This document shows, piece by piece, positions 1 to 64,000 of a DNA stretch of 64,000 nucleotides. The stretch is from assembly GCA_949292635.1 (NCBI GenBank), contig CASEZY010000002.1:1-64000 (forward strand). Direction: 5' to 3'. Below the pieces are notes generated by a model. The model ran no database searches and was not told the origin of the DNA. It was given only the letters and a program-made list of their open reading frames with translations. Both the position numbers and the translations under genes were made by a program. The stretch's first letter is position 1, and each line of letters begins with the position of its first letter. This stretch comes from an uncultured Methanomassiliicoccales archaeon (lineage in GTDB: Archaea; Thermoplasmatota; Thermoplasmata; Methanomassiliicoccales; Methanomethylophilaceae).

Positions 1-234
1 CTCAGCGGCGGCGGCTGCGGGGGCAGCACCGGCGGCGGCTGCGGGGGCAGCGGCCATGACGGAAGCGGATGCGATGGCTTCCTCGATGTTGACTCCCTCA
101 AGGGATGCGGTCAGTGCCTTGATCTTGGCTGCGTCAGGCTCGACACCGGCGGCCTTGAGGATGGCTGCGATAGCGTCCTCGGTGATGTCCTTGCCGGCTG
201 CGTAAAGAACCATTGCGCTGTAGATGTACTCCAT
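1..234 (-). CDS. rpl12: Ribosomal protein P1 (L12), partial
   Basis: The minus-strand reading begins [20 protein letters not shown] and runs into an Ala-rich hinge at the window edge, the layout of archaeal P1/L12 stalk protein. The C-terminal acidic tail lies outside the window. P1 dimers bind the tail of P0 (L10) and recruit translation GTPases. A GGAG motif sits 9 nt before the ATG, and the gene follows rpl10 by 16 nt as the distal gene of the rpl1-rpl10-rpl12 operon. The identity is firm from sequence and context; only the length is unknown. Confidence 0.93.
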
Positions 235-250
235 TTCATTCAACTCCTAT

Positions 251-1252
251 TTATCCGAACAATGCAGAGAGGCCGGCGGCGGCTTCTTCCTCGCTGACCT
301 CCTCCTCCTCTTCCTCGGGCTCCGCCTGGGCGGCAGGGGCCTCGGCGGCGGCAACGGGCGCTGCGGTGGCCGCGCAGGACAACCTGCCGGCGATGGCGTC
401 GTTGGTGTAGCCGGAAGCAGATGCGACGGCAAGCATCTGAGCGTCTGCCTTCGCGAGGAGCATCTCTATGTTCTCTTTGGTTGGTATCGCGGCCGAAATC
501 GAGAGACCCAGAGCCTCCCTGAACGCCTTCTGCAGCAGCGGGACGATGGTCTCCTTCGCGGGGAACGCGATGGAAACTCCCAATGCGCGGGCGTTGTATG
601 CGGCCGTAGCGAACATGTCTCTGTAGTAGTTCTCGGGGATGTCCAGGACGTCCTTCTTGTAGATCACGCCATCCTCGTAGCAGGCCCTAAGGTCCATTCC
701 CACGATCATGGGCAGGATCTCCAGCTTCGGGAGCATCGCTGCGACGTTGGCCGGGACGGGCTCGCCCTCCTTGACCAGCGTGGTATCCTTCTTGACTACT
801 ATCTTCCCTCCGTCGATTGCGGCGGGAAGGCCTAATTTCTGAAGATCTCCGATGATCGGGCCGGGTCCGAACGGGGTGGGTCCCTTGGGAACCACGATGT
901 CGAAGGGGGCGATCTCTCCGGGCTTCGCGGCGGCGGGGGTCTTGGTGGACTCCAGCTTAGCGAAGAGCTTGAACGGGTTGATGTCGGTGGACACAACCGC
1001 GCACTGTCCGTGGACAGCCTCCTTGAGTCCCGCGATCTCGGGCTTGGACTCCGCGGCCTGCTCGATGGCCAGAAGAATCAGGTTGTTCTTGGTCATCTTG
1101 AGCTTTGCGTGGCCCCTGAGTCCCGCCCTCATGGTCTGGATCTGCTGTCCGCCGATGCCGTGGACGTCGACGACGGCCACGACGGGCGAGGACACCATCT
1201 CCTGGGCGAGCTCGTTCACCAGATCTTTCTTCCAAGCTGCGACGTGTGCCAT
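251..1252 (-). CDS. rpl10: Ribosomal protein P0 (L10)
   Basis: The product is 333 residues, starting MAHVAAWKKDLV. It has the L10 RNA-binding N-terminal domain, a central insertion typical of archaeal P0, and a C-terminal stalk-binding and acidic tail ending SEEEAAAGLSALFG. It anchors P1 dimers on 23S rRNA at the GTPase-associated centre. The length matches archaeal P0 (about 300-340). It lies 12 nt downstream of rpl1 and 16 nt upstream of rpl12 on the same strand, the conserved archaeal order. Confidence 0.96.
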   Translation of the reverse strand: MAHVAAWKKDLVNELAQEMVSSPVVAVVDVHGIGGQQIQTMRAGLRGHAKLKMTKNNLILLAIEQAAESKPEIAGLKEAVHGQCAVVSTDINPFKLFAKLESTKTPAAAKPGEIAPFDIVVPKGPTPFGPGPIIGDLQKLGLPAAIDGGKIVVKKDTTLVKEGEPVPANVAAMLPKLEILPMIVGMDLRACYEDGVIYKKDVLDIPENYYRDMFATAAYNARALGVSIAFPAKETIVPLLQKAFREALGLSISAAIPTKENIEMLLAKADAQMLAVASASGYTNDAIAGRLSCAATAAPVAAAEAPAAQAEPEEEEEEVSEEEAAAGLSALFG

Positions 1253-1264
1253 TTACGAACCTCC

Positions 1265-1903
1265 TCAGATCAACCTCACGGACTTGCCCATGGTGGTCTT
1301 CACGTAGGACGAAGCGATGTTCATCCTTCCCTTCTCCAGCTTGAGCTCGACACGTTTGAGGACGGTCTCGATGTTCTCAGCCAGTTCTTCGGGGGACATG
1401 TTGACGGTTCCCACGGGTGCGTGGAAGGTTATCCTGTCCTTAGTCCTGACAGAAACGGTCTTGCGGAGGTTGTCGATCATTCCCTTCGGGTCTGCTCCCG
1501 GGGGAATGGGCTTCGGCATCTTTCCGCGGGGACCGAGGACGGTACCGAGCCTCTTACCGACGACCGCCATCAAGGGGGCCTCGGCGATGAAGTAATCGGT
1601 CTCGTTCGCGATCTTCTTGGCCTGCTTCTTGTCGTCTGCGATCGTCTGAAGTTCCTCAGCGGAGATCACAGTGTCGGCAACGTCTTTGGCTTTCAAGGCA
1701 AGTTCGCCACCACCAATCACGCAGACGTGGACCGGCCTTCCGCGGCCGTAGGGCAGGATGATGTCATCCTGGATACGGTTCTTCGGGATGGTCAGGTCGA
1801 TGTCCTTGAGATTGATGGCCAACTCAACCGTTTCAACAAAATTGCGCTTCTTCGCACTCTCGAGTGCGTTCTGCACAGCCATAACGGTTGACTTATCTGC
1901 CAA
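1265..1903 (-). CDS. rpl1: Ribosomal protein L1
   Basis: The product is 212 residues with the L1 signature around GPRGKMPKP and an N-terminal region of positively charged helices. L1 binds 23S rRNA at the mobile L1 stalk and, in many archaea, autoregulates its operon by binding its own mRNA leader. It is the first gene of the rpl1-rpl10-rpl12 operon. Its ATG lies about 50 nt downstream of the predicted transcription start, which leaves a leader long enough for such control. Autoregulation here is inferred from the family. Confidence 0.96.
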   Translation of the reverse strand: MADKSTVMAVQNALESAKKRNFVETVELAINLKDIDLTIPKNRIQDDIILPYGRGRPVHVCVIGGGELALKAKDVADTVISAEELQTIADDKKQAKKIANETDYFIAEAPLMAVVGKRLGTVLGPRGKMPKPIPPGADPKGMIDNLRKTVSVRTKDRITFHAPVGTVNMSPEELAENIETVLKRVELKLEKGRMNIASSYVKTTMGKSVRLI

Positions 1904-1973
1904 ATCTATTCCTCCTCGTAGTGCATGCGAACCTTGCGGCTCTCCTACAAGTGGGATGTTCGTATACTGGGGT

Positions 1974-1983
1974 TGTATTTAAA
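1974..1983 (-). promoter_or_regulatory. TATA box of the rpl1 operon
   Basis: On the minus strand this reads TTTAAATACA, a good archaeal box A. A start about 25 nt downstream (near 1953) gives a leader of roughly 50 nt before the rpl1 ATG. The remaining spacer to 2127 contains no gene I can support. Confidence 0.6.
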
Positions 1984-2127
1984 GGTGTTTCATTCCAAAC
2001 GGTGCGGATCTCTATATTTGCGCGTTATATAGTCATATAATGTCCGTTTCGGACGAGGATGGGTTGTGGTGTGACATCGAACCTCTGCCGATACGACCCG
2101 CATTTTCCCGAGTGTTTCGAGAACGTC

Positions 2128-2499
2128 TCATCGGCAAGACTGCAGAAGATCTGCAGCCTGTGACAGCACCCGAATCATCGACTGCAAACAATCGGACACA
2201 CTCCTATCCACGAGTCTGACGATGATCCTCCCGTCCGATAACTCAGCACCGTTGATGCACAACGCATCGTCCAACACGGCTATTGAATCCCTGCCCTCAT
2301 AAGACATCCACATCATGGTGTAGCCTTCATCCGACAGGATCCAATCGCGCCCATCTCTCTTCAGCACTATATGTAGTTCGTCGCCATCGGGAAAACAGCA
2401 CCCGGTTCCAATTAGGTAGCGATTGGTGTCGAGGCGTTTGAAGGTGATATTGCGCTGCCCGTGGTTCATCGAGTCCAGAATCGTCTCTGCCGAGATCAT
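2128..2499 (-). CDS. DUF1828-like small protein
   Basis: The product is 123 residues from the ATG at 2499, chosen because GGAGG lies 6 nt upstream; a start seven codons earlier has no such site. The middle reads GDELHIVLKRDGRDWILSDEG. This resembles DUF1828, whose conserved core is a beta-strand pair followed by an SDEG-type turn. DUF1828 proteins occur in restriction, toxin-antitoxin and mobile contexts, but their function is unknown. It stands alone between the ribosomal operon and a candidate structured RNA. Family assignment is by pattern only. Confidence 0.6.
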   Translation of the reverse strand: MISAETILDSMNHGQRNITFKRLDTNRYLIGTGCCFPDGDELHIVLKRDGRDWILSDEGYTMMWMSYEGRDSIAVLDDALCINGAELSDGRIIVRLVDRSVSDCLQSMIRVLSQAADLLQSCR

Positions 2500-2654
2500 A
2501 CGAACGCCTCCTTTGCACACAGGCCCTTAGCGAACCGCTCTGATATGAAAGTCTGAGATAAAACCTGAACCGCTTCGTTGAAGGCGGACGCATGACTCAG
2601 TGATGATATCGCTGACCTGCGGCAAGAATTACTAGCGACGACCACAAACGCATA

Positions 2655-2674
2655 GATGTGCCTGCTGGCACATC
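2655..2674. promoter_or_regulatory. Palindrome GATGTGCC-TGCT-GGCACATC
   Basis: This is a perfect 8+4+8 inverted repeat in the spacer between the DUF1828-like gene and the 3' end of the structured RNA candidate. Near-identical palindromes occur at 14383-14400, 56686-56704 and 56875-56895, all intergenic. The recurrence suggests a dimeric transcription-factor site. The rest of 2500-2704 shows no gene. Confidence 0.55.
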
Positions 2675-2704
2675 AGCATGAACTAAGATTCAAAGATTGC
2701 ACAC

Positions 2705-3197
2705 AAAAGCGATGCGAAACCAATTAAGTATACGTCACAGAATCCCAAACGGTTTGAAGCAGCTGTGATCACGGCTTCAGGCAATCCGGTCCGCGAGTGC
2801 GCTTGACCGCCTGCCCCCCTCCGCGCCGGGAACGCCCCTTGAGCGTCCGGGTGTCTCACGACCCGACCGGCCGAGGATCTGCCGCGGGCATCCAACCGAA
2901 AAGCGTCCGAACGGGGACCGTCGCCGCATCTTGTGGCGCCCTCCGCTCTCTCCTACGGAGGTTCTATTGGTTCGTTCAGGTCTCGGCCGCCACGCCGTGG
3001 GAACCGTCACCCGGCCCCACGCGCTGTCATCCGGTGGATGTCACAGCTGCTTCCATCCCTTCCCCTCCGTTGCTGCTGTGTGGCAGTTTCCTTTCGGGGG
3101 AAAGGATCACATGGCAACGACATCGGACCTCGATCAGCCTCGCCCTCGTACCGTGGCATTCCACGGCAGGGTCTGCGTCTCGATCCGCATCGCGCAA
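2705..3197 (-). ncRNA. Candidate structured RNA, about 490 nt
   Basis: No convincing protein lies in this GC-rich stretch, but the minus strand can form a closed RNA. The 5' end (3193-3184, GCGATGCGGA) pairs over 10 bp with the 3' end (2718-2709, TTCGCATCGC), which is followed by TTTT. Inside, 3053-3041 and 2768-2756 form a perfect 13-bp helix (GAAGCAGCTGTGA with TCACAGCTGCTTC). Local hairpins include CCGTGG-AATG-CCACGG, CATCC-ACC-GGATG, and GTGGCG paired with CGCCAC enclosing CCTCCG/CGGAGG. A TATA box at 3218-3225 predicts a start near 3197, matching the closing helix. GGAAACT and CCAATAG motifs faintly recall archaeal RNase P RNA, but I cannot find its conserved 3' core, and the SRP RNA core is absent. 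Identity is unknown. Confidence 0.6.
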
Positions 3198-3217
3198 CAG
3201 AAAATATTCGTTGAAGA

Positions 3218-3225
3218 CTATATAA
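3218..3225 (-). promoter_or_regulatory. TATA box of the structured RNA candidate
   Basis: The minus strand reads TTATATAG within AATCATTATATAGTC. The usual 25-nt spacing places the start near 3197, within a few bases of the proposed terminal helix. Apart from the terminator hairpin at 3366-3382, nothing else is recognised between 3226 and 3397. Confidence 0.55.
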
Positions 3226-3365
3226 TGATTACGTTTTCTCCATCCAACATCCAAATATCGACGGCAATCAGCTTGTGAAAACGGTCGTCGTGACGATTGG
3301 ACATCGCTGGTATTCGAGACTGTCAGAACTGCCAATTCCGCTCTTGAGACCGATGAACACAGATG

Positions 3366-3382
3366 CAGGGCACGTTGCCCTG
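3366..3382 (-). terminator. Hairpin after the DUF4143 ATPase gene
   Basis: A 7-bp stem (CAGGGCA / TGCCCTG) with a 3-nt loop lies 15 nt beyond the stop codon of the ATPase gene at 3398. It is terminator-like, but no strong T run follows. Confidence 0.35.
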
Positions 3383-3397
3383 AACACACAGTACGGA

Positions 3398-4609
3398 TCA
3401 CGACTTGCCCGTGAGCCAATCGACTATGTCCACCACATGTATCCCTTCGATATTATCGAAGATGTACCTCCCGCAGGTTATGATGGTCTTCGGATAGTTG
3501 TCCCCGATGGCCTTCAACGCACGGACCGCTCCTCCCACCTCTTTGGAATCGAACATATTGGGACACACCTGATAATATGACGGCGATTGTACCGGATCGG
3601 CGATGAAATCCACCTCCATGCCGTTCACATCACATACCGCCGCATTCCTGTGACGCACCAGAAGCTCATTGAACACTATGTTCTCCAACAGCCCCTGCAT
3701 ATCCGCCTCGTCGAAGGGCAGCAGCATGTTGCGGAACCCGAGATCGGTGATGTAGTACTTGTCGATGGTCCCCCTGTCATCCCTGTACTTGGAATCCACC
3801 CGGCGGGCACGGATGATGAGTCCTGCGGACCTCATGGCATCCACGTACGATGCCACGGTGTCGGAGGTCACCTTGTGTCCCATATCCGCCAGCTGTTTGG
3901 CGATGCTGCGCATGGAGACACGCTTCCCGAGATTCCTCATCAGTACCGCGACGATGGGAGATACCAGCGACGCGTCCCGCAGACCTTTTCTGCCGATGAT
4001 GTCACGGACGCACACCGTATGATACATGCCTTCGATCATGTCCTCCACGCTCTCGGGTGACCGGCCCTCCAGGATCGCCACCGGCGGTAGACTGCCGTGA
4101 CGCAGGAAATCTCTGAACAGTGCCACCCGGTCGCCTTCGCCACGCAACACAAGATATTCCGAGAACGTTGGCGCCCTGACGTCGAACTGGATGAACCTGC
4201 CGGAAAGGAACGTTCCCAGCTCCGAATACATCAGATCGGTGTCCGAACCGGAGATATAGACGTCGGCACCGCGGTTGTACAGCGTGGACACAACCCTCTC
4301 CCAGCCCTCCAGCATCTGTACCTCATCCAGGAATATCGTCGCGTTCCCGAGATCACCCACCTTGGATTTGATGTCCTCGAGCAGTTCGGACGGACTGTTG
4401 AACTCGGGCAGAGAAACATCCAGCTCCCGCCAGTACACGGAAGACCCAGATATCCCGGAATCCAGCATCTCCTCCATCAGGGTGCGGAGGATCGTGGTCT
4501 TCCCGCAGCCGCGCATCCCCGCCAGGACCTTGATGAACAAAGGACCGCGGGCCGCCCTCAGCTTCGACAGATAGACCTCCCTAAGCATCGCAGCGGATGA
4601 TGTGTTCAT
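3398..4609 (-). CDS. AAA ATPase with C-terminal DUF4143 domain
   Basis: The product is 403 residues. Walker A is at 31-39 (GMRGCGKTT) and Walker B ends in LDE at about 94-96, followed by sensor-like ISGSD. A winged-helix linker and a DUF4143-type nuclease-fold C-terminus (DVNGMEVDFIADP, then ITCGRYIF) come after. This P-loop ATPase family is abundant in archaea and gut anaerobes; its function is poorly known and defence or selfish-element roles have been suggested. A TATA-like ATTCAAATAG at about 4630-4641 predicts a leaderless start at the ATG. A second, divergent member lies at 29478-30755. Confidence 0.88.
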   Translation of the reverse strand: MNTSSAAMLREVYLSKLRAARGPLFIKVLAGMRGCGKTTILRTLMEEMLDSGISGSSVYWRELDVSLPEFNSPSELLEDIKSKVGDLGNATIFLDEVQMLEGWERVVSTLYNRGADVYISGSDTDLMYSELGTFLSGRFIQFDVRAPTFSEYLVLRGEGDRVALFRDFLRHGSLPPVAILEGRSPESVEDMIEGMYHTVCVRDIIGRKGLRDASLVSPIVAVLMRNLGKRVSMRSIAKQLADMGHKVTSDTVASYVDAMRSAGLIIRARRVDSKYRDDRGTIDKYYITDLGFRNMLLPFDEADMQGLLENIVFNELLVRHRNAAVCDVNGMEVDFIADPVQSPSYYQVCPNMFDSKEVGGAVRALKAIGDNYPKTIITCGRYIFDNIEGIHVVDIVDWLTGKS

Positions 4610-4776
4610 ATGTCGAGTACGATGGACACACTATTTGAATTGACACGGTTTTATCGACTATAATCGACATATCTCCGAAAGCCGACAACATGGATCGACA
4701 ACGGGGAGGTCCCTCGAAAATCCGATACTGGCTCATGCGTAAGAATGGGTAAGAAGAAATGGGAAGGCATCCCTGA

Positions 4777-4799
4777 CCGGGGGGACGGAGGCCCCCCGG
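4777..4799 (-). terminator. Terminator of the secE-spt5-rpl11 operon
   Basis: An 8-bp GC stem (CCGGGGGG / CCCCCCGG) with a 7-nt loop lies 17 nt past the rpl11 stop and is followed on the minus strand by a pyrimidine-rich run. The remaining spacer to 4609 holds only the ATPase promoter. Confidence 0.6.
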
Positions 4800-4815
4800 C
4801 GGTGATGAATGCGTT

Positions 4816-5286
4816 TCAGAACTGATCGTCGTAGAGACCGGCCTTGACGTCCTTCTGGAAGTCCTTGGGATTCTTGCCGTCGATGGTGACTCCGACGGAG
4901 ACGCAGTTGCCTGCGACCTCGAGGACACGTGCCTTCATGTCGGCGCCCAGCAGGTCGTCCTGCTTCATGTCGGCAAGCTTCTTGGCCTGCTCAACGGTCA
5001 GGTTGCCCACCTTGGTGGTGCGGGCGTTGGAGGAGCCGGAGGAAAGACCCAGCTCTCCCTTGATAAGTGCGGAGATCGGAGGGGTACCGACCTTGATCTC
5101 GAAGGACTTGTCGTCCGCGATCAGGATCTTCACCGGGACCTTCATCCCGGCGAACGCCTTCGTCTTGTCGTTGATGGCCGCAATGACCTGACCGATGTTC
5201 ACACCCTTCGGCCCGAGAGCGGGTCCGAGGGGAGGCCCTGCGGAGGCCCTGCCTCCGTCTACCAATGCCTCGACAGTATCTACCAT
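4816..5286 (-). CDS. rpl11: Ribosomal protein L11
   Basis: The product is 156 residues, starting MVDTVEALVDGG, with the L11 hallmark PPLGPALGPKGVNIGQ near the N-terminus. L11 binds the GTPase-associated 23S rRNA region together with P0. The length is normal for archaeal L11. It is the last gene of secE-spt5-rpl11, only 5 nt after spt5, and a strong hairpin follows. Confidence 0.97.
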   Translation of the reverse strand: MVDTVEALVDGGRASAGPPLGPALGPKGVNIGQVIAAINDKTKAFAGMKVPVKILIADDKSFEIKVGTPPISALIKGELGLSSGSSNARTTKVGNLTVEQAKKLADMKQDDLLGADMKARVLEVAGNCVSVGVTIDGKNPKDFQKDVKAGLYDDQF

Positions 5287-5291
5287 TGTGT

Positions 5292-6092
5292 TCAGTTCTC
5301 CTTTTTCCTGACGCTGTCAGCTTTGACTGTGATGGGGATAGGGACCATGGCGCCCACGAGCAGCACCTTGATCTCCTCCTTGTCGGCCTCGATCTGCTGG
5401 ACCTTGGCCATCTCTCCCTTGAACGGACCGCTGACCAGTTCCACCAGATCGTCCTCTGCCAGCCCGACCACGGGGGACAGGGGCTGCAGGTAGTGTCCGA
5501 TCTCCTCGATGGAGGACTCCCCGTCCACGAAGGAGCGGGCCTTGCGGATGTCACGGGTCTTCTCCCTCATGCGGTCGGTGTTCATGCCCTCGACGAAGAT
5601 GTACCCTCTGAGGCTGGCGGGGCTGAGTATGGCGTAGATGTCCTTGTCTCCCAGGTCCGCCTTGGCGGCAAGACTGTCCGCCACGCTGCGCTCCTGATCC
5701 ATCTGGGTCTTCAGCACCACGATGGACTGCACGGCCACCGCCTTGGCGGTGACGGAATCGATGTTGCCGTCGGTGTTGGCCTCCACGGTGACCTCGGCGA
5801 ACTCGCCGTACCTGGCACCCTTGGGGCAGGTGACCTCCAGGTAGAAGTCCTTGGCACCGCTGGCGGGAAGCTCCGCCTCGCAGGTGTCGGTGTGGAGGTA
5901 GCTGTTCCAGATCTCGCCGTTGTGGTCGCAGATGGCGACCGCCCACTCCGGAGCGTCATCCGCATCCGGACCGGTGACGGTCCCCACCCTGAACTTCACC
6001 TCTCTGCCGCCGTTGACCCTGAAGGGCCACTTGACCGCGACACCGGCGCGGACATCCTTGGGCTCATCGTCCCCTGTGAAAGCTATCGACAT
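5292..6092 (-). CDS. spt5: Transcription elongation factor Spt5 with N-terminal extension
   Basis: The product is 266 residues. From about residue 122 it is a standard archaeal Spt5/NusG: an NGN domain (IVVLKTQMDQERSVADSL, then GYIFVEG) and a KOW motif (VSGPFKGEMAKVQQI). Spt5 bridges the RNA polymerase clamp and couples transcription to translation. The first 115-120 residues are additional: they read as alternating beta strands resembling an Ig-like sandwich (LEVTCPKGARYGEFAEVTV). Typical archaeal Spt5 is about 145-160 residues. No internal start seems preferred, and the gene follows secE by 9 nt. Confidence 0.92.
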   Translation of the reverse strand: MSIAFTGDDEPKDVRAGVAVKWPFRVNGGREVKFRVGTVTGPDADDAPEWAVAICDHNGEIWNSYLHTDTCEAELPASGAKDFYLEVTCPKGARYGEFAEVTVEANTDGNIDSVTAKAVAVQSIVVLKTQMDQERSVADSLAAKADLGDKDIYAILSPASLRGYIFVEGMNTDRMREKTRDIRKARSFVDGESSIEEIGHYLQPLSPVVGLAEDDLVELVSGPFKGEMAKVQQIEADKEEIKVLLVGAMVPIPITVKADSVRKKEN

Positions 6093-6101
6093 CCCTGCAC
6101 C

Positions 6102-6323
6102 TCAGAAGTATCCGGGAAGGTAACTCATGACCCAGTATATGGCGAAGCCTACGACACCGAGGATCAGCAGCCCGGCTGCGACGACGCCCAGCGTCTTCTT
6201 GTACTCGTCGGCGGTGGGAGTGCGGCACATCTTCAGGATCCTGCCGTACTTCCCCTTCCCGAGGTTCTCGAACTTGGATTCCAGCGCATCCTGGGTCTCC
6301 ATGGCTCTCTGCTCGATACTCAT
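6102..6323 (-). CDS. secE: Preprotein translocase subunit SecE (Sec61 gamma)
   Basis: The product is 73 residues: an amphipathic charged N-terminal helix (EYKKTLGVVAAG) and one transmembrane segment (about 46-66). This is the SecE/Sec61-gamma pattern. It clamps SecY in the translocon. It is the first gene of secE-spt5-rpl11, the conserved archaeal order. Confidence 0.9.
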   Translation of the reverse strand: MSIEQRAMETQDALESKFENLGKGKYGRILKMCRTPTADEYKKTLGVVAAGLLILGVVGFAIYWVMSYLPGYF

Positions 6324-6446
6324 TCAGATCCCTTCCCGGACCGGCATGGCCGGTCTTTCAGTCCTCGCTACCGCTGAAACAGTAGCAGTGAAGATGACGG
6401 TCAATCATGCCCCCTGAGATAAACGTTTCGGTTTCCTTCTAATAGG

Positions 6447-6456
6447 AATTATATGC
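6447..6456 (-). promoter_or_regulatory. TATA box of secE-spt5-rpl11
   Basis: The minus strand reads GCATATAATT. The predicted start is near 6426, giving a leader of about 100 nt before secE. No gene is visible in that leader. Confidence 0.5.
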
Positions 6457-6493
6457 GAATGGGACGAAACACCAGTCCTACGGAGTTCCGAGA

Positions 6494-6503
6494 TTATTAA
6501 ATA
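6494..6503 (+). promoter_or_regulatory. TATA box of the 6550/UPF0147 pair
   Basis: TTATTAAATA lies 47-56 nt before the first ATG. The predicted start at about 6523 leaves a 27-nt leader. It is divergent from the secE promoter. Confidence 0.5.
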
Positions 6504-6549
6504 GTGGTTTCCGATGTTGTGGCCGGTCCCCGGACCAGGTGGCAGCAGC

Positions 6550-6714
6550 ATGGAAGAAGTACTCTGCAACATCGTGCTTATCAAAGAGAACAACGATTTC
6601 ATCGCAAGGGTCCAGAGCGACCTCGGCGGCGTCAGGGAGTACACATCCTCCAACATCGAGGACGTCATCGAGCAGTTCGTCATGGACGTCCAGGATGAAT
6701 TCGATTCGATGTGA
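6550..6714 (+). CDS. Small acidic conserved protein (54 aa)
   Basis: The reading starts MEEVLCNIVLIKENNDFIAR and ends QDEFDSM, 54 residues, acidic and probably alpha/beta. The ATG at 6550 was chosen because it is 27 nt from the predicted transcription start and gives a compact protein; an in-frame upstream start would lie at the TATA-predicted 5' end. It is 12 nt upstream of a UPF0147 gene and shares its promoter. I do not recognise a family or function. Confidence 0.6.
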   Translation: MEEVLCNIVLIKENNDFIARVQSDLGGVREYTSSNIEDVIEQFVMDVQDEFDSM

Positions 6715-6726
6715 GGTGATTGAGGA

Positions 6727-6996
6727 ATGGCAACGGCGGACGCGAGAATCAGGCAGATCGTGAACGAACTGGAGGGCCGTCTGGCAGTGGACAACGGCGT
6801 ACCCAGGAACATCAGGAAGGGAGCGTCCGAGGCCGTGGCCCATCTCCAGGATGCATCCAAGCCCATGGACCTGAGGGTCTCCAGTGCGCTCAGCGTGCTC
6901 GAGGACCTCTGCAACGACCCCAACATCCCCATGGAGTCCTGGAGCGTCATCATGCAGATCCTCTCCGAGCTCGAGGTCGTCCTCAAGGAGCTCTGA
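6727..6996 (+). CDS. UPF0147 family protein
   Basis: The product is 89 residues, helical, with the UPF0147 core (NELEGRLAVDNGVPRNIRKG, later RVSSALSVLEDLCNDPNIP). This short archaeal-specific family is widely conserved but has no assigned function. It is cotranscribed with the 54-residue protein just upstream. Confidence 0.85.
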   Translation: MATADARIRQIVNELEGRLAVDNGVPRNIRKGASEAVAHLQDASKPMDLRVSSALSVLEDLCNDPNIPMESWSVIMQILSELEVVLKEL

Positions 6997-7066
6997 AACG
7001 GCCGGTCATCGGCCGTCTTAACACGATTCTTGCATTCTTTGAAAAATAAGAGGAAGGGCACAGGGC

Positions 7067-7642
7067 CTACGCCTTGTGCTCCTTCACTATCTCCAGAAAG
7101 TTCAGGAACAGCTGTTCCCCGTACTCGGTGTGCTCAACCTCCGGGTGGAACTGCACGCCGAAGATCGGACGGTCAAGGCACCTCACCGCCTCCACCTTGC
7201 ATGACGGGGATGAGGCGATCACCTTGAACCCCTGCGGAGGCACCTTGACCTCGTCGTTGTGGGATGCCCACACCGTTATGTCTGAAGGGATGCCACGGAA
7301 GATGCAGTCGTGATCGTCTATGTGCAGCTCCACGGTGCTGTACTCCGGCTCGTCCGCCGGCCCCAGCTCTCCGCCGAAGTGCTCGCACATGAACTGCATG
7401 CCCGCACAGATGCCCAGGATGGGGAATGTCGCCTTGTCCAGGTATTCGCCGTTGTTGCCCATGGCCTCGGCGTCGGTGGCCACGCTGGGCGATCCTCCCG
7501 AGAGCACCAGACCGTCCAGGTCCTTCAGGTCGTCGAAGGGCGTGGTGTTGGGGACGATCTTCACGTCCACATCGAGATTCCTGAGAACACGCCACTCACG
7601 GTGGGTCCACTGTCCGCCGTTGTCGACGACATACACCTTCAT
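7067..7642 (-). CDS. guaAA: GMP synthase, glutamine amidotransferase subunit
   Basis: The product is 191 residues from MKVYVVDNGGQW; a start four codons earlier is less typical. It is a class I glutamine amidotransferase with nucleophile Cys79 in GICAGMQ and catalytic His166/Glu168 in FHPEVE. In archaea GMP synthase is split: this subunit releases ammonia from glutamine for the ATP-pyrophosphatase subunit, which is encoded nearby at 9067-10014. The two subunit genes are separated here by two unrelated genes on the same strand. Confidence 0.95.
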   Translation of the reverse strand: MKVYVVDNGGQWTHREWRVLRNLDVDVKIVPNTTPFDDLKDLDGLVLSGGSPSVATDAEAMGNNGEYLDKATFPILGICAGMQFMCEHFGGELGPADEPEYSTVELHIDDHDCIFRGIPSDITVWASHNDEVKVPPQGFKVIASSPSCKVEAVRCLDRPIFGVQFHPEVEHTEYGEQLFLNFLEIVKEHKA

Positions 7643-7683
7643 GCGCTGTCGCACACCGTCCGAATATAATAATCATCACACGG

Positions 7684-8433
7684 TCAGCGGCGGGCGGTGA
7701 AGAATATGCGGCGGTACCTGAGCATCACGGTGCCGTCCGCTCTCTTGGGATACAGGAACACGAGACGTTCCGTCAGCTCCGAGAGGAAATCCTCCTGCAA
7801 ATCCCCCAAATCGTCCATGTACGGGCGAAGCCGGGTCCCCCGGGCCCACTCCGCCAGGTGGCGGTGGGATGGCAGCGGATGGTGGTACGTGACCTCCCAC
7901 ACCTCCGCCGATCTCGAACAGGAGACCAGTATGTCGTAGTACTCCTCCGGGGACAGCACCCTCTTGGTCTTGGGCTCCTGCTCATCCAACCCCCACTCGG
8001 GATCGTTCAGCATCTCCGAGATGGCCATGTGCACCGGCTCATCCCGATTGGCGGGGATCTGCACCGCCAGCATCCCGCCTTCCGAGACGTGGTCCATGAA
8101 CTTCGGCAGCAGTGCCGAATGCTCCGGGATCCACTGCAGGCATGCGTTGGAGAACACTAGGTCATAAACACCGTCCAACTCCGTTGCGTCCCTCAGCTCG
8201 AACCTCATGTTAGGGTAATCCTCACGGGCACGCTCGATCATCTCCGGAGACGAGTCTATCCCCAGGATGTCCGCTTGGGGGAATCTCTCCGCCAGGACCT
8301 CGGTGCTGTTGCCCGGTCCGCATCCGATATCCACCGCGCTATGAACATCGATGTCTATCCTGGACACCAGGTCCCGCACCGGCTGTGTGCGGGCGTCCTT
8401 GAACTCCAGATACTTCGCCGCGTCCCAGGACAT
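7684..8433 (-). CDS. tam: SAM-dependent methyltransferase, trans-aconitate methyltransferase-like
   Basis: The product is 249 residues starting MSWDAAKYLEF. SAM-binding motif I is VDIGCGPGNST at about 34-44, followed by GIDSSPEMI. The pattern of FSNACLQWIPEH and a C-terminal GTVMLRYRRIF matches trans-aconitate 2-methyltransferase (Tam), which methylates the aconitase inhibitor trans-aconitate. An upstream in-frame start at 8469 would overlap the preceding gene by 35 nt, so the ATG at 8433 is preferred. Substrate specificity is inferred from the family. Confidence 0.8.
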   Translation of the reverse strand: MSWDAAKYLEFKDARTQPVRDLVSRIDIDVHSAVDIGCGPGNSTEVLAERFPQADILGIDSSPEMIERAREDYPNMRFELRDATELDGVYDLVFSNACLQWIPEHSALLPKFMDHVSEGGMLAVQIPANRDEPVHMAISEMLNDPEWGLDEQEPKTKRVLSPEEYYDILVSCSRSAEVWEVTYHHPLPSHRHLAEWARGTRLRPYMDDLGDLQEDFLSELTERLVFLYPKRADGTVMLRYRRIFFTARR

Positions 8434-8434
8434 G

Positions 8435-9070
8435 TCAGAACCTGTGGCAGGGGCCGTGGCCCGTGGCATCGAAGCGGGGCTTCCAGGCCTTGAGCGAATC
8501 CTTCATCCTCTGCAGACGTGCGGGATCCGGGACCCTGTCAGTACCGACGGCATCCACCAATTCCTCCCAAACGGAATCCTCCGCATCCGGACCTTGTCCG
8601 AAGCCGCGGAGCATCACATCGGACGAGTATACCACGCCGGAGTTCTCCTCACAGCAGAGCAGACCGTCCTGAAGATGCACCTCGGAAGGATAATCGACGA
8701 ACCTGAGCCTGATGTCTTCGTCCTCGATCACGGTGGTCCCATCGGCGGGGATGATGTCCGCATGGATGCCGTATCCGAGAAGCTCTCTGGCCGCCAGTTT
8801 GGAGCACACCACCTTAGCTTCCGGGAACCTCTCCAAGAACACGGGGAGTCCTCCGCACTCGTCCGACTCAAAGTGGGATACGAAGATGTATCCTATCTTC
8901 CTCCCGTTGAGGATCGACTCGATCTCGGGCAGCGAACTCTTCACCTCATCCATCGTGCCGGTGGCGAACAGCACCGCCGGCTCCGATGCCAACAGGTAAT
9001 GATGGATGGTGAACCCTATGGAGGGCACGGTCACGGTGAACCTGTACAGCCCCTGGAATATCTCGATCAT
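8435..9070 (-). CDS. MBL-fold protein, flavodiiron-like domain
   Basis: The product is 211 residues from [11 protein letters not shown]. It has a metallo-beta-lactamase fold of the flavodiiron/ODP type with HFESDECGG where the canonical motif is HxExDH, followed by VVYSSDVMLRG and a C-terminal ATGHGPCHRF. Two ligands of the usual diiron site therefore seem present but the second His of the first motif is Glu. It may sense or reduce oxygen or NO, but this is uncertain. The ATG overlaps the guaAB stop (ATGA), so the pair is cotranscribed. Confidence 0.75.
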   Translation of the reverse strand: MIEIFQGLYRFTVTVPSIGFTIHHYLLASEPAVLFATGTMDEVKSSLPEIESILNGRKIGYIFVSHFESDECGGLPVFLERFPEAKVVCSKLAARELLGYGIHADIIPADGTTVIEDEDIRLRFVDYPSEVHLQDGLLCCEENSGVVYSSDVMLRGFGQGPDAEDSVWEELVDAVGTDRVPDPARLQRMKDSLKAWKPRFDATGHGPCHRF

Positions 9071-10014
9071 TCCCACTCGATGGTCGCCGGAGGCTTGTTG
9101 GTGATGTCGTAGACCACCCTGTTCACCTGCGACTTCATGGTGTTGGTGATGCGCCTGGACATCTTGTCCAGGATGTCGATGGGGATCTTGGAGAACTCCG
9201 CGGTCATGGCGTCGGTAGAGCTCACCGCACGGATGACGATGGTCCTTCCGTAAGCGCGGCGGTCTCCCTGCACACCCACGGAGCGTGACGGCAACAGAGC
9301 GGCGAAGTACTGCCAGGGCAGGTCCATCTTGCCGGCCTCGGATGCCTTCTTGATCTCGTCCTCGACGATGAAACAGGCCTCCCTGACGATCTCGATGTTC
9401 TCGGGGGTGCACTCGCCCAGGCACCTGACGGCCAGTCCCGGTCCGGGGAAGGGTTGCCTCTCGGAGGCCTTCACGCCAAGATACCTGGCAACCTGACGGA
9501 CCTCGTCCTTGTAGAGGTCCCACAGGGGCTCGCAGAGTGTCATGCCCATGTCCTTGGGCAGTCCGCCCACGTTGTGGTGCGACTTGATGGTGTCCCTGAC
9601 ACCGTCCCCGGATTCGATCCAATCCGGTGCGATGGTCCCCTGGACCAGAGTCTCCGCGCCGAACTCCTTGGCCTCCTTCTCGAAGACGCGGATGAACTTC
9701 TCGCCGATGATCTTCCTCTTCTGCTCCGGGTCGGTGACTCCCGCCAGGGCTCCGAAGAACACGTCGGCGGCGTCCACGACCTTGAAGTTCAGGCCCATGT
9801 CCTCGAACATGCCGCGGACCTCGTCGGTCTCGCCCTTGCGCATGAAGCCGCTGTCCACATAGACTGCCAGCAGCCTGTCGCCTATGGCGCGGCTGGCAAG
9901 CACCGCCGCCACCATGCTGTCCACTCCTCCGGAGCAGGCGATGATTGCCTTCCCCTTCACGGTCTCGGCGATCTTGCCGACCTGTTCGTTGACGAACCTC
10001 TCCGCATCAAACAC
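9067..10014 (-). CDS. guaAB: GMP synthase, ATP-pyrophosphatase subunit
   Basis: The product is 315 residues starting at GTG ([11 protein letters not shown]). The PP-loop motif CSGGVDSMV is near residue 28, with [11 protein letters not shown] later and the typical C-terminus [10 protein letters not shown]. It adenylates XMP and transfers ammonia from GuaAA to make GMP. The GTG overlaps the end of purE by 8 nt; the frame stays open upstream only within purE. Downstream is the MBL-fold gene with an ATGA overlap. Confidence 0.95.
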
Positions 10015-10483
10015 TGACGGACACCTCCTCGGAGTCCTTAGCCACCTTATCGGCCATCTCCCTGCGATAATCCGCCAGCGCATCCGCGATGCGCCTGTCC
10101 CCGATGGAGAGGATCTCCGCCGCCAACACTGCGGCGTTGTCTCCCCTGTCGAGACCCACGGATGCCACGGGAATGCCGGGGGGCATCTGGACGATGGACA
10201 GGATCGCGTCGAGGGTCATCTTACCGCTCACCGGCACGCCGATCACCGGCTTCACGGTGAACGATGCCACCACACCCGGGAGGGCGGCGGCCATGCCCGC
10301 TATGGCGATAAAGACGTCCGCGTCGCTGCCCTTGACCAGCTCCTCCACCCTGGAGGGGGTCCTGTGGGCCGAGGCAACGGCGGCCTCGTAGCTGATACCG
10401 AACCTCTTCAGCAGAGCGACAGCTTTCTCCGCGACCGGGAGGTCGCTCTTGCTTCCCATGACGATGAGCACCTGAGCCATCAT
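10007..10483 (-). CDS. purE: N5-carboxyaminoimidazole ribonucleotide mutase
   Basis: The product is 158 residues. The PurE signature is at the N-terminus (MGSKSDLPV) and mid-protein (SAHRTP, then [12 protein letters not shown]). PurE makes CAIR in purine synthesis. It is the first gene of a purE-guaAB-MBL-tam cluster on the minus strand and overlaps guaAB by 8 nt, which links IMP and GMP synthesis. Confidence 0.95.
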
Positions 10484-10516
10484 CTGAGGTTATGAGGGAA
10501 CCCCATATAAACCCGC

Positions 10517-11500
10517 CTACGGGCGCGTGCGCTCCCACGCCCACGCGCGTGCGACGGAATCCCGCAGGGTGCTCTTGGGCTCCCACCCCAGAACCTCCCG
10601 GGCCTTGCGGTTGTCCGCCACCAGGACGGCGGGGTCCCCCTCCCTGCGGAGGCACTCCTTCAGCGGGATGTCCTCGCCGACCACGTCCCTGCAGACGGCG
10701 AACACCTCCCTCACGGTGGATCCTCCGTTGGTGCCCAGGTTGAAGCAGTCGGTCCTCCCGCCGTTGCGCAGATACCTGAGTGCCAGCACATGCGCCTCCG
10801 CAAGGTCGTTGACGTCGATGTAGTCGCGCACGCAGGTGCCGTCCCGGGTGTCGTAGTCGGTGCCGAACATGGAGAACTCCTTCCCCGTCCCGGCCGCCTT
10901 CAACACGTTGGGGATCAGGTGGGTCTCCGGGTCGTGACATTCGCCCAACCTGCCCTTCGGATCCGCCCCGGCCACGTTGAAGTATCTGAGCCTGGCACTT
11001 CTTATGCCATGCTTCTCGTAGTCCTGCATGATCCTCTCGGCGATGAGCTTGGTGGCGCCATATGGATTGATGGGCGCCTTGGGATGTTTCTCGTCTATCG
11101 GCGTGTACACCGGTTCTCCGTAGGTGGCGGCGGTGGAGGAGAACACGATCATCCCCACCCTGGCATCCGCCATCGCTCCCAGTAGATTGATGGTGCCGAT
11201 CACGTTGTTCTCGTAGTACCTGCGGGGATTGCGCATGGACTCCGCCACCTGCGAGTAGGCGGCGAAGTGCACGACGGCCTCCACATCCTCCGTGACCGCT
11301 CTGCGGATGTCCTCGGGTTCCTTCAGGTCGCCCTTCACGAACCCCTTGAACCTGTCGGGGAACTCCCTACCGAGAACATCCAGGGCGTGCTGCGTCCCAA
11401 GTTCCAGACTGTCGAAGACCTTCACGTCCTCCCCCGCCTCCATGAGTTTCAACGCGCAGTGGCTGCCGATGTATCCGGCTCCGCCGGTCACGAGTATCAT
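10517..11500 (-). CDS. galE: UDP-glucose 4-epimerase
   Basis: The product is 327 residues from MILVTGGAGYIGSH, an extended SDR with the NAD-binding GxxGxxG at 6-12, catalytic Ser in FSSTAATYG, YGATK as the YxxxK motif, and a GalE-type C-terminus (VLGWEPKSTL). It interconverts UDP-glucose and UDP-galactose for surface glycans. A start 23 codons upstream lies beyond the predicted transcription start and is rejected. A TATA-like CATTTATATG near 11567-11576 gives a leader of about 46 nt. Confidence 0.93.
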   Translation of the reverse strand: MILVTGGAGYIGSHCALKLMEAGEDVKVFDSLELGTQHALDVLGREFPDRFKGFVKGDLKEPEDIRRAVTEDVEAVVHFAAYSQVAESMRNPRRYYENNVIGTINLLGAMADARVGMIVFSSTAATYGEPVYTPIDEKHPKAPINPYGATKLIAERIMQDYEKHGIRSARLRYFNVAGADPKGRLGECHDPETHLIPNVLKAAGTGKEFSMFGTDYDTRDGTCVRDYIDVNDLAEAHVLALRYLRNGGRTDCFNLGTNGGSTVREVFAVCRDVVGEDIPLKECLRREGDPAVLVADNRKAREVLGWEPKSTLRDSVARAWAWERTRP

Positions 11501-11622
11501 GGTCACCCCCACAACGTCCCCGCTTATCAAGATGACCCGTCGGAAATTCCCTACCAAAATGTGTGGCATATAAATGATTTATATACTCTGGTTTGCGGTT
11601 ACATATATATTATTCCCATATC

Positions 11623-11632
11623 TTTAAATATA
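11623..11632 (+). promoter_or_regulatory. TATA box of gar1-tfb
   Basis: TTTAAATATA lies 52-61 nt before the gar1 ATG; the start is predicted near 11653. It sits in the short AT-rich spacer shared with the divergent galE promoter. Confidence 0.6.
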
Positions 11633-11683
11633 ACCATCAATAATAACTGGTTTGCCGCACCGGAGGTGCCGCACGGGGAGATT

Positions 11684-11977
11684 ATGGAACTTTTGGGAGA
11701 GGTGGAGACGATAACGAACGACGGGAACATCGTCGTCCGCGCCGTCACCGCTCCGGAAGTGAACGCGGCCGTGTACGACGGCAAAGAGAACCGCATCGGA
11801 AAGGTCAAGAGGATATTCGGACCCGTGGACGCCCCCTATGTGACCGTATCGCCGGCAGATCGGGGAAGGACCGGCGACATAACAGGTAAGAAATTGTTCC
11901 TCAGGGGAGAGAAGAGAGATGGTAAGACAAAAAGAAGGGACCGAGGAGGTCCAGATTTGTGCGGAGTGCGGCAGTAA
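11684..11977 (+). CDS. gar1: H/ACA snoRNP protein Gar1
   Basis: The product is 97 residues starting [20 protein letters not shown], with the small beta-barrel pattern of Gar1 ([19 protein letters not shown], then [10 protein letters not shown]) and a basic tail. Gar1 helps Cbf5 in RNA-guided pseudouridylation. GGGGAG precedes the ATG by 3 nt. The 3' end overlaps the start of tfb by 59 nt, an unusually long overlap; the gar1-tfb gene order itself is common in archaea. Confidence 0.88.
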
Positions 11978-12851
11978 GCACCTGATCCGCGACTACAACA
12001 GGGGAGAGATCGTCTGCCAGGACTGCGGTATGGTGGCAGAGGACGCGATCATCGACCAGGGACCGGAGTGGAGGGCCTTCGACGTCGAACAGGGCGAGAA
12101 GAGGGCACGTACCGGCGCACCCATGACATTCACCATCCACGACAAGGGACTCTCCACCGAGATCTCGTGGAAGAACAAGGACAGCTACGGCAAGAGCATC
12201 CCCACCAGGAACAGGGCCCAGCTGTACAGGCTGAGGAAGTGGCAGAGAAGGATCAGGGTGTCCAACGCCACCGAGAGGAACCTGGCGTTCGCCCTGTCCG
12301 AGCTGGACAGGATGGCATCCTCCATGGGACTGCCCAGGAACGTGAGGGAGACCGCCGCCATGATCTACAGGAAAGCGGTCAACAAGAACCTCATCCGCGG
12401 AAGGTCCATCGAAGGCGTGGTAGCAGCGTCGCTGTACGCCGCCTGCAGGCAGTGCGGCGTCCCCAGGACGTTGGACGAGGTCGCTGGATCCAGCCGCGTC
12501 GGCAGGAAGGAGATCGGCCGTACCTACAGGTTCATGACCCGCGAGCTGAAGCTGAAGCTGATGCCCACCAAGCCCCAGGACTACGTGCAGAGGTTCTGCT
12601 CCGAGCTGAAGCTCAGCGGAGAGGTCACCAGCAAGGCCTCGGACATCCTGAAGGACGCCTCCGAGAAGGAGCTCACATCCGGACGCGGACCCACCGGCGT
12701 GGCCGCCGCCGCCATCTATATCTCGTCGATCCTGTGCAACGAGCGCAGGACTCAGAGAGAGGTGGCCGATGTGGCGGGGGTCACCGAGGTGACCATCCGC
12801 AACAGGTACAAGGAACTCACCGAGAAGCTGGGCATCGAGATCCAGCTCTGA
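11919..12851 (+). CDS. tfb: Transcription initiation factor TFB
   Basis: The product is 310 residues. It has a zinc ribbon with Cys14, Cys17, Cys33 and Cys36, a B-finger/linker region ([20 protein letters not shown]), and two cyclin-like repeats ([16 protein letters not shown] and [14 protein letters not shown]). TFB recruits RNA polymerase to TBP-bound promoters. A GGGGAGAGAAGAGAG tract before the ATG provides a ribosome site. A strong rho-independent-like terminator follows. Confidence 0.97.
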
Positions 12852-12860
12852 AACCCGAAG

Positions 12861-12898
12861 GACCCGGGGCGTGTCCCCGGGTCTGCGATTCCTTTTTT
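12861..12898 (+). terminator. Terminator after tfb
   Basis: A 9-bp stem GACCCGGGG / CCCCGGGTC with a 5-nt loop is followed 10 nt later by six T residues, directly after the tfb stop. Confidence 0.75.
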
Positions 12899-12921
12899 AT
12901 CATCGGTTACGTTGTCCGACC

Positions 12922-13254
12922 ATGGACGGGGAGCAGAGACCCAGCAAGCACATCTGCCTCACCAACAGGCATGCGCTGCAGATTTCGGGTGATCCGGAGG
13001 AGGACATTCTTTCAGCGTTGGCGGACCCGGACGTACTCACATTGGTCAGGGGACTCGCCAAAGAGGAAGCGAGATCGCCGTTCCCCGACGGGCTGTACGG
13101 CATGGATGAAACGAGGACCAACGCGGCCATCCGCAAGATGAAGTCCGCCGGTCTGATCTCGTCGAGAAGGGATGGCCCGGATCACGTGTACTTCCTCAAC
13201 GAGGGAAGGTTCAGATTCCTCATCAACTTCCTGGAATCCCTGCTCAAGGCCTGA
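12922..13254 (+). CDS. Small winged-helix protein
   Basis: The product is 110 residues from MDGEQRPSKHICLTNRH. The middle and C-terminus (NAAIRKMKSAGLISSRRDGPDHVYFLNEGRF) have the spacing of an ArsR-like winged helix: recognition helix, then beta-hairpin wing. It is probably a transcription regulator; the target is unknown. It converges on endA and their 3' ends overlap by 11 bp. Confidence 0.65.
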   Translation: MDGEQRPSKHICLTNRHALQISGDPEEDILSALADPDVLTLVRGLAKEEARSPFPDGLYGMDETRTNAAIRKMKSAGLISSRRDGPDHVYFLNEGRFRFLINFLESLLKA

Positions 13255-14281
13255 ACCACTTGAAGGTCAGGTAATCCACCTTCTTTCCCATGAGTGCCAG
13301 CAGGATCTCTTTCTTCACCCCGCCGGACAGGCGCACTATGCGGGAGATCTCCGGCCAGGACAGTGCCTCCGATGCGGGAAGCGCATGCACCAGATAGCGG
13401 GCGTGGCTGTCGTCAGGGGACCCTTCGTACACGCGGAAGTGGGTGCCGTACTTGAATCCGGTCTTGACCGTGAGACCCTTGGCCCTCAGGTCGCGGTAGA
13501 CCGAGTACCTCATCCGGAACGATTCCTGGCTCTTCTCCGCCTGATGCTTCAGATCGTCCAATGACACGGGCTCACGACTGTGGGTCTGCACCTTCAGAAC
13601 GCCCTCCTCGCTGAGATGGCAGGCCTCCATCAACGAGAGCTGCAGCACCCCGGAGATGGTCTTCCCGTAGAACCCGTTGGCCCTCAGGTCCTCGGAGCCC
13701 TGCTGATCGAACACGAACACCCTATCACGGACGAAGGTCCCGTCCACCGGGCCGATGGGTCTCCTGAGGACACCGGCGGCCATGTCCGCGAAGGACATCT
13801 GATAATACGTCAGGTCCCCTTCCTCATCCACCACGCCGTACACCCTGGCACATTTCCTGTGAGATGCATCCGCCGCCAATTCTTCCAGATGGGCCTTGGA
13901 CTGCTCCGACACCGGCATGAGCATGAACTGAGGGGGCGACCTGCTGGGGATCATCCCTCTGGGGTACACCGCCATGTCCCCTCCGCCGGTCTCGTTCTTC
14001 ACTATGAACCCCCTCTGGCGGATGTCACGGTACACGATGTACCTGATATCGAACTCAGGATAGCATCCGGAGGCGTACCTGAACATGGACTCGAAGTCCA
14101 TGGGACCGTAGGGGCCGTTCACCTCCAGACGGTTGCATTCCAGGAGGTATGTGGCCTCCACGAGATCCAACTCGAGACCGCCTCTGCTGATAGGATATCC
14201 GTAGGACCCGCGGTTGTAGAGCCTGCTGCCCTCCGCCTGGTCCGCGATGATAACGGAATCGCCCTTCAGCTCCCCGGCCAT
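13244..14281 (-). CDS. endA: tRNA-splicing endonuclease, tandem (alpha-2) type
   Basis: The product is 345 residues with two EndA repeats in one chain: an N-terminal copy (DIRYIVYRDIRQRGFIVKN) without a catalytic triad and a C-terminal copy (RYSVYRDLRAKGLTVKTGFK) with Tyr in FKYGTHFRVYEG, His in RYLVHALP and Lys in GGVKKEIL. This architecture is the homodimeric epsilon/alpha-2 enzyme of many euryarchaea. It cuts bulge-helix-bulge introns from pre-tRNA. Confidence 0.95.
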   Translation of the reverse strand: MAGELKGDSVIIADQAEGSRLYNRGSYGYPISRGGLELDLVEATYLLECNRLEVNGPYGPMDFESMFRYASGCYPEFDIRYIVYRDIRQRGFIVKNETGGGDMAVYPRGMIPSRSPPQFMLMPVSEQSKAHLEELAADASHRKCARVYGVVDEEGDLTYYQMSFADMAAGVLRRPIGPVDGTFVRDRVFVFDQQGSEDLRANGFYGKTISGVLQLSLMEACHLSEEGVLKVQTHSREPVSLDDLKHQAEKSQESFRMRYSVYRDLRAKGLTVKTGFKYGTHFRVYEGSPDDSHARYLVHALPASEALSWPEISRIVRLSGGVKKEILLALMGKKVDYLTFKWFRP

Positions 14282-14382
14282 GAGCCTTCCTATGGGAGGT
14301 CCGTATTATTCGTTTTCGGTGGCGGACACTCCCTCGCAAACGCGACGGAGTGTGTATCGACCACATACACCGAGGGTGGTCA

Positions 14383-14400
14383 ATGTGTCTGCTGGCACAT
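14383..14400. promoter_or_regulatory. Palindrome ATGTGTC-TGCT-GGCACAT
   Basis: This is an imperfect copy (one mismatch) of the GATGTGCC-N4-GGCACATC palindrome, located in the divergent spacer between endA and the glycosyltransferase gene, about 25 nt upstream of the latter's TATA box (GATATAAAC near 14425-14433). Confidence 0.45.
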
Positions 14401-14458
14401 CGTCGCACACGGGCCACTGGAAACCGATATAAACAACATATTGCGATTGCGTTGGTGG

Positions 14459-15613
14459 ATGAGGATCGCATTCTTGACTGACAGCTATCACCCCACCGTC
14501 GACGGTGTGGTGACCATCATCGACACCTTCAAGGCGTCGCTGGAGAGCCTGGGGCACAAGGTGTTCATAGTGGCGCCGGACCCAGGGGAGGAGAACAGGA
14601 TCGAGGGGGTCAGATACTTCCCGGCGGTGGCCTTCACGTCCTACGAGGGCTACTTCGTTCCTATCCTTCCATCCAACAAGCTGGAGGTCCTGAAGGAGAT
14701 CCGTCCGGACGTGATACACACCTTCGGCGCCGCCCTCATGCCGTTGAAGGGGCTCATCGCCGCCAGGGCGTTGAGGATCCCTGCGATGCTCACCATGACC
14801 ACCATGGTCACGGACACGTTAGGCTACTATTCACCGCTGAAGAACGTTCCCGCGGAACTGCAGGAGAAGGTGGCCTGGGTCTATCTCAGATGGCTGATGA
14901 ACAGCATGGACGGCGTGATGGTCCACACCCGCTGCATCATGGACGAGTTGGAAGCTCACGGCGTGAGACCAAAGGACGGTCGCATAATCCCGGCGGGCAT
15001 CAACACCGACGTGTTCAAACCCACCGTGGGGCCCTTCGATATACGCGATACGCATAACATCCGCGGCAAGAAGGTGCTGATGCACGTGGGCCGCATCTCC
15101 TACGAGAAGCACGTGGACGATATCGTGCGGGCGATGGCAAGGATCGACGATTCCGTGCTCGTTGTGGTGGGAGACGGTCCCGCCATCCAATCGGTGAAGG
15201 ACGCTGCCGAAGAATGCGGCGTCAGCGATCGTGTGGTGTTCACCGGATTCATCGACCGGGTGATCCTTCCGGAGATATACTCGGTGGCGGACGTGTGCAT
15301 CTCCTGTTCGAGATTCGAGACACAGGGCCTCAGCATCATGGAGGCCATGGCCTGCGGCAGGCCGGTGGTCTGCCCCAACGCCAGGGCGTTCTCGGAGATC
15401 ATCACCGACGGGGTGGACGGCTTCCTCTTCGACGGCGGGGTGGACGAGCTCACCGCAAGGATACAGGATGCGTTGGCGGACGACGGCACCGTCGCCCAGC
15501 GGGGCATGGAGACCGCCGCCTCCTATTCCGAGGAGAACTGCGCCAAGATGCTGCTGTCCATGTACGAGGACCTCATCGACCGCAAGAACGAGGAGCTCGG
15601 GAAGGAACGCTGA
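14459..15613 (+). CDS. Glycosyltransferase family 4
   Basis: The product is 384 residues from MRIAFLTDSYHPTVDG, a GT-B fold GT4 enzyme. The C-terminal donor-binding domain has LMHVGRISYEKHVDDI, VVVGDG and the EX7E motif in SRFETQGLSIMEAMACG. It resembles lipid/mannosyl transferases that act on diacylglycerol or phosphatidyl-inositol-type acceptors; the acceptor is not predictable. TATA at about 14425-14433 predicts an almost leaderless transcript. Confidence 0.88.
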   Translation: MRIAFLTDSYHPTVDGVVTIIDTFKASLESLGHKVFIVAPDPGEENRIEGVRYFPAVAFTSYEGYFVPILPSNKLEVLKEIRPDVIHTFGAALMPLKGLIAARALRIPAMLTMTTMVTDTLGYYSPLKNVPAELQEKVAWVYLRWLMNSMDGVMVHTRCIMDELEAHGVRPKDGRIIPAGINTDVFKPTVGPFDIRDTHNIRGKKVLMHVGRISYEKHVDDIVRAMARIDDSVLVVVGDGPAIQSVKDAAEECGVSDRVVFTGFIDRVILPEIYSVADVCISCSRFETQGLSIMEAMACGRPVVCPNARAFSEIITDGVDGFLFDGGVDELTARIQDALADDGTVAQRGMETAASYSEENCAKMLLSMYEDLIDRKNEELGKER

Positions 15614-15712
15614 TCTCTCCCTTCACCATTCTTCTTAATATTCCTAATAGGTGGGGCCTCACATCCGTCCATATACATAGTTTTTTATAGAAGAACTACA
15701 ATATGCGGTTTA

Positions 15713-15735
15713 GTTGTTAACCAATGGTTGACAAC
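15713..15735. promoter_or_regulatory. Operator-like inverted repeat upstream of the Cdc48 operon
   Basis: The repeat is GTTGTTAACC-AAT-GGTTGACAAC, 10-bp arms with one mismatch. It overlaps the transcription start expected from the TTTTTTATAG box at about 15680-15690 and ends 11 nt before the regulator ATG. The position fits repression, probably autoregulation by the winged-helix protein that follows. Confidence 0.65.
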
Positions 15736-15746
15736 CTGGTGATGAT

Positions 15747-19017
<3,271 letters not shown>

Positions 19018-19028
19018 TCTCGGTCCGG

Positions 19029-19052
19029 GGGACGGGGGCTCCGCCCCGTCCC
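19029..19052 (+). terminator. Terminator of the regulator-cdc48-hsp20 operon
   Basis: A 9-bp stem GGGACGGGG / CCCCGTCCC with a 6-nt loop lies 11 nt past the hsp20 stop. No T run follows directly, so efficiency is uncertain. Confidence 0.55.
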
Positions 19053-19085
19053 GCCCTTCGGGGGATTGGTACGGCAAAGAATTTA

Positions 19086-20060
19086 ATGAAGGGTAATCCC
19101 ATCAAAGCAAACGCTGTGACAAGGGACGCGCTCATAAACACCACCCGGGCCATACTCGCCAAGGCCGGCTACGACATATCCGCAGCCCTGGCTCTCCGCA
19201 GCGTGTGCTTCGACGTCGTCGCCAGACGCGACAAACAGCTTCTGATAATCAAGGTCCTCAGCAACGTGGACGCCTTCGCCCGCGACAACGCGGACGAGAT
19301 GAAGGTTCTGGCGGACGCGTTGAGCGCCAGCCCGCTGCTGATAGGGGAGAGGTCCAGCTCCGGGCCTCTGGAACCCGGCATCGTGTACTCCAGGTTCAAC
19401 ATCCCCATCATGTCCAACGAGACCCTGGCTGACCATCTCCTGGAGGAGGTACCCCCGTTCATCTTCGCCGCACCCGGCGGATTGTACGTCAAACTGAACA
19501 AGGACCTCCTGAAGGACCTCAGAGAAGAAAGAGGGATCAGCCTTGGTACGCTGGCGGAGGTCACCGGCGTCTCCAGACGCACCATCCAGATGTACGAGAG
19601 CGGCATGAGCGCCATGATCGACGCCGCCCTCCGTTTGGAGGAATATCTGGACGCACCGATCATAGAACCGGTGGACCCCTTCGAATACAAACCCGAGAAG
19701 AGGGGGGAGAGCTATGAGCTCAGCGGCAGCGACCACCGCACCAACTCCATCATACTCAACCACCTGCTGGACATCGGATACTCGGTGACACCGGTCACCA
19801 AGAGTCCCTTCGAGGCCCTCAGCAGGGACCGCAGGGTCATCATCCTCACCTCCGTGGACAACGAGAAGGACCTGAGGCAGAAGGCCGAGGCGGCATCCGA
19901 CATCTCCAGGGTCACCGGCAGGCACTCCGTCATCATCGTGGACGGCCCCGCCAAGCTGGAGAACTTCAAGTTCACCGCGGTGGTAACCAAGGACGAACTG
20001 AAGCGCATGGACGACAAGGAGGAGCTCACCGACCTGGTCATGAGCAGAAGCGACGTATGA
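19086..20060 (+). CDS. HTH-type transcriptional regulator (archaeal DUF-fused Xre family)
   Basis: The product is 324 residues from MKGNPIKANAVTRDAL. An N-terminal restriction-like alpha/beta domain (DVVARRDKQLLIIKVLSNVD) precedes an Xre/Cro helix-turn-helix at about 140-190 (LREERGISLGTLAEVTGVSR) and a C-terminal alpha/beta domain (TPVTKSPFEALSRDRRV). This matches the conserved archaeal putative HTH-type regulatory proteins of unknown target. It overlaps the next gene by ATGA. Confidence 0.85.
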   Translation: MKGNPIKANAVTRDALINTTRAILAKAGYDISAALALRSVCFDVVARRDKQLLIIKVLSNVDAFARDNADEMKVLADALSASPLLIGERSSSGPLEPGIVYSRFNIPIMSNETLADHLLEEVPPFIFAAPGGLYVKLNKDLLKDLREERGISLGTLAEVTGVSRRTIQMYESGMSAMIDAALRLEEYLDAPIIEPVDPFEYKPEKRGESYELSGSDHRTNSIILNHLLDIGYSVTPVTKSPFEALSRDRRVIILTSVDNEKDLRQKAEAASDISRVTGRHSVIIVDGPAKLENFKFTAVVTKDELKRMDDKEELTDLVMSRSDV

Positions 20061-20668
20061 TCGATGTGGAATCACCATACGGGAAGCTGCACATACTTCC
20101 GATCGTGAAAGGCCTCAAGTCGGAGGCGGAGAAGGTCGAGTCCACCCTCAAGGGATACACGGGCACTGTCGCCATCTCCATGGGCGCCGAGGAGGTCAAC
20201 GCGGTCCGCCACGCCGAGGACCAGGAGTGGGATTACGACCCTTCCGATCTGGAGGCGGTGTACGCATATCATCTCAAGAACTACGGCGAGGTAACCGTTC
20301 CTGTACCCGCATACCTCGCGGCGGTGAGGATGCGGGACGACATCGTGCCGTTGGACATGGACGACGCGGAGTACACGGAGGTGTATTGCGACTGCGTCGG
20401 TGTCGGCGACCTGCTGAAGGAGAAGAAGGTCGCCAAGAAGGGTATGAAGCACACCTTCCTATCCGCGGATGCGGACTCCTTCGCCAAGGAGTGGGACGAG
20501 TTCGTCTGTACCGTGAATGGATTCAAGGCTGTGGCGCTCCGCAGGGAGGAGTACATGGCCAAGAACATCGACTCGTTGCTCAAAGCGAGGGGCGAACTTC
20601 TGGTGATCGCGGAGACCGAACGTGTGGACGGCATCATCTTCGAACTCAGGATGCTGTGGAACCCATGA
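20057..20668 (+). CDS. TraB/PrgY-like protein
   Basis: The product is 203 residues. The start (LHILPIVKGLKSEAEKVEST) and the end (MAKNIDSLLKARGELLVIAE, then TERVDGIIFEL) have the layout of TraB/PrgY/Tiki-superfamily proteins, in which an early strand-helix is paired with a late MA-x-I...VDGI element. The usual GxxH metal ligands are not evident, so activity is doubtful. It is translationally coupled at both ends (ATGA overlaps). The family call is pattern-based. Confidence 0.45.
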   Translation: MIDVESPYGKLHILPIVKGLKSEAEKVESTLKGYTGTVAISMGAEEVNAVRHAEDQEWDYDPSDLEAVYAYHLKNYGEVTVPVPAYLAAVRMRDDIVPLDMDDAEYTEVYCDCVGVGDLLKEKKVAKKGMKHTFLSADADSFAKEWDEFVCTVNGFKAVALRREEYMAKNIDSLLKARGELLVIAETERVDGIIFELRMLWNP

Positions 20669-21711
20669 CCTGCCCCCGCTGTAACGAGGAGAAGGAGAAG
20701 GGCAGCGTCTTCTGCCGCCACTGCGGCTCCGACCTCAGGAACCCTTGCCCCCATTGTTCCGACCATCCGGGGGATGCTTTCTGCCGCAGATGCGGAAGGA
20801 GGCTCGATCGCCCCAAGCCCGGAATCATGGGTATGGCCAAGACCGTCGCGCTATACGCGGGACTGTTGTGCGGGCTGATCCTCCTGTTGGAATTCGTCAC
20901 CATGTGGTTGAAGCTCGGGGATGTGATATCATCCGCATCGGAACTGACGTTCGGCGGGTTCTATTGGCTGGACCCCATGCCCCGCACGCTGTTCACCGTG
21001 AGCGGCAACTGGATCATTTTGATATACACAGTCGAGGCGGTGATCGTCACCCTGTGTCTGTGGAAGATAGTGAAAGAGGTCCTGAAGACGAGGAGGGACG
21101 GAGACGATATGTCCGATACCGCCGGACTCCGCCTGCCCATGATCTACTCCATCTCATTCGTGCTGAACTTCATCGTGATGGTCGTCTTCAACGAACATGT
21201 CAGCACCCCCAGTATCGACGGTTCCATAAACATGATAATCAGCCTGCTGCACGCCTCGGTCTACGAGGAACTATACTGCAGACTACTGTGTCTGGGTCTT
21301 CCGATATTGGTGGTGTCGCTGATCCTCGCCCGCGGCAAGACGGAGGAACCGTGGTACAGATACCTCCTTGGCGGCTTCGGATACAGGAGATGGATGCTGA
21401 TATTCCTGGTGCTATCCGCATTGCTGTTCGGTCTGGCACATTACGACGGATGGGGTGCCTGGAAGGTGATCCCGTCATTCGTCATGGGCCTGTTCATAGG
21501 ATACCTGTTCGTCAGGTACGGCCTGTACGCAGCCATATCCATGCACTTCCTCACCGACTTCGCACTGTCGGCCACCTGGCTCATCGCAGGTAACCTGGGG
21601 ATGACCATAACCGCGCTGAGCCTCTTGTCCATGGTGGTGCTGGGCCTCTGCGGATTCGTGATCCTTGGAAAGGAACTTATGGACGCGACCAGGGAGCGCA
21701 GGATCCTCTAG
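20665..21711 (+). CDS. Zinc-ribbon CPBP intramembrane protease
   Basis: The product is 348 residues. The N-terminus carries a double zinc ribbon (CPRCNEEKEKGSVFCRHCG and CPHCS...CRRCG) followed by about eight hydrophobic segments. CPBP/CAAX-protease motifs are present: EExxxR at Glu201-Glu202, His259 in FGLAHYD, and His294 with Asp298 in HFLTDF. Such membrane proteases process prenylated proteins or bacteriocin-like peptides; the archaeal substrate is unknown. Confidence 0.85.
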   Translation: MTCPRCNEEKEKGSVFCRHCGSDLRNPCPHCSDHPGDAFCRRCGRRLDRPKPGIMGMAKTVALYAGLLCGLILLLEFVTMWLKLGDVISSASELTFGGFYWLDPMPRTLFTVSGNWIILIYTVEAVIVTLCLWKIVKEVLKTRRDGDDMSDTAGLRLPMIYSISFVLNFIVMVVFNEHVSTPSIDGSINMIISLLHASVYEELYCRLLCLGLPILVVSLILARGKTEEPWYRYLLGGFGYRRWMLIFLVLSALLFGLAHYDGWGAWKVIPSFVMGLFIGYLFVRYGLYAAISMHFLTDFALSATWLIAGNLGMTITALSLLSMVVLGLCGFVILGKELMDATRERRIL

Positions 21712-22469
21712 AGCCCCATCTTCTCGAACACGTCCTTCGAGTCCACCGCGGATTCCAAAGACTTGGACTCGATGACATACAGCCCGTCGTACCCCTTCAG
21801 GCGAGAGAGGTGCTTCTTGAAGTCGATGTTCCCCTCACCGATGGTGCGGTGCTGGTCGGAGGTGCCGTCGTTGTCATGCACATGCACATGCACGATCCTG
21901 TCACCGAGCTTGTCGATGATCTCCTCGATCTGCCCGTTGGTGTTGGCGTGGCCGATGTCGAAGCAGACCTTCATGTCCGTCCCGTCCACCAGCTCCAGCA
22001 TCTCGTCCGCGGTGCGGCCCAGCATCATGGGGAACACCGGCATGTTCTCCAGGCACATCTTCACCCCGTACTGGGAGACCATGCGGTCCAGTCCGCGGAT
22101 GGATTTCTTGGCGGCGGTGATGGATTTCTCCTGCATACCCGGAACGGAAAGGGAGTAGATGCCCGGGTGGATGGTGATGGTGTCGATGTCCAGGTTGATG
22201 CACTCCTCCATCAGGTTCAGCATCTCCATCACCGAGGCCTCCCTCATCCTCTCGGTTAGGGCGGCAAGATTGGTGTCGGAGATGGGGGAATGCACGGAAT
22301 ACGTAAGATCGTAGTTCTCCTTCAGCATGGAGAATATGCCGGAGATCTCGTGCATGTGATGCTCCGCCTCGGAGAAGATCTCCCAGTGGTCGAAGAACCT
22401 GGCGACCTGCGGGAGCACGTCGTCGAACCTGTATGAACTGAAATCAGTTGACGAGACACCAATCCTCAT
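21708..22469 (-). CDS. TIM-barrel sugar isomerase/endonuclease-IV-like protein
   Basis: The product is 253 residues. Metal-binding motifs of the AP-endonuclease-2/xylose-isomerase-like superfamily are visible: SVHSPIS, TIHPG, CLENMP, CFDIGHAN, HVHVHDNDG, and GEGNIDF. It is either a sugar phosphate isomerase/epimerase or an endonuclease-IV relative; length favours the former. It converges on the CPBP gene (4-bp overlap) and overlaps the upstream UPF0201 gene by ATGA. Confidence 0.8.
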   Translation of the reverse strand: MRIGVSSTDFSSYRFDDVLPQVARFFDHWEIFSEAEHHMHEISGIFSMLKENYDLTYSVHSPISDTNLAALTERMREASVMEMLNLMEECINLDIDTITIHPGIYSLSVPGMQEKSITAAKKSIRGLDRMVSQYGVKMCLENMPVFPMMLGRTADEMLELVDGTDMKVCFDIGHANTNGQIEEIIDKLGDRIVHVHVHDNDGTSDQHRTIGEGNIDFKKHLSRLKGYDGLYVIESKSLESAVDSKDVFEKMGL

Positions 22470-22858
22470 ATCCTCACCTCTTCGCCGTCCACCGTCTCCG
22501 GGGCCACGTTCTCGATGAGAGCGTCCAATTCGGGATCCTCCACCTCCACACGGAGGGTCCCCAGGACGGTCCTCTCCTCGCAGAATGACACCTTACCGAC
22601 GAAGGCGACCTGCTTGCTGAGATGGAACACCGTCCTCTGCTTGCCCCTGCGGCCCTTGATCATGACCGATCTCGCGGTATCCAGGATGCGCTGTCTGCGG
22701 ATCTGCTTGGCGAAGTAATCCAAACTCCCGGCCACGCCGGATATACCATCCTGGGTCTCTTGGATCTCCGCGTCCGGGAACACCCCGAGGAGGGCCTTCC
22801 TTACCTTGTCGGGGTCCTCGCTGGGATACACCGGGCAGGAGACGGTGACGGTCGGCAT
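22466..22858 (-). CDS. UPF0201/RNA-binding domain protein
   Basis: The product is 130 residues starting MPTVTVSCPVYPSEDPDKV, with the UPF0201 pattern (VFPDAEI, RQRILDTARSVMIK, FHLSKQVAFVGKVSF). The fold resembles ribosomal L5 and RNA binding is suspected. The start was chosen at 22858, just before the divergent polD1 gene; upstream in-frame sequence runs antisense to polD1. Confidence 0.8.
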   Translation of the reverse strand: MPTVTVSCPVYPSEDPDKVRKALLGVFPDAEIQETQDGISGVAGSLDYFAKQIRRQRILDTARSVMIKGRRGKQRTVFHLSKQVAFVGKVSFCEERTVLGTLRVEVEDPELDALIENVAPETVDGEEVRI

Positions 22859-22942
22859 GCGTGAGTATCTTCGGACGGCTATAAAACAGCCTTGACCGGC
22901 CTGTTCCGTAAACGTTTTTACCGCGTTGCCGCTCATAGGCAC

Positions 22943-24415
22943 ATGGACCGCAGGGAGGTGCTGAGCGAGGCCGCGAGAAGGAAACTGTTCCTCTCCCCGG
23001 AGGCCTTGGAGATCGTCATGAGCAACCATCAGCCCATGGCTTTCCTCGGCAACGTGCTCAACGCCCTCTCCGGCAACTCCATGTTCGTCACCAGGGAGGA
23101 CGTGCTCTCCTGCTTGGAAGGGGATACGCCGGCGTTCGTCTCCGAGCCGGAGATCAGGCCCGCGGTCAGGACCCGTAGCGACATCAAGGTGGTCCCGGGC
23201 ACCGACATCACCGGCAACTCCACCTGCGAGGGCACGGTGGACGACTTCGCCAGGTACTTCAAGAGCCGCTACACCATCCTCAGGAGGATCATCGAACGCA
23301 ACCACCGCTTCGGTCAGGCCATGCCCATCGATCACGCCATGTCCCTGGACAGGGAGGTCCGTGTGGTGGGGATGATCGTCTCCAAGAAGGTCACCGACAA
23401 CAAGAACCTCATCTTGGAGCTGGAGGACGACGAGGGCGGTGCCTGCAATGTCCTGATAAGCAACAACTCCCCCCACATCAACAAGGTGTACGTCACCGAC
23501 CAGGTGATCGGCGTCATAGGCAAACCCGTCCGCCGTCCGGAGAAGGGCAGCGACGGCAGGGAGCGCAGGGGACTGATAAGCGCCACCGAGATCGTGAACC
23601 CGGACGTGCCGGAATCCAACCGCTGGCAGCGCAGCGACTCCACCTCCGTTGTCGGTTTCCTTTCGGACGTGCACATCGGCAGCTACACCTTCCTGGAGAA
23701 GAACTGGCGGAAGATGATCGATTGGCTCAAGGAGAACTCCGAGGCCATGGGTCTCGAGTACATCGTCCTGCCGGGAGATGTGGTAGACGGCGTCGGGATC
23801 TTCCCGGGACAGGAGGAGGAGCTGGACATCAACTCCGTCTACAAGCAGTACGACGCCCTTGCGGAATACCTGAAGGAGGTGCCCGACCACATCCAGATGG
23901 TGATCCACCCCGGCAACCACGACGCCTGCCGTCCCGCGGAACCCCAGCCGGCGTTGGACAAGAGGTTCCTTTCCAAGTTCGATTCCAACGTGATCATGAC
24001 GGGCAATCCCATAAACCTGGAGATAGAGGGCAGGAGGATCCTCAGCTACCACGGCAGGAGCATCGACGACTGGATCTCCAGCGTGCAGCAGCTGACCTAC
24101 GAGGACCCCATCGCGGTGATGAGGCAGATGATCACCATGCGCCATCTCGCCCCCGTCTACGGACTCAGGACCGCCCTGGCGCCGGAGAAGAAGGACTACA
24201 TGGCCATCGAGACCGCCCCGGACATCTTCGTCTCCGGCCATGTGCACGGGGCGGGATTCGAGGAGTACCGCGGCATCAGGCTGATCAACGCATCCACCTG
24301 GCAGGCGCAGACCGAGTATCAGAAGATGCACAACTTCAACCCCCAACCAGGGATCATGCCGCTGGTCCACCTGGGCAGCGGGCACGTCCGCATGATGGAT
24401 TTCATGAAGGAGTAG
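22943..24415 (+). CDS. polB: DNA polymerase D small subunit DP1
   Basis: The product is 490 residues: an N-terminal helical region, an OB-fold (VRVVGMIVSKKVTDNKNLIL) and a C-terminal calcineurin-like phosphoesterase with FLSDVHIG, LPGDVVDG, HPGNHDA and SGHVHGAGF. DP1 carries the 3'-5' proofreading exonuclease of archaeal PolD. The ATG at 22943 is near the transcription start predicted by a TTTTTACC box. The DP2 subunit is not in the window. Confidence 0.95.
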   Translation: MDRREVLSEAARRKLFLSPEALEIVMSNHQPMAFLGNVLNALSGNSMFVTREDVLSCLEGDTPAFVSEPEIRPAVRTRSDIKVVPGTDITGNSTCEGTVDDFARYFKSRYTILRRIIERNHRFGQAMPIDHAMSLDREVRVVGMIVSKKVTDNKNLILELEDDEGGACNVLISNNSPHINKVYVTDQVIGVIGKPVRRPEKGSDGRERRGLISATEIVNPDVPESNRWQRSDSTSVVGFLSDVHIGSYTFLEKNWRKMIDWLKENSEAMGLEYIVLPGDVVDGVGIFPGQEEELDINSVYKQYDALAEYLKEVPDHIQMVIHPGNHDACRPAEPQPALDKRFLSKFDSNVIMTGNPINLEIEGRRILSYHGRSIDDWISSVQQLTYEDPIAVMRQMITMRHLAPVYGLRTALAPEKKDYMAIETAPDIFVSGHVHGAGFEEYRGIRLINASTWQAQTEYQKMHNFNPQPGIMPLVHLGSGHVRMMDFMKE

Positions 24416-24672
24416 GTCCGCTCATCGATCGCAAGACCGCTGGCACATTCTCATGCCTACCCCCTTCGCCATCACGGGCATCTGATAAACCTTACGGACC
24501 GAGGATCGTCGGGCTTGCATCGAAGGGGTGTCGAACGGCGCAGGGTTAATACCATAGTGCCTGACAAAGGATGTATGCCGACGGCCGCACCCATCTGAGT
24601 ATGGATGCGAAACGCGTTGCAAAGCTTTTGGAAACGCATTCCGGGACGTTAGAAGCGAAACGGAGGCAACGA

Positions 24673-25229
24673 ATGAGCAACGACCAGGACATGACCAATG
24701 ACAACGACGGCAGGGGCGAGAGGGAATCGGTGGTGGTCACCGTGAGGCTCAGCGAAGAGGAGGTGGAGATCCTCGACAGGATCCGCAACTCCCGGGCGAG
24801 ACATCCCCCGACAAACAGATGCCCACGATGGCCGAGGTCATCCGTCAGACGATCCGCAGCGAATATTCCCGGACCGTCAGAAAAGGCGATCGGGGACGCG
24901 CCCCCGCGGGTGACGACGTCGACGATCTGCCGTCCGTCGTACGCCAGGAGAACATGTCCGAATACAGATTCAGGGGCGGCGACCTGTTGGTGTACAACAA
25001 CCTTTTCCACGTAGCATACACCCTCAAAGCCCTCGATGCGAGCCTGGAGATGTGCTCCATGGTGACCAAGGGAATGAATGGGGATTATGTCGTTCGCATA
25101 GAGCAGGACATCTCGAAGCTCAGAAGATGGCTGTCCAAGACACTGTTCATCTCCGAGAACCTGATGACCGATCACATGGATCGGAACAGTTTCGGCACAA
25201 GGGACGACGAGGGATACCGCATCCTCTGA
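24673..25229 (+). pseudogene. Ribbon-helix-helix regulator, frameshifted
   Basis: Two overlapping frames make one protein. The first, from ATG 24673 with GGAGG 6 nt upstream, encodes VVVTVRLSEEEVEILDRIRN. The second continues SPDKQMPTMAEVIRQTIRSE and runs to the stop at 25229. Adding one base near 24791 (in the CCC run of TCCCGGG) restores NSxGETSPDKQMPTMAEVIR, a good RHH DNA-binding core. Thus a single base is missing, through mutation or sequencing error. The restored protein would be about 185 residues with an uncharacterised C-terminal domain. The region 24416-24672 upstream shows no other gene. Confidence 0.7.
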
Positions 25230-25235
25230 CGATAA

Positions 25236-25259
25236 GGCGGCGGCGTGGGAGGCGCCGCC
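25236..25259 (+). terminator. GC hairpin after the RHH pseudogene
   Basis: A 7-bp stem GGCGGCG / CGCCGCC with a 10-nt loop starts 6 nt past the stop. No T run is seen. The rest of 25260-25522 contains no gene I can support. Confidence 0.4.
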
Positions 25260-25522
25260 GCATATCGGACCTAATCTACGGGCTCAAGACTGTGATGGCA
25301 TGGCCGCATGACGGGTCTCATGAAGGAATGGGTACGGTTTTATCAACCGGTACGCGATTTTTCATTCAGATGGATGTACCGGATGCACTTCGGATCATCA
25401 GGAACATCGTCAAAATGCAACAATTGTGTTCAAATTGGAGTTGCAGGTAGGAAGATCAGACTTCGACCGAATATCATACGAGACTCGTCGCTACAAATAC
25501 AAGAAATGGGAGGATGCAACCG

Positions 25523-26278
25523 ATGGTCAAGCACTGCATAATACTCAGTAGTTCATACTCCAGCGGATGCAGGATCGCCCTCCACTACATAGATGATGAT
25601 CCAGAATGTGACAGGGCCGTAGAAGAGATAAGAAACGCATATGACGGCAAACTGGTCTCGTTCAACATTCACGTACTGCAGACGGAAGACCCTTCGTGGG
25701 ACAGTGTCGTCAAAAGCGACCCCTACTTCGATGACGTCAAGGTCATAGGTAGCATAGATGAGTTCGTAGGGCTCATCCGGAAGGATCGCTACCTCAAGGG
25801 TTCGGAAATAGCCAGATACATACTTTCCAAGACGCCTTGCACCCACACCCGCCTGCAGAAGCTGACATACATGTGCTACGCGGACTACCTGTGCGAGACC
25901 GGGGAAAGACTGTTCGAGGACCGCATACTCGCATTCAAGTTCGGACCGGTCATAGACACCGTGTATCAGAGATACAAGGCGAACAGCCACGAATCTCCCG
26001 GCGGGATCATAATAGACGATGACAAGGAGATGCAGGGCGAGGAGACGCTTCCGATAATGAGCAGGCTCTTCTTCGCCGAGGACGGTATCAAGAAGGTCGC
26101 GTCCATCGACAGGACACTGAAGAGATACGGTTCGATACCGACGGATGAGCTCGTGGAGTTGACCCATCTCAAGGACACCCCTTGGTACGCCACGGACAAG
26201 AGCGGCCCGTATGCGGAGATCAGCGACGCCGATATCATTAGGCTGCACGCCAACGAGTCCCCCGCGGGGATTTATTAA
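25523..26278 (+). CDS. Panacea-domain protein (SocA/DUF4065-like antitoxin)
   Basis: The product is 251 residues from MVKHCIILSSS; GGGAGG lies 10 nt before this ATG, whereas the ATG at 25514 directly abuts it. Residues from about 95 form a Panacea domain (ARYILSKTPCTHTRLQKLTY, then GERLFEDRILAFKFGPV, DELVELTHLKDTPW). Panacea antitoxins neutralise many different toxins. The first 90 residues are a separate, unrecognised domain. No toxin gene is apparent beside it. TACAAATAC at about 25492-25500 is a plausible TATA box. Confidence 0.8.
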   Translation: MVKHCIILSSSYSSGCRIALHYIDDDPECDRAVEEIRNAYDGKLVSFNIHVLQTEDPSWDSVVKSDPYFDDVKVIGSIDEFVGLIRKDRYLKGSEIARYILSKTPCTHTRLQKLTYMCYADYLCETGERLFEDRILAFKFGPVIDTVYQRYKANSHESPGGIIIDDDKEMQGEETLPIMSRLFFAEDGIKKVASIDRTLKRYGSIPTDELVELTHLKDTPWYATDKSGPYAEISDADIIRLHANESPAGIY

Positions 26279-26301
26279 GGTCCCCGAACAATCCGCTACC
26301 C

Positions 26302-26634
26302 ATGATCACCGACCTCCCGCCCTGTCCTGTGGAGACCACCCTGCTGCTCATCGGCGACAAATGGACCGTCCTGGTGCTAAGGGACCTGATGCCCGGCACC
26401 AGGCGCTTCAACGAACTGATGAAATCCGTTTCCGGGGTGTCGCAGAAGGTCCTCACCGAGAAGCTCAGGAAGATGGAGGACAACGGCCTGGTGACCAGGG
26501 AGGTCTACCCGGAGGTGCCCCCCAGGGTGGAGTACACCCTCACCGACCTGGGAAGGAGCCTGGCGCCAATCCTGGACGCCATGGAGACCTGGGGCTACGG
26601 GTACAAGGACCTGGTGGCCGATCAGATTCGGTGA
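26302..26634 (+). CDS. HxlR-family transcriptional regulator
   Basis: The product is 110 residues: CPVETTLLLIGDKWTVLVLR is the HxlR signature with its redox-capable N-terminal Cys, followed by a winged helix (VSQKVLTEKLRKMEDNGLV, EYTLTDLGRSL). HxlR proteins sense electrophiles or redox stress. TTTATTAAGG around 26271-26280 gives a near-leaderless start. The gene converges on the DGGGP synthase gene. Confidence 0.93.
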   Translation: MITDLPPCPVETTLLLIGDKWTVLVLRDLMPGTRRFNELMKSVSGVSQKVLTEKLRKMEDNGLVTREVYPEVPPRVEYTLTDLGRSLAPILDAMETWGYGYKDLVADQIR

Positions 26635-27453
26635 TCAGAACCTTATCACTCCTAGGATGAACGCCACCAGCGCGGCGACCATTCCCAACTTGGCGGTCTT
26701 CTGAGCCTTGTGGGGATCGGAGAACACCTTGGCTGCGCAGAACAGGAACAGCAGGTCCGCCACCGCCACCGTGTAATACAGAGGCCCGTAGGTCTGCTGC
26801 GCCATGGGCAATATGCTCAGAGCGGGACCGGCCACGAAGAACACGCAGGCCAGCGCCGCCGCCGGCCTCACGCCGATCCTCATGGGCAGCGTGATCCTCC
26901 CCTCGTCCGAGCCCATGTCCTCGATGTCCTTGGCGATCTCCCTGCCCACGGACACCAGCAGCGCCATCAGTGCGACGATGAGATTGTCCGTGAAATCGCC
27001 CACAACGGCCGCTCCCAACAGGAACATCATCCCCGTCAGCACCGCGATCGTCAGATTACCGACGAATCCGCGCTGCTTCAGCGCCACCTCGTAGGCCACC
27101 ATCAGCACAGCGGCGATGATCACTATGGCGATGCACTCCGCATCGAAGGTGAGGAACGAGACCACCACCGAGCCCACGAACATCAACAGAGCGGCATGCA
27201 GCGCCGATTTCCGTTCCATCCTCCCCGAAGGGATGGGCCTCTCCGGATGGGCGGTGCGGTCAATCTCGTGATCGATGTAATCGTTGAGGGCGTTCCCGCC
27301 GCAGATGAACATGAATACCACCACCGCCGAGACGATGAGGTTCTTCCAATGGTCCCCGATGTCCAGGCCTGCGGCCATGAATGAGGCGACCATCACGCCC
27401 ATCACGCCCATGACGGCGTTCCCCATGCGGAAGAGCTGGAGGTACTTGTTCAC
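26635..27453 (-). CDS. UbiA prenyltransferase, DGGGP synthase
   Basis: The product is 272 residues from GTG (VNKYLQLFRMGN). UbiA motifs NDYIDHEIDRTAHPERP and KDIEDMGSDE bind Mg2+ and the prenyl diphosphate, and about eight membrane segments are seen. This is digeranylgeranylglyceryl phosphate synthase, which adds the second geranylgeranyl chain in archaeal lipids. The GTG was chosen because the TATA box at 27474-27484 predicts transcription starting at it. Confidence 0.88.
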   Translation of the reverse strand: MNKYLQLFRMGNAVMGVMGVMVASFMAAGLDIGDHWKNLIVSAVVVFMFICGGNALNDYIDHEIDRTAHPERPIPSGRMERKSALHAALLMFVGSVVVSFLTFDAECIAIVIIAAVLMVAYEVALKQRGFVGNLTIAVLTGMMFLLGAAVVGDFTDNLIVALMALLVSVGREIAKDIEDMGSDEGRITLPMRIGVRPAAALACVFFVAGPALSILPMAQQTYGPLYYTVAVADLLFLFCAAKVFSDPHKAQKTAKLGMVAALVAFILGVIRF

Positions 27454-27473
27454 GACCCGCCCATGGGATTCGA

Positions 27474-27484
27474 GGTATTTATGG
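27474..27484 (-). promoter_or_regulatory. TATA box of the DGGGP synthase gene
   Basis: The minus strand reads CCATAAATACC; 25 nt downstream is 27454, the base before the GTG start, so the mRNA is predicted to be leaderless. Confidence 0.6.
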
Positions 27485-27538
27485 TTCCGCGGAGCCAGAT
27501 GATATATTGCATGGACGCGTTTTGAACAATGATATGCA

Positions 27539-28240
27539 TTGACGCAGCAGGACATCATCGGACTGATCCTCGTCTACCTCATCATCGCCGCATCCATCGG
27601 CATAGCGGTGACGCTGGAGCACAGGGGCTCCAAGGCGGACGTGCGGAAGCTGCTGCACATCGGTGTGGGGTTCTTCGTCTTCGTCTGGTGGATGTTCTCC
27701 GAGAACTGGCTCATGCTCGTCTTCTTCACCGTACCCGTGGCGCTGATACTGTTCCTGGGGATGATCGGCTTCAAGCCCATCTCCGAATCCAAGCTGGGTC
27801 ATATCGCCAACGACAAGGGTCACAGCACCGGCCTGTTCCTCTACGCGGTGAGCATCACGGCCCTCGTGGCATTCTTCTGGGACCATTGGACCGCCGCCAC
27901 CATAGGCGTGGTGGCCATGACCTGGGGGGATGGTTTCGGCAGCATCATCGGCAAGAGGTACGGGAAGCACAGGATAATCAACGGCAAGTCTCTGGAAGGC
28001 TCGTTGGGCGTCTTCGCCGCCACCGCGGTGATGACCGCCATGATCGTGCTGTTCTACGGGTTCCTGATATCATCCGGATACTACCCCGGAGGCGACGCCA
28101 CCGCGAACGTGCCGCTGTGGGTCCTTGCGCCGGTGGCGGGAGTTTGCGCATCCATCATAGAAGCGATCTGTCCCGGAGAGTACGACAACATAGTGATGCC
28201 GCTGGCCGTGGCCGGCGTGATGGTGCTGCTGGGCCTGTGA
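27539..28240 (+). CDS. Polyprenol/diacylglycerol kinase-like membrane protein
   Basis: The product is 233 residues with about seven membrane segments. Its central motifs (RKLLHIGVGFF, MTWGDGFGSIIGKRYGKHRI, LEGSLGVF, CPGEYDN) match the SEC59/DGK1/VTE5 family of CTP-dependent lipid kinases. It probably phosphorylates a prenol or archaeol precursor. The start is TTG at 27539: a stop codon lies three codons upstream and a TGATATATTG box near 27500-27510 gives a very short leader. Confidence 0.75.
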   Translation: MTQQDIIGLILVYLIIAASIGIAVTLEHRGSKADVRKLLHIGVGFFVFVWWMFSENWLMLVFFTVPVALILFLGMIGFKPISESKLGHIANDKGHSTGLFLYAVSITALVAFFWDHWTAATIGVVAMTWGDGFGSIIGKRYGKHRIINGKSLEGSLGVFAATAVMTAMIVLFYGFLISSGYYPGGDATANVPLWVLAPVAGVCASIIEAICPGEYDNIVMPLAVAGVMVLLGL

Positions 28241-28241
28241 T

Positions 28242-28829
28242 ATGATGACGTGGTACGTGGTGGACGAGATGGACGGCGCGGGCAAGAGCACCGCAGGGGA
28301 GATCCTCGTACAGGAACTGGAATCCAGGCGCAGGAAGGTGCTGTTCATAGAACACCTCAACCGTTCGATCCTCGCCGGCAGGTTGGAGTCCGCCTTCCTG
28401 CTGAAGGAGGGGAAGCTCTTCGTCATACTGTCCACGCTGGCATATGTGGCAGATGTTCTCCATTCGCTGATGGTGATGCGTGGCCGCAAGGGCAGAGAGG
28501 CGGACGATGTGGTCTTCGTGAGATACAGCATGGCCGTGGCATACCTCTCCGACGGGGCCTGCTCCAAAGCCGACAGATTGGTCAAGGCTCTGCTCCCCAA
28601 GCCGGACGTGGCCGTGCTGGTGGATGTGGACCCGGACACCGCCATGGAACGCATTATGGAGCGCGGCGAAGGCATAGAGATGTTCGAGACCTCGGAACGT
28701 TTGGGGAAGATCCGCCACAGGATGCTGGGCATCTCTGACGGATGGATAGTGTTGGATAACAGCGTACTCAAAGATACATTCAGACAGGAGATGGTGTCCA
28801 GAGTGTTCGGTGATGCGGATGCTGCATGA
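28242..28829 (+). CDS. Thymidylate kinase-like P-loop kinase
   Basis: The product is 195 residues with P-loop DEMDGAGKST at about 8-17, an LID-type region and VLVDVDPDTAMERI as in thymidylate kinase. The canonical DRY motif is replaced by VFVRYSMA. It starts 1 nt after the kinase-like gene and overlaps the next gene, so it may act on a lipid or nucleotide intermediate rather than be the housekeeping Tmk. Confidence 0.75.
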   Translation: MMTWYVVDEMDGAGKSTAGEILVQELESRRRKVLFIEHLNRSILAGRLESAFLLKEGKLFVILSTLAYVADVLHSLMVMRGRKGREADDVVFVRYSMAVAYLSDGACSKADRLVKALLPKPDVAVLVDVDPDTAMERIMERGEGIEMFETSERLGKIRHRMLGISDGWIVLDNSVLKDTFRQEMVSRVFGDADAA

Positions 28830-29439
28830 CCCCACCCATCTGTACGAGGGCGCCCTCACACCGAGAGCGGACAAGGCCTCCCGCATCATCTCCTCGCTGA
28901 CCTACGCCCCCGTACTGACGGCGTTCATGTTCATCCTGATAGACCTCAAGGCGGCGGACACCGCGGTGATGCTGCTGACCACCGCATCCGCGCTGGTCTT
29001 TGCCACCATACTGCCGATAGTCATCGTACGCTACCATTCCATAAAGGCAGGGAACACCGACGGGGATGTGGTCCGCAAGGAGGATCGCATGAAGCCGCTG
29101 CTGGGAGGGATCCTCAGCTATCTGCTGGGAGTGGCTTCCATGTGGCTGATCGGCTCCCCGCCTCTGTCATTCGCCATGATGGTCAGCTACACCGTCAGCA
29201 CGGTGATCGTGCTGCTGATAAGCACCAAGTGGAAGATCAGCATCCACGCCACCGGCGTCACCGGCCCCACCATGGCGCTGTCGATTGCCTATTGGCCCTG
29301 GGGCCTGCTGATGCTCCTGCTGATACCTCTTGTGGCCTGGGCCCGCTACGTCAGGAGGAAGCACACCCCGGCACAGCTGATCGGGGGCTTCGTGTACGGG
29401 TTCCTGATCACCGGATTCTTCCTTTGGCTGTTGGCGTGA
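28810..29439 (+). CDS. PAP2-like membrane protein
   Basis: The product is about 209 residues with five to six membrane helices. The C-terminal KISIHATGVTGPTMALS and WARYVRRKHTPAQLIGG resemble the last two motifs of PAP2 phosphatases (SxxxH and the closing His). The first PAP2 motif is reduced to KEDRMKP. GTG 28810, ATG 28813 or ATG 28819 could start it. Operon context with lipid genes supports a role in prenyl-phosphate recycling. Confidence 0.6.
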   Translation: MMRMLHDPTHLYEGALTPRADKASRIISSLTYAPVLTAFMFILIDLKAADTAVMLLTTASALVFATILPIVIVRYHSIKAGNTDGDVVRKEDRMKPLLGGILSYLLGVASMWLIGSPPLSFAMMVSYTVSTVIVLLISTKWKISIHATGVTGPTMALSIAYWPWGLLMLLLIPLVAWARYVRRKHTPAQLIGGFVYGFLITGFFLWLLA

Positions 29440-29477
29440 CGTACTCACATGATACGGTCGTCACATCACGTCGCCCT

Positions 29478-30755
29478 TCAATCCCTGAGACACCCGATGG
29501 GGACCACCAAAACACCGTCGTCCCTACGGTATGCATACTCCCCGATACCGACCAACACCATCAGGAATGCAGGCGTGCCCATGCGCTCGGTGTCGAGTTT
29601 GCTGGCCAGTTTCTTCAAGTTCTCCGCTCCGGCATTGATCAATGTGATGCCCCCTAGTTTCACCTCGACCAAGGCATACCTTCCGTTGCGGAGGTGTATG
29701 ACCGCATCGCACTCCAGGTCATTATGATCACGATAGTGGTACACACTTCCGCCTATGGCCTCGGAATAGACCCGCAGATCCCTGATACATAGGGTCTCGA
29801 ACATCAATCCCATGGTGCTCAGATCGGCCAGAAGATCCCCTGGACCCAGATTGAGGGCGGCGATCGCGATCGAAGGGTCTACGAAGTACCTGGTGCTCGA
29901 AGACCTTATCGCTGTCTTGGAACGGAGATTCGGATTCCAAGCTTCCGACTCCTCAATCACGAATATGCGCTTCAGTACACCGATGTACGATGCTACAGTG
30001 TCGGAATCCAGAACCTCACCGTTTCCTATGTCCTTCCCGATCGATGCATTGGAGACCTGCATGCCCTGGTTGCGGGCATAGGACCTCATGAGTTTCTTCA
30101 GACGCTCCGGATTCCTGCGAACACCGTCTGCCAGGATCGCGTCGGATTTCACCACTGCATCATAGTAATTGTATGCGGCTTCCAACGCCACATCTTCATC
30201 ATAATCGATCGCCATCGGCCAACCGCCGCGACAGATGAGGAACGCCAGACGGGGCGTATCGATCTGACACTGCCCCTCAACTTTTGAAGGGTTGTTGAAC
30301 AGCCCATTCAAACAGACTTCCCCCGTCGAGTCTCCGGACTCGAACAGACTCATCGGACGCATCGTCAGCCAAGCAAAACGCCCCGTACCGCTGTGTACGA
30401 TGCCTTCTTTGGGGGGTGTGACCGAGCCGGTCAAGATGTATTGCCCGGGAGAACCTCTGCGGTCCACTTCGCGCCTCACGGCATCCCAGATGAACGGGGC
30501 CGATTGCCACTCGTCGATGAGTCTCGGGGTTTCTCCTTTCAATATCCTGTCCCTGTAAATCTCGGACGCGACGATGCTCTCGGCCATATCGTCGTGACTG
30601 TCGATGTATTCGACACTGCCGGCGATCTGCAGTGCAGTGGTCGTCTTCCCACACCACCTGGGCCCTTCGATGACAACCGCCCCTGCACTGCGAAGCATCT
30701 GCAGAAGAATCTTGTCCACTATCCGCGGCCTGTATTCTATTCCAACTCCCCTCAT
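29478..30755 (-). CDS. AAA ATPase with DUF4143 domain (second copy)
   Basis: The product is 425 residues from MRGVGIEYRPRIV. Walker A is EGPRWCGKTT around 30-39, Walker B RLIDEW around 78-83, then LTGS as sensor 1. The C-terminal DUF4143 part carries ECDAVIHLRNGRYALVEVKL, a restriction-like nuclease core (D...EVK). It is only distantly related to the gene at 3398-4609. The start was chosen 10 nt downstream of the start predicted from the TATA box at 30785-30795. A 23-bp tandem-repeat array lies immediately upstream. Confidence 0.88.
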   Translation of the reverse strand: MRGVGIEYRPRIVDKILLQMLRSAGAVVIEGPRWCGKTTTALQIAGSVEYIDSHDDMAESIVASEIYRDRILKGETPRLIDEWQSAPFIWDAVRREVDRRGSPGQYILTGSVTPPKEGIVHSGTGRFAWLTMRPMSLFESGDSTGEVCLNGLFNNPSKVEGQCQIDTPRLAFLICRGGWPMAIDYDEDVALEAAYNYYDAVVKSDAILADGVRRNPERLKKLMRSYARNQGMQVSNASIGKDIGNGEVLDSDTVASYIGVLKRIFVIEESEAWNPNLRSKTAIRSSSTRYFVDPSIAIAALNLGPGDLLADLSTMGLMFETLCIRDLRVYSEAIGGSVYHYRDHNDLECDAVIHLRNGRYALVEVKLGGITLINAGAENLKKLASKLDTERMGTPAFLMVLVGIGEYAYRRDDGVLVVPIGCLRD

Positions 30756-30784
30756 TCTGGCACATAGCAAGACCGTTCACCATA

Positions 30785-30795
30785 GTGTATTTTTC
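30785..30795 (-). promoter_or_regulatory. TATA box between ATPase gene and repeat array
   Basis: The minus strand reads GAAAAATACAC. It directly abuts the first repeat unit, so the whole array sits just upstream of the promoter in the position of an operator or activator region. Confidence 0.5.
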
Positions 30796-30899
30796 GGTCA
30801 TTTGGAGCAAAATTATTCGGTCATTTGGAGCAAAATTATTCGGTCATTTGGAGCAAAATTATTCGGTCATTTGGAGCAAAATTATTCGGTCATTTGGAG
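30795..30899. repeat. 23-bp tandem repeat, four full units plus 13 bp
   Basis: The unit cggtcatttggagcaaaattatt is repeated four times without a mismatch (30795, 30818, 30841, 30864) and a fifth, 13-bp copy ends at 30899. There are no spacers, so this is not CRISPR. It fills the spacer between the ATPase promoter and the 3' end of the sirtuin gene. Identity of units suggests recent expansion or selection for protein binding. Confidence 0.95.
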
Positions 30900-30935
30900 G
30901 ATCGCACGGTGCGGGCCCCGGGAAACCCCCGGGAT

Positions 30936-31805
30936 TCACACCATGGACTCCAGCACCTGCCTGATGTCCCCGTCGATGCACAGGGACCTTGACCTGATCT
31001 CCGCCGGTGCATAGGCCTGACCCATGTTCACGCAGGCGTACCTCGCCCTGGGGTTGGAGTAGGTCATCTGCCAGAACGGATACTTGATGATCGAAGGCGT
31101 GTTGTACCCAACCCCAAGTTCCAGATACAGCGTGCTGCGCCCCTGCACCCTCCCGAGGAAGTCCCTGTACCTCCCGGCGGCGATGTGCCAGCCCTCGTCC
31201 TCCACGAAGCTCTGATCAGCCCGCAGGTTCATCACCATCGGCCTTCCGCAGTTGGGGCATCTTGGCACCAGTTCCGAAGGCACGCGCATGTTCCGCTGCT
31301 CCGCATACAGCCTGCGGACCACAGCCTCGTTATCCCAGGTCCTGTCGCAGCAAGGCTCGGAGCACTGCCAGAGCCCGTAGTCCCCCTGGGTGTAGAACAG
31401 CCGCTCCTTATCGAAGCCGAACCTCTGGAAGCAGTGGTCCACGTTAGTCGTTATCACGAAATAATCCCTGTCACGGAGCAGATCGAGAAGCATGCGGTAT
31501 GTGCCGTTCTCCTTGCCCTTGTAGCGGTTCAGCATGATCATGCGGCTCCAGAACGCCCAGGTCTCCTCCGGCGAGTCGTACTCGCGGAAGGATGCGCTGT
31601 ACATGTCCGTGATCCCGTATTTGGCGATGAAGTCCCCGAACTCCTCCTCGAACCTCCTCCCGGAATACGTGAAGCCTGCGGCGGTGGACAGTCCGGCGCC
31701 TGCGCCGACGACGATGGCGTCGCTGTCCTCGATCCAATCCCTCAGGCGGTTGCACTCATCCGACAAGTGCTCTGTAGATTGCCTCGTCCTCGTCAGTGAA
31801 GACAT
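30936..31805 (-). CDS. M-class sirtuin (SirTM), predicted protein ADP-ribosyltransferase
   Basis: The product is 289 residues from ATG 31805, which has GGAGGTG 8 nt upstream; a TTG at 31766 is an alternative. The NAD-binding GAGAGLSTAAG is followed by TTNVDHCFQRFG and YTQGDYGLWQC, where the usual catalytic His of the LHG motif is Gln. A zinc ribbon is formed by the CSEPCC and CPNC cysteines. These traits match SirTM enzymes, which ADP-ribosylate proteins instead of deacetylating them. It overlaps the macrodomain gene by about 50 nt. Confidence 0.85.
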   Translation of the reverse strand: MSSLTRTRQSTEHLSDECNRLRDWIEDSDAIVVGAGAGLSTAAGFTYSGRRFEEEFGDFIAKYGITDMYSASFREYDSPEETWAFWSRMIMLNRYKGKENGTYRMLLDLLRDRDYFVITTNVDHCFQRFGFDKERLFYTQGDYGLWQCSEPCCDRTWDNEAVVRRLYAEQRNMRVPSELVPRCPNCGRPMVMNLRADQSFVEDEGWHIAAGRYRDFLGRVQGRSTLYLELGVGYNTPSIIKYPFWQMTYSNPRARYACVNMGQAYAPAEIRSRSLCIDGDIRQVLESMV

Positions 31806-32508
31806 CGAACACCACCTCCATCTCATGATCCTCCAGATACCTGCTGACCTCGTCCACGGCTATCTCCGCGGCCTCCCTCTTGGGAAACCCGTACACACCG
31901 GTGGAGATGCAGCAGAACGCTATGTTGCGCAGTCCGCGGGAATGTGCCAGCATAAGACATGAACGGTAGCTCTCCCTTAGCAGATCCTTGTGGTGATCCG
32001 TCAGAGGCCCGTTCACGATAGGGCCTGCCACATGTATCACATACTTACAGGGCAGGTTGTACGCGCCCGTGATCATGGCCATGCCCGTGGGCCATCTCCT
32101 CCCCTGAGTGATCGAGAAGCACTCGTTCCTCAGCTGCACCCCGGCGTATGTGTGTATCACGTTGTCGATGCAGTTGTGGCGGGGCGCGAAGCACCCGAGC
32201 ATGCGGTCGTTGGCCGCGTTGACGATGGCATCGCAGCGTAGGGCGGTGATGTCCCCTCTCCACACGCAGATGCCGTCCCTGAAGTCGAGGGAGGATGCGT
32301 CGGTGATCCCCTTCTGTTCTATCCTATATGATAGATATCTGTCCTGGGCCTGCAGGAACCTCTCGGATACGGGACCGGGCAGGCGGACGTTCATCAATCC
32401 GCGCAGTAGCCCGAACCTCTCCTCCGGGTCCTCCGGGAAGAAGACATTGGAAGACAACTCACGGATCATGAGCTCCTCGTCCGATCTCATACTCTCGCTG
32501 TCATACAT
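31756..32508 (-). CDS. Zinc-type macrodomain ADP-ribosyl hydrolase
   Basis: The product is 250 residues. An N-terminal helical region precedes a macrodomain with IVNAAN, MLGCFAPRHNCIDNVIHTYA, HVAGP and FCCISTGVYGFP. The Cys-His-Cys cluster in CFAPRHNC corresponds to the zinc site of Zn-macrodomains, which remove ADP-ribose added by SirTM. In bacteria this pair is usually linked to a lipoyl carrier GcvH-L and a lipoate ligase, which are absent here. A TATA-like TTATATTCAT near 32534-32543 gives a short leader. Confidence 0.87.
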   Translation of the reverse strand: MYDSESMRSDEELMIRELSSNVFFPEDPEERFGLLRGLMNVRLPGPVSERFLQAQDRYLSYRIEQKGITDASSLDFRDGICVWRGDITALRCDAIVNAANDRMLGCFAPRHNCIDNVIHTYAGVQLRNECFSITQGRRWPTGMAMITGAYNLPCKYVIHVAGPIVNGPLTDHHKDLLRESYRSCLMLAHSRGLRNIAFCCISTGVYGFPKREAAEIAVDEVSRYLEDHEMEVVFDVFTDEDEAIYRALVG

Positions 32509-32648
32509 GATCGCACCATAATATCAGAATGAATATAACTGACCCAGTTACCTGTAGGTAACTGTGTTTCCACCAAGTTTCTGGTTGATACAAATACTCA
32601 CCGTGCTATGTGGTTGATAGACCGAGACAGGTCGAGGAGACAACAACC

Positions 32649-33452
32649 ATGAAGACGAATGTTGAGAAGCTCGAGACCGGAGATGTGACTGTGATCGACT
32701 GCGGCAAGGTGCGCATCCATGTGTACAACACCGCGGACGCCATCAAAGACCAGGTGATCATGCTGGAGAGGCCCCATGTCATCGGGAAGAACAAGGCCGT
32801 CATCCTGGAACTGCCCCCATTCAAGGACGGCATCCAGGCGTTCACCAAGTACATCCAGGACAAGAAGATCGATGTGGAGGCAAGACTGGTTTCCTACCAC
32901 GCCGCAGGTACCTTCCTTCCCGACGTCCACGCGTACATGACCGAGAACGCCCAGAAGTACAACACCCAGGGCGGCGGAAAGGCGCTGATCGACAACTTCG
33001 CCGGCATCTTCGGCGAGGCCTTCGACCCCACCGTTGTGGGAGAGGGAGAGATCATCAAGGGCGGCAAGCTGGAGCTGGCCGGCATCGAGATGGTCATCAA
33101 CCCCGACAACGACGCCTACGAGGTGGAGGTCCCCGAGGCGAAGGCAGTGTATGTGCACATGCTCGGCCACGACTGCCACTCCATCGTTGCCGGAGCGGGC
33201 CACGCCGACGCCATCATCGCCAACCTCAGGGGCTACCTGGACAAGGGCTACGAGATCTTCCTGTCCTCCCACTACAGCCCGGAGACCAGGCAGGACGTGG
33301 AGACCAAGATCGCCTACCTTGAGAGGCTGAAGGCCATCGCCTCCGACAGTAAAGATGCCGAGTCCTTCAAGGCCGCCGTCAACCAGGAGTTCGCCGGATA
33401 CTCCGGAGGCAACTACCTAGACATGACCGCCGGATTCTTCTTCCCCCAGTGA
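32649..33452 (+). CDS. Conserved protein, possibly MBL-fold-like
   Basis: The product is 267 residues from MKTNVEKLETGDVTVIDCGK, with GAGGAG upstream. MLGHDCHSIVAG and FLSSHYSPE recall the distal motifs of MBL-fold proteins, but no clear HxHxDH motif is present. I cannot assign a function. Codon use is like highly expressed genes, with its own promoter (ATACAAATAC near 32588) and a strong terminator, so it is probably abundant. Confidence 0.6.
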   Translation: MKTNVEKLETGDVTVIDCGKVRIHVYNTADAIKDQVIMLERPHVIGKNKAVILELPPFKDGIQAFTKYIQDKKIDVEARLVSYHAAGTFLPDVHAYMTENAQKYNTQGGGKALIDNFAGIFGEAFDPTVVGEGEIIKGGKLELAGIEMVINPDNDAYEVEVPEAKAVYVHMLGHDCHSIVAGAGHADAIIANLRGYLDKGYEIFLSSHYSPETRQDVETKIAYLERLKAIASDSKDAESFKAAVNQEFAGYSGGNYLDMTAGFFFPQ

Positions 33453-33461
33453 TGGGGATCA

Positions 33462-33481
33462 CCCCCGGCATTCGCCGGGGG
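33462..33481 (+). terminator. Terminator after the MBL-like gene
   Basis: A perfect 8-bp stem CCCCCGGC / GCCGGGGG with an ATTC loop lies 10 nt past the stop. Confidence 0.6.
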
Positions 33482-33542
33482 TTCAAACCTCTCATCGAAT
33501 GTGGTATCTGGCACATCCATTCTATCGCCTGATCGTTGTGAC

Positions 33543-33637
33543 AGGATCGTGACAACATATTAGCAGTGTCGAGGCACGTAATTCTAGTCAGATTCGCCCA
33601 TCTGGCACAATAATTCTGCCGCCGAGGATCGTGACAA
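33543..33637. repeat. Direct repeat AGGATCGTGACAA in a gene-free spacer
   Basis: The 13-mer occurs at 33543-33555 and again at 33625-33637, 82 nt apart. Two TGGCACA half sites (about 33509 and 33603) of the palindrome family lie in the same spacer (33482-33695), which has no gene. Confidence 0.4.
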
Positions 33638-33695
33638 TCCGCAGTCATGCAGATAATGCACAGCACAAACCGAACAGATACAAAATGACCGTATC

Positions 33696-33727
33696 GGGAG
33701 AGGGGGCGCCTAAGCGCCCCGACTCCC
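33696..33727 (-). terminator. Terminator of the A-type ATP synthase operon
   Basis: An inner stem GGGGCGC / GCGCCCC around a 4-nt loop is extended by GGGAG / CTCCC. It lies 20 nt beyond the stop of the 45-residue protein, and a T-rich stretch follows on the minus strand. Confidence 0.6.
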
Positions 33728-33746
33728 GGGATTGAGGATAAATTGT

Positions 33747-33884
33747 TTAACTGAGCAGTACCCAGAGGATGAGAGCGAAGCCGAGGATGAGCATCGAGTA
33801 CGAGACGATCCAGATGATCTTGAACCACTTGGCAAGCTTCACCGGGTCGTTCTTTATCTCAAAGTACTTGTCCTCTAGCCACAT
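33747..33884 (-). CDS. 45-residue membrane protein at the end of the ATP synthase operon
   Basis: The minus strand encodes MWLEDKYFEIKND, a short amphipathic part with KLAKWFK, and then one hydrophobic helix (about 22-45) ending WVLLS. It starts 4 nt after the atpD stop and precedes the operon terminator, so it is cotranscribed with the synthase. It could be a small accessory or assembly protein. I know no family for it. Confidence 0.65.
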   Translation of the reverse strand: MWLEDKYFEIKNDPVKLAKWFKIIWIVSYSMLILGFALILWVLLS

Positions 33885-33888
33885 CTCA

Positions 33889-34521
33889 TCACGCAGCCTC
33901 GCCCTTGCTCTTGAGGAATTTGAGACGGATGGTGTTCTCCCTGTCCATCTCTTCGAGACGGAACTTGATGAAGTGCTCTGCCTCCTCGAGCTCGGGGATG
34001 ACCTTGAATTCCAGGGCGTTGACCCTTCTCTTGGTCCTCTCGATCTCGTCCAGCAGCCTCTTCATGGTCGTCTCGACCTCGGCGGCCCTGACAAGGGTCA
34101 CCAGCAGCTTCTCGAAGGCCTTGGAGGCCTCCTCGATATATACCGATGTGGAGATTACTCCGTATCCCTTGTTCAGGATCGTGCACTTGGACATGTCGGC
34201 GTCCACCTTGGGAACCATCATTCCCATGATGCTCTTGCTGCCGACAGTGACCTTGGGCTCGTTCTTGAGTGCGTAGGCCGCGCTCTTGACGGCAATCTCA
34301 CCCTCAACGGCTATGGCTATGGCGATCTTCTCCATCGCCTGCTCGTAGTCAGAGACCACCGAGCTGCGCATGGCCTTGGCCTTCTCCATGACCTCGAAGA
34401 ACTCGATGATGAGGCCGTCCCTCTTCATCTTCATGATCTTGTGTCCGCTCTTGGACAGTTTGATCCTCTTCTTCACGTCAAGGAGGACAGAGCGGGTGGG
34501 GGTGACATCGTGCGCCGGCAT
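33889..34521 (-). CDS. atpD: A-type ATP synthase subunit D
   Basis: The product is 210 residues from MPAHDVTPTRS, the central rotor shaft. The N- and C-terminal helices form a long coiled coil (LLDVKKRIKLSKSGHKIMKM; RVNALEFKVIPELEEAEHFI), as in subunit D of A/V-ATPases. It starts 5 nt after atpB; more upstream in-frame sequence lies inside atpB and is excluded. Confidence 0.96.
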   Translation of the reverse strand: MPAHDVTPTRSVLLDVKKRIKLSKSGHKIMKMKRDGLIIEFFEVMEKAKAMRSSVVSDYEQAMEKIAIAIAVEGEIAVKSAAYALKNEPKVTVGSKSIMGMMVPKVDADMSKCTILNKGYGVISTSVYIEEASKAFEKLLVTLVRAAEVETTMKRLLDEIERTKRRVNALEFKVIPELEEAEHFIKFRLEEMDRENTIRLKFLKSKGEAA

Positions 34522-34526
34522 CTCTC

Positions 34527-35903
34527 TCACGCCTTCATGTACTTCTCGATGTACTTCCTGCTGATCCTGGTGAGCTGGTCCTGGTCCAGAGACTTGAACA
34601 GCTCCCAACCCAGGTCGAGGGTCTCCTCGATGGAGCGGTCCTCGTCCGCACCCTGGCGGACGAACCTGTCCTCGAAGAGGTCAGCGAAGTTCAGCAGCTT
34701 CTGGTCCTTGGCGGACAGAGACTCCTTACCGACGATGGCCACCAGACCGCGCAGGTCCTTGCCCTCCGCGTATGCGGCGTAGAGCTGGTCGGACACGTTC
34801 TTGTGGTCGTCACGGGTCTTGCCCTCACCGGTTCCTCCACCCATCAGACGGCTGAGGGAAGAGGACACGTTGACCGGCGGGTATACTCCGTTCCTGTGGA
34901 GTTCCCTGGACATGACGATCTGACCCTCGGTGATGTAACCGGACAGGTCGGGGATCGGGTGGGTGATGTCGTCTCCGGGCATGGACAGGATGGGGATCTG
35001 GGTGACAGAGCCCTTCTTGCCCTTGATACGGCCGGCACGCTCGTACAGCTCAGCCAGGTCGGTGTACATGTAACCGGGGTATCCGCGCCTTCCGGGCACC
35101 TCCTCCCTGGCCGCTCCGACCTGACGGAGTGCCTCGCAGTAGTTGGTGACATCGGTCATGATGACCAGCACGTGCATGCCCAGCTCGAACGCCAGGTACT
35201 CGGCGGTGGTGAGACCCAGACGGGGCGTGACGATACGCTCGACAGCGGGGTCGTCGGCCAGGTTCAGGAAGACCACTGCGTTCTTCAGAGCGCCGGTCCT
35301 CTCGAACTCCTTCATGAACATCTGCTTCTCTTCGTTGGTGATACCCATGGCGATGAAGACCACGGCGAACTCCTCGCCGGTGCCGCGGACCTTAGCCTGC
35401 CTGGCGATCTGGAGAGCCAGCTCGTTGTGGGGCAGTCCGGAACCGGAGAAGATGGGGAGCTTCTGTCCCCTGACCAGGGTGTTCATGCCGTCGATGGTGG
35501 AGATACCGGTCTGGATGAAATCCGACGGGTTGTCCCTTGCCCACGGGTTGATGGCCGCACCGTTGATGTCCAGCTTCTTCTCGGGGGTGATCTCGGGTCC
35601 GCCGTCCAGGGGCTGACCGGATCCGGAGAGGATCCTTCCCAGCATGTCCTTGGACACGGGCATCTTCATGGTCTCGCCCAGGAAGCGCACGGTGGCATCC
35701 CTGTCGATACCGGTGGTGCCCTCGAAGATCTGGACGACCACCATGTCGTCGGAGGTGTCCAGGACCTGGCCCCTCTTCATGGTGCCGTCGGACAGCCTGA
35801 CGCTGACGAGCTCGCGGTATCCGATGGGCTCCGTCTTCTCGACGAAGACCAGAGGACCGGCGATCTCGGTGATTGTCTTGTACTCTTTGGATACTTCAGC
35901 CAT
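34527..35903 (-). CDS. atpB: A-type ATP synthase subunit B
   Basis: The product is 458 residues, the regulatory stator-ring subunit. It has the family pattern [13 protein letters not shown] in place of a catalytic P-loop, and [24 protein letters not shown]. It alternates with subunit A in the A3B3 head. Located 2 nt after atpA. Confidence 0.98.
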
Positions 35904-35905
35904 GA

Positions 35906-37633
35906 TTATGCCCCCAGCTCCTTGAACTGCTGGTCGAAGTCCTTGTCGACAGCGGCGAGCTCGTCGTCGATGGTCGGCTCGTACTTGGCCTTGATGAACC
36001 TGTCCTTGGCGGGTATGGAGGTGATCTTGTCGATCTGCACACCGGCGGCCAGGGCCTTGTCGGCAAGGTCGGAGTACTTCTTGATCAGCTTCATCATCAT
36101 GAACTGCCTGGGCAGCGGGCAGTAGGTGTCCACGGGGTCGTAGGCGTTCTGCTGCAGGAAGACCTCACGGATCATCTTGGAGACATCCAGGACGATCTTC
36201 TTGTCGTCGGACAGAGCGTCGGAACCGACCAGCTGGACGACCTCCTGCAGCTCGGACTCCTGCTGGAGGGTCTGCATGGCCCACTCCCTCAGGTCGGGGA
36301 AGGACTCGTCCACGTTCTTCATGTACCAGTCCCTGAGCTGCTTGTCGTACAGGGAGTACGAGGTCAGCCAGTTGATGGTGGGGAAGTGCCTCCTCTCACG
36401 GAGCTTGGTGTCAAGCGCCCAGAAGACACGCACGATACGCAGGGTGTTCTGAGAGACGGGCTCGGAGATGTCTCCTCCGGGAGGGGACACAGCGCCGATG
36501 ACGGAGATGGATCCATCGAAGCCGGCCAGGGACCTTGCCCTGCAGGCACGCTCGTAGAACTCGGACAGCCTTCCTGCCAGGTATGCGGGGTAACCCTCCT
36601 CACCGGGCATCTCCTCCAGCCTGGAGGAGATCTCTCTCATGGCCTCTGCCCACCTGGAGGTGGAGTCGGCCATCAGAGCCACGTTGTAACCCATGTCCCT
36701 GTAGTACTCCGCGATGGTCATTCCGGTGTAGACGGAAGCCTCTCTTGCGGCCACAGGCATGTTGGAGGTGTTCGCGATCAGCACGGTCCTGTTCATCAGG
36801 GGGTTTCCGGACTTGGGGTCCTCCAACTCGGGGAACTCGGTAAGGACCTCGGTCATCTCGTTTCCGCGCTCGCCGCATCCGATGTAGACCACGATCTCAG
36901 CGTCGGACCACTTGGCCAGGGACTGCTGGGTGACGGTCTTTCCGGTACCGAAACCTCCGGGGATGGCGGACGCTCCTCCCTTGGCCAGGGGGAACATGGT
37001 GTCCAGAACCCTCAGTCCGGTGACCAGCGGAACGTCGGGCTGGAACTTCTCGGCCACGGGCCTGGGCACACGGACGGGCCACCTCTGCATCATGATGACC
37101 TCCTTGCCGCCGATGACCGCTACGGGCTCCTCCACGGTGAAGGATCCCTTGTAGATCTTGTCGACCTTTCCGCTAATGTTCGGGGGGACCATGATCTTGT
37201 GCAGCATGGTTCCCTCCATGACGGTTCCGAGCACCTGACCGGGAGCGACGGTGTCGCCCTCGTTGACGATGGGCTCGAATTCCCACTTTGCCGTTCTGTC
37301 CAATCCAGGTGCGGTAACGCCACGGAAGATGAAATCTCCCATCTGCTCGTTCAGGACCTTCAGAGGCCTCTGGATACCGTCGTAGACGGAGTGCAGGAGA
37401 CCGGGTCCCAGTTCGACCGCCAGGGGGCGTCCGGTGTTGACGACCGGCTCTCCCGGCTTCACACCGTCCGTGTTCTCGTAAACCTGGATGATAGTGCGGT
37501 CGCCGACGATCTTGATGACCTCACCCATCAGCTTCTCGTTGCCCACCTGCACCACATCGTACATACGGGGGGAGATACCGACGGCGGTGACGACGGGTCC
37601 GGCGACCCTGTAAATAATGCCTTCGTTACTCAT
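35906..37633 (-). CDS. atpA: A-type ATP synthase catalytic subunit A
   Basis: The product is 575 residues. The catalytic P-loop is GGFGTGKTV, with the A-type bulge domain after residue 110 and SVSPPGGDxSEP-like [12 protein letters not shown]. It forms the nucleotide-binding sites of the head. Length is standard for archaea and there is no intein, unlike in some Thermoplasmata. Confidence 0.98.
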
Positions 37634-37936
37634 CTATTCATCCTCTTTGTATAAATCAACGCCAATCGCTCTCTTCACCTTCTCGCGAAGGTCGGTCTCG
37701 CCCCTTCCGACGGGCACCACCACGGGCTGGATGGAGTCCAGCACCTTGGCCCTGACGTTGGGCGAGAGCAGGTCGAGGTCCTTGCCGTCGGCCGCGAGGA
37801 CACCCACTCCGGGCTCCTCCATGGCCTTCAGAAGGACCTCCTGGTAGGTCTCGGGCGTGGTCACGAACACGTGCCTGAGCCCGGCAAGCCTGAAACCAAG
37901 AACGAATTCCTCGCTTCCAATGACTGCTATATCCAT
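37634..37936 (-). CDS. atpF: A-type ATP synthase subunit F
   Basis: The product is 100 residues starting MDIAVIGSEEFVLGFRLAG, an alpha/beta fold of the central stalk with the family GFRLAG motif. It contacts subunit D. The stop is contiguous with the atpA start. Confidence 0.95.
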   Translation of the reverse strand: MDIAVIGSEEFVLGFRLAGLRHVFVTTPETYQEVLLKAMEEPGVGVLAADGKDLDLLSPNVRAKVLDSIQPVVVPVGRGETDLREKVKRAIGVDLYKEDE

Positions 37937-38989
37937 TTACACCACCAGGAGTCCTTTGATGACCTCTCTGTCCAGTCCGCTATCCAGTCCCCTGGCGATT
38001 ATCCGGATGTTGTTGACCTCATTCTCCTTATGGATCATGAAGTCGACAACCGGGATGACCGACAGCGGGTACAGATGCGAGAAGGTCTTAGCCTGCTCGT
38101 TGTGATACTTCGTAAGCGCGGCCACGATCTCTCTGAGCGAATCGGTGTTTTCCAGCGCGGGCTTGATCTCCTCGTAGAAGTCAAGCTGCGCCAGGTCGTT
38201 TGCCATGGCGGAGAGGGACTCCGCGTTGGCGAGCTGAGTGGCCAGCTTCCTGTCAATCTGTTTGCCGCCGGGGATGACGAACTGCAGGACGTCCTCCCCG
38301 GAGATGCCTTCTTTCTTCAGTTTCAGGATCGTTTCGAGATTAGTGATGTCTATCTCGTTCCTGATGAAGTCCTGGTACAGGCGCTTGGGCCTCGAAGAGG
38401 GATCTATGCTCAGCAGCAGCTTCTCGTAGAAGCACTTGTCAAGATAGTCCTCGATGACGGCCAGGTTGTTCTCCTCCTTGTAGCGGGAGAGGACATCCTG
38501 GGGCACGGGGGCACCCTGCATCCTGCCGAACATGGTCAGCAGATCCTCGTCGGTCTCGCAGGCCATCAGCTTCTCCAGCTGGGCCAAGTCGAGCTCTCCT
38601 GCGGGGACAAGGTCCTCTTTGATTCCGTCCACGGAGAGTCCGAAGGACCTGCCGCGGAGGATGACCTTGAGGTTCCAGGAGTCCCACCTGCCCAGGTCGG
38701 CCGCGATCATCTCGTGGAGCTCACCCTGGGAGGCCTCCAGGATTCCCCTGAAGAGCCTGGCCATGTTGACGTAGGTGGCATGTTCGATGAGGTCAACCCC
38801 GTCGTACCTGCCGGTCAGCTCGGTGATCTCCTTCTGGTATCCGCTCTCGCTGATGAAGCGCGAGATCTCCGGGAGGCTCATCATGAGCATCTTGGAGTAA
38901 GCGTCCTCCTTGAGGAGACCGGCCTTCTTGGCCTTCACCCTGGCGACCAGGTACGCGTAGTTTCCCTTCTTGCCTTTGCGCCCGAACAT
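37937..38989 (-). CDS. atpC: A-type ATP synthase subunit C
   Basis: The product is 350 residues, all-helical, matching archaeal subunit C (NYAYLVARVKAKKAGLL; NLKVILRGRSFGL; GKQIDRKLATQ). It is the socket joining the central shaft to the proteolipid ring. Located 6 nt after atpE. Confidence 0.95.
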   Translation of the reverse strand: MFGRKGKKGNYAYLVARVKAKKAGLLKEDAYSKMLMMSLPEISRFISESGYQKEITELTGRYDGVDLIEHATYVNMARLFRGILEASQGELHEMIAADLGRWDSWNLKVILRGRSFGLSVDGIKEDLVPAGELDLAQLEKLMACETDEDLLTMFGRMQGAPVPQDVLSRYKEENNLAVIEDYLDKCFYEKLLLSIDPSSRPKRLYQDFIRNEIDITNLETILKLKKEGISGEDVLQFVIPGGKQIDRKLATQLANAESLSAMANDLAQLDFYEEIKPALENTDSLREIVAALTKYHNEQAKTFSHLYPLSVIPVVDFMIHKENEVNNIRIIARGLDSGLDREVIKGLLVV

Positions 38990-38995
38990 GGAACC

Positions 38996-39553
38996 TCACC
39001 CGAAGAGGATGTCCGACAGAGACTTCAGCTCGCGATCCCAGATGGTCTGAAGGATGGTCCTGTACTGCATGTCGATCTGCAGCGTGCCGTCGGCGTTCTC
39101 CAGGATGATACCGGAGACGATGCCGTCGCTGGGGACCACCTTGGACACGCCGAGGTCGGCGGCCGAGACGGAGGATCCGGCGGGCACATAGACAATGGGG
39201 TCGGCGATGACCGATGACGCGGATGCGATCATCTTCTTGTAGACCTCGGCCTTCTCCTTGTCGGAGGCTGCCTCCAGGTCTGCAAGGGTCTCGTCGAAGG
39301 CCCTGCTGAGGATCTCCTTCTTCTTGGCAAGAACGATCTTCTTGCTCTCGAGCTCGGCGCTGGAGACCTCCTGGCGCTTCAGGCGCTCGACGGACTCAGC
39401 GAGTCTCTTGTCCTCTTTCTCTTTCATAGCGGAGATCTCCTTGTCCGCCTCGGCAGCTATCGCTGCCACCTCAGCGTCGGCCTCCGCCCTGATGGCGGCC
39501 GCCTTCTGCTGAGCGGACCTCTCGATCTCCAACTTCACATCATCTAATGCCAT
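38996..39553 (-). CDS. atpE: A-type ATP synthase subunit E
   Basis: The product is 185 residues from MALDDVKLEIERSAQQK, chosen over a start seven codons earlier. An N-terminal coiled coil rich in Ala, Glu and Lys (about 5-80) pairs with subunit H in the peripheral stalk; the C-terminal globular part binds the head. Confidence 0.93.
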   Translation of the reverse strand: MALDDVKLEIERSAQQKAAAIRAEADAEVAAIAAEADKEISAMKEKEDKRLAESVERLKRQEVSSAELESKKIVLAKKKEILSRAFDETLADLEAASDKEKAEVYKKMIASASSVIADPIVYVPAGSSVSAADLGVSKVVPSDGIVSGIILENADGTLQIDMQYRTILQTIWDRELKSLSDILFG

Positions 39554-39570
39554 GAAACGGCACCTGACCT

Positions 39571-39807
39571 TCAAGCACTGGGGATGTATCCGGGAAGGAC
39601 GAAAGCTGCGAGGATTGCGACGACGAGTCCGAAGATGACGATGGTCTCAGGCAGAACCATCAGAACCATTGCCTTACCGAACAGGGAGACGTCCTCGGTG
39701 ATGGCACCGACGGCGGCGGCTCCGACGTCCTTCTCAGCCCAGCCGGCTCCGAGACCGGTCAGTCCAACTGCGATTCCAGCTCCGATTGCAATCAATCCAA
39801 CATCCAT
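39571..39807 (-). CDS. atpK: A-type ATP synthase proteolipid subunit K (c)
   Basis: The product is 78 residues, one hairpin of two membrane helices: AIGAGIAVGLTGLGAGWAEK and MVLMVLPETIVIFGLVVA. The ion-binding Glu lies in LPETIVIFG of helix 2. No Gln that would mark a classical sodium site is evident in helix 1, but ion choice cannot be settled by eye. The ATG at 39807 follows atpI by 2 nt. Confidence 0.96.
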   Translation of the reverse strand: MDVGLIAIGAGIAVGLTGLGAGWAEKDVGAAAVGAITEDVSLFGKAMVLMVLPETIVIFGLVVAILAAFVLPGYIPSA

Positions 39808-39809
39808 TT

Positions 39810-41861
39810 CTATACCTCTGTCTGTATCTTTGCGGTTTTGATAAGGTGTTTGAATTTGGTTTTTAGAGGTGCGTACTCGACGCCTCCTCCCTCGAAGAAC
39901 TTGTTCATCGACTCGACATACTGCAACCTGAGAGCGTGCAGACCGGCCGAGATGATTCCCAAGACCCATATCATAAGGTGCCCGATCAGGAACACGACAC
40001 CGCCCAGTATGTAACCGAGGATGTCCCCGCTCCCTGCGAGCATTATCAGGGCGATGTAGTTGAACGCCAGCGCCATACCCGCCTTCGACATACCGATGGC
40101 GGCGAGACGGGTATAGGACAGGATGTTACCCACAAGACCCGGGAGCTCCAATATGGACTGTATCCCGTCGACCGGCCAGCACAGGACGATACCGATGACC
40201 AGTAACACCACGCCGGCGATCAGCAGGTACAGCAGCATGCCCTCCAGCGGGACGCTGGAGAACAGCATCTGGGTTATCGCATAGCACAGGATGACCAGAC
40301 CGGTCAGGGAGAAGATCCATCCTCCCTTGTGGTGCATGGCATCCTTGAAGCCGTGCTGAATCGTGGAGTTGTAGAGACCCACGAAGTAGGACACCAGCAG
40401 GTGCACGATACCGATGTAGACGGTGAGCTTCAGCAGGAAGCTGATATCGTCGACGGTACCGATCTTGCTGACACCGTGGTCACCGATGACCACACCGTTG
40501 AACCACTCGGGCAGCGCGACTCCCAGGAGGGACTCCCAGGTGTGCTGCAGATCGGTGGCGTGTCCGAGGAAGTGCATACCCAGCATCTCTCCGAAGAAGA
40601 ACGTACCAAAGATGGCGGCCCAAATGCCTCCGAAGAAGAGTACGGTGGCGATCGCCTGGAACTCCTTGCTCTTGGCGACCTTCAGTCCGTATGCACCGAG
40701 AACGATGAACGGGATTGCATAACCCAGATCACCGATCATGAATCCGAAGAATATCGGAAGGAATATTCCTATCAGGATGGACGGGTCCAGTTCCTGATAC
40801 CTGGGCACCGACACCAGGGAGACCGGGAACTCGTAGTGCTTACCGTACTTTCCGTTCTTCCACTTGGACGGGGCCTTCTTGAAGCGGGGCTCGGCGTGCT
40901 CCTCCTCGTGGAGGTTCCTGCCCCTGTTCTCCTGGACCTCCATGTAGACGCCGCTGCCGAGCATGGTCTTCAGGTCGTCCTCGACCTTCTGGACCTTGGC
41001 GGTGGGCACCCACGCGTCGATCACGTAGGAGTAATCGGTTGTAGCGACCCTGAGGGGCGTCTCGCCGCGGCTGACCTCATCGGACAGCTCCTCGTCGGAA
41101 GCCACCAGGAATGACTTGTGCTGCTCGGACATGTCCGCCAGCTTTGCGTTGACGGCCTCCAGGGCTGCCTTGGCCTCTTCCAGGTCCTTCTCCACCTGGA
41201 CCTTGGCATCGGCGGGGGCGCCGGTTCCGGAGGGCACCTCCATCTCCACGAAGTTGTGCTCGGAGAGCACGGCGGAGGCCTTGTCCTTGTCCGCGTTCGC
41301 GACGAACACGGCGACGATGGGCCTCGACTTCTTGTCGGAAGCGGAGATGTAGAAATCCGAGTTGGGGACCTGAGCCAGAGGCTCGGAACAGTCCTCCTTG
41401 ACAGACCCTACCATGACCGTCAGCGACTCGTATCCGGAGTAGTCCTCCAGATTCAGAGGCAGCTTGGAGAGGTCCGCGAGGGTCTTCGCCTTAAGCTCTG
41501 ATTCTGTGATTTTCTGAGCGATCTTGTTCCTCTCCTCGATGGTGTCGAAGACCGTTCTCTCGACGGCCTCCACCTCACCGGCGGAGATACGGGCTTTGAT
41601 GTCGTCCAGGGACATGGGCTCGAAATCCGCCTTGGCGGCGTTGATACCCAGATCCTTCGCGGCAGACCTGACCTTCAGCAGCCTCTCGGAGGCCTGCGGG
41701 GAGAAGTCAAGGGGCTTGCCGATGGACAGTCCTTCATCAGAGTCGTTGGTGTAATCGATCAGGTGGACGGCGCCGATCTTGAAGAGAGCGTTGACGGTCT
41801 CCTCGAGACGGTCCTTGCCGCCCACGATCACAATTCTACTCATCGACTCAGGAAGTGACAT
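39810..41861 (-). CDS. atpI: A-type ATP synthase subunit I (a)
   Basis: The product is 683 residues: a large cytoplasmic stalk-binding half with coiled coils (to about 360) and a membrane half with about eight helices, including the essential-Arg helix (SYTRLAAIGMSKAGMALAFN). It forms the ion half-channels. The ATG at 41861 has GAGGAG 6 nt upstream and overlaps atpH by 14 nt; an internal ATG at 41843 is less likely. Confidence 0.96.
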   Translation of the reverse strand: MSLPESMSRIVIVGGKDRLEETVNALFKIGAVHLIDYTNDSDEGLSIGKPLDFSPQASERLLKVRSAAKDLGINAAKADFEPMSLDDIKARISAGEVEAVERTVFDTIEERNKIAQKITESELKAKTLADLSKLPLNLEDYSGYESLTVMVGSVKEDCSEPLAQVPNSDFYISASDKKSRPIVAVFVANADKDKASAVLSEHNFVEMEVPSGTGAPADAKVQVEKDLEEAKAALEAVNAKLADMSEQHKSFLVASDEELSDEVSRGETPLRVATTDYSYVIDAWVPTAKVQKVEDDLKTMLGSGVYMEVQENRGRNLHEEEHAEPRFKKAPSKWKNGKYGKHYEFPVSLVSVPRYQELDPSILIGIFLPIFFGFMIGDLGYAIPFIVLGAYGLKVAKSKEFQAIATVLFFGGIWAAIFGTFFFGEMLGMHFLGHATDLQHTWESLLGVALPEWFNGVVIGDHGVSKIGTVDDISFLLKLTVYIGIVHLLVSYFVGLYNSTIQHGFKDAMHHKGGWIFSLTGLVILCYAITQMLFSSVPLEGMLLYLLIAGVVLLVIGIVLCWPVDGIQSILELPGLVGNILSYTRLAAIGMSKAGMALAFNYIALIMLAGSGDILGYILGGVVFLIGHLMIWVLGIISAGLHALRLQYVESMNKFFEGGGVEYAPLKTKFKHLIKTAKIQTEV

Positions 41862-42180
41862 CTATGCTCCTCACAAACTCATCGTTAAGGAATTTCTTCA
41901 CTTCGTTCATCTTGGAAGCAGACTTCGACTCGAGGTCGGCAGCCTCCTTCCTGCCAGCGCTGAGCAGAGCGTCGCGCTCAGAAGACAGGTTGTCCTTGGC
42001 CTGGGCCATGGCAGACTCGAAGTTGCTGCGAGCCTGAGCCTCAGCATCCTGGATCTTCTGTACGGACATTCTGCGTGCATCAGCGATCCGGGACTTCTTG
42101 TCGGCCTCCGCCTTCTCGATGGTGGCCGCGGCATCCCTTTCCGCTGATTTGATATTTTCAAGTATGTCAGTTCGGCTCAA
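41848..42180 (-). CDS. atpH: A-type ATP synthase subunit H
   Basis: The product is 110 residues, nearly all coiled coil (SAERDAAATIEKAEADKKSR), the peripheral stalk partner of subunit E. The start is TTG at 42180 with GGGGAG 7 nt upstream; no ATG or GTG is available before it in frame. It is the first gene of the nine-gene synthase operon. Confidence 0.9.
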   Translation of the reverse strand: MSRTDILENIKSAERDAAATIEKAEADKKSRIADARRMSVQKIQDAEAQARSNFESAMAQAKDNLSSERDALLSAGRKEAADLESKSASKMNEVKKFLNDEFVRSIDVTS

Positions 42181-42224
42181 GTTACACTCCCCGACGTCTT
42201 TATTTGGCTACTGTATCGCTTGAA

Positions 42225-42236
42225 CTTACTTAAAGC
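42225..42236 (-). promoter_or_regulatory. TATA box of the ATP synthase operon
   Basis: The minus strand reads GCTTTAAGTAAG; transcription would start near 42206, 26 nt before the TTG of atpH. CTACTG and CAGTAG arms flank the box. Confidence 0.5.
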
Positions 42237-42275
42237 AGTAGTATCTTCCTTTTTAAAGGAGAAAGGGTAAGAATC

Positions 42276-42728
42276 CTACTCTTTAGGTATGTATTGACGG
42301 ACCAGGATGTTGGTCTCCTCGAAGAGTTTCTTGGACATGTCGTCCTGATAGCCCTCGGAATACACGACCTCCTTCACCCCCGCGTTGATGAGTATCTTGG
42401 CACACATGGAACAGGGGAAGGTGGTTGTGTAGATCGTACTGTCCCTCACGCTCACGCCGAAGTACGCCGCCTGTATGATGGCGTTCTGTTCGGCATGCAC
42501 CCCGCGACACAGCTCGTGACGAGTGCCAGAGGGTATCTTCATCTGCTCGCGTATGCAGCCAAGCTCCTCGCAGTGGCGGGTACCCTTGGGGGATCCGTTG
42601 TATCCCGTGGAGAGCACCCTCTTGTCCTTGACTATGACCGCGCCCACCCTCCTTCTCAGGCAGGTGGATCTCTTGGAGATCAGCATGGCCATCTCCATGA
42701 AGTACTCGTCATTATCCGGACGGTCCAT
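42276..42728 (-). CDS. dCMP deaminase
   Basis: The product is 150 residues of the cytidine/deoxycytidylate deaminase family with zinc motifs HAE (GVHAEQNAI) and PCxxC (FPCSMCAKI) and the substrate loop [10 protein letters not shown]. It makes dUMP for thymidylate synthesis. The upstream TTATTAATATC (minus, near 42758) gives an almost leaderless transcript. Confidence 0.93.
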
Positions 42729-42800
42729 GAGCCAGCGTACAACTATACCGATATTAATAATGACGGTCTTTTTTTATGAGAGAACAATGATTTCGTGGAT

Positions 42801-43658
42801 ATGGAGAAGTCCACCAAGCAATACATCATCGCCGCTGTCGCAGTGATAGCTGCCGTCGGCATAGTATTGGGAGGCTTGGTGCTGTACTCCGGCATGTATC
42901 CCCCGTTCTCGGTGATCAACTCTGGGAGCATGATGCATTCCGACGACTCCTCCATCGGCACCATAGACACCGGGGACATGGTGATCGTACAAGACCCAGA
43001 CAAGAAGGATATCGTCACTTACGTGGAAGGCGCAACCACCGGATACTCCAAGTTCGGAGAGTACGGGGATGTAATTATCTACAGGGACGGGAACCGCAAC
43101 ATCATTCATCGGGCGATGTTGGAGCTGACCCTGCAGTCATCCACAATAGTCAGTCAGACCTGGAGCATCCCGTCCCTGATAGGTTACGACGACTGGGACA
43201 TCGTGGATTCTTCAGGCAACAGCATCAAGTATTATACTTGGAACGAGACCAACGGAACGCTCACTCTCCTCTTGATAAATGCGAATGCAAGACTGCAGCT
43301 GACCGATGTGGGATACGGAAATACCACATGCAGTGTCACCCTCTGGAACATGGGTCAGAACATGGAGGAAGGACAGTCCGGATACCTCACCAAAGGGGAC
43401 AATGCCAGAACCAATCCCAACTTCGACCAATCCCTGGGGATAACAGATTCACTGGTCACTCCCGACAGGATCCAATCCATCGCGAGTGTGGAGATCCCAT
43501 GGATCGGGTGCATCAAGCTTCTGTTCAACGGAAACATCGATCAGATACCCGGGAACAGCATATTCTGTCTCATAGCTTCCATCATCGGGTTGATAATAGC
43601 GATATTCGCCATCAACTACGCGATCGAGAGACATCTCTCGAAGAAGAATGAGGAATGA
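42801..43658 (+). CDS. Archaeal signal peptidase I
   Basis: The product is 285 residues. An N-terminal membrane anchor (about 9-29) precedes the catalytic Ser43 (NSGSMMHS) and the His-containing box NIIHRAML near 103, the Ser-His type of archaeal/ER signal peptidases. A central insertion rich in Asn/Thr and a second C-terminal membrane helix make it longer than typical homologues (about 150-200). ATG 42801 is at the predicted start; GTG 42795 is possible. Confidence 0.85.
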   Translation: MEKSTKQYIIAAVAVIAAVGIVLGGLVLYSGMYPPFSVINSGSMMHSDDSSIGTIDTGDMVIVQDPDKKDIVTYVEGATTGYSKFGEYGDVIIYRDGNRNIIHRAMLELTLQSSTIVSQTWSIPSLIGYDDWDIVDSSGNSIKYYTWNETNGTLTLLLINANARLQLTDVGYGNTTCSVTLWNMGQNMEEGQSGYLTKGDNARTNPNFDQSLGITDSLVTPDRIQSIASVEIPWIGCIKLLFNGNIDQIPGNSIFCLIASIIGLIIAIFAINYAIERHLSKKNEE

Positions 43659-43704
43659 GGGGGGGAGACCTACCCCTTCATTTCCGATGGAACTTCTCCC
43701 GAGG

Positions 43705-44946
43705 TCAAAGCAATCTCATCTGCGACGGATGCTTGTAGGACTCCAGATATTTGAAGGTGGGATCCTGCTTGAAATTGTCAATGATGATGCGATCGATGTT
43801 CAGTTCGATCACTCTTGACCTACCGGCTCTTCCGAACGAACGGATCGAAGCAGTAATCAAACCCAATGAATCCAACTCTCCGATGAGATCGCCTATGCGT
43901 CTCTGAGAGAGTACGGAAGTACCGATGATTCCGCAGAGGGATTGATACGCCTTGTAGACGTCACCGGTGGTCATGGATGTGTTCCCGCTCTCCACATTCT
44001 TGATTATCGCTATCAGAACCAATTTGGATTGAGGAGGAAGCGTCTTGATCGCTTCGGAGACGATATCGAATTCGATGCTGTTCTTGGCGGATTTGACGTG
44101 AGCTTCCTGGACCTTGTCGTCACCGTTACGTTCGGCTATATCAGCAGCGGTTTTGAGAAGATCGATGGCGACTCTTGCATCACCATCCACCTTGGCACCG
44201 ATGCTTGCACAATAGAAGATGACGGAATCGTCGATCACATCCTCGTCGAAGGCCTCCTTGACCCTCTCCCTCAAGATATCCTCCAATTCCGCCATGGAAT
44301 AGGGAGGGAAGATTATGCTCTCTCCTCCGAGCCTGCTCTTCGCTTTAGGCTCGAGAAGCTCCATGAACTTCATGTTGTTGGAGATGCCGATCAATGAGAC
44401 CTTTGAACTCTCCAGATTCTCATTAATCCTGGCGAGATAATAGAAGACATCGTCACCCTTCCTGTCGATGAGCTTGTCTATCTCATCCAGAACGACGATA
44501 AACACCTTATTGAGAGTGTTGATGTAATTCACGATCTCGGAATATACCTTTTCGAAGCTCCAACCGGTGAAAGGGATGCGTCTGGAATCTTCGACAATTA
44601 TCTGATTCCCGATGTTATAAAGAACGCTGTACGGAGTGTCGACGATCTCGCAGTTCACGTAGATGTACTGACATTTCTCTTGATTCTCGTCGGCCTTCTT
44701 CAGTTCCTTACCTATGTAATTCAGAACTGCTGTCTTTCCGGTACCGGTCTTTCCGTAGACCATGATGTTCGAAGGTTTATCTCCGTTCAAAGCGGAGGAG
44801 ATGATCGAAGCGATCCTGTCTATCTGAGAGGTCCTGTGAGGCAGGATGTTCGGAACATAGGTGGTTTGAAGCACCTTCTTGTTCTTGGTGATGATCTTTC
44901 TCTTCTCCACGTATTGATCGAAGATCGAACCCGACATCACCATCAC
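43705..44946 (-). CDS. cdc6: Replication initiator Orc1/Cdc6
   Basis: The product is 413 residues: AAA+ domain with Walker A YGKTGTGKTA near 64-73, Walker B VVLDEIDKL, sensor 1 IGISNN, and a C-terminal winged helix (SQRRIGDLIGELDSLGLITA). It binds ORB elements and loads MCM at the origin. ATGs at 44946, 44943 and 44937 are possible. ORB-like sequences sit directly upstream, and the coding sequence is richer in A+T than its neighbours. Confidence 0.95.
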   Translation of the reverse strand: MMVMSGSIFDQYVEKRKIITKNKKVLQTTYVPNILPHRTSQIDRIASIISSALNGDKPSNIMVYGKTGTGKTAVLNYIGKELKKADENQEKCQYIYVNCEIVDTPYSVLYNIGNQIIVEDSRRIPFTGWSFEKVYSEIVNYINTLNKVFIVVLDEIDKLIDRKGDDVFYYLARINENLESSKVSLIGISNNMKFMELLEPKAKSRLGGESIIFPPYSMAELEDILRERVKEAFDEDVIDDSVIFYCASIGAKVDGDARVAIDLLKTAADIAERNGDDKVQEAHVKSAKNSIEFDIVSEAIKTLPPQSKLVLIAIIKNVESGNTSMTTGDVYKAYQSLCGIIGTSVLSQRRIGDLIGELDSLGLITASIRSFGRAGRSRVIELNIDRIIIDNFKQDPTFKYLESYKHPSQMRLL

Positions 44947-44987
44947 CTTTCACCAGAAACTGCGGTGTTTCCAGTGAACATTGATGC

Positions 44988-44997
44988 AGTATATATC
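44988..44997 (-). promoter_or_regulatory. TATA box of orc1/cdc6
   Basis: The minus strand reads GATATATACT. The start would be near 44967, inside the pair of ORB-like elements, so initiator binding would repress its own gene. Confidence 0.5.
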
Positions 44998-45076
44998 GCT
45001 TCGTCTTCACACCGTTCACACTTCTGCATTAGGTTTAATAACAGAGTCGGCATCTCGGTTCATTCAAGGTGCTCTC

Positions 45077-45175
45077 ATGAAACACATGGGTTGGGCAATG
45101 GTCGGACTAAGCGTCCTCCTCATCGCGGCGGTCGTCGTGTTCCTGTTCCTGATCGGCGAGCCTGTAGCTCACTGA
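45077..45175 (+). CDS. 32-residue single-pass membrane protein
   Basis: The ORF starts MKHMGWAMVGLSVLLIAAVV and ends with a hydrophobic helix and GEPVAH. AAGGTG lies 5 nt before the ATG and a GGTTTAATAA box at 45032-45041 predicts transcription starting near 45062. Promoter, ribosome site and membrane helix together support a real gene; no family is known to me. Confidence 0.45.
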   Translation: MKHMGWAMVGLSVLLIAAVVVFLFLIGEPVAH

Positions 45176-45394
45176 TTTCGGATTTTCGATTAAATATCCG
45201 ATCCCCGGATATCACCATCCAGTTCATCTTGGTACGTTATCCGATATCGTTCCGATATCAGTGATATCTTCGATTTTTTGCGCCCCGCATAGCGGGAATT
45301 CCGGTCGCGTTCTCTCTTCCCCGAGAGAAGTTCCATCGGAAATGGAGGGGTAGGTGTCCAATGGATTATACCGAACCTCATCCTTCGGAATGAT

Positions 45395-46723
45395 GTGTTC
45401 ATAGCCGTCGATGACACCGATTCGATGAAGGGCAATTGCACCACCTTCCTCGCCACCGAGATCATCAGGGAATTGATAGATGATCTCGACCTCATCGGCA
45501 ATCCGAGACTGGTCCGTTTGAATCCGGCTGTCCCGTGGAAGACCAGAGGGAACGGTTCGTTGGTGATGCGCTTCGGCAAGGGTTCCGGAGAGAGAAGGCT
45601 CATAGGTATGATCGACGGACATTCTCTGTATTCCTTTGACGAATGCGAAGACGATCATGCGGATGCGGAATCTATCATGAGGAGACTGATTCCACTCATC
45701 GAAAGGTATCACGAGGATGATGCGGACCCCGGGATGTTGATATCCTTTGAAAGACCGGACCCTTCGTTCTACAGAAGGGGATTGACCGAATTCCTGAATA
45801 GGGAGATCGTCGACAGGGAGATCGAACGCATCCATGGCATCACATTCACCATCGGCTGCGGCAGAGGCCTCATCGGTTCCACCTGCGGTCTCGCGTGGAT
45901 CCCCGAGGACAGTAGTTTCGAATTGCTGGCATATCGCATGCCGGAGAGGTGGGGGACACCACGTACAGTGGATGCCCAATCCATCCGCAGGATGGATATG
46001 ACATATCCATCCACATTCAACAGCTGGGAGGAGAGGGAGCAGAAGGTGGCAATGGTACCCGCCACCCCCTGTCCCGTCCTTTACGGTCTGCGCGGCGATT
46101 CCATGGAGGATCTCATCCCCGCCTCGGAGATGATCCAATGCGAGGAAAGGTACCGCTGGGTCATATTCCTGACCAACCAGGGAACGGACGATCACATCAT
46201 CACCGAATTCGATTCCTTGAGACCCAACGCCTCGTATCTTGTCAAAGGAGTCGTAAAAGAATGTGCCAGACATATCGAACACGGTCATGTGTTCATTAAT
46301 ATCGATACGCAATACGGAACAATTACCTGCGGCGCCTACGAACCTTCCAAAGAATTCAGGATGGCCTTTGACCGTCTGATACCCGGCGACGAGATCGAGG
46401 TGATGGGAGAGTTCAGGGAATCCCCCTCCACATTAAATGTGGAGAAACTGCATGTGATCTCCTTGGCGAAGATGACCGAGAAGGTCTCCAACCCCGTCTG
46501 TCCGGAATGCGGACGCAGGATGGATTCGATCGGTAAGGGAAAGGGATACAGATGCAAGCGTTGCCACACCAGGTCCGATAACGTCGTCATCAAAGAGAGG
46601 ACAAGATGGATCGTCCCCGGATGGTACGAGCCGCCCACGGCGGCAAGACGTCATCTCTCCAAGCCTCTCAAGAGGATGGGATTGGAGCAGCCCTGCGAAT
46701 TCATCAATCCAGTTCGTCAATAG
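45395..46723 (+). CDS. tiaS: tRNA(Ile2) 2-agmatinylcytidine synthetase TiaS
   Basis: The product is 442 residues starting at GTG with the TiaS motif FIAVDDTDSMKGNCTTF. It has the TCKD kinase-like and ferredoxin-like domains (PDPSFYRRGLTEFL; AMVPATPCPVLYGLRGD), an OB-fold (YLVKGVVKECARHIEHGHVF) and a C-terminal zinc ribbon (CPECGRRM...CKRCH). It attaches agmatine to C34 so that the tRNA reads AUA. A GATTATACCG box about 25 nt upstream makes GTG 45395 the leaderless start. Confidence 0.95.
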   Translation: MFIAVDDTDSMKGNCTTFLATEIIRELIDDLDLIGNPRLVRLNPAVPWKTRGNGSLVMRFGKGSGERRLIGMIDGHSLYSFDECEDDHADAESIMRRLIPLIERYHEDDADPGMLISFERPDPSFYRRGLTEFLNREIVDREIERIHGITFTIGCGRGLIGSTCGLAWIPEDSSFELLAYRMPERWGTPRTVDAQSIRRMDMTYPSTFNSWEEREQKVAMVPATPCPVLYGLRGDSMEDLIPASEMIQCEERYRWVIFLTNQGTDDHIITEFDSLRPNASYLVKGVVKECARHIEHGHVFINIDTQYGTITCGAYEPSKEFRMAFDRLIPGDEIEVMGEFRESPSTLNVEKLHVISLAKMTEKVSNPVCPECGRRMDSIGKGKGYRCKRCHTRSDNVVIKERTRWIVPGWYEPPTAARRHLSKPLKRMGLEQPCEFINPVRQ

Positions 46724-46745
46724 TCGTATCAGGAAATCGACAGTG

Positions 46746-46755
46746 TTATATATCC
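46746..46755 (+). promoter_or_regulatory. TATA box of the thiolase gene
   Basis: TTATATATCC predicts a start near 46776, giving an 18-nt leader that contains GGAGGTG before the ATG at 46794. Confidence 0.6.
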
Positions 46756-46793
46756 TGCAACGATAGTCGCAGGCATCGGGAGGAGGTGCCTCT

Positions 46794-47972
46794 ATGGAAG
46801 ACGTAGTCATTCTCAGCGCGACAAGGACCGCCATCGGAAAGTACGGAAAGACGATATCCGGGATCAAGCCCACTGAGCTCGGCGCACACTGTGTGAAGGA
46901 GGCTCTTAACAGAGCGAACCTTCAGGCGACCGACATAGACGAATGCATAATGGGCAACGTCCTTTCCGCAGGACTCGGACAGAATCCCGCCAGGCAGGCC
47001 GCCATCGGAGGAGGCCTTCCGGTGGAGATCGGTTCCTTCACCGTCAACGCGGTATGCGGATCCGGTATGAAGGCGATGATGCTGGCAGCCGATGCCATCA
47101 AGGCCGGCGAGTACAGCTGCATCATGACCGGAGGCATGGAGTCCATGTCCGGAGCCCCCTACCTGCTCCCAGGAGCCAGATGGGGATTCAGGATGAACGA
47201 CCAGCCCGCGGTGGACGCCATGGTCCACGACGGACTCTGGGACATATTCAACAACCAGCACATGGGTTTCACTGGGGAGATCGTGGCGGAGAGGTTCAAC
47301 GTCACCAGGGAGGACGCCGACGCACTGTCCGTGGAGTCCCACAAGAAGGCCGCCGCCGCACAGGCCGCTGGGAAGTTCAAGGACGAGATCGTGCCCTACA
47401 CCATATCCTCCAGGAAGGGGGACATCGTCTTCGACGCGGACGAGGGTGTCAGAGCCGACACCACCATGGAGGGTCTTGCTAAGCTCAAGCCGGTGTTCAA
47501 GAAGGACGGAGTGGTCACCGCAGGGAACTCCTCCCAGCTCAGTGACGGTGCTTCTGCACTGATAGTTGCGTCCCGCTCCTTCGCCGAGGAGCACGGCATC
47601 AAGCCCCTTGCGTCCATCGTCGCCTACGGCGAGAGAGGTGTGAAGCCCGAGCTGATCATGGAGGCCCCCATCCCCACCACCGAGTGGGTGATGAAGAAGG
47701 CCGGCATGACCATCGACGACATCGACCTCTTCGAGCACAACGAGGCCTTCGCCACCGCGTCCTGCGCCGTCAAGAAGGCCCTGAACGTGCCGGACGAGAT
47801 CTTCAACGTGAACGGCGGCGCCGTTGCGCTGGGTCATCCCATCGGATGCTCCGGTGCACGTGTGATGACCACCCTCCTGTACGCCATGAAGGACCGTCAG
47901 AAGGACGTGGGATGCGCCACCCTCTGCCTGGGCGGAGGAAACGCCGTCACCATGATCGTTCGCCGCGAGTGA
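46794..47972 (+). CDS. Acetyl-CoA C-acetyltransferase, bacterial type
   Basis: The product is 392 residues. The nucleophile is Cys88 in NAVCGSGM, with NEAFA, His348 in GHPIG and Cys352 in CSGAR. It follows the bacterial AtoB/PhaA pattern rather than the archaeal thiolase that partners with a DUF35 protein; no DUF35 or HMG-CoA synthase gene is adjacent. It probably feeds acetoacetyl-CoA to the mevalonate route. Acquisition from bacteria is an inference. Confidence 0.92.
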   Translation: MEDVVILSATRTAIGKYGKTISGIKPTELGAHCVKEALNRANLQATDIDECIMGNVLSAGLGQNPARQAAIGGGLPVEIGSFTVNAVCGSGMKAMMLAADAIKAGEYSCIMTGGMESMSGAPYLLPGARWGFRMNDQPAVDAMVHDGLWDIFNNQHMGFTGEIVAERFNVTREDADALSVESHKKAAAAQAAGKFKDEIVPYTISSRKGDIVFDADEGVRADTTMEGLAKLKPVFKKDGVVTAGNSSQLSDGASALIVASRSFAEEHGIKPLASIVAYGERGVKPELIMEAPIPTTEWVMKKAGMTIDDIDLFEHNEAFATASCAVKKALNVPDEIFNVNGGAVALGHPIGCSGARVMTTLLYAMKDRQKDVGCATLCLGGGNAVTMIVRRE

Positions 47973-48041
47973 TCGTCTCAAACCACAACGCCCTTTGCCC
48001 CGCGCAAAGGGTTTATCAATTTTCTAACAGGTAAGGAGGGC

Positions 48042-49262
48042 ATGCAGCTCGAATCCATCCTCTCCTCCATCGAAGCCTCCAGGGAGGACATCGTACGCGA
48101 CATGGTCGAGATGATCCGCATTCCTGCCATCGGCCCCTTCAACGGAGGCAAGGGCGAGGGAGAGCGGGCGGACCACGTGATGAAGTACCTCGAGGGCTTC
48201 GACTCCGTGGAGAGGGTGGACGTGCCCGACGACTGCGACCCCACCGTGATGCGCCCCAACATCCTGGCGCGGAAGAACGGGAAGGGGAAGGGGACGGTGT
48301 GGATCGTCTCGCATCTGGATACCGTGCTCCCCGGGGATCTGGCACAGTGGGATTCACCCCCCTTCGAGCCCAGGGTGGATGGTGACAAGATATACGGTCT
48401 GGGCACCGAGGACAACGGTCAGGCTGTGATAGCGTCGATCTACGGCGCCAAGTTCTTCGAATCCGGCTCCCTGAGCAAGATGTCCATAGGTCTGGCACTT
48501 GTGGCCGACGAGGAGACCAAGAGTCTGATGGGGATAGGCCATCTCATCGACGCCGGCTACTTCACCGAGGACGATTTTATCCTGGTTCCGGACTGGGGCG
48601 TCCCCGGTGGCACCATGGTGGAGGTGGCGGAGAAGCACCTCCTCTGGTTCAAGGTGGCCGTGAAGGGGAAGCAGACCCACGGGTCCACCCCGCACAAGGG
48701 GATCAACGCCTACAGGGTGAGCACGCAGCTGCTTTCGGACCTTATGTTCCGCCTGGAGCTCAGATACTACGAGGAGGACCCCTTGTTCAAGCCTCCGATA
48801 TCGACATTCGAGCCCACCAAGACGGTGGCCACGGTGGCCAGCGTGAACGTGATCCCCGCATACCACGAGTTCACCATGGACTGCAGGATCCTGCCCAAGT
48901 ACGACCCGGACGAGGTGATGGACTTCGTGTTCAAGGTCGCTTCAGAACATGCGACGCGCTCCGGCGCGGACATAGACATCGAGGTGGAGCAGGTCACCCG
49001 CTCCGGACCCCCGTCCGCCACGGACACCCCCCAGTTCAAGGCGTTCATGGATTCCGTCCGCTCCGTGGTGGACGGGGACGTGGAGGTCACCGGCGTGGGA
49101 GGCGGCACATGCGCCAACTTCTTCCGCGTAGCGGGAATGAATGCCTACGTGTGGGAATGTGGCGGCGGTACCCTGCATCAGCCCAACGAACATGTGTTCG
49201 TCAGCAACATAATCACAGATGCCAAGGTGTACGCCAACCTGTTCTACAGGCTCTGTGTCTAA
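48042..49262 (+). CDS. M20-family metallopeptidase (ArgE/DapE/dipeptidase-like)
   Basis: The product is 406 residues. Metal-binding motifs SHLDTV, GTEDNGQ, and ADEETKS are followed by the lid dimerisation domain (VKGKQTHGSTPHKGINAY) and the final ligand His in GGGTLHQPNEH. Specificity (dipeptide, acetyl-ornithine or succinyl-DAP) cannot be set from sequence. A GGTTTATCAA box near 48009 gives a nearly leaderless start. Confidence 0.88.
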   Translation: MQLESILSSIEASREDIVRDMVEMIRIPAIGPFNGGKGEGERADHVMKYLEGFDSVERVDVPDDCDPTVMRPNILARKNGKGKGTVWIVSHLDTVLPGDLAQWDSPPFEPRVDGDKIYGLGTEDNGQAVIASIYGAKFFESGSLSKMSIGLALVADEETKSLMGIGHLIDAGYFTEDDFILVPDWGVPGGTMVEVAEKHLLWFKVAVKGKQTHGSTPHKGINAYRVSTQLLSDLMFRLELRYYEEDPLFKPPISTFEPTKTVATVASVNVIPAYHEFTMDCRILPKYDPDEVMDFVFKVASEHATRSGADIDIEVEQVTRSGPPSATDTPQFKAFMDSVRSVVDGDVEVTGVGGGTCANFFRVAGMNAYVWECGGGTLHQPNEHVFVSNIITDAKVYANLFYRLCV

Positions 49263-50506
49263 TCGTCGAACAGACGGTTCAGCATCCACTGGCTGTCGAA
49301 TTTGATGATGTCGTCGTACTCCTGACCGTTGCACACGAAGGCGATGGGCTTGCCGATGGTGTGCGCGATGGACAGTGCGGCACCGCCCTTGGAGTCCGCG
49401 TCTATCTTGGTCAGTATGACGGCGTCCACGCCGATGGCCTCGTCGAACGCCTTGGCCTGTTCGACCGCATCGTTTCCTGCTAGGGAATCGCCGACGAAGA
49501 CCTTCAGGTCGGGCTTGGCCACCCTGACGATCTTTTTCATCTCGTCGATGAGGTTGCTGTTGGTCTGCATCCTGCCGGCGGTGTCGATGAGGACGCAGTC
49601 CCTGCGCTTGGCCTTGGCGTGCTCTATCGCGTCATACGCCACCGCGGCGGGGTCGGCGTCCTGGTTGTGCCTGATGATCTTGCAGCCCAGCCTGTCCGCG
49701 TGGATGGTCAGCTGCTCGATGGCACCTGCCCTGAATGTGTCGCCGGCCGCCATGACCACGGTGAATCCATGCTTCTGCAGACGGTTGGCGATCTTGGCGA
49801 TGGCGGTGGTCTTCCCGGTGCCGTTGATGCCCACGAACATGATGGACACTGGACGCTGGCGCTCCAGGAACCACTGGTCGAAATCGAATTCGTTGAGTTT
49901 GAGGACGTTGTGAACGGCGTCCTTCAGGGAGAGCTCCACGACCTCTTCCAAGGTGTGGCCCCTGCTGAACTTCTTGCCCAGCAGGTTGTCCTTGACGCCC
50001 TGTTTGATCTCCTCCGCCACGGGAAGGGCCACATCGGCCTCCATCAGGGCCACCTCAAGCTCCCAGAGCATCTCGTCCAGGCTGTCCTCCTTGATCTTCT
50101 TGGCGAACAGTCCGGCATCCTCGCCCACCTTGGGGGCGACCTGCTCCTTCGTCTCCGTCCTCTCGGCCTTGGCGGCGGCTTTCGCTTCGGCCTTCTCAGC
50201 TTTCGCTTCAGCTTTAGCCCGCTTCTTCTCCTCCTTGGCGAGCTTGATCTGCTCTTTGCGGGAGAGCTGGGGCTCCTCCTTGGGGACCTCCGGCGCCGGT
50301 GCGACGGCGGGTTTCACCTCGGGCTGGGTCGCGGGCTGAACGGGAGCGGACCCGCTCTCGGGAGCCTCCGTCCTGGGGGCTCCCATCTGAGGGGTCTCGA
50401 CGGGTTGAGGAATTTGGGGCTCCTCCTTGGGCGCTTCGGGCTCCGCCACCTCGGCGGGAGCCTTCTTGAAGAGCCCCTTGAGCTTGGACTTGAGGTTATC
50501 GAACAT
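49259..50506 (-). CDS. ftsY: SRP receptor FtsY
   Basis: The product is 415 residues. The N-terminal 135 are low-complexity, Pro/Ala/Glu/Lys-rich, as in FtsY A domains, with a charged Lys-Ala repeat around 80-115. The NG domain follows: VGINGTGKTTA, DTFRAGA, DTAGRMQ and TKIDADSKGG. It receives SRP-nascent chain complexes at the membrane. It overlaps the convergent M20 gene by 4 bp and is part of rplX-pfdA-ftsY. Confidence 0.97.
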   Translation of the reverse strand: MFDNLKSKLKGLFKKAPAEVAEPEAPKEEPQIPQPVETPQMGAPRTEAPESGSAPVQPATQPEVKPAVAPAPEVPKEEPQLSRKEQIKLAKEEKKRAKAEAKAEKAEAKAAAKAERTETKEQVAPKVGEDAGLFAKKIKEDSLDEMLWELEVALMEADVALPVAEEIKQGVKDNLLGKKFSRGHTLEEVVELSLKDAVHNVLKLNEFDFDQWFLERQRPVSIMFVGINGTGKTTAIAKIANRLQKHGFTVVMAAGDTFRAGAIEQLTIHADRLGCKIIRHNQDADPAAVAYDAIEHAKAKRRDCVLIDTAGRMQTNSNLIDEMKKIVRVAKPDLKVFVGDSLAGNDAVEQAKAFDEAIGVDAVILTKIDADSKGGAALSIAHTIGKPIAFVCNGQEYDDIIKFDSQWMLNRLFDD

Positions 50507-50515
50507 GTGAAAGGC

Positions 50516-50938
50516 TCACTGCTGCCTTCTCTGGTATTCCTGCTGGACCGCGACCTGCAGGTTGCGGTAGGCGGTGTCCATCTCCCCGATGGTCTCGTTC
50601 ACCTTGGTCAGGGCATCCCTGATCTCCGCCAGGTTGGATTCCATGTAGGCGATGGCCTCATCCAGGGTCTTCTCGACGGAGATGCGGTTGCCGATGCTGA
50701 CCACCGCCTTGGGGGCCGGGGCCACCCTGGCGGTGACGAAGGACGAGGCGCCGACGGGGACCATGATCTCGTCGCCCTCGGAGGCCTTGGCGTATGCGTT
50801 CAGGGTCTCCCTGGCGCGGGCTGCCTCCTCCGCGGATGCCGTGAGTATCTGAGCCTGCTGGGCCAGGGTCTCCAACTGTACCCTGTAGGTCTCCAGCGCG
50901 GCCATGGCCTGGCGTACCTCGTCGTCGTTCATGATCAC
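50516..50938 (-). CDS. pfdA: Prefoldin alpha subunit
   Basis: The product is 140 residues: two long coiled-coil helices flank a beta-hairpin region (GDEIMVPVGASSFVTARV) with the family motif AVSIGNRISVEKTLDEAI. Prefoldin hands unfolded proteins to the thermosome. The ATG overlaps the rplX stop, in conserved archaeal order. Confidence 0.94.
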   Translation of the reverse strand: MIMNDDEVRQAMAALETYRVQLETLAQQAQILTASAEEAARARETLNAYAKASEGDEIMVPVGASSFVTARVAPAPKAVVSIGNRISVEKTLDEAIAYMESNLAEIRDALTKVNETIGEMDTAYRNLQVAVQQEYQRRQQ

Positions 50939-51165
50939 TCACCGGTGACCTTGTACCTGACGGTGTGGTCGACGATCTCGTCGTTGGGGACCTGGTTGAC
51001 GGAGTCGATGACGATCTCCCATCTCTTGACCTTGTGCCTGCTGCCGAGGGTGGAAACGATCTGCTCCCTGGCTGCGGCCTCGTCCTCGGCCGCGACCTCG
51101 ACGTTGAAGGGCTGCATGCCCTGCCTTGCGTCCTTGAAGGAACCTGCGATGCGGTATGCAATCAT
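50935..51165 (-). CDS. rplX: Ribosomal protein LX (L18a family)
   Basis: The product is 76 residues from MIAYRIAGSFKDARQ. RHKVKRWEIVI and VPNDEIVDH fit LX/L18a. The start at 51165 was chosen because the TATA box at 51194-51204 predicts transcription starting at about 51174; an earlier in-frame codon lies upstream of it. First gene of rplX-pfdA-ftsY. Confidence 0.9.
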   Translation of the reverse strand: MIAYRIAGSFKDARQGMQPFNVEVAAEDEAAAREQIVSTLGSRHKVKRWEIVIDSVNQVPNDEIVDHTVRYKVTGE

Positions 51166-51193
51166 TTTAATCAGAAAGCCCCCAACCGTATCA

Positions 51194-51204
51194 CTCAAAT
51201 AAAG
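51194..51204 (-). promoter_or_regulatory. TATA box of rplX-pfdA-ftsY
   Basis: The minus strand reads CTTTATTTGAG, giving a leader of about 10 nt. Confidence 0.5.
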
Positions 51205-51286
51205 GTTTGTATAGCCCGCGGGCGCGACGATTTAAAAGTCAGTGCATCCGAGCACCTTATCGGGGAAAACGTGCCAGACATGCACA

Positions 51287-52501
51287 TCAGAAGAACGGGT
51301 CCTTGGAGGTGCCGTCCCCGTAGTCCGCCACCTTCCTTCCCACCAGGAAGACGGCGGCGTATTCGGGCACCTTCTGCACCCCGGGCAGCAACGAGAACCT
51401 CTGGTCCCGCAGGCGGATCTCGAATTGGCGTTTCACGTTCACGGTGACCTCCTCGTCGGAGTATTCCGTCGGCACCGCCATCGACAAGGGATCGAAATCG
51501 GTGAGCTGGGTCCTTGTCAGTGGCATCACCCTGAGCCCGGTCTTGCCGTGGATGGATCCGGGCAGTCTGATGAGCCTCTTGATGTCGGCGGTGACGGGCT
51601 CGTCCACCTCCCCGGAGAGTCTGACGGCCATGTCCTTGGCCATGATGTCGATCAGAAGATCCTGCGTCGGTTTCCTCAGGGTGGACATCTTGTTGTTCTC
51701 GAAGATCAGTTCCCTGGATTTGCGCAGGTCCGCCTGGGCGCCGTCTATCTTGCGGGTGCCGATGGACGGATACACCTTCCTCAGGTCCTTGGGGTCCATG
51801 TCGCAGATGTCGTCCACCACCACCTTGAGGCCGTTGCGCATCCTCAGATGCCATCCACCGGAGTCCGCCGGCGGGATCATGCGCACGACCCTGGCGTTGT
51901 TGATCGCCCTGCCGTTGATCACCGCGGAGCGGGTGGCCTCGTTCCTCAGCGGGAAGATGGAGTCGATGTCCAGGTTCTTGGCGGTGACGTAGTCCACCAC
52001 CTCCCTGCGCTCGTGTGTTCCGAGGCCAAGCACCTCGGGGATCTTGATGTGGGCATGGTACCCCCTCCCTCCGGAGAAGACGATGTTCACATCCTCCTCG
52101 GAGAAACCCAGGTCCCCCATGAGGAACGAATCCACCAACACGATCATCTCCCTTTTGATCTGTGCCAGCATGGCCTCGAAGGTCATGTTCTCGGCGCCGG
52201 CCAGGTGGTCCGCGTCAAGGTCGAAGATCAATTCCGCGCCCAACCACTCCTTCTCCTCCATGGTGGGGGCGGCGGGCTTGCGGTAGTACGCGGTGGAGTA
52301 GTAGCTGTGCGACGGGACCCTGGACTCCATGAACCTGTGCAGGTCCCCGGAGTTGGTGAATCCCATGTGCCTCTGCACGAAGTCCCTGTCGAAGAACATG
52401 AACCCGAACTCCCTCCTGGCGAACCTGTCCGGCAGGATCGGGGTGTGCTCCCGGTAGTACTTCCGGAACGTCCTCAGAAGGAACCTGGAGTTCTGGTCCA
52501 T
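51287..52501 (-). CDS. priS: DNA primase small subunit PriS
   Basis: The product is 404 residues with catalytic Asp residues in IFDLDADHL, the SGGRGYHAHI phosphate-binding motif and LPGSIHGKTGLRV. It synthesises RNA/DNA primers with PriL, which is not encoded in the window. A zinc-binding knuckle is not obvious. Length matches euryarchaeal PriS (about 350-410). Confidence 0.95.
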   Translation of the reverse strand: MDQNSRFLLRTFRKYYREHTPILPDRFARREFGFMFFDRDFVQRHMGFTNSGDLHRFMESRVPSHSYYSTAYYRKPAAPTMEEKEWLGAELIFDLDADHLAGAENMTFEAMLAQIKREMIVLVDSFLMGDLGFSEEDVNIVFSGGRGYHAHIKIPEVLGLGTHERREVVDYVTAKNLDIDSIFPLRNEATRSAVINGRAINNARVVRMIPPADSGGWHLRMRNGLKVVVDDICDMDPKDLRKVYPSIGTRKIDGAQADLRKSRELIFENNKMSTLRKPTQDLLIDIMAKDMAVRLSGEVDEPVTADIKRLIRLPGSIHGKTGLRVMPLTRTQLTDFDPLSMAVPTEYSDEEVTVNVKRQFEIRLRDQRFSLLPGVQKVPEYAAVFLVGRKVADYGDGTSKDPFF

Positions 52502-52555
52502 GTCTGAAAGTATCTTCGGTAAGCTATAACTACGTTATCAGCGGTGGAAATCGCC

Positions 52556-53386
52556 ATGGAACTGCCCCTCTACGACGACCATCTGCATCTGTCCCCCGCG
52601 GGTCGCAACATCGACGCCCTGCGGGAGTTCAGGGCGGCCGGAGGCACCGGGCTGACGCTGGTGAACCTGCCGTACGCGGAGGTTCAGGTGTCGGAGGCGG
52701 AGGACTTCCGCAGGCAGTACCGCATCACCGCGGGATTCGCGTCGCAAGCCCGCGACCTGGGTCTTCGCGTCCACACCGCGGTGGGACCGTATCCGATCCT
52801 CCTGATACATCTGGCGGAGCATCTCGGTCTGGAACGCGCCGAATCGATCATGGTCGAGGGGATGGACATCGCCGCCTCCATGGTGGCCTCCGGGGAAGCC
52901 GACCTGATAGGAGAGGTGGGCCGTCCCCACTTCCCCTGCGACCGTAAGTACGTGGACGCCTGCAACAGGGTGCTGCAGCACGGCATGGACCTTGCCGCGG
53001 ACATAGGCTGTCCGGTGATGATCCACTGCGAGACCGACGACGATACGTTCTCGAGTCTGGCACATATGGCGGATTCCGCTGGACTGCCCAGGAAGATGGT
53101 GATCAAACACTCCTCCCCGGCGGCGTCGCGCGGGGACTCCACATGCGGCCTCTCGGTTTCGGTGCCCGCATCACGCACCCTCCTCCGCGGATCCCTGTCC
53201 GCAGGCGGTGTGTTCATGGCGGAGACTGACTACATCGACGACCCAGCCCGCCCCGGGGCCATAATGTCGGTGACCACCGTGCCCAAGAGGATCAAGGGCC
53301 TCTATTCGTCGGGGGAGATGTCCGAGGAGGACGTCATCAGGGTGTGCCAGGACATACCGGACGAGCTCTACGCCCGTCGCCGCTGA
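52556..53386 (+). CDS. TatD-family metal-dependent hydrolase
   Basis: The product is 276 residues. Metal ligands are in DDHLHLS (HxH), LIGEVGRPH (Glu), MIHCET (His), VIKHSSP (His) and ETDYIDD (Asp), the TatD/amidohydrolase set. Archaeal members are probably DNases or small-molecule hydrolases. ATG 52556 was chosen over GTG 52544 because a CTATAACT box near 52524 predicts a start at about 52549. Confidence 0.85.
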   Translation: MELPLYDDHLHLSPAGRNIDALREFRAAGGTGLTLVNLPYAEVQVSEAEDFRRQYRITAGFASQARDLGLRVHTAVGPYPILLIHLAEHLGLERAESIMVEGMDIAASMVASGEADLIGEVGRPHFPCDRKYVDACNRVLQHGMDLAADIGCPVMIHCETDDDTFSSLAHMADSAGLPRKMVIKHSSPAASRGDSTCGLSVSVPASRTLLRGSLSAGGVFMAETDYIDDPARPGAIMSVTTVPKRIKGLYSSGEMSEEDVIRVCQDIPDELYARRR

Positions 53387-53435
53387 TCGATGACAACACC
53401 GATAGTTTTTGTATGGAAACCATAATGCGTCAGCG

Positions 53436-54176
53436 ATGACCACGGTTACCATCCGTTGCGTGTACGATGAGGGCGCCAAGGTGAACACGTCCCTCATAGG
53501 CGCCAAGGGTTCGGCGCTCCTCCTGGAGGTGGACGGACAGCGGACGCTCTTCGGCACCGGCAAGAGCGGAAGGTATCTCATCCACAACATGGAGATCCTG
53601 GATGCGGAGCCGGATTCCTACGACCGTGTCGTCATACCCTGCGGTTCATTGGACGTCATCGGAGGACTGGATGCGTTCATGGACCGCCGCACCAAGAAGG
53701 TGGACGTGTACTCCCGCCCCAACGTATGGGCCACCAAGCGCCTGCTCTCCCCTCTGATCAAGGAGGACAACGTGGGCGGTCTGGTGAAGCATGAGGTCTC
53801 CGATTGGACCGAACTGTCCCGTTCACTGGTCATAACCCCGCCGATATCGTCTGCGGCGGAGGAGCTGGCGCTGGTGGTGCCCACCCCCAAGGGCGCCGTG
53901 GTTGTGTCCGCGGGCGCCTACGACGGCCTGATGCACACCCTGGACCTTGTGAAAGGGAAATACGGCAAGATCAGAGCGGTGGTGGGAGGTGCGAACCTGC
54001 TGAAGGTGAAACAGCAGGACGTCAATGCGATCGCCGCCCGTCTGACCGATGATTTCGGGTCCCCCCAGTTACACCTGAACGGGACCACGTCGGCGGAGGG
54101 CACACAGAAACTCAGGGTCGCGCTGGGCAAGGATGCCGTGCACGACTTCTTCGCGGGGTACGATCTGGAATTCTGA
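53436..54176 (+). CDS. MBL-fold protein with degenerate metal site
   Basis: The product is 246 residues from MTTVTIRCVYDEGAKVN. The fold order resembles COG1237 beta-lactamase-like proteins related to the methanopterin-precursor synthase. Where active members have SHGHYDHTGGL it has IPCGSLDVIGGL; VVSAGAYDGLMHTL replaces the GCxHxGxxNT segment, and LHLNGTT replaces the HCTG region. All three metal motifs are therefore lost and the protein is probably non-catalytic. A TTTTTGTATG box about 25 nt upstream predicts a leaderless start at 53436. Confidence 0.7.
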   Translation: MTTVTIRCVYDEGAKVNTSLIGAKGSALLLEVDGQRTLFGTGKSGRYLIHNMEILDAEPDSYDRVVIPCGSLDVIGGLDAFMDRRTKKVDVYSRPNVWATKRLLSPLIKEDNVGGLVKHEVSDWTELSRSLVITPPISSAAEELALVVPTPKGAVVVSAGAYDGLMHTLDLVKGKYGKIRAVVGGANLLKVKQQDVNAIAARLTDDFGSPQLHLNGTTSAEGTQKLRVALGKDAVHDFFAGYDLEF

Positions 54177-54202
54177 GCGTCCCCGCTTTGCGAGGTGAAA
54201 TA

Positions 54203-55171
54203 ATGTCATCATACTCATGGGTATTCAGAACGCTGGGGATGTTCACACTCCTGACGCTGCTCCTGATGGCCATCGGGGCGGTTGTCTGTTACCTGTTCAG
54301 GTTCAATATGATGTTCGGGCTGGGGATCATGTTCGTGATCTCCTTCCTGATGTCCTTCGCATCATACTACATGAGCAAGGACATGGCCCTCAAGGCCAAC
54401 AAGGCCCGTCTGGTCTCCGAGGCCGAGGAGCCCCGTTTGTACGGAATAGTGCGGGATGTTGCCGCCAAGGCTAACGTGCCGATGCCCGAGGTGGGCATCG
54501 TGGTCACCCCGGTGCCCAATGCCTTCGCCACCGGGCGCAACCCCCAGAACGCGGCGGTCTGCGCCACCACCGGTCTGCTGGACACCCTGTCCGATGAGGA
54601 GTTGGAAGGGGTCATAGCACACGAGATGGCCCACGTGCGCAACCGCGATATCCTGGTGATGTCCGTCGCATCCATGGTAGCTTCCATGATCACGTACATC
54701 GCACACATCGCCTACTTCGCGGCCATATTCGCACCCAACAACAATGACAACAACGGTGCGGGCAACATCATAGTCGCGGTAGCGATGGTGATCCTGCTGC
54801 CTATCGCGGCCATGATGATCCAGATGGGGGTCTCCAGGAACCGTGAGTACCTGGCGGACAAGAGCGGTGCGGAGTTCACCGGTAACCCCCGGGCGCTGGC
54901 CAACGCGCTCAGGAGGATCAGCGGCGTGGACACCGAGAAGCTCTACCGCACCGAGGCCCAGCGCAGGCCGCAGCGTTCCTCCCCGTCGTCGGGATATGAT
55001 TCCAGGAACGACCCCTTCGCCAGGGGCGGGGACAGCATCTACGACTGTGCCCACATGTGGATCTCCAACCCCCTCAGGGGCGGGGGACTGTCATCCCTGT
55101 TCAGCACCCACCCTCCCATCGAGGAGAGGATCAGGCGTCTGGAGGAGATGGCCGACAAGAGAGGGCTTTGA
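54203..55171 (+). CDS. htpX: HtpX-type membrane zinc protease
   Basis: The product is 322 residues. Two N-terminal membrane helices, zinc motif His140-Glu141-His144 (AHEMAH), a second helix pair (about 160-220) and the third ligand in NREYLADKSGAEF. HtpX degrades damaged membrane proteins. GAGGTG lies 6 nt before the ATG. A Gly/Ser-rich insert (RPQRSSPSSGYDS) lies near the C-terminus. Confidence 0.95.
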   Translation: MSSYSWVFRTLGMFTLLTLLLMAIGAVVCYLFRFNMMFGLGIMFVISFLMSFASYYMSKDMALKANKARLVSEAEEPRLYGIVRDVAAKANVPMPEVGIVVTPVPNAFATGRNPQNAAVCATTGLLDTLSDEELEGVIAHEMAHVRNRDILVMSVASMVASMITYIAHIAYFAAIFAPNNNDNNGAGNIIVAVAMVILLPIAAMMIQMGVSRNREYLADKSGAEFTGNPRALANALRRISGVDTEKLYRTEAQRRPQRSSPSSGYDSRNDPFARGGDSIYDCAHMWISNPLRGGGLSSLFSTHPPIEERIRRLEEMADKRGL

Positions 55172-55177
55172 AAACCC

Positions 55178-55197
55178 TGCGGGGGTCCTCCCCCGCA
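55178..55197 (+). terminator. Terminator after htpX
   Basis: A perfect 8-bp stem TGCGGGGG / CCCCCGCA with a TCCT loop starts 7 nt past the stop; a T-rich stretch follows. Confidence 0.6.
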
Positions 55198-55280
55198 CAT
55201 CCATTCATTTTGGTATGGTCTGTCACTTGCTGTCAATCGGACAGTGCCAGCAGTTAGGAGAGATCCGTAATATTTTTTGC

Positions 55281-55300
55281 GGGGGCGCATACGCGCCCCC
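55281..55300 (-). terminator. Terminator after the HPS-RraA gene
   Basis: A perfect 8-bp stem GGGGGCGC / GCGCCCCC with a 4-nt loop lies 9 nt past the minus-strand stop at 55309. Confidence 0.55.
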
Positions 55301-55308
55301 TATGAGAA

Positions 55309-56601
55309 TCACTTCACCGGCTCCCATTTGGCCAGTTCGTTGACCTTGGAGAGGGTGGAACCGCGCTTGATCTCCTCACGGGTGCGGTTCTCGCGCTCGT
55401 GAACGTCGATTGCCCTGTTGGCCACCTCTACGGCCTTTTCCTTGGGAACGACCACGATACCGGATTCGTCGCCGATGATCCAATCGCCGGTGCGGACGGT
55501 CTGACCGCCCACCTTGATTTCGATGCCGATGCCGCCGTATCCCTTGGGCTCCCCGGCACAGGGCGCGACGGTCCTGGAAAATGAGGGGAATCCCATGGCG
55601 CGGATGTCGTCAATGTCCCTGATGGCGCCGTCGATGACCACGCCCTTCACTCCCATGGTGACCGCGGACCAGGATGCCAATTCTCCCCACACGGCCACGG
55701 GGGCACCGCCCACGTCGATCACGATGACGTCGCCGGGCTTGGCGCGGTCGATCGCTTCCACCGGTTTTGCCCAATCGCCGTTGGTGGTCTGCACCGTAAG
55801 TGCTCTTCCGACCATCCTCACCCCGTCCCTGATGTGGGGGGTGAGACCGAACATAACGCCCTGCTTGTGGAAGGCGTCGGAGATGTTGCACGTGGATACC
55901 ATGGAGAAGGCCTCGAACAGTTCGTCCTCCCCGTACTTCTTGGCCAGCTTGATCTCCGCTTCCTTTCCCGCCATGGCGTCCTTGACGCTCTTGGCCGAGC
56001 CGACGATGTCGCCGGTCTTGATGATCCCGCCGCCCACGATGACGATGGACGCTCCGGCGGCCACGTATTCGCCGGCGTTCTCGGCGGTGATGCCTCCGGC
56101 AACTGCAACAGGCAGTTTCGTCTCCGCGACGATGCGCCTGAGGATCTCGATGGGTGGCTCCTCGCCCTTCATCTGCTCGTCGATGCCCATGTGCAGGCAG
56201 ATGTATGCGACACCCATGGCCTCCGCCTCCTTGGCGCGGGCCACCTTGTCCGGGACGTTGATGAGGTCGAGCATCACTTCCGACCCGTACTTGCGGGCGG
56301 TCATGACGCCCTCCTCGATGGTGCCGTCGTCGGCCAGGCCCAGGATGGTGATCACGTCGGCTCCCGCCTTGGACATGATCTCCACCTCGAATCCGCCGAC
56401 GTCCATGGTCTTGGTGTCGGCCACGATCTTCCTTCCGGGGAACTCCTTCCTCAGAGCACGGATGGCCTCCGCTCCCTCGCTCTTGATCAGGGGGGTGCCC
56501 ACCTCTATCCAGTCTGCACCGCCCTCGACAGCCTCCTTGGCGATGACCATGGTGCGGCTGAGCTGGTGGAGGTCCAGCGCTATCTGAAGTACCGGCCACA
56601 T
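55309..56601 (-). CDS. 3-hexulose-6-phosphate synthase fused to an RraA-like domain
   Basis: The product is 430 residues. Residues about 1-215 are HPS (IALDLHQLSRTMVIAKEAVE, VADTKTMDVGG, AVAGGI), which joins ribulose 5-phosphate with formaldehyde or, in reverse, supplies pentose phosphate. Residues 230-430 are an RraA-like/HMG-aldolase fold (STCNISDAFHKQG, GVVIDGAIRDID, GDWIIGDESGIVVVP). The ATG at 56601 lies about 3 nt from the transcription start predicted by the TATA box at 56624-56634. Confidence 0.93.
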   Translation of the reverse strand: MWPVLQIALDLHQLSRTMVIAKEAVEGGADWIEVGTPLIKSEGAEAIRALRKEFPGRKIVADTKTMDVGGFEVEIMSKAGADVITILGLADDGTIEEGVMTARKYGSEVMLDLINVPDKVARAKEAEAMGVAYICLHMGIDEQMKGEEPPIEILRRIVAETKLPVAVAGGITAENAGEYVAAGASIVIVGGGIIKTGDIVGSAKSVKDAMAGKEAEIKLAKKYGEDELFEAFSMVSTCNISDAFHKQGVMFGLTPHIRDGVRMVGRALTVQTTNGDWAKPVEAIDRAKPGDVIVIDVGGAPVAVWGELASWSAVTMGVKGVVIDGAIRDIDDIRAMGFPSFSRTVAPCAGEPKGYGGIGIEIKVGGQTVRTGDWIIGDESGIVVVPKEKAVEVANRAIDVHERENRTREEIKRGSTLSKVNELAKWEPVK

Positions 56602-56623
56602 GACCGCCTGATTCCCGGAACTC

Positions 56624-56634
56624 GCTTTATATCT
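56624..56634 (-). promoter_or_regulatory. TATA box of the HPS-RraA gene
   Basis: The minus strand reads AGATATAAAGC; the transcript would be leaderless or nearly so. Confidence 0.6.
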
Positions 56635-56685
56635 TTCCGGAACGGCGTCTGTCGTCGTACCACCGTCGGTCATCTACGGCAATGA

Positions 56686-56704
56686 ATGTGCCAGCGTGGC
56701 ACAT
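56686..56704. promoter_or_regulatory. Palindrome ATGTGCC-AGCGT-GGCACAT
   Basis: Perfect 7-bp arms with a 5-nt spacer. It lies upstream of the HPS-RraA promoter and upstream of the LMW-phosphatase-like gene, which carries a second palindrome at 56875. Confidence 0.55.
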
Positions 56705-56874
56705 CTCTCTTCGACGTACGTCGGATTTATGATTAAATGGAAGAAAGGGTGCGGATACCGCTCAGCTCGCCCGTCTCTCATCATGACGCAGCTCGAAAAT
56801 CCTCATCATCGCGGCATCACCCCATGAGCGGGAGGTTAGAAAAACCTTCACATGCTCGCTTTACGGGGTTGTAT

Positions 56875-56895
56875 GATGTGCCAGTACGGCACATC
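56875..56895. promoter_or_regulatory. Palindrome GATGTGCC-AGTAC-GGCACATC
   Basis: Perfect 8-bp arms with a 5-nt spacer, ending 21 nt upstream of the TATA box (56917-56926) of the next gene, a position typical of activator or repressor sites. The rest of 56705-56874 shows no gene. Confidence 0.6.
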
Positions 56896-56916
56896 CCCTC
56901 CACGGCAGCGCTGGAA

Positions 56917-56926
56917 ACATATAAGA
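56917..56926 (+). promoter_or_regulatory. TATA box of the LMW-phosphatase-like/tsr3 pair
   Basis: ACATATAAGA predicts a start near 56947, 3 nt before the ATG at 56950, so the transcript is leaderless. Confidence 0.6.
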
Positions 56927-56949
56927 TTCAGCATACGATAGGGCGGCTC

Positions 56950-57423
56950 ATGTCCGTGTTTTCAAAGAAGCCGGCGAAGCTCAAGGTGATGTTCGTCGAC
57001 GAGATGAACGACCTCCAGTCCCAGGTCGCCGAGTACTTCCTCAACGAGATGTACGGCGACATGTACGAGGCTAGCAGCGCCGGTCCCAAGTGGGACTGCA
57101 TCGACTGCGAGCTCATCTCATCCATGTATCAGCTGGGGTACGACATCCGTGCGTGCTCCGCCAAGGACTTCAAGGCCAAGAAGCTCCCCAAGAAGATCGA
57201 TTACATCGTGTTCCTGGAGAAGGCCACCTACGACCGCATCAAGGACATCATCCCCTGGGAGTCCAAGCAGATCCTCAAGGACTTCGGACGCAAGACAGGA
57301 TTCGAGGCGGCCACCGACGATCTCGAGCTGTACCACTGCTACAGCGCCATGATCGAAGAGGTCCGCAAATGGGTGGAGGAGACCTTCAGGGACCCCGCCA
57401 ACCTCGAGAGCCTCGTGGTATGA
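56950..57423 (+). CDS. LMW-phosphatase/ArsC-like protein without catalytic Cys loop
   Basis: The product is 157 residues. LKVMFVDEMNDLQSQVAEYF, YEASSAGPKW and LGYDIRACSAKDF follow the low-molecular-weight phosphatase/arsenate reductase fold, where VLFVCxxNxCRSQMAE is expected. Here the loop reads FVDEMNDLQSQ: both the nucleophilic Cys and the Arg are gone. It is probably a non-catalytic binding protein. It overlaps tsr3 and has a perfect palindrome upstream of its promoter. Confidence 0.72.
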   Translation: MSVFSKKPAKLKVMFVDEMNDLQSQVAEYFLNEMYGDMYEASSAGPKWDCIDCELISSMYQLGYDIRACSAKDFKAKKLPKKIDYIVFLEKATYDRIKDIIPWESKQILKDFGRKTGFEAATDDLELYHCYSAMIEEVRKWVEETFRDPANLESLVV

Positions 57424-57926
57424 TCCCCGTCATCGTCTACGACGAGTGCCAGTGCGACCCCCGCAAGTGCACCGCCAAGCGGATGCTGAAGTTCGGTCTC
57501 GCCCGGGAGGCGAAGACATTATCCGCGGTGCCGAAGGGTTCCATAGTCCTGTCGCCGTTCGCCGACATGGCATTATCACCAGCGGACAAGGTCCACGGAC
57601 ATCGCGGATTGGCGGTGATGGACCTAACTTGGACGAACATCGACCGCTTCCCCCGCCCCCGGGGCACCAACGACCGCGCTTTGCCATACCTGCTGGCGGC
57701 CAATCCGGTGAATTGGGGGAGGCCCTGCAGGCTCAACAGCGCCGAGGCGGTGCTGGCATCCCTGGTCATATTGGGCGAGGACGAGCAGGCGGAGACCTTC
57801 ATGGGTAGGTTCAACTGGGCCCCGGAGTTCATGCGCCTGAACGGCGAGCTGCTGGAGGCATACGCATCCGCCAAGGACAGTGCGGAGGTGGTCCGCATAC
57901 AGAACGAGTACGTGGACTCCCTCTGA
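57420..57926 (+). CDS. tsr3: 16S/18S rRNA aminocarboxypropyltransferase Tsr3 (DUF367)
   Basis: The product is 168 residues with DUF367 signatures CDPRKCTAKRMLKFG, VMDLTWTNIDRFP, and RALPYLLAANPVNWGRPCRL. Tsr3 adds the acp group to a pseudouridine-derived base near the small-subunit P site in ribosome maturation. Its ATG overlaps the preceding stop. Confidence 0.95.
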   Translation: MIPVIVYDECQCDPRKCTAKRMLKFGLAREAKTLSAVPKGSIVLSPFADMALSPADKVHGHRGLAVMDLTWTNIDRFPRPRGTNDRALPYLLAANPVNWGRPCRLNSAEAVLASLVILGEDEQAETFMGRFNWAPEFMRLNGELLEAYASAKDSAEVVRIQNEYVDSL

Positions 57927-58007
57927 CCATCGCGACGATACGACACCATTTTCCCAGTCCTTGGTGGCCCGTTGCTCATTAAATACGCGTAATGAATGTC
58001 TCGGCAC

Positions 58008-58283
58008 ATGGTGACGATCATGAGTGACGTCGTCAGGCTGTTCTGGATGGCTTTCGGCGACGATAGGCTGACCACGGCTGAAGCGGAGGCGAGGTTGGCC
58101 GACATGTTCGGGTACCACTGCCCCGACGACTTCGCCAAATCCCTCAGCAAGATGAAGCAGGCAGGCTTCGTGAAGGGGGAGGTGTCCTTCGAGAGAGGCG
58201 GCTGGGTCTGGTGGGTGGATGACGAATGCAGGAGCAGGGATCCGGATGGTGACGGCGTATGGGACTCAATGATGAGGATGTGA
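58008..58283 (+). CDS. Small winged-helix-like protein upstream of mcm
   Basis: The product is about 91 residues from MVTIMSDVVRLFWMAFGDD. The region TTAEAEARLADMFGYHCPDD, then LSKMKQAGFVKGEVSFERGG has a winged-helix layout. TTAAATACG near 57979 predicts a start at about 58006, supporting ATG 58008 (58020 is possible). It overlaps mcm by 25 nt, so the two are coupled. A single GGCACAT half site lies at its start. Confidence 0.6.
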   Translation: MVTIMSDVVRLFWMAFGDDRLTTAEAEARLADMFGYHCPDDFAKSLSKMKQAGFVKGEVSFERGGWVWWVDDECRSRDPDGDGVWDSMMRM

Positions 58284-60805
58284 GGTCTGGTTGGGAGGAG
58301 ATCCTTGGCAGGGACGAGTTCCACGTCAAGCTGATGGACGTCAGGGACAGCTATCCCGACAAGAAGAGCCTGTATGTCGCATACCAGGACATCGATCTAT
58401 TGAATCCCGAGCTGGCGGTGGAGATCCTGGCCAGGCCGGACAAGTGCCTGGCGATCGGGGAATCCGTGATCAAGGACCTGCTCCCCGGGGATTGGGAGCC
58501 CGGCGAGAGGATCAACCTGAGGATCACCGGCTTGCCCAGGGACGCCAAAGTGGACGTGCGCGACGTGAGGGCGAAGCACCTCGGTCGCCTCATAGCCGTG
58601 GAGGGGATGGTCCGTAAAGCGACGGTTCCGAAACCCAGGCTCACCAACGCCCTGTTCCGCTGCTCCAAGTGCGACGCGGAGATGTGGGTGCCCCAGAACG
58701 GCATGCTGATCTCCGAGCCCAGGGCCTGCGTCAGCGAGGGATGCAACGGCAACACATTCATCCTCGACGAGAGGAGATCCAAATACATCGACACCCAGAA
58801 GATCGAGATCCAGGAGAATCCCGAGGGTCTCAGGGGAGGTGCACAGCCGGAGAGGATGTCAGGATTCATAGACGATGACATTTCCGGATTGGCCACCCCC
58901 GGCAACAGGATCACCATGAACGGTGTGCTCCGCTCGGTGCAGAAGACCGAGAGGGACAAGTCCACCATCTTCGAGACGTTCCTGGACGTGCTTTCCATTG
59001 AGTTCGAGCAGTCCGACTTCTCCGAACTGGAGATCACCGAGGAGGACGAGAAGGAGATCCTCCGCATGTCCCGGGACCCGGAGCTGGACAAGAAGATAAT
59101 CCGCTCGATATCGCCCACCATCTACGGTCTCGACAAGGAGAAGGAGGCGGTGGCGCTGCAGCTGTTCGGAGGTTCGCATATCCTCATGGACGACGGCACC
59201 TCCATCAGAGGGGACATCCACATCCTTCTGATAGGGGATCCGGGAGTCGCCAAGTCGCAGCTGCTGAGGTACATGAGCTCCCTGTCCCCCAGAGGCATCT
59301 ACGCTTCTGGTAAGTCCGCATCCGCCGCCGGTCTCTGCGTTGCGGGTGACACGGAGCTTCTGACGGAGGAGGGCAAGAAGCTCAGGATCGGGGATCTGGT
59401 GGAAGCGAACATCGGCACCGATCCGGAGGAGTACCGCCCCGGCATCTGGCGTGCTCCCGTGGAAGGGGTCAGGGTGCTCTCCATGCACGAGTACGGGTCG
59501 CTCAGATTGCACCCGGTCACCTACGTCTGGAAGATCAAATCCCCGGAGAAGCTGATCCGCATCACCGCCGGCGATATCTCATTGACACTCACCCCGGAGA
59601 CCAAGATACAGGCCATGCAGGGCGCCACCTTCGATTGGTACGAGGCTCATACCATCTCCCCCGGCGACATGGTGAACACCTTCACCGACCACATGCGTTT
59701 GCTGCGCGTCGACGACGTGCAGGAGATCACCGATGTGCCAGCGTTCGTTTACGACCTGACGGTGGACCCGTCCCACAGCTTCGTTGGCAACGGCTTCATG
59801 GTGCACAACACCGCCGCCGCGGTGAAGGACGACTTCGGAGACGGGAGATGGACCCTGGAGGCTGGCGCCCTTGTGCTTGCCGACAAAGGTCTCGCGTGCA
59901 TCGATGAGTTGGACAAGATGAGCACACAAGACAGGTCGTCCCTGCACGAGGCGATGGAGTCCCAGAAGATCTCCGTTGCCAAAGCAGGCATCACCGCTAC
60001 GCTGCAATGCAGATGCTCCATGCTGGCCGCCGCCAACCCCAAGTACGGCAGGTTCGACAGCCACGAGAAGATCGCCACGCAGATCGACCTGCCTCCGGCA
60101 CTGATGTCCCGTTTCGACCTGATGTTCGTGCTCACCGACAAGCCCGAGGCCAAGCGCGATGCGGACATCACCGAGCACATCCTTCGTGTGCACCGCCGCG
60201 GACAGGCCCGCATGATGAACGAGCTGGGCGGCGACGAGAAGATGGTGGACGAGATGCTGGAGCGCACCAAGGACATCGTCCCGCCTTACAGCGTGGACAT
60301 CCTGCGCAAGTATGTGGCCTACGCCAAGAAGAACTACATCCCCCAGATGACCGACGAGGCCATGGATATCATCAAGGACGATTATCTCAACATCAGGCAG
60401 AAGGGCGACGAAGGCTCCATACCCATCACCGCCAGGCAGTTGGAGGCGTACATACGTCTGTCCGAGGCCTCCGCCAGGATGCACCTGCGCAACAGGGTCA
60501 CCGCCGAGGATGCCAAGAAGGCGGTCAGTCTGGTGAACTACTACCTAGGAATGATCGCCAAGACCGGCGGAGGTTACGACATAGACCTGATGGGAGGCGC
60601 GGTCACCAACAGGGAGCGGAACCACATGGGTATGATCAGAGAGATAATCGGCCGCTACGACAAGACCGGCGGCATAACCATCGAGGAATTGAAGAACCTG
60701 GCAGCCAACGAGGGCGTGGATGCGGCCACCGTGGACTCCATCATCGAGGTGCTGTCCAGGAATGTGGACATAGTGGTGAACGCAGGGAGGGTGAAGTCGG
60801 TATGA
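58259..60805 (+). CDS. mcm: Replicative helicase MCM, intein-containing
   Basis: The precursor is 848 residues. The N-terminal part has a zinc-binding set (FRCSKCDAEMW...CVSEGC), then the AAA+ core with Walker A GDPGVAKS at 326-333 and, after the intein, Walker B CIDELDKM and sensor AAANPKYGRFD. A mini-intein (360-517) interrupts SASAAGL/TAAAVKDDF; the spliced protein is 690 residues. It unwinds DNA at the fork. It is coupled to the upstream winged-helix gene and to the DUF424 gene (ATGA). Confidence 0.96.
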   Translation: MGLNDEDVRSGWEEILGRDEFHVKLMDVRDSYPDKKSLYVAYQDIDLLNPELAVEILARPDKCLAIGESVIKDLLPGDWEPGERINLRITGLPRDAKVDVRDVRAKHLGRLIAVEGMVRKATVPKPRLTNALFRCSKCDAEMWVPQNGMLISEPRACVSEGCNGNTFILDERRSKYIDTQKIEIQENPEGLRGGAQPERMSGFIDDDISGLATPGNRITMNGVLRSVQKTERDKSTIFETFLDVLSIEFEQSDFSELEITEEDEKEILRMSRDPELDKKIIRSISPTIYGLDKEKEAVALQLFGGSHILMDDGTSIRGDIHILLIGDPGVAKSQLLRYMSSLSPRGIYASGKSASAAGLCVAGDTELLTEEGKKLRIGDLVEANIGTDPEEYRPGIWRAPVEGVRVLSMHEYGSLRLHPVTYVWKIKSPEKLIRITAGDISLTLTPETKIQAMQGATFDWYEAHTISPGDMVNTFTDHMRLLRVDDVQEITDVPAFVYDLTVDPSHSFVGNGFMVHNTAAAVKDDFGDGRWTLEAGALVLADKGLACIDELDKMSTQDRSSLHEAMESQKISVAKAGITATLQCRCSMLAAANPKYGRFDSHEKIATQIDLPPALMSRFDLMFVLTDKPEAKRDADITEHILRVHRRGQARMMNELGGDEKMVDEMLERTKDIVPPYSVDILRKYVAYAKKNYIPQMTDEAMDIIKDDYLNIRQKGDEGSIPITARQLEAYIRLSEASARMHLRNRVTAEDAKKAVSLVNYYLGMIAKTGGGYDIDLMGGAVTNRERNHMGMIREIIGRYDKTGGITIEELKNLAANEGVDAATVDSIIEVLSRNVDIVVNAGRVKSV
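59336..59809 (+). other. MCM mini-intein, 158 residues
   Basis: It begins Cys360 (CVAGDTELLTEEG, block A) and ends VYDLTVDPSHSFVGNGFMVHN-like blocks F and G with terminal His-Asn; the +1 residue is Thr. At 158 residues it has no homing endonuclease. Block B reads LTLTPETKIQAM, with Glu where the usual TxxH His should be. It sits after SAAGL in the conserved AAA+ core, a known MCM insertion site. Confidence 0.9.
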
Positions 60806-61095
60806 TAGCGGTGAGGATACACAGTGCCAGCGGCGAGACCGTTCTGGCGGCCTGCGACCACGAGCTGCTGGGTCTCACGTTCAAAGAGGGCAAGTTCCGT
60901 CTGCACGTGTCCGAGCGCTTCTACAACGGCGAGGCCATCCCCGACGAGATCCTGGTGGAGAGGATGAGGAGCGCCTCCATCATGAACCTGGTGGGGGAGC
61001 GCACGGTGTCCATCGCGGTGAGCGAGGGCTACGTGGACGAAGAGAACATAATCGTGATCGACGGCGTGAAGCACGCCCAGGTAGTGATGGGCTGA
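60802..61095 (+). CDS. DUF424 protein
   Basis: The product is 97 residues starting MIAVRIHSASGETVLAACDH. The pattern GLTFKEGKFRLHVSERFYNG matches DUF424, small archaeal proteins of unknown function found near nmd3. It overlaps mcm by ATGA and abuts nmd3 by one base. Confidence 0.85.
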   Translation: MIAVRIHSASGETVLAACDHELLGLTFKEGKFRLHVSERFYNGEAIPDEILVERMRSASIMNLVGERTVSIAVSEGYVDEENIIVIDGVKHAQVVMG

Positions 61096-62123
61096 TGTTC
61101 TGCGTCAAGTGCGGCAAGGACCTGGAATCCGAGGCGGTGAACGGCCTCTGCATGGACTGCTACCTCAACGGCAGGAGCCTGCTGCACATGCCCCACCACG
61201 TGGACCTGGAGCGCTGCACCAACTGCGAGGAGTACCGTTTCGGCGACCGCTGGGTCTCCATGGGGGAGGAGGATGCCCTGGAGGAGACCGCGTTGGGAGC
61301 CATGGAGGTCCTCCCCGATTGTAGCATCGAGGCCGCAGCCGCCAAGGCGGTGGCCCAGGACGAGAGGACGTTCAAGGTGTACGTGGAAGCGGACATCTAC
61401 GTGAACGGGTGCATGGTCACCGAGACCGGCGACACCATCGTCCGGCTGAAGAACACCGTCTGCCGCAAGTGCTCCCGCCAGCTGGGCAACTATTACGAGG
61501 CCACGCTGCAGATCCGCTCCGGGGACAAGGAGCTGGACGACGGCCTCAGGGACGAGACCGTCCGCAGGGTGAGGGATTCGGTGGAGATACAGTCGAAGAA
61601 CAACCGCCAACTGTTCATCACCAGCGTGAAGCAGGTGCCCGGCGGCGTCGATATCCTGTTATCCAACATCTCTCTGGCGAAGGGACTCGCCAAGGAGCTG
61701 GCGGACGCCTACGGCGCCGATACCAAGGAATCGGCTTCGCTGGTGGGGATGAGCTCCGACGGCATCGACATCTACCGTCTCACCTACCTGGTCAGACTTC
61801 CCGCGTACCACGTGGGCGACATCTTGGAGTGGAACGGTTCCCCGTGCAAATTGCAGTCCGTCGGGCGCAACGGCGGGAAGATCATATCCCTGACCAACTT
61901 CAGGGAGGCCTCCGTGAGGCGTTCCGACCTGCGGTCCATGAGGATCGTTGCCAAGCAAGACGACCTGATGGAAGCGGTGGTCCTATCGAAATCGGGAGGG
62001 GAGGTGCAGGTGATGCACCCCAAGACCTACGCCTCCACCGATCTGAAGGTCCCGGATGACGCGGAGATCGGCGATACCGTGATGACGGTGCAGGACGACG
62101 AGGTCCTGTACTACGTCCCGTGA
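61095..62123 (+). CDS. nmd3: Nmd3-family ribosome maturation protein
   Basis: The product is 342 residues. Zinc-binding CxxC pairs occur at the N-terminus (FCVKCGKD, LCMDCY, CTNCEEY, VCRKCSRQ), followed by the Nmd3 core (VEIQSKNNRQLFITSVKQVP) and an OB-like C-terminus. In eukaryotes Nmd3 escorts the 60S subunit; the archaeal role is subunit assembly. It is in an operon with mcm and DUF424. Confidence 0.93.
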   Translation: MFCVKCGKDLESEAVNGLCMDCYLNGRSLLHMPHHVDLERCTNCEEYRFGDRWVSMGEEDALEETALGAMEVLPDCSIEAAAAKAVAQDERTFKVYVEADIYVNGCMVTETGDTIVRLKNTVCRKCSRQLGNYYEATLQIRSGDKELDDGLRDETVRRVRDSVEIQSKNNRQLFITSVKQVPGGVDILLSNISLAKGLAKELADAYGADTKESASLVGMSSDGIDIYRLTYLVRLPAYHVGDILEWNGSPCKLQSVGRNGGKIISLTNFREASVRRSDLRSMRIVAKQDDLMEAVVLSKSGGEVQVMHPKTYASTDLKVPDDAEIGDTVMTVQDDEVLYYVP

Positions 62124-62161
62124 CCGATTCATATTCAAACGGCGGCGGGGATACGGCGGTC

Positions 62162-63034
62162 ATGATAACACTGCCGGAGACCGCGGAGGACATCATCGTC
62201 AGACTCCTCCGTCTGGCCAACACCAAGCTGCCGGGCGACATCGGCTGGGCCCTTGAGGCCGCCGCCGGATGGGAGACCGGTTCCATCGCATACTCTCAGC
62301 TGGGGGCCATCATGGACAACGCCAAGAAGGCGGAGTTCCTGGGAAGGCCCATGTGCCAGGACACCGGACTTCCCGTGTTCTACGTATCCGGCACATTCGA
62401 CTCGTCTATCAAGAAGGATATCGAGAACGCCGTCCGCAGGGCCACCGCCGAGGTACCCCTGAGACCGAACCTGGTGGATCCCCTCACCCGTGAGAACACC
62501 GGGGACAACACCGGCCTGGGCGCTCCGTTCATCCATTATCACCCTACGGATGACCCGTTCATCCAGGTGGATGTGCTCCCCAAGGGCGCCGGCTCCGAGA
62601 ACATGACCAGGTTGGCCATGCTGAACCCCGCCGACGGCATCGAGGGCATCAAGCGCTTCGTCATCGACGCCGTATTGGACGCCGGGGGCAGGCCTTGCCC
62701 GCCCACCATCGTGGGCGTGGGTATCGGCGGCACCTCCGACAGGTGTGTGGAGATGGCCAAGGAGGCCCTGCTGCGCCCGCTGGACGACAGGACCAAGGAC
62801 AAAGTCATCCGCGAGCTGGAGGAGGAGCTGTTCGTGAAGCTGAACTCCTCCGGATTGGGCCCCATGGGTCTGGGCGGAGCCACCACCGTTCTCGGCGTGA
62901 GGATAAAGAAGGAGGGCTGTCACACAGCAAGCCTGCCGGTGGCGGTTAACATCGGCTGCTGGGCCACCCGCAGGGCGTCTGTGAGGATCTACAAGGACCG
63001 TCCCCCGGAGTTCACACAGGGGGTGTTCGCATGA
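62162..63034 (+). CDS. Class I fumarate hydratase, alpha subunit
   Basis: The product is 290 residues from MITLPETAEDIIVRLL; a GTG at 62120 that abuts nmd3 is possible. MCQDTGLPVFYV, LVDPLTRENTGDNTGLGAP and KEGCHTASLPVAVNIGCWATR carry the [4Fe-4S] cysteines and active-site residues. With the beta subunit it hydrates fumarate to malate in the partial TCA route; tartrate dehydratase is the alternative. Overlaps the beta gene by ATGA. Confidence 0.92.
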   Translation: MITLPETAEDIIVRLLRLANTKLPGDIGWALEAAAGWETGSIAYSQLGAIMDNAKKAEFLGRPMCQDTGLPVFYVSGTFDSSIKKDIENAVRRATAEVPLRPNLVDPLTRENTGDNTGLGAPFIHYHPTDDPFIQVDVLPKGAGSENMTRLAMLNPADGIEGIKRFVIDAVLDAGGRPCPPTIVGVGIGGTSDRCVEMAKEALLRPLDDRTKDKVIRELEEELFVKLNSSGLGPMGLGGATTVLGVRIKKEGCHTASLPVAVNIGCWATRRASVRIYKDRPPEFTQGVFA

Positions 63035-63582
63035 GGATGATGCAGACCCCGTTCAACGAGGGGGAGGTCCGTTCCCTCAAGCTCGGTGAGGTTGTTGGCA
63101 TCTCCGGGACCATCGTCACCGCCAGGGACGAGGCTCACATCAGGGCGTTGGAGAAGGGTCCCGAGGGCAGTCCCGCCTGTTTGAAAGGATGCGTGCTCTT
63201 CCACTGCGGTCCCATCATGCAGAAGGCGGACGGAGGATACGCGGTGGTTGCGGCAGGCCCCACCACCAGCGCCCGCATGGACAAGCTGGAGGCGGAGATG
63301 ATCCGTCGCTTCGGGATCAAGGCGGTCATAGGCAAGGGCGGCATGTCCAAAGAGGTGGCGGAAGCCATGAAGGAATGCGGCTGCGTCTACCTCGCCGCCG
63401 TCGGCGGTGCCGCCGTGACCTACGCGGAGAGTCTCATCGTCAAGGGTGTGCAGTGGGAGGACCTGGGCATGGCCGAGGCGGTCTGGGAACTCGGTGCGCA
63501 GTCCTTCGGACCTTTGGTGGTCGCTATGGACGCCGACGGCAACAGCCTCTACGAGGACGTGAAGGCCAAGATCAAGAGGTGA
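63031..63582 (+). CDS. Class I fumarate hydratase, beta subunit
   Basis: The product is 183 residues. LKLGEVVGISGTIVTARDEA, FHCGPIM, VAAGPTTSARMD, and VIGKGGMSK match the C-terminal half of class I fumarases, split as in archaea. It closes the substrate site of the alpha subunit. Confidence 0.94.
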   Translation: MRMMQTPFNEGEVRSLKLGEVVGISGTIVTARDEAHIRALEKGPEGSPACLKGCVLFHCGPIMQKADGGYAVVAAGPTTSARMDKLEAEMIRRFGIKAVIGKGGMSKEVAEAMKECGCVYLAAVGGAAVTYAESLIVKGVQWEDLGMAEAVWELGAQSFGPLVVAMDADGNSLYEDVKAKIKR

Positions 63583-64000
63583 TCAATCCTCTTCCTCGGT
63601 GTCGTCGTTGATCCAATCCCCCATCCTTCCCTTCCTGACCCTGTGCTGGAAGAGGATGGAGACGACGATCAGCACTATGCAGATTATCCCGCCGACGATC
63701 ATCAGGAAGTGGGGCAGGTCGAATCCGAAGTACTGCGTATCGGACTGCTGGGTCATGATCAGGCGGTAGCTGTTGGTGGAGTTGTCCTGTATGTCCACGG
63801 GCGTGGAATCGTAGGAGTATCCCGCAACCGACGCACTGATGATGTAGTGCCCGGTGTAGACGTTGCTGAAGGTGAAGCGTCCGTTGTAATCAGTGTATGT
63901 GGTGTACAGGACGCGGTCGGGGTTGTCGGATTTGGCGAGGCGGATCTCCACGTTGGAAAGGGCGTAGTCCTCCCCGGAGATGACCAGGCCGCTGACGTTG
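63583..64000 (-). CDS. Membrane protein with carboxypeptidase-regulatory-like repeat, partial
   Basis: The 5' part lies beyond the window. Visible are a beta-sandwich repeat typical of CarboxypepD_reg/PEGA domains (TDYNGRFTFSNVYTGHYIIS), a second similar start (NVSGLVISGEDYALSNVEIR), one C-terminal membrane helix (HFLMIVGGIICIVLIVVSIL) and an acidic tail ending TEEED. Orientation suggests an exported domain anchored by its C-terminus. The function is unknown. Confidence 0.75.
   Translation of the reverse strand, partial: NVSGLVISGEDYALSNVEIRLAKSDNPDRVLYTTYTDYNGRFTFSNVYTGHYIISASVAGYSYDSTPVDIQDNSTNSYRLIMTQQSDTQYFGFDLPHFLMIVGGIICIVLIVVSILFQHRVRKGRMGDWINDDTEEED

Follow-up and report, generated by a model that had tools for sequence, protein, structure and literature searches.

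Does a GC-rich block of about 490 nt, lying between the rpl11 and rpl1 genes of a Methanomethylophilaceae archaeon, encode a stable RNA, and if so, of what kind? The window (the whole stretch of 64,000 nucleotides that was analysed) begins with a ribosomal-protein block, L12-L10-L1, on the minus strand; further in, the interval 2705-3197, described as gene-free by the first-pass annotation, does lie free of genes between an AAA/DUF4143 ATPase gene and a DUF1828 ORF (Table 1). No tRNA is found in the 64-kb window, and Rfam 15 gives zero matches in it at the gathering threshold, in agreement with the earlier description of the block as belonging to no recognised family; the below-threshold matches of this block and of its homologue are noise from eukaryotic miRNA, lncRNA and snoRNA families.

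Table 1. Coordinates in the window of the proposed RNA gene, its predicted parts and the neighbouring genes
Feature	Position	Strand	Remarks
DUF1828 ORF	2128-2520	minus	adjoins the candidate RNA block, between it and rpl1
Proposed ncRNA gene	2705-3195	minus	portion conserved in G005 ~2738-3195
3' arm of the end-closing helix of the first-pass annotation	2709-2716	minus	partner 3186-3193; not kept in G005
Core-closing 13-bp helix, 3' arm (UCACAGCUGCUUC)	2756-2768	minus	identical in G005
3' part of the core, its most conserved portion	2771-2867	minus	hairpin GGGUCGUGAGACACCC, G-rich AGGGGGG strand, arm GGCAGGCGGUC...GACCGGAUUGCC
Long core arm closed by CGGCCGAG and its complement	2868-2989	minus	consensus fold
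Hairpin of the core whose GGUGA loop is conserved (GCCGGGUGACGGC in the sister species)	2992-3024	minus	consensus fold
Core-closing 13-bp helix, 5' arm (GAAGCAGCUGUGA)	3041-3053	minus	identical in G005
Second hairpin (AUCCUU.CCCC / GGGG.AAGGGAU)	3055-3107	minus	consensus fold; 2 two-sided compensated pairs
5' domain, long imperfect hairpin	3114-3195	minus	consensus fold; the second helix has 3 pairs compensated on both sides
Promoter	3208-3240	minus	TATATA at 3224-3219; start expected near 3195
AAA/DUF4143 ATPase gene	3398-4609	minus	other flank of the gene-free block
L11 gene (rpl11)	4816-5286		beyond the AAA/DUF4143 ATPase gene
Spt5/NusG gene	5292-6092		after L11

A homologue of the window RNA is present at G005:C19:26552-27016, with 75% identity over 491 columns; G005 is a Methanomethylophilaceae MAG of a sister species in the same genus as the window organism, and is the only one of 101 relatives searched to give a full-length match. 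The homologue is located directly downstream of rpl11 on the same strand, so that the locus is as in the window. The two copies are separated by ten indels (1, 1, 4, 1, 1, 2, 8, 2, 1 and 1 nt); because these lengths are not codon-like, no protein is conserved, no reading frame is kept between the two species, and a coding origin is rejected. The mean identity (about 70-75%) is unremarkable, the conserved blocks are remarkable: third codon positions of the neighbouring genes are 52-82% identical to those of G005 (roughly 70% nearby), and as the mean identity of the RNA is close to this level, constraint outside the conserved blocks is considered to be weak. The 3' part of the core, ~140 nt (2740-2883), reaches 92% mean column identity.

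The surroundings of the two copies differ in content. The rpl11-rpl1 interval (window 2000-4800; L071:3000-4700) is an insertion hot spot, holding the DUF1828 ORF and the AAA/DUF4143 ATPase gene here, a Fic-family gene in G005 and other genes in congeners; direct repeats, AACTTTGCATAACTTTGCATTCTCGTGTAAAGTGTAAAGTTA, are located on both sides of the Fic gene of G005 (L071:3040-3092 and 4388-4430). The adjacent L1-L10-L12 block (window 6-1984) is 94.8% identical to that of G005, while most other long aligned blocks are 74-85% identical; this suggests recombination or strong codon constraint.

The minus-strand TATA box claimed earlier, with an expected start within a few nt of the closing helix, is found in place; the spacing from TATA to the GCGCG of the start is 29 nt in both the window RNA and the G005 homologue, with CAACGAAT between the two elements common to both species, an arrangement in keeping with a stand-alone ncRNA gene that has its own promoter at a conserved distance. 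Transcription would proceed on the minus strand from this archaeal TATA promoter, with a start near 3195. The promoter block occurs once in its own genome. At the far end the terminator signal is weak; the T run pointed out by the first-pass annotation is present, although it amounts to merely four T (2708-2705).

The perfect 13-bp helix that had been proposed inside the block is present and is identical in the sister copy; none of 120 dinucleotide shuffles has an inverted repeat longer than 11 bp. As a single sequence the block is predicted to fold more stably than its shuffles (z -2.6, 0/100), as is the G005 copy (z -2.3), and the structure predicted from a single sequence carries over to the other species in part only. 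Of the 10-bp helix thought to close the ends, eight perfect pairs are found in the window; however, G005 lacks the 3' partner, and in the consensus fold the 5' arm pairs instead with a nearby segment. The predicted architecture has two hairpins at the 5' end and, after them, a large multi-branched core that the 13-bp helix closes. The 5' domain is weakly supported when tested as a single window; the second hairpin is covered by columns 81-220, for which the consensus z is -3.05. Within the core, the hairpin with the GGUGA loop is mostly common to the folds of both strands, and the long arm contains an inner hairpin, CCUCCG/CGGAGG, with a U-A to C-G change.

The two-sequence consensus fold is predicted at -147 kcal/mol vs -122 kcal/mol in column-shuffled alignments (z -3.8, 0/200), and for the core alone the pair count is above that of 199/200 shuffles. 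Each of the 117 consensus pairs is a standard pair in the two species, and 11 have changed on both sides, a count to be read with the caveat that the fold was selected using these same two sequences; when the partner strand is slid, 0-2 two-sided changes are obtained vs 11 in place. The 11 two-sided changes of the predicted strand are not above chance when compared with refolded column shuffles (8.7 +/- 2.7, 49/200), whereas the fold of the opposite strand has 16 vs 7.8 in shuffles (0/200); the strand assignment therefore rests on the promoter. The folds of the two strands have 55 pairs in common; the 13-bp helix is among the shared elements, as are the 3' arm and much of the core hairpins. 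When the two sequences are aligned by structure, 19 two-sided changes and 0 broken pairs result, by a method that is biased towards such an outcome. With two sequences alone covariation is only moderate, and the core is probably structured and conserved.

The conserved hairpin CGGG-UCGUGAGACA-CCCG has a loop that is nearly that of the GUCGUGAGACA hairpin of 23S rRNA (helix 94); by a rough estimate a chance match of such length is not improbable. The Rfam scan gives no LSU rRNA match to the candidate, and homology to the partial 23S RNA of the same genome was rejected, the matches being due to chance. That 23S rRNA gene (G000:C20:1-1638) is truncated at the contig end, and its 3' part is absent from the assembly.

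As far as can be seen, the RNA is confined to a single Methanomethylophilaceae genus and, within it, to two sister species. A third member is found neither in 147 genomes of the order (BLAST and covariance model R1), nor in 40 relatives searched with laxer filters and covariance model R2, nor in 400 genomes of the class by sequence and covariance-model searches; R1 has an automatic structure without the 13-bp helix and R2 a structure given by hand, and the outcome is the same. The genomes of other genera of the order that were searched do not contain the RNA, and the rpl11 loci of the congeners G001-G004 have other genes after rpl11 and no such RNA. When the exact pattern GGGTCGTGAGACACCC is sought in 84,980 species genomes, the G005 contig is the sole real match; scanned viral contigs give a single chance match, in a methyltransferase-like gene, and scanned plasmids give none. 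Weak model matches in G016, G007, G015, G005:C1 and G331 are judged to be chance, as they lie inside or overlap long open frames. No literature on a large ncRNA of this archaeal lineage was found.

The first-pass annotation proposed a stable RNA of about 490 nt and of no known family; this reading, with the RNA standing alone, is supported by an orthologue in which the promoter spacing and the helices are kept and the indels are non-coding. We consider it fairly probable that the locus is a stand-alone gene for a structured ncRNA of about 460-490 nt, on the minus strand with its own TATA promoter, and most likely trans-acting; the gene is probably a genus-restricted orphan. Transcription, the 3' end and the trans-acting role are inferred. 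The product would most likely be a trans-acting stable RNA or RNA-protein particle, rather than the leader of a neighbouring gene, and is probably bound by protein, given its own promoter, closed multi-branched core and conserved loops. Putative contact sites would be the conserved unpaired or loop segments, UCGUGAGACA and the AGGGGGG strand, which carry no statistical support.

An unlikely alternative, though the strongest of the rivals, is that the block is what is left of a mobile element or a degraded gene, with a GC-rich composition that makes it foldable, and that it stays similar through the limited divergence of two recent sisters. Its position in an insertion hot spot (with the ATPase and the repeat-flanked Fic gene), an overall identity near that of third codon positions and the narrow distribution are all compatible with such an origin; however, the true spacer at 6997-7066 is 51% identical between the two species vs 92% for the 3' core, and the conserved promoter spacing, the stability of the consensus fold and the lack of a retained protein frame speak against it. 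A long structured leader or cis-regulator (riboswitch or attenuator), acting on the next gene or on the L1-L10-L12 operon, is less likely still; in both genomes the RNA and rpl1 share a strand, with the RNA upstream; however, the gene that intervenes directly downstream of it is DUF1828 in the window and Fic in G005, and the rpl11-rpl1 region of the relatives inspected has no such RNA. As the adjacent genes differ between the two species, a cis-acting role is considered unlikely.

That the block is an RNase P RNA, whether divergent or duplicate, or an SRP RNA is scarcely credible. The candidate is like archaeal RNase P RNA (RF00373) in being large, GC-rich and multi-branched, and like archaeal SRP RNA (RF01857) in being a stable, large RNA whose size is of a similar order; this size, the GC content and two short motifs pointed out by the first-pass annotation, GGAAACT and CCAATAG, are what speaks for such an identity. 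It differs from both in that neither the window copy nor the G005 copy matches the RF00373 or RF01857 covariance model at E<=10. A canonical, complete RNase P RNA lies on another contig of the genome (G000:C5:60733-61023, 212 bits), leaving the divergent reading unsupported, and the genome's SRP RNA is also on another contig (G000:C7:44744-45054, 158 bits); BLAST of the candidate against these two RNAs gives a single chance 13-nt match. Nor are the motifs retained: GGAAACT aligns in the homologue to an unrelated, shorter GC-rich stretch, and CCAATAG reads CGAATAG in G005.

That the candidate stands for a new functional class among large archaeal RNAs, as a ribozyme or RNA-protein particle whose rapid evolution would leave homologues in other genera (among them perhaps a differently built RNA of G033) unrecognisable by sequence, is a tentative idea that we hold to be doubtful. 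In G033 a 36-nt block, 86% identical to the promoter of the window RNA, precedes a second orphan RNA candidate of ~300 nt at L004:1480-1880 (G033:C19, + strand), in which the closing helix starts near the expected transcript start and two GAAGACCAC segments occur. This candidate matches no Rfam family, and no relative of it is found in 102 genomes of the archaeal family; it was rejected as a third member, the likeness being confined to the promoter-like block, after which an unrelated RNA candidate follows.

To our knowledge, few large structured RNAs are known from archaea beyond rRNA, RNase P and SRP RNA. Among bacterial large orphan RNAs, the OLE, ROOL and GOLLD families are present in Rfam. 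The comparison with the candidate is one of analogy only, as OLE, ROOL and GOLLD are also hundreds of nt long, with a complex fold, a lineage-limited distribution and a role that was long unknown (PMC12286853, PMC9723947). The candidate differs from these in that it is archaeal, has no Rfam match, counts two members and has nothing so far that points to oligomerisation or to a protein partner. In Methanomethylophilaceae, an orphan RNA gene of ~480 nt that keeps its promoter and core would offer a concrete target for pull-down and expression work; it would also bear on how many lineage-private large RNAs go missed, having just one or two sequenced relatives.
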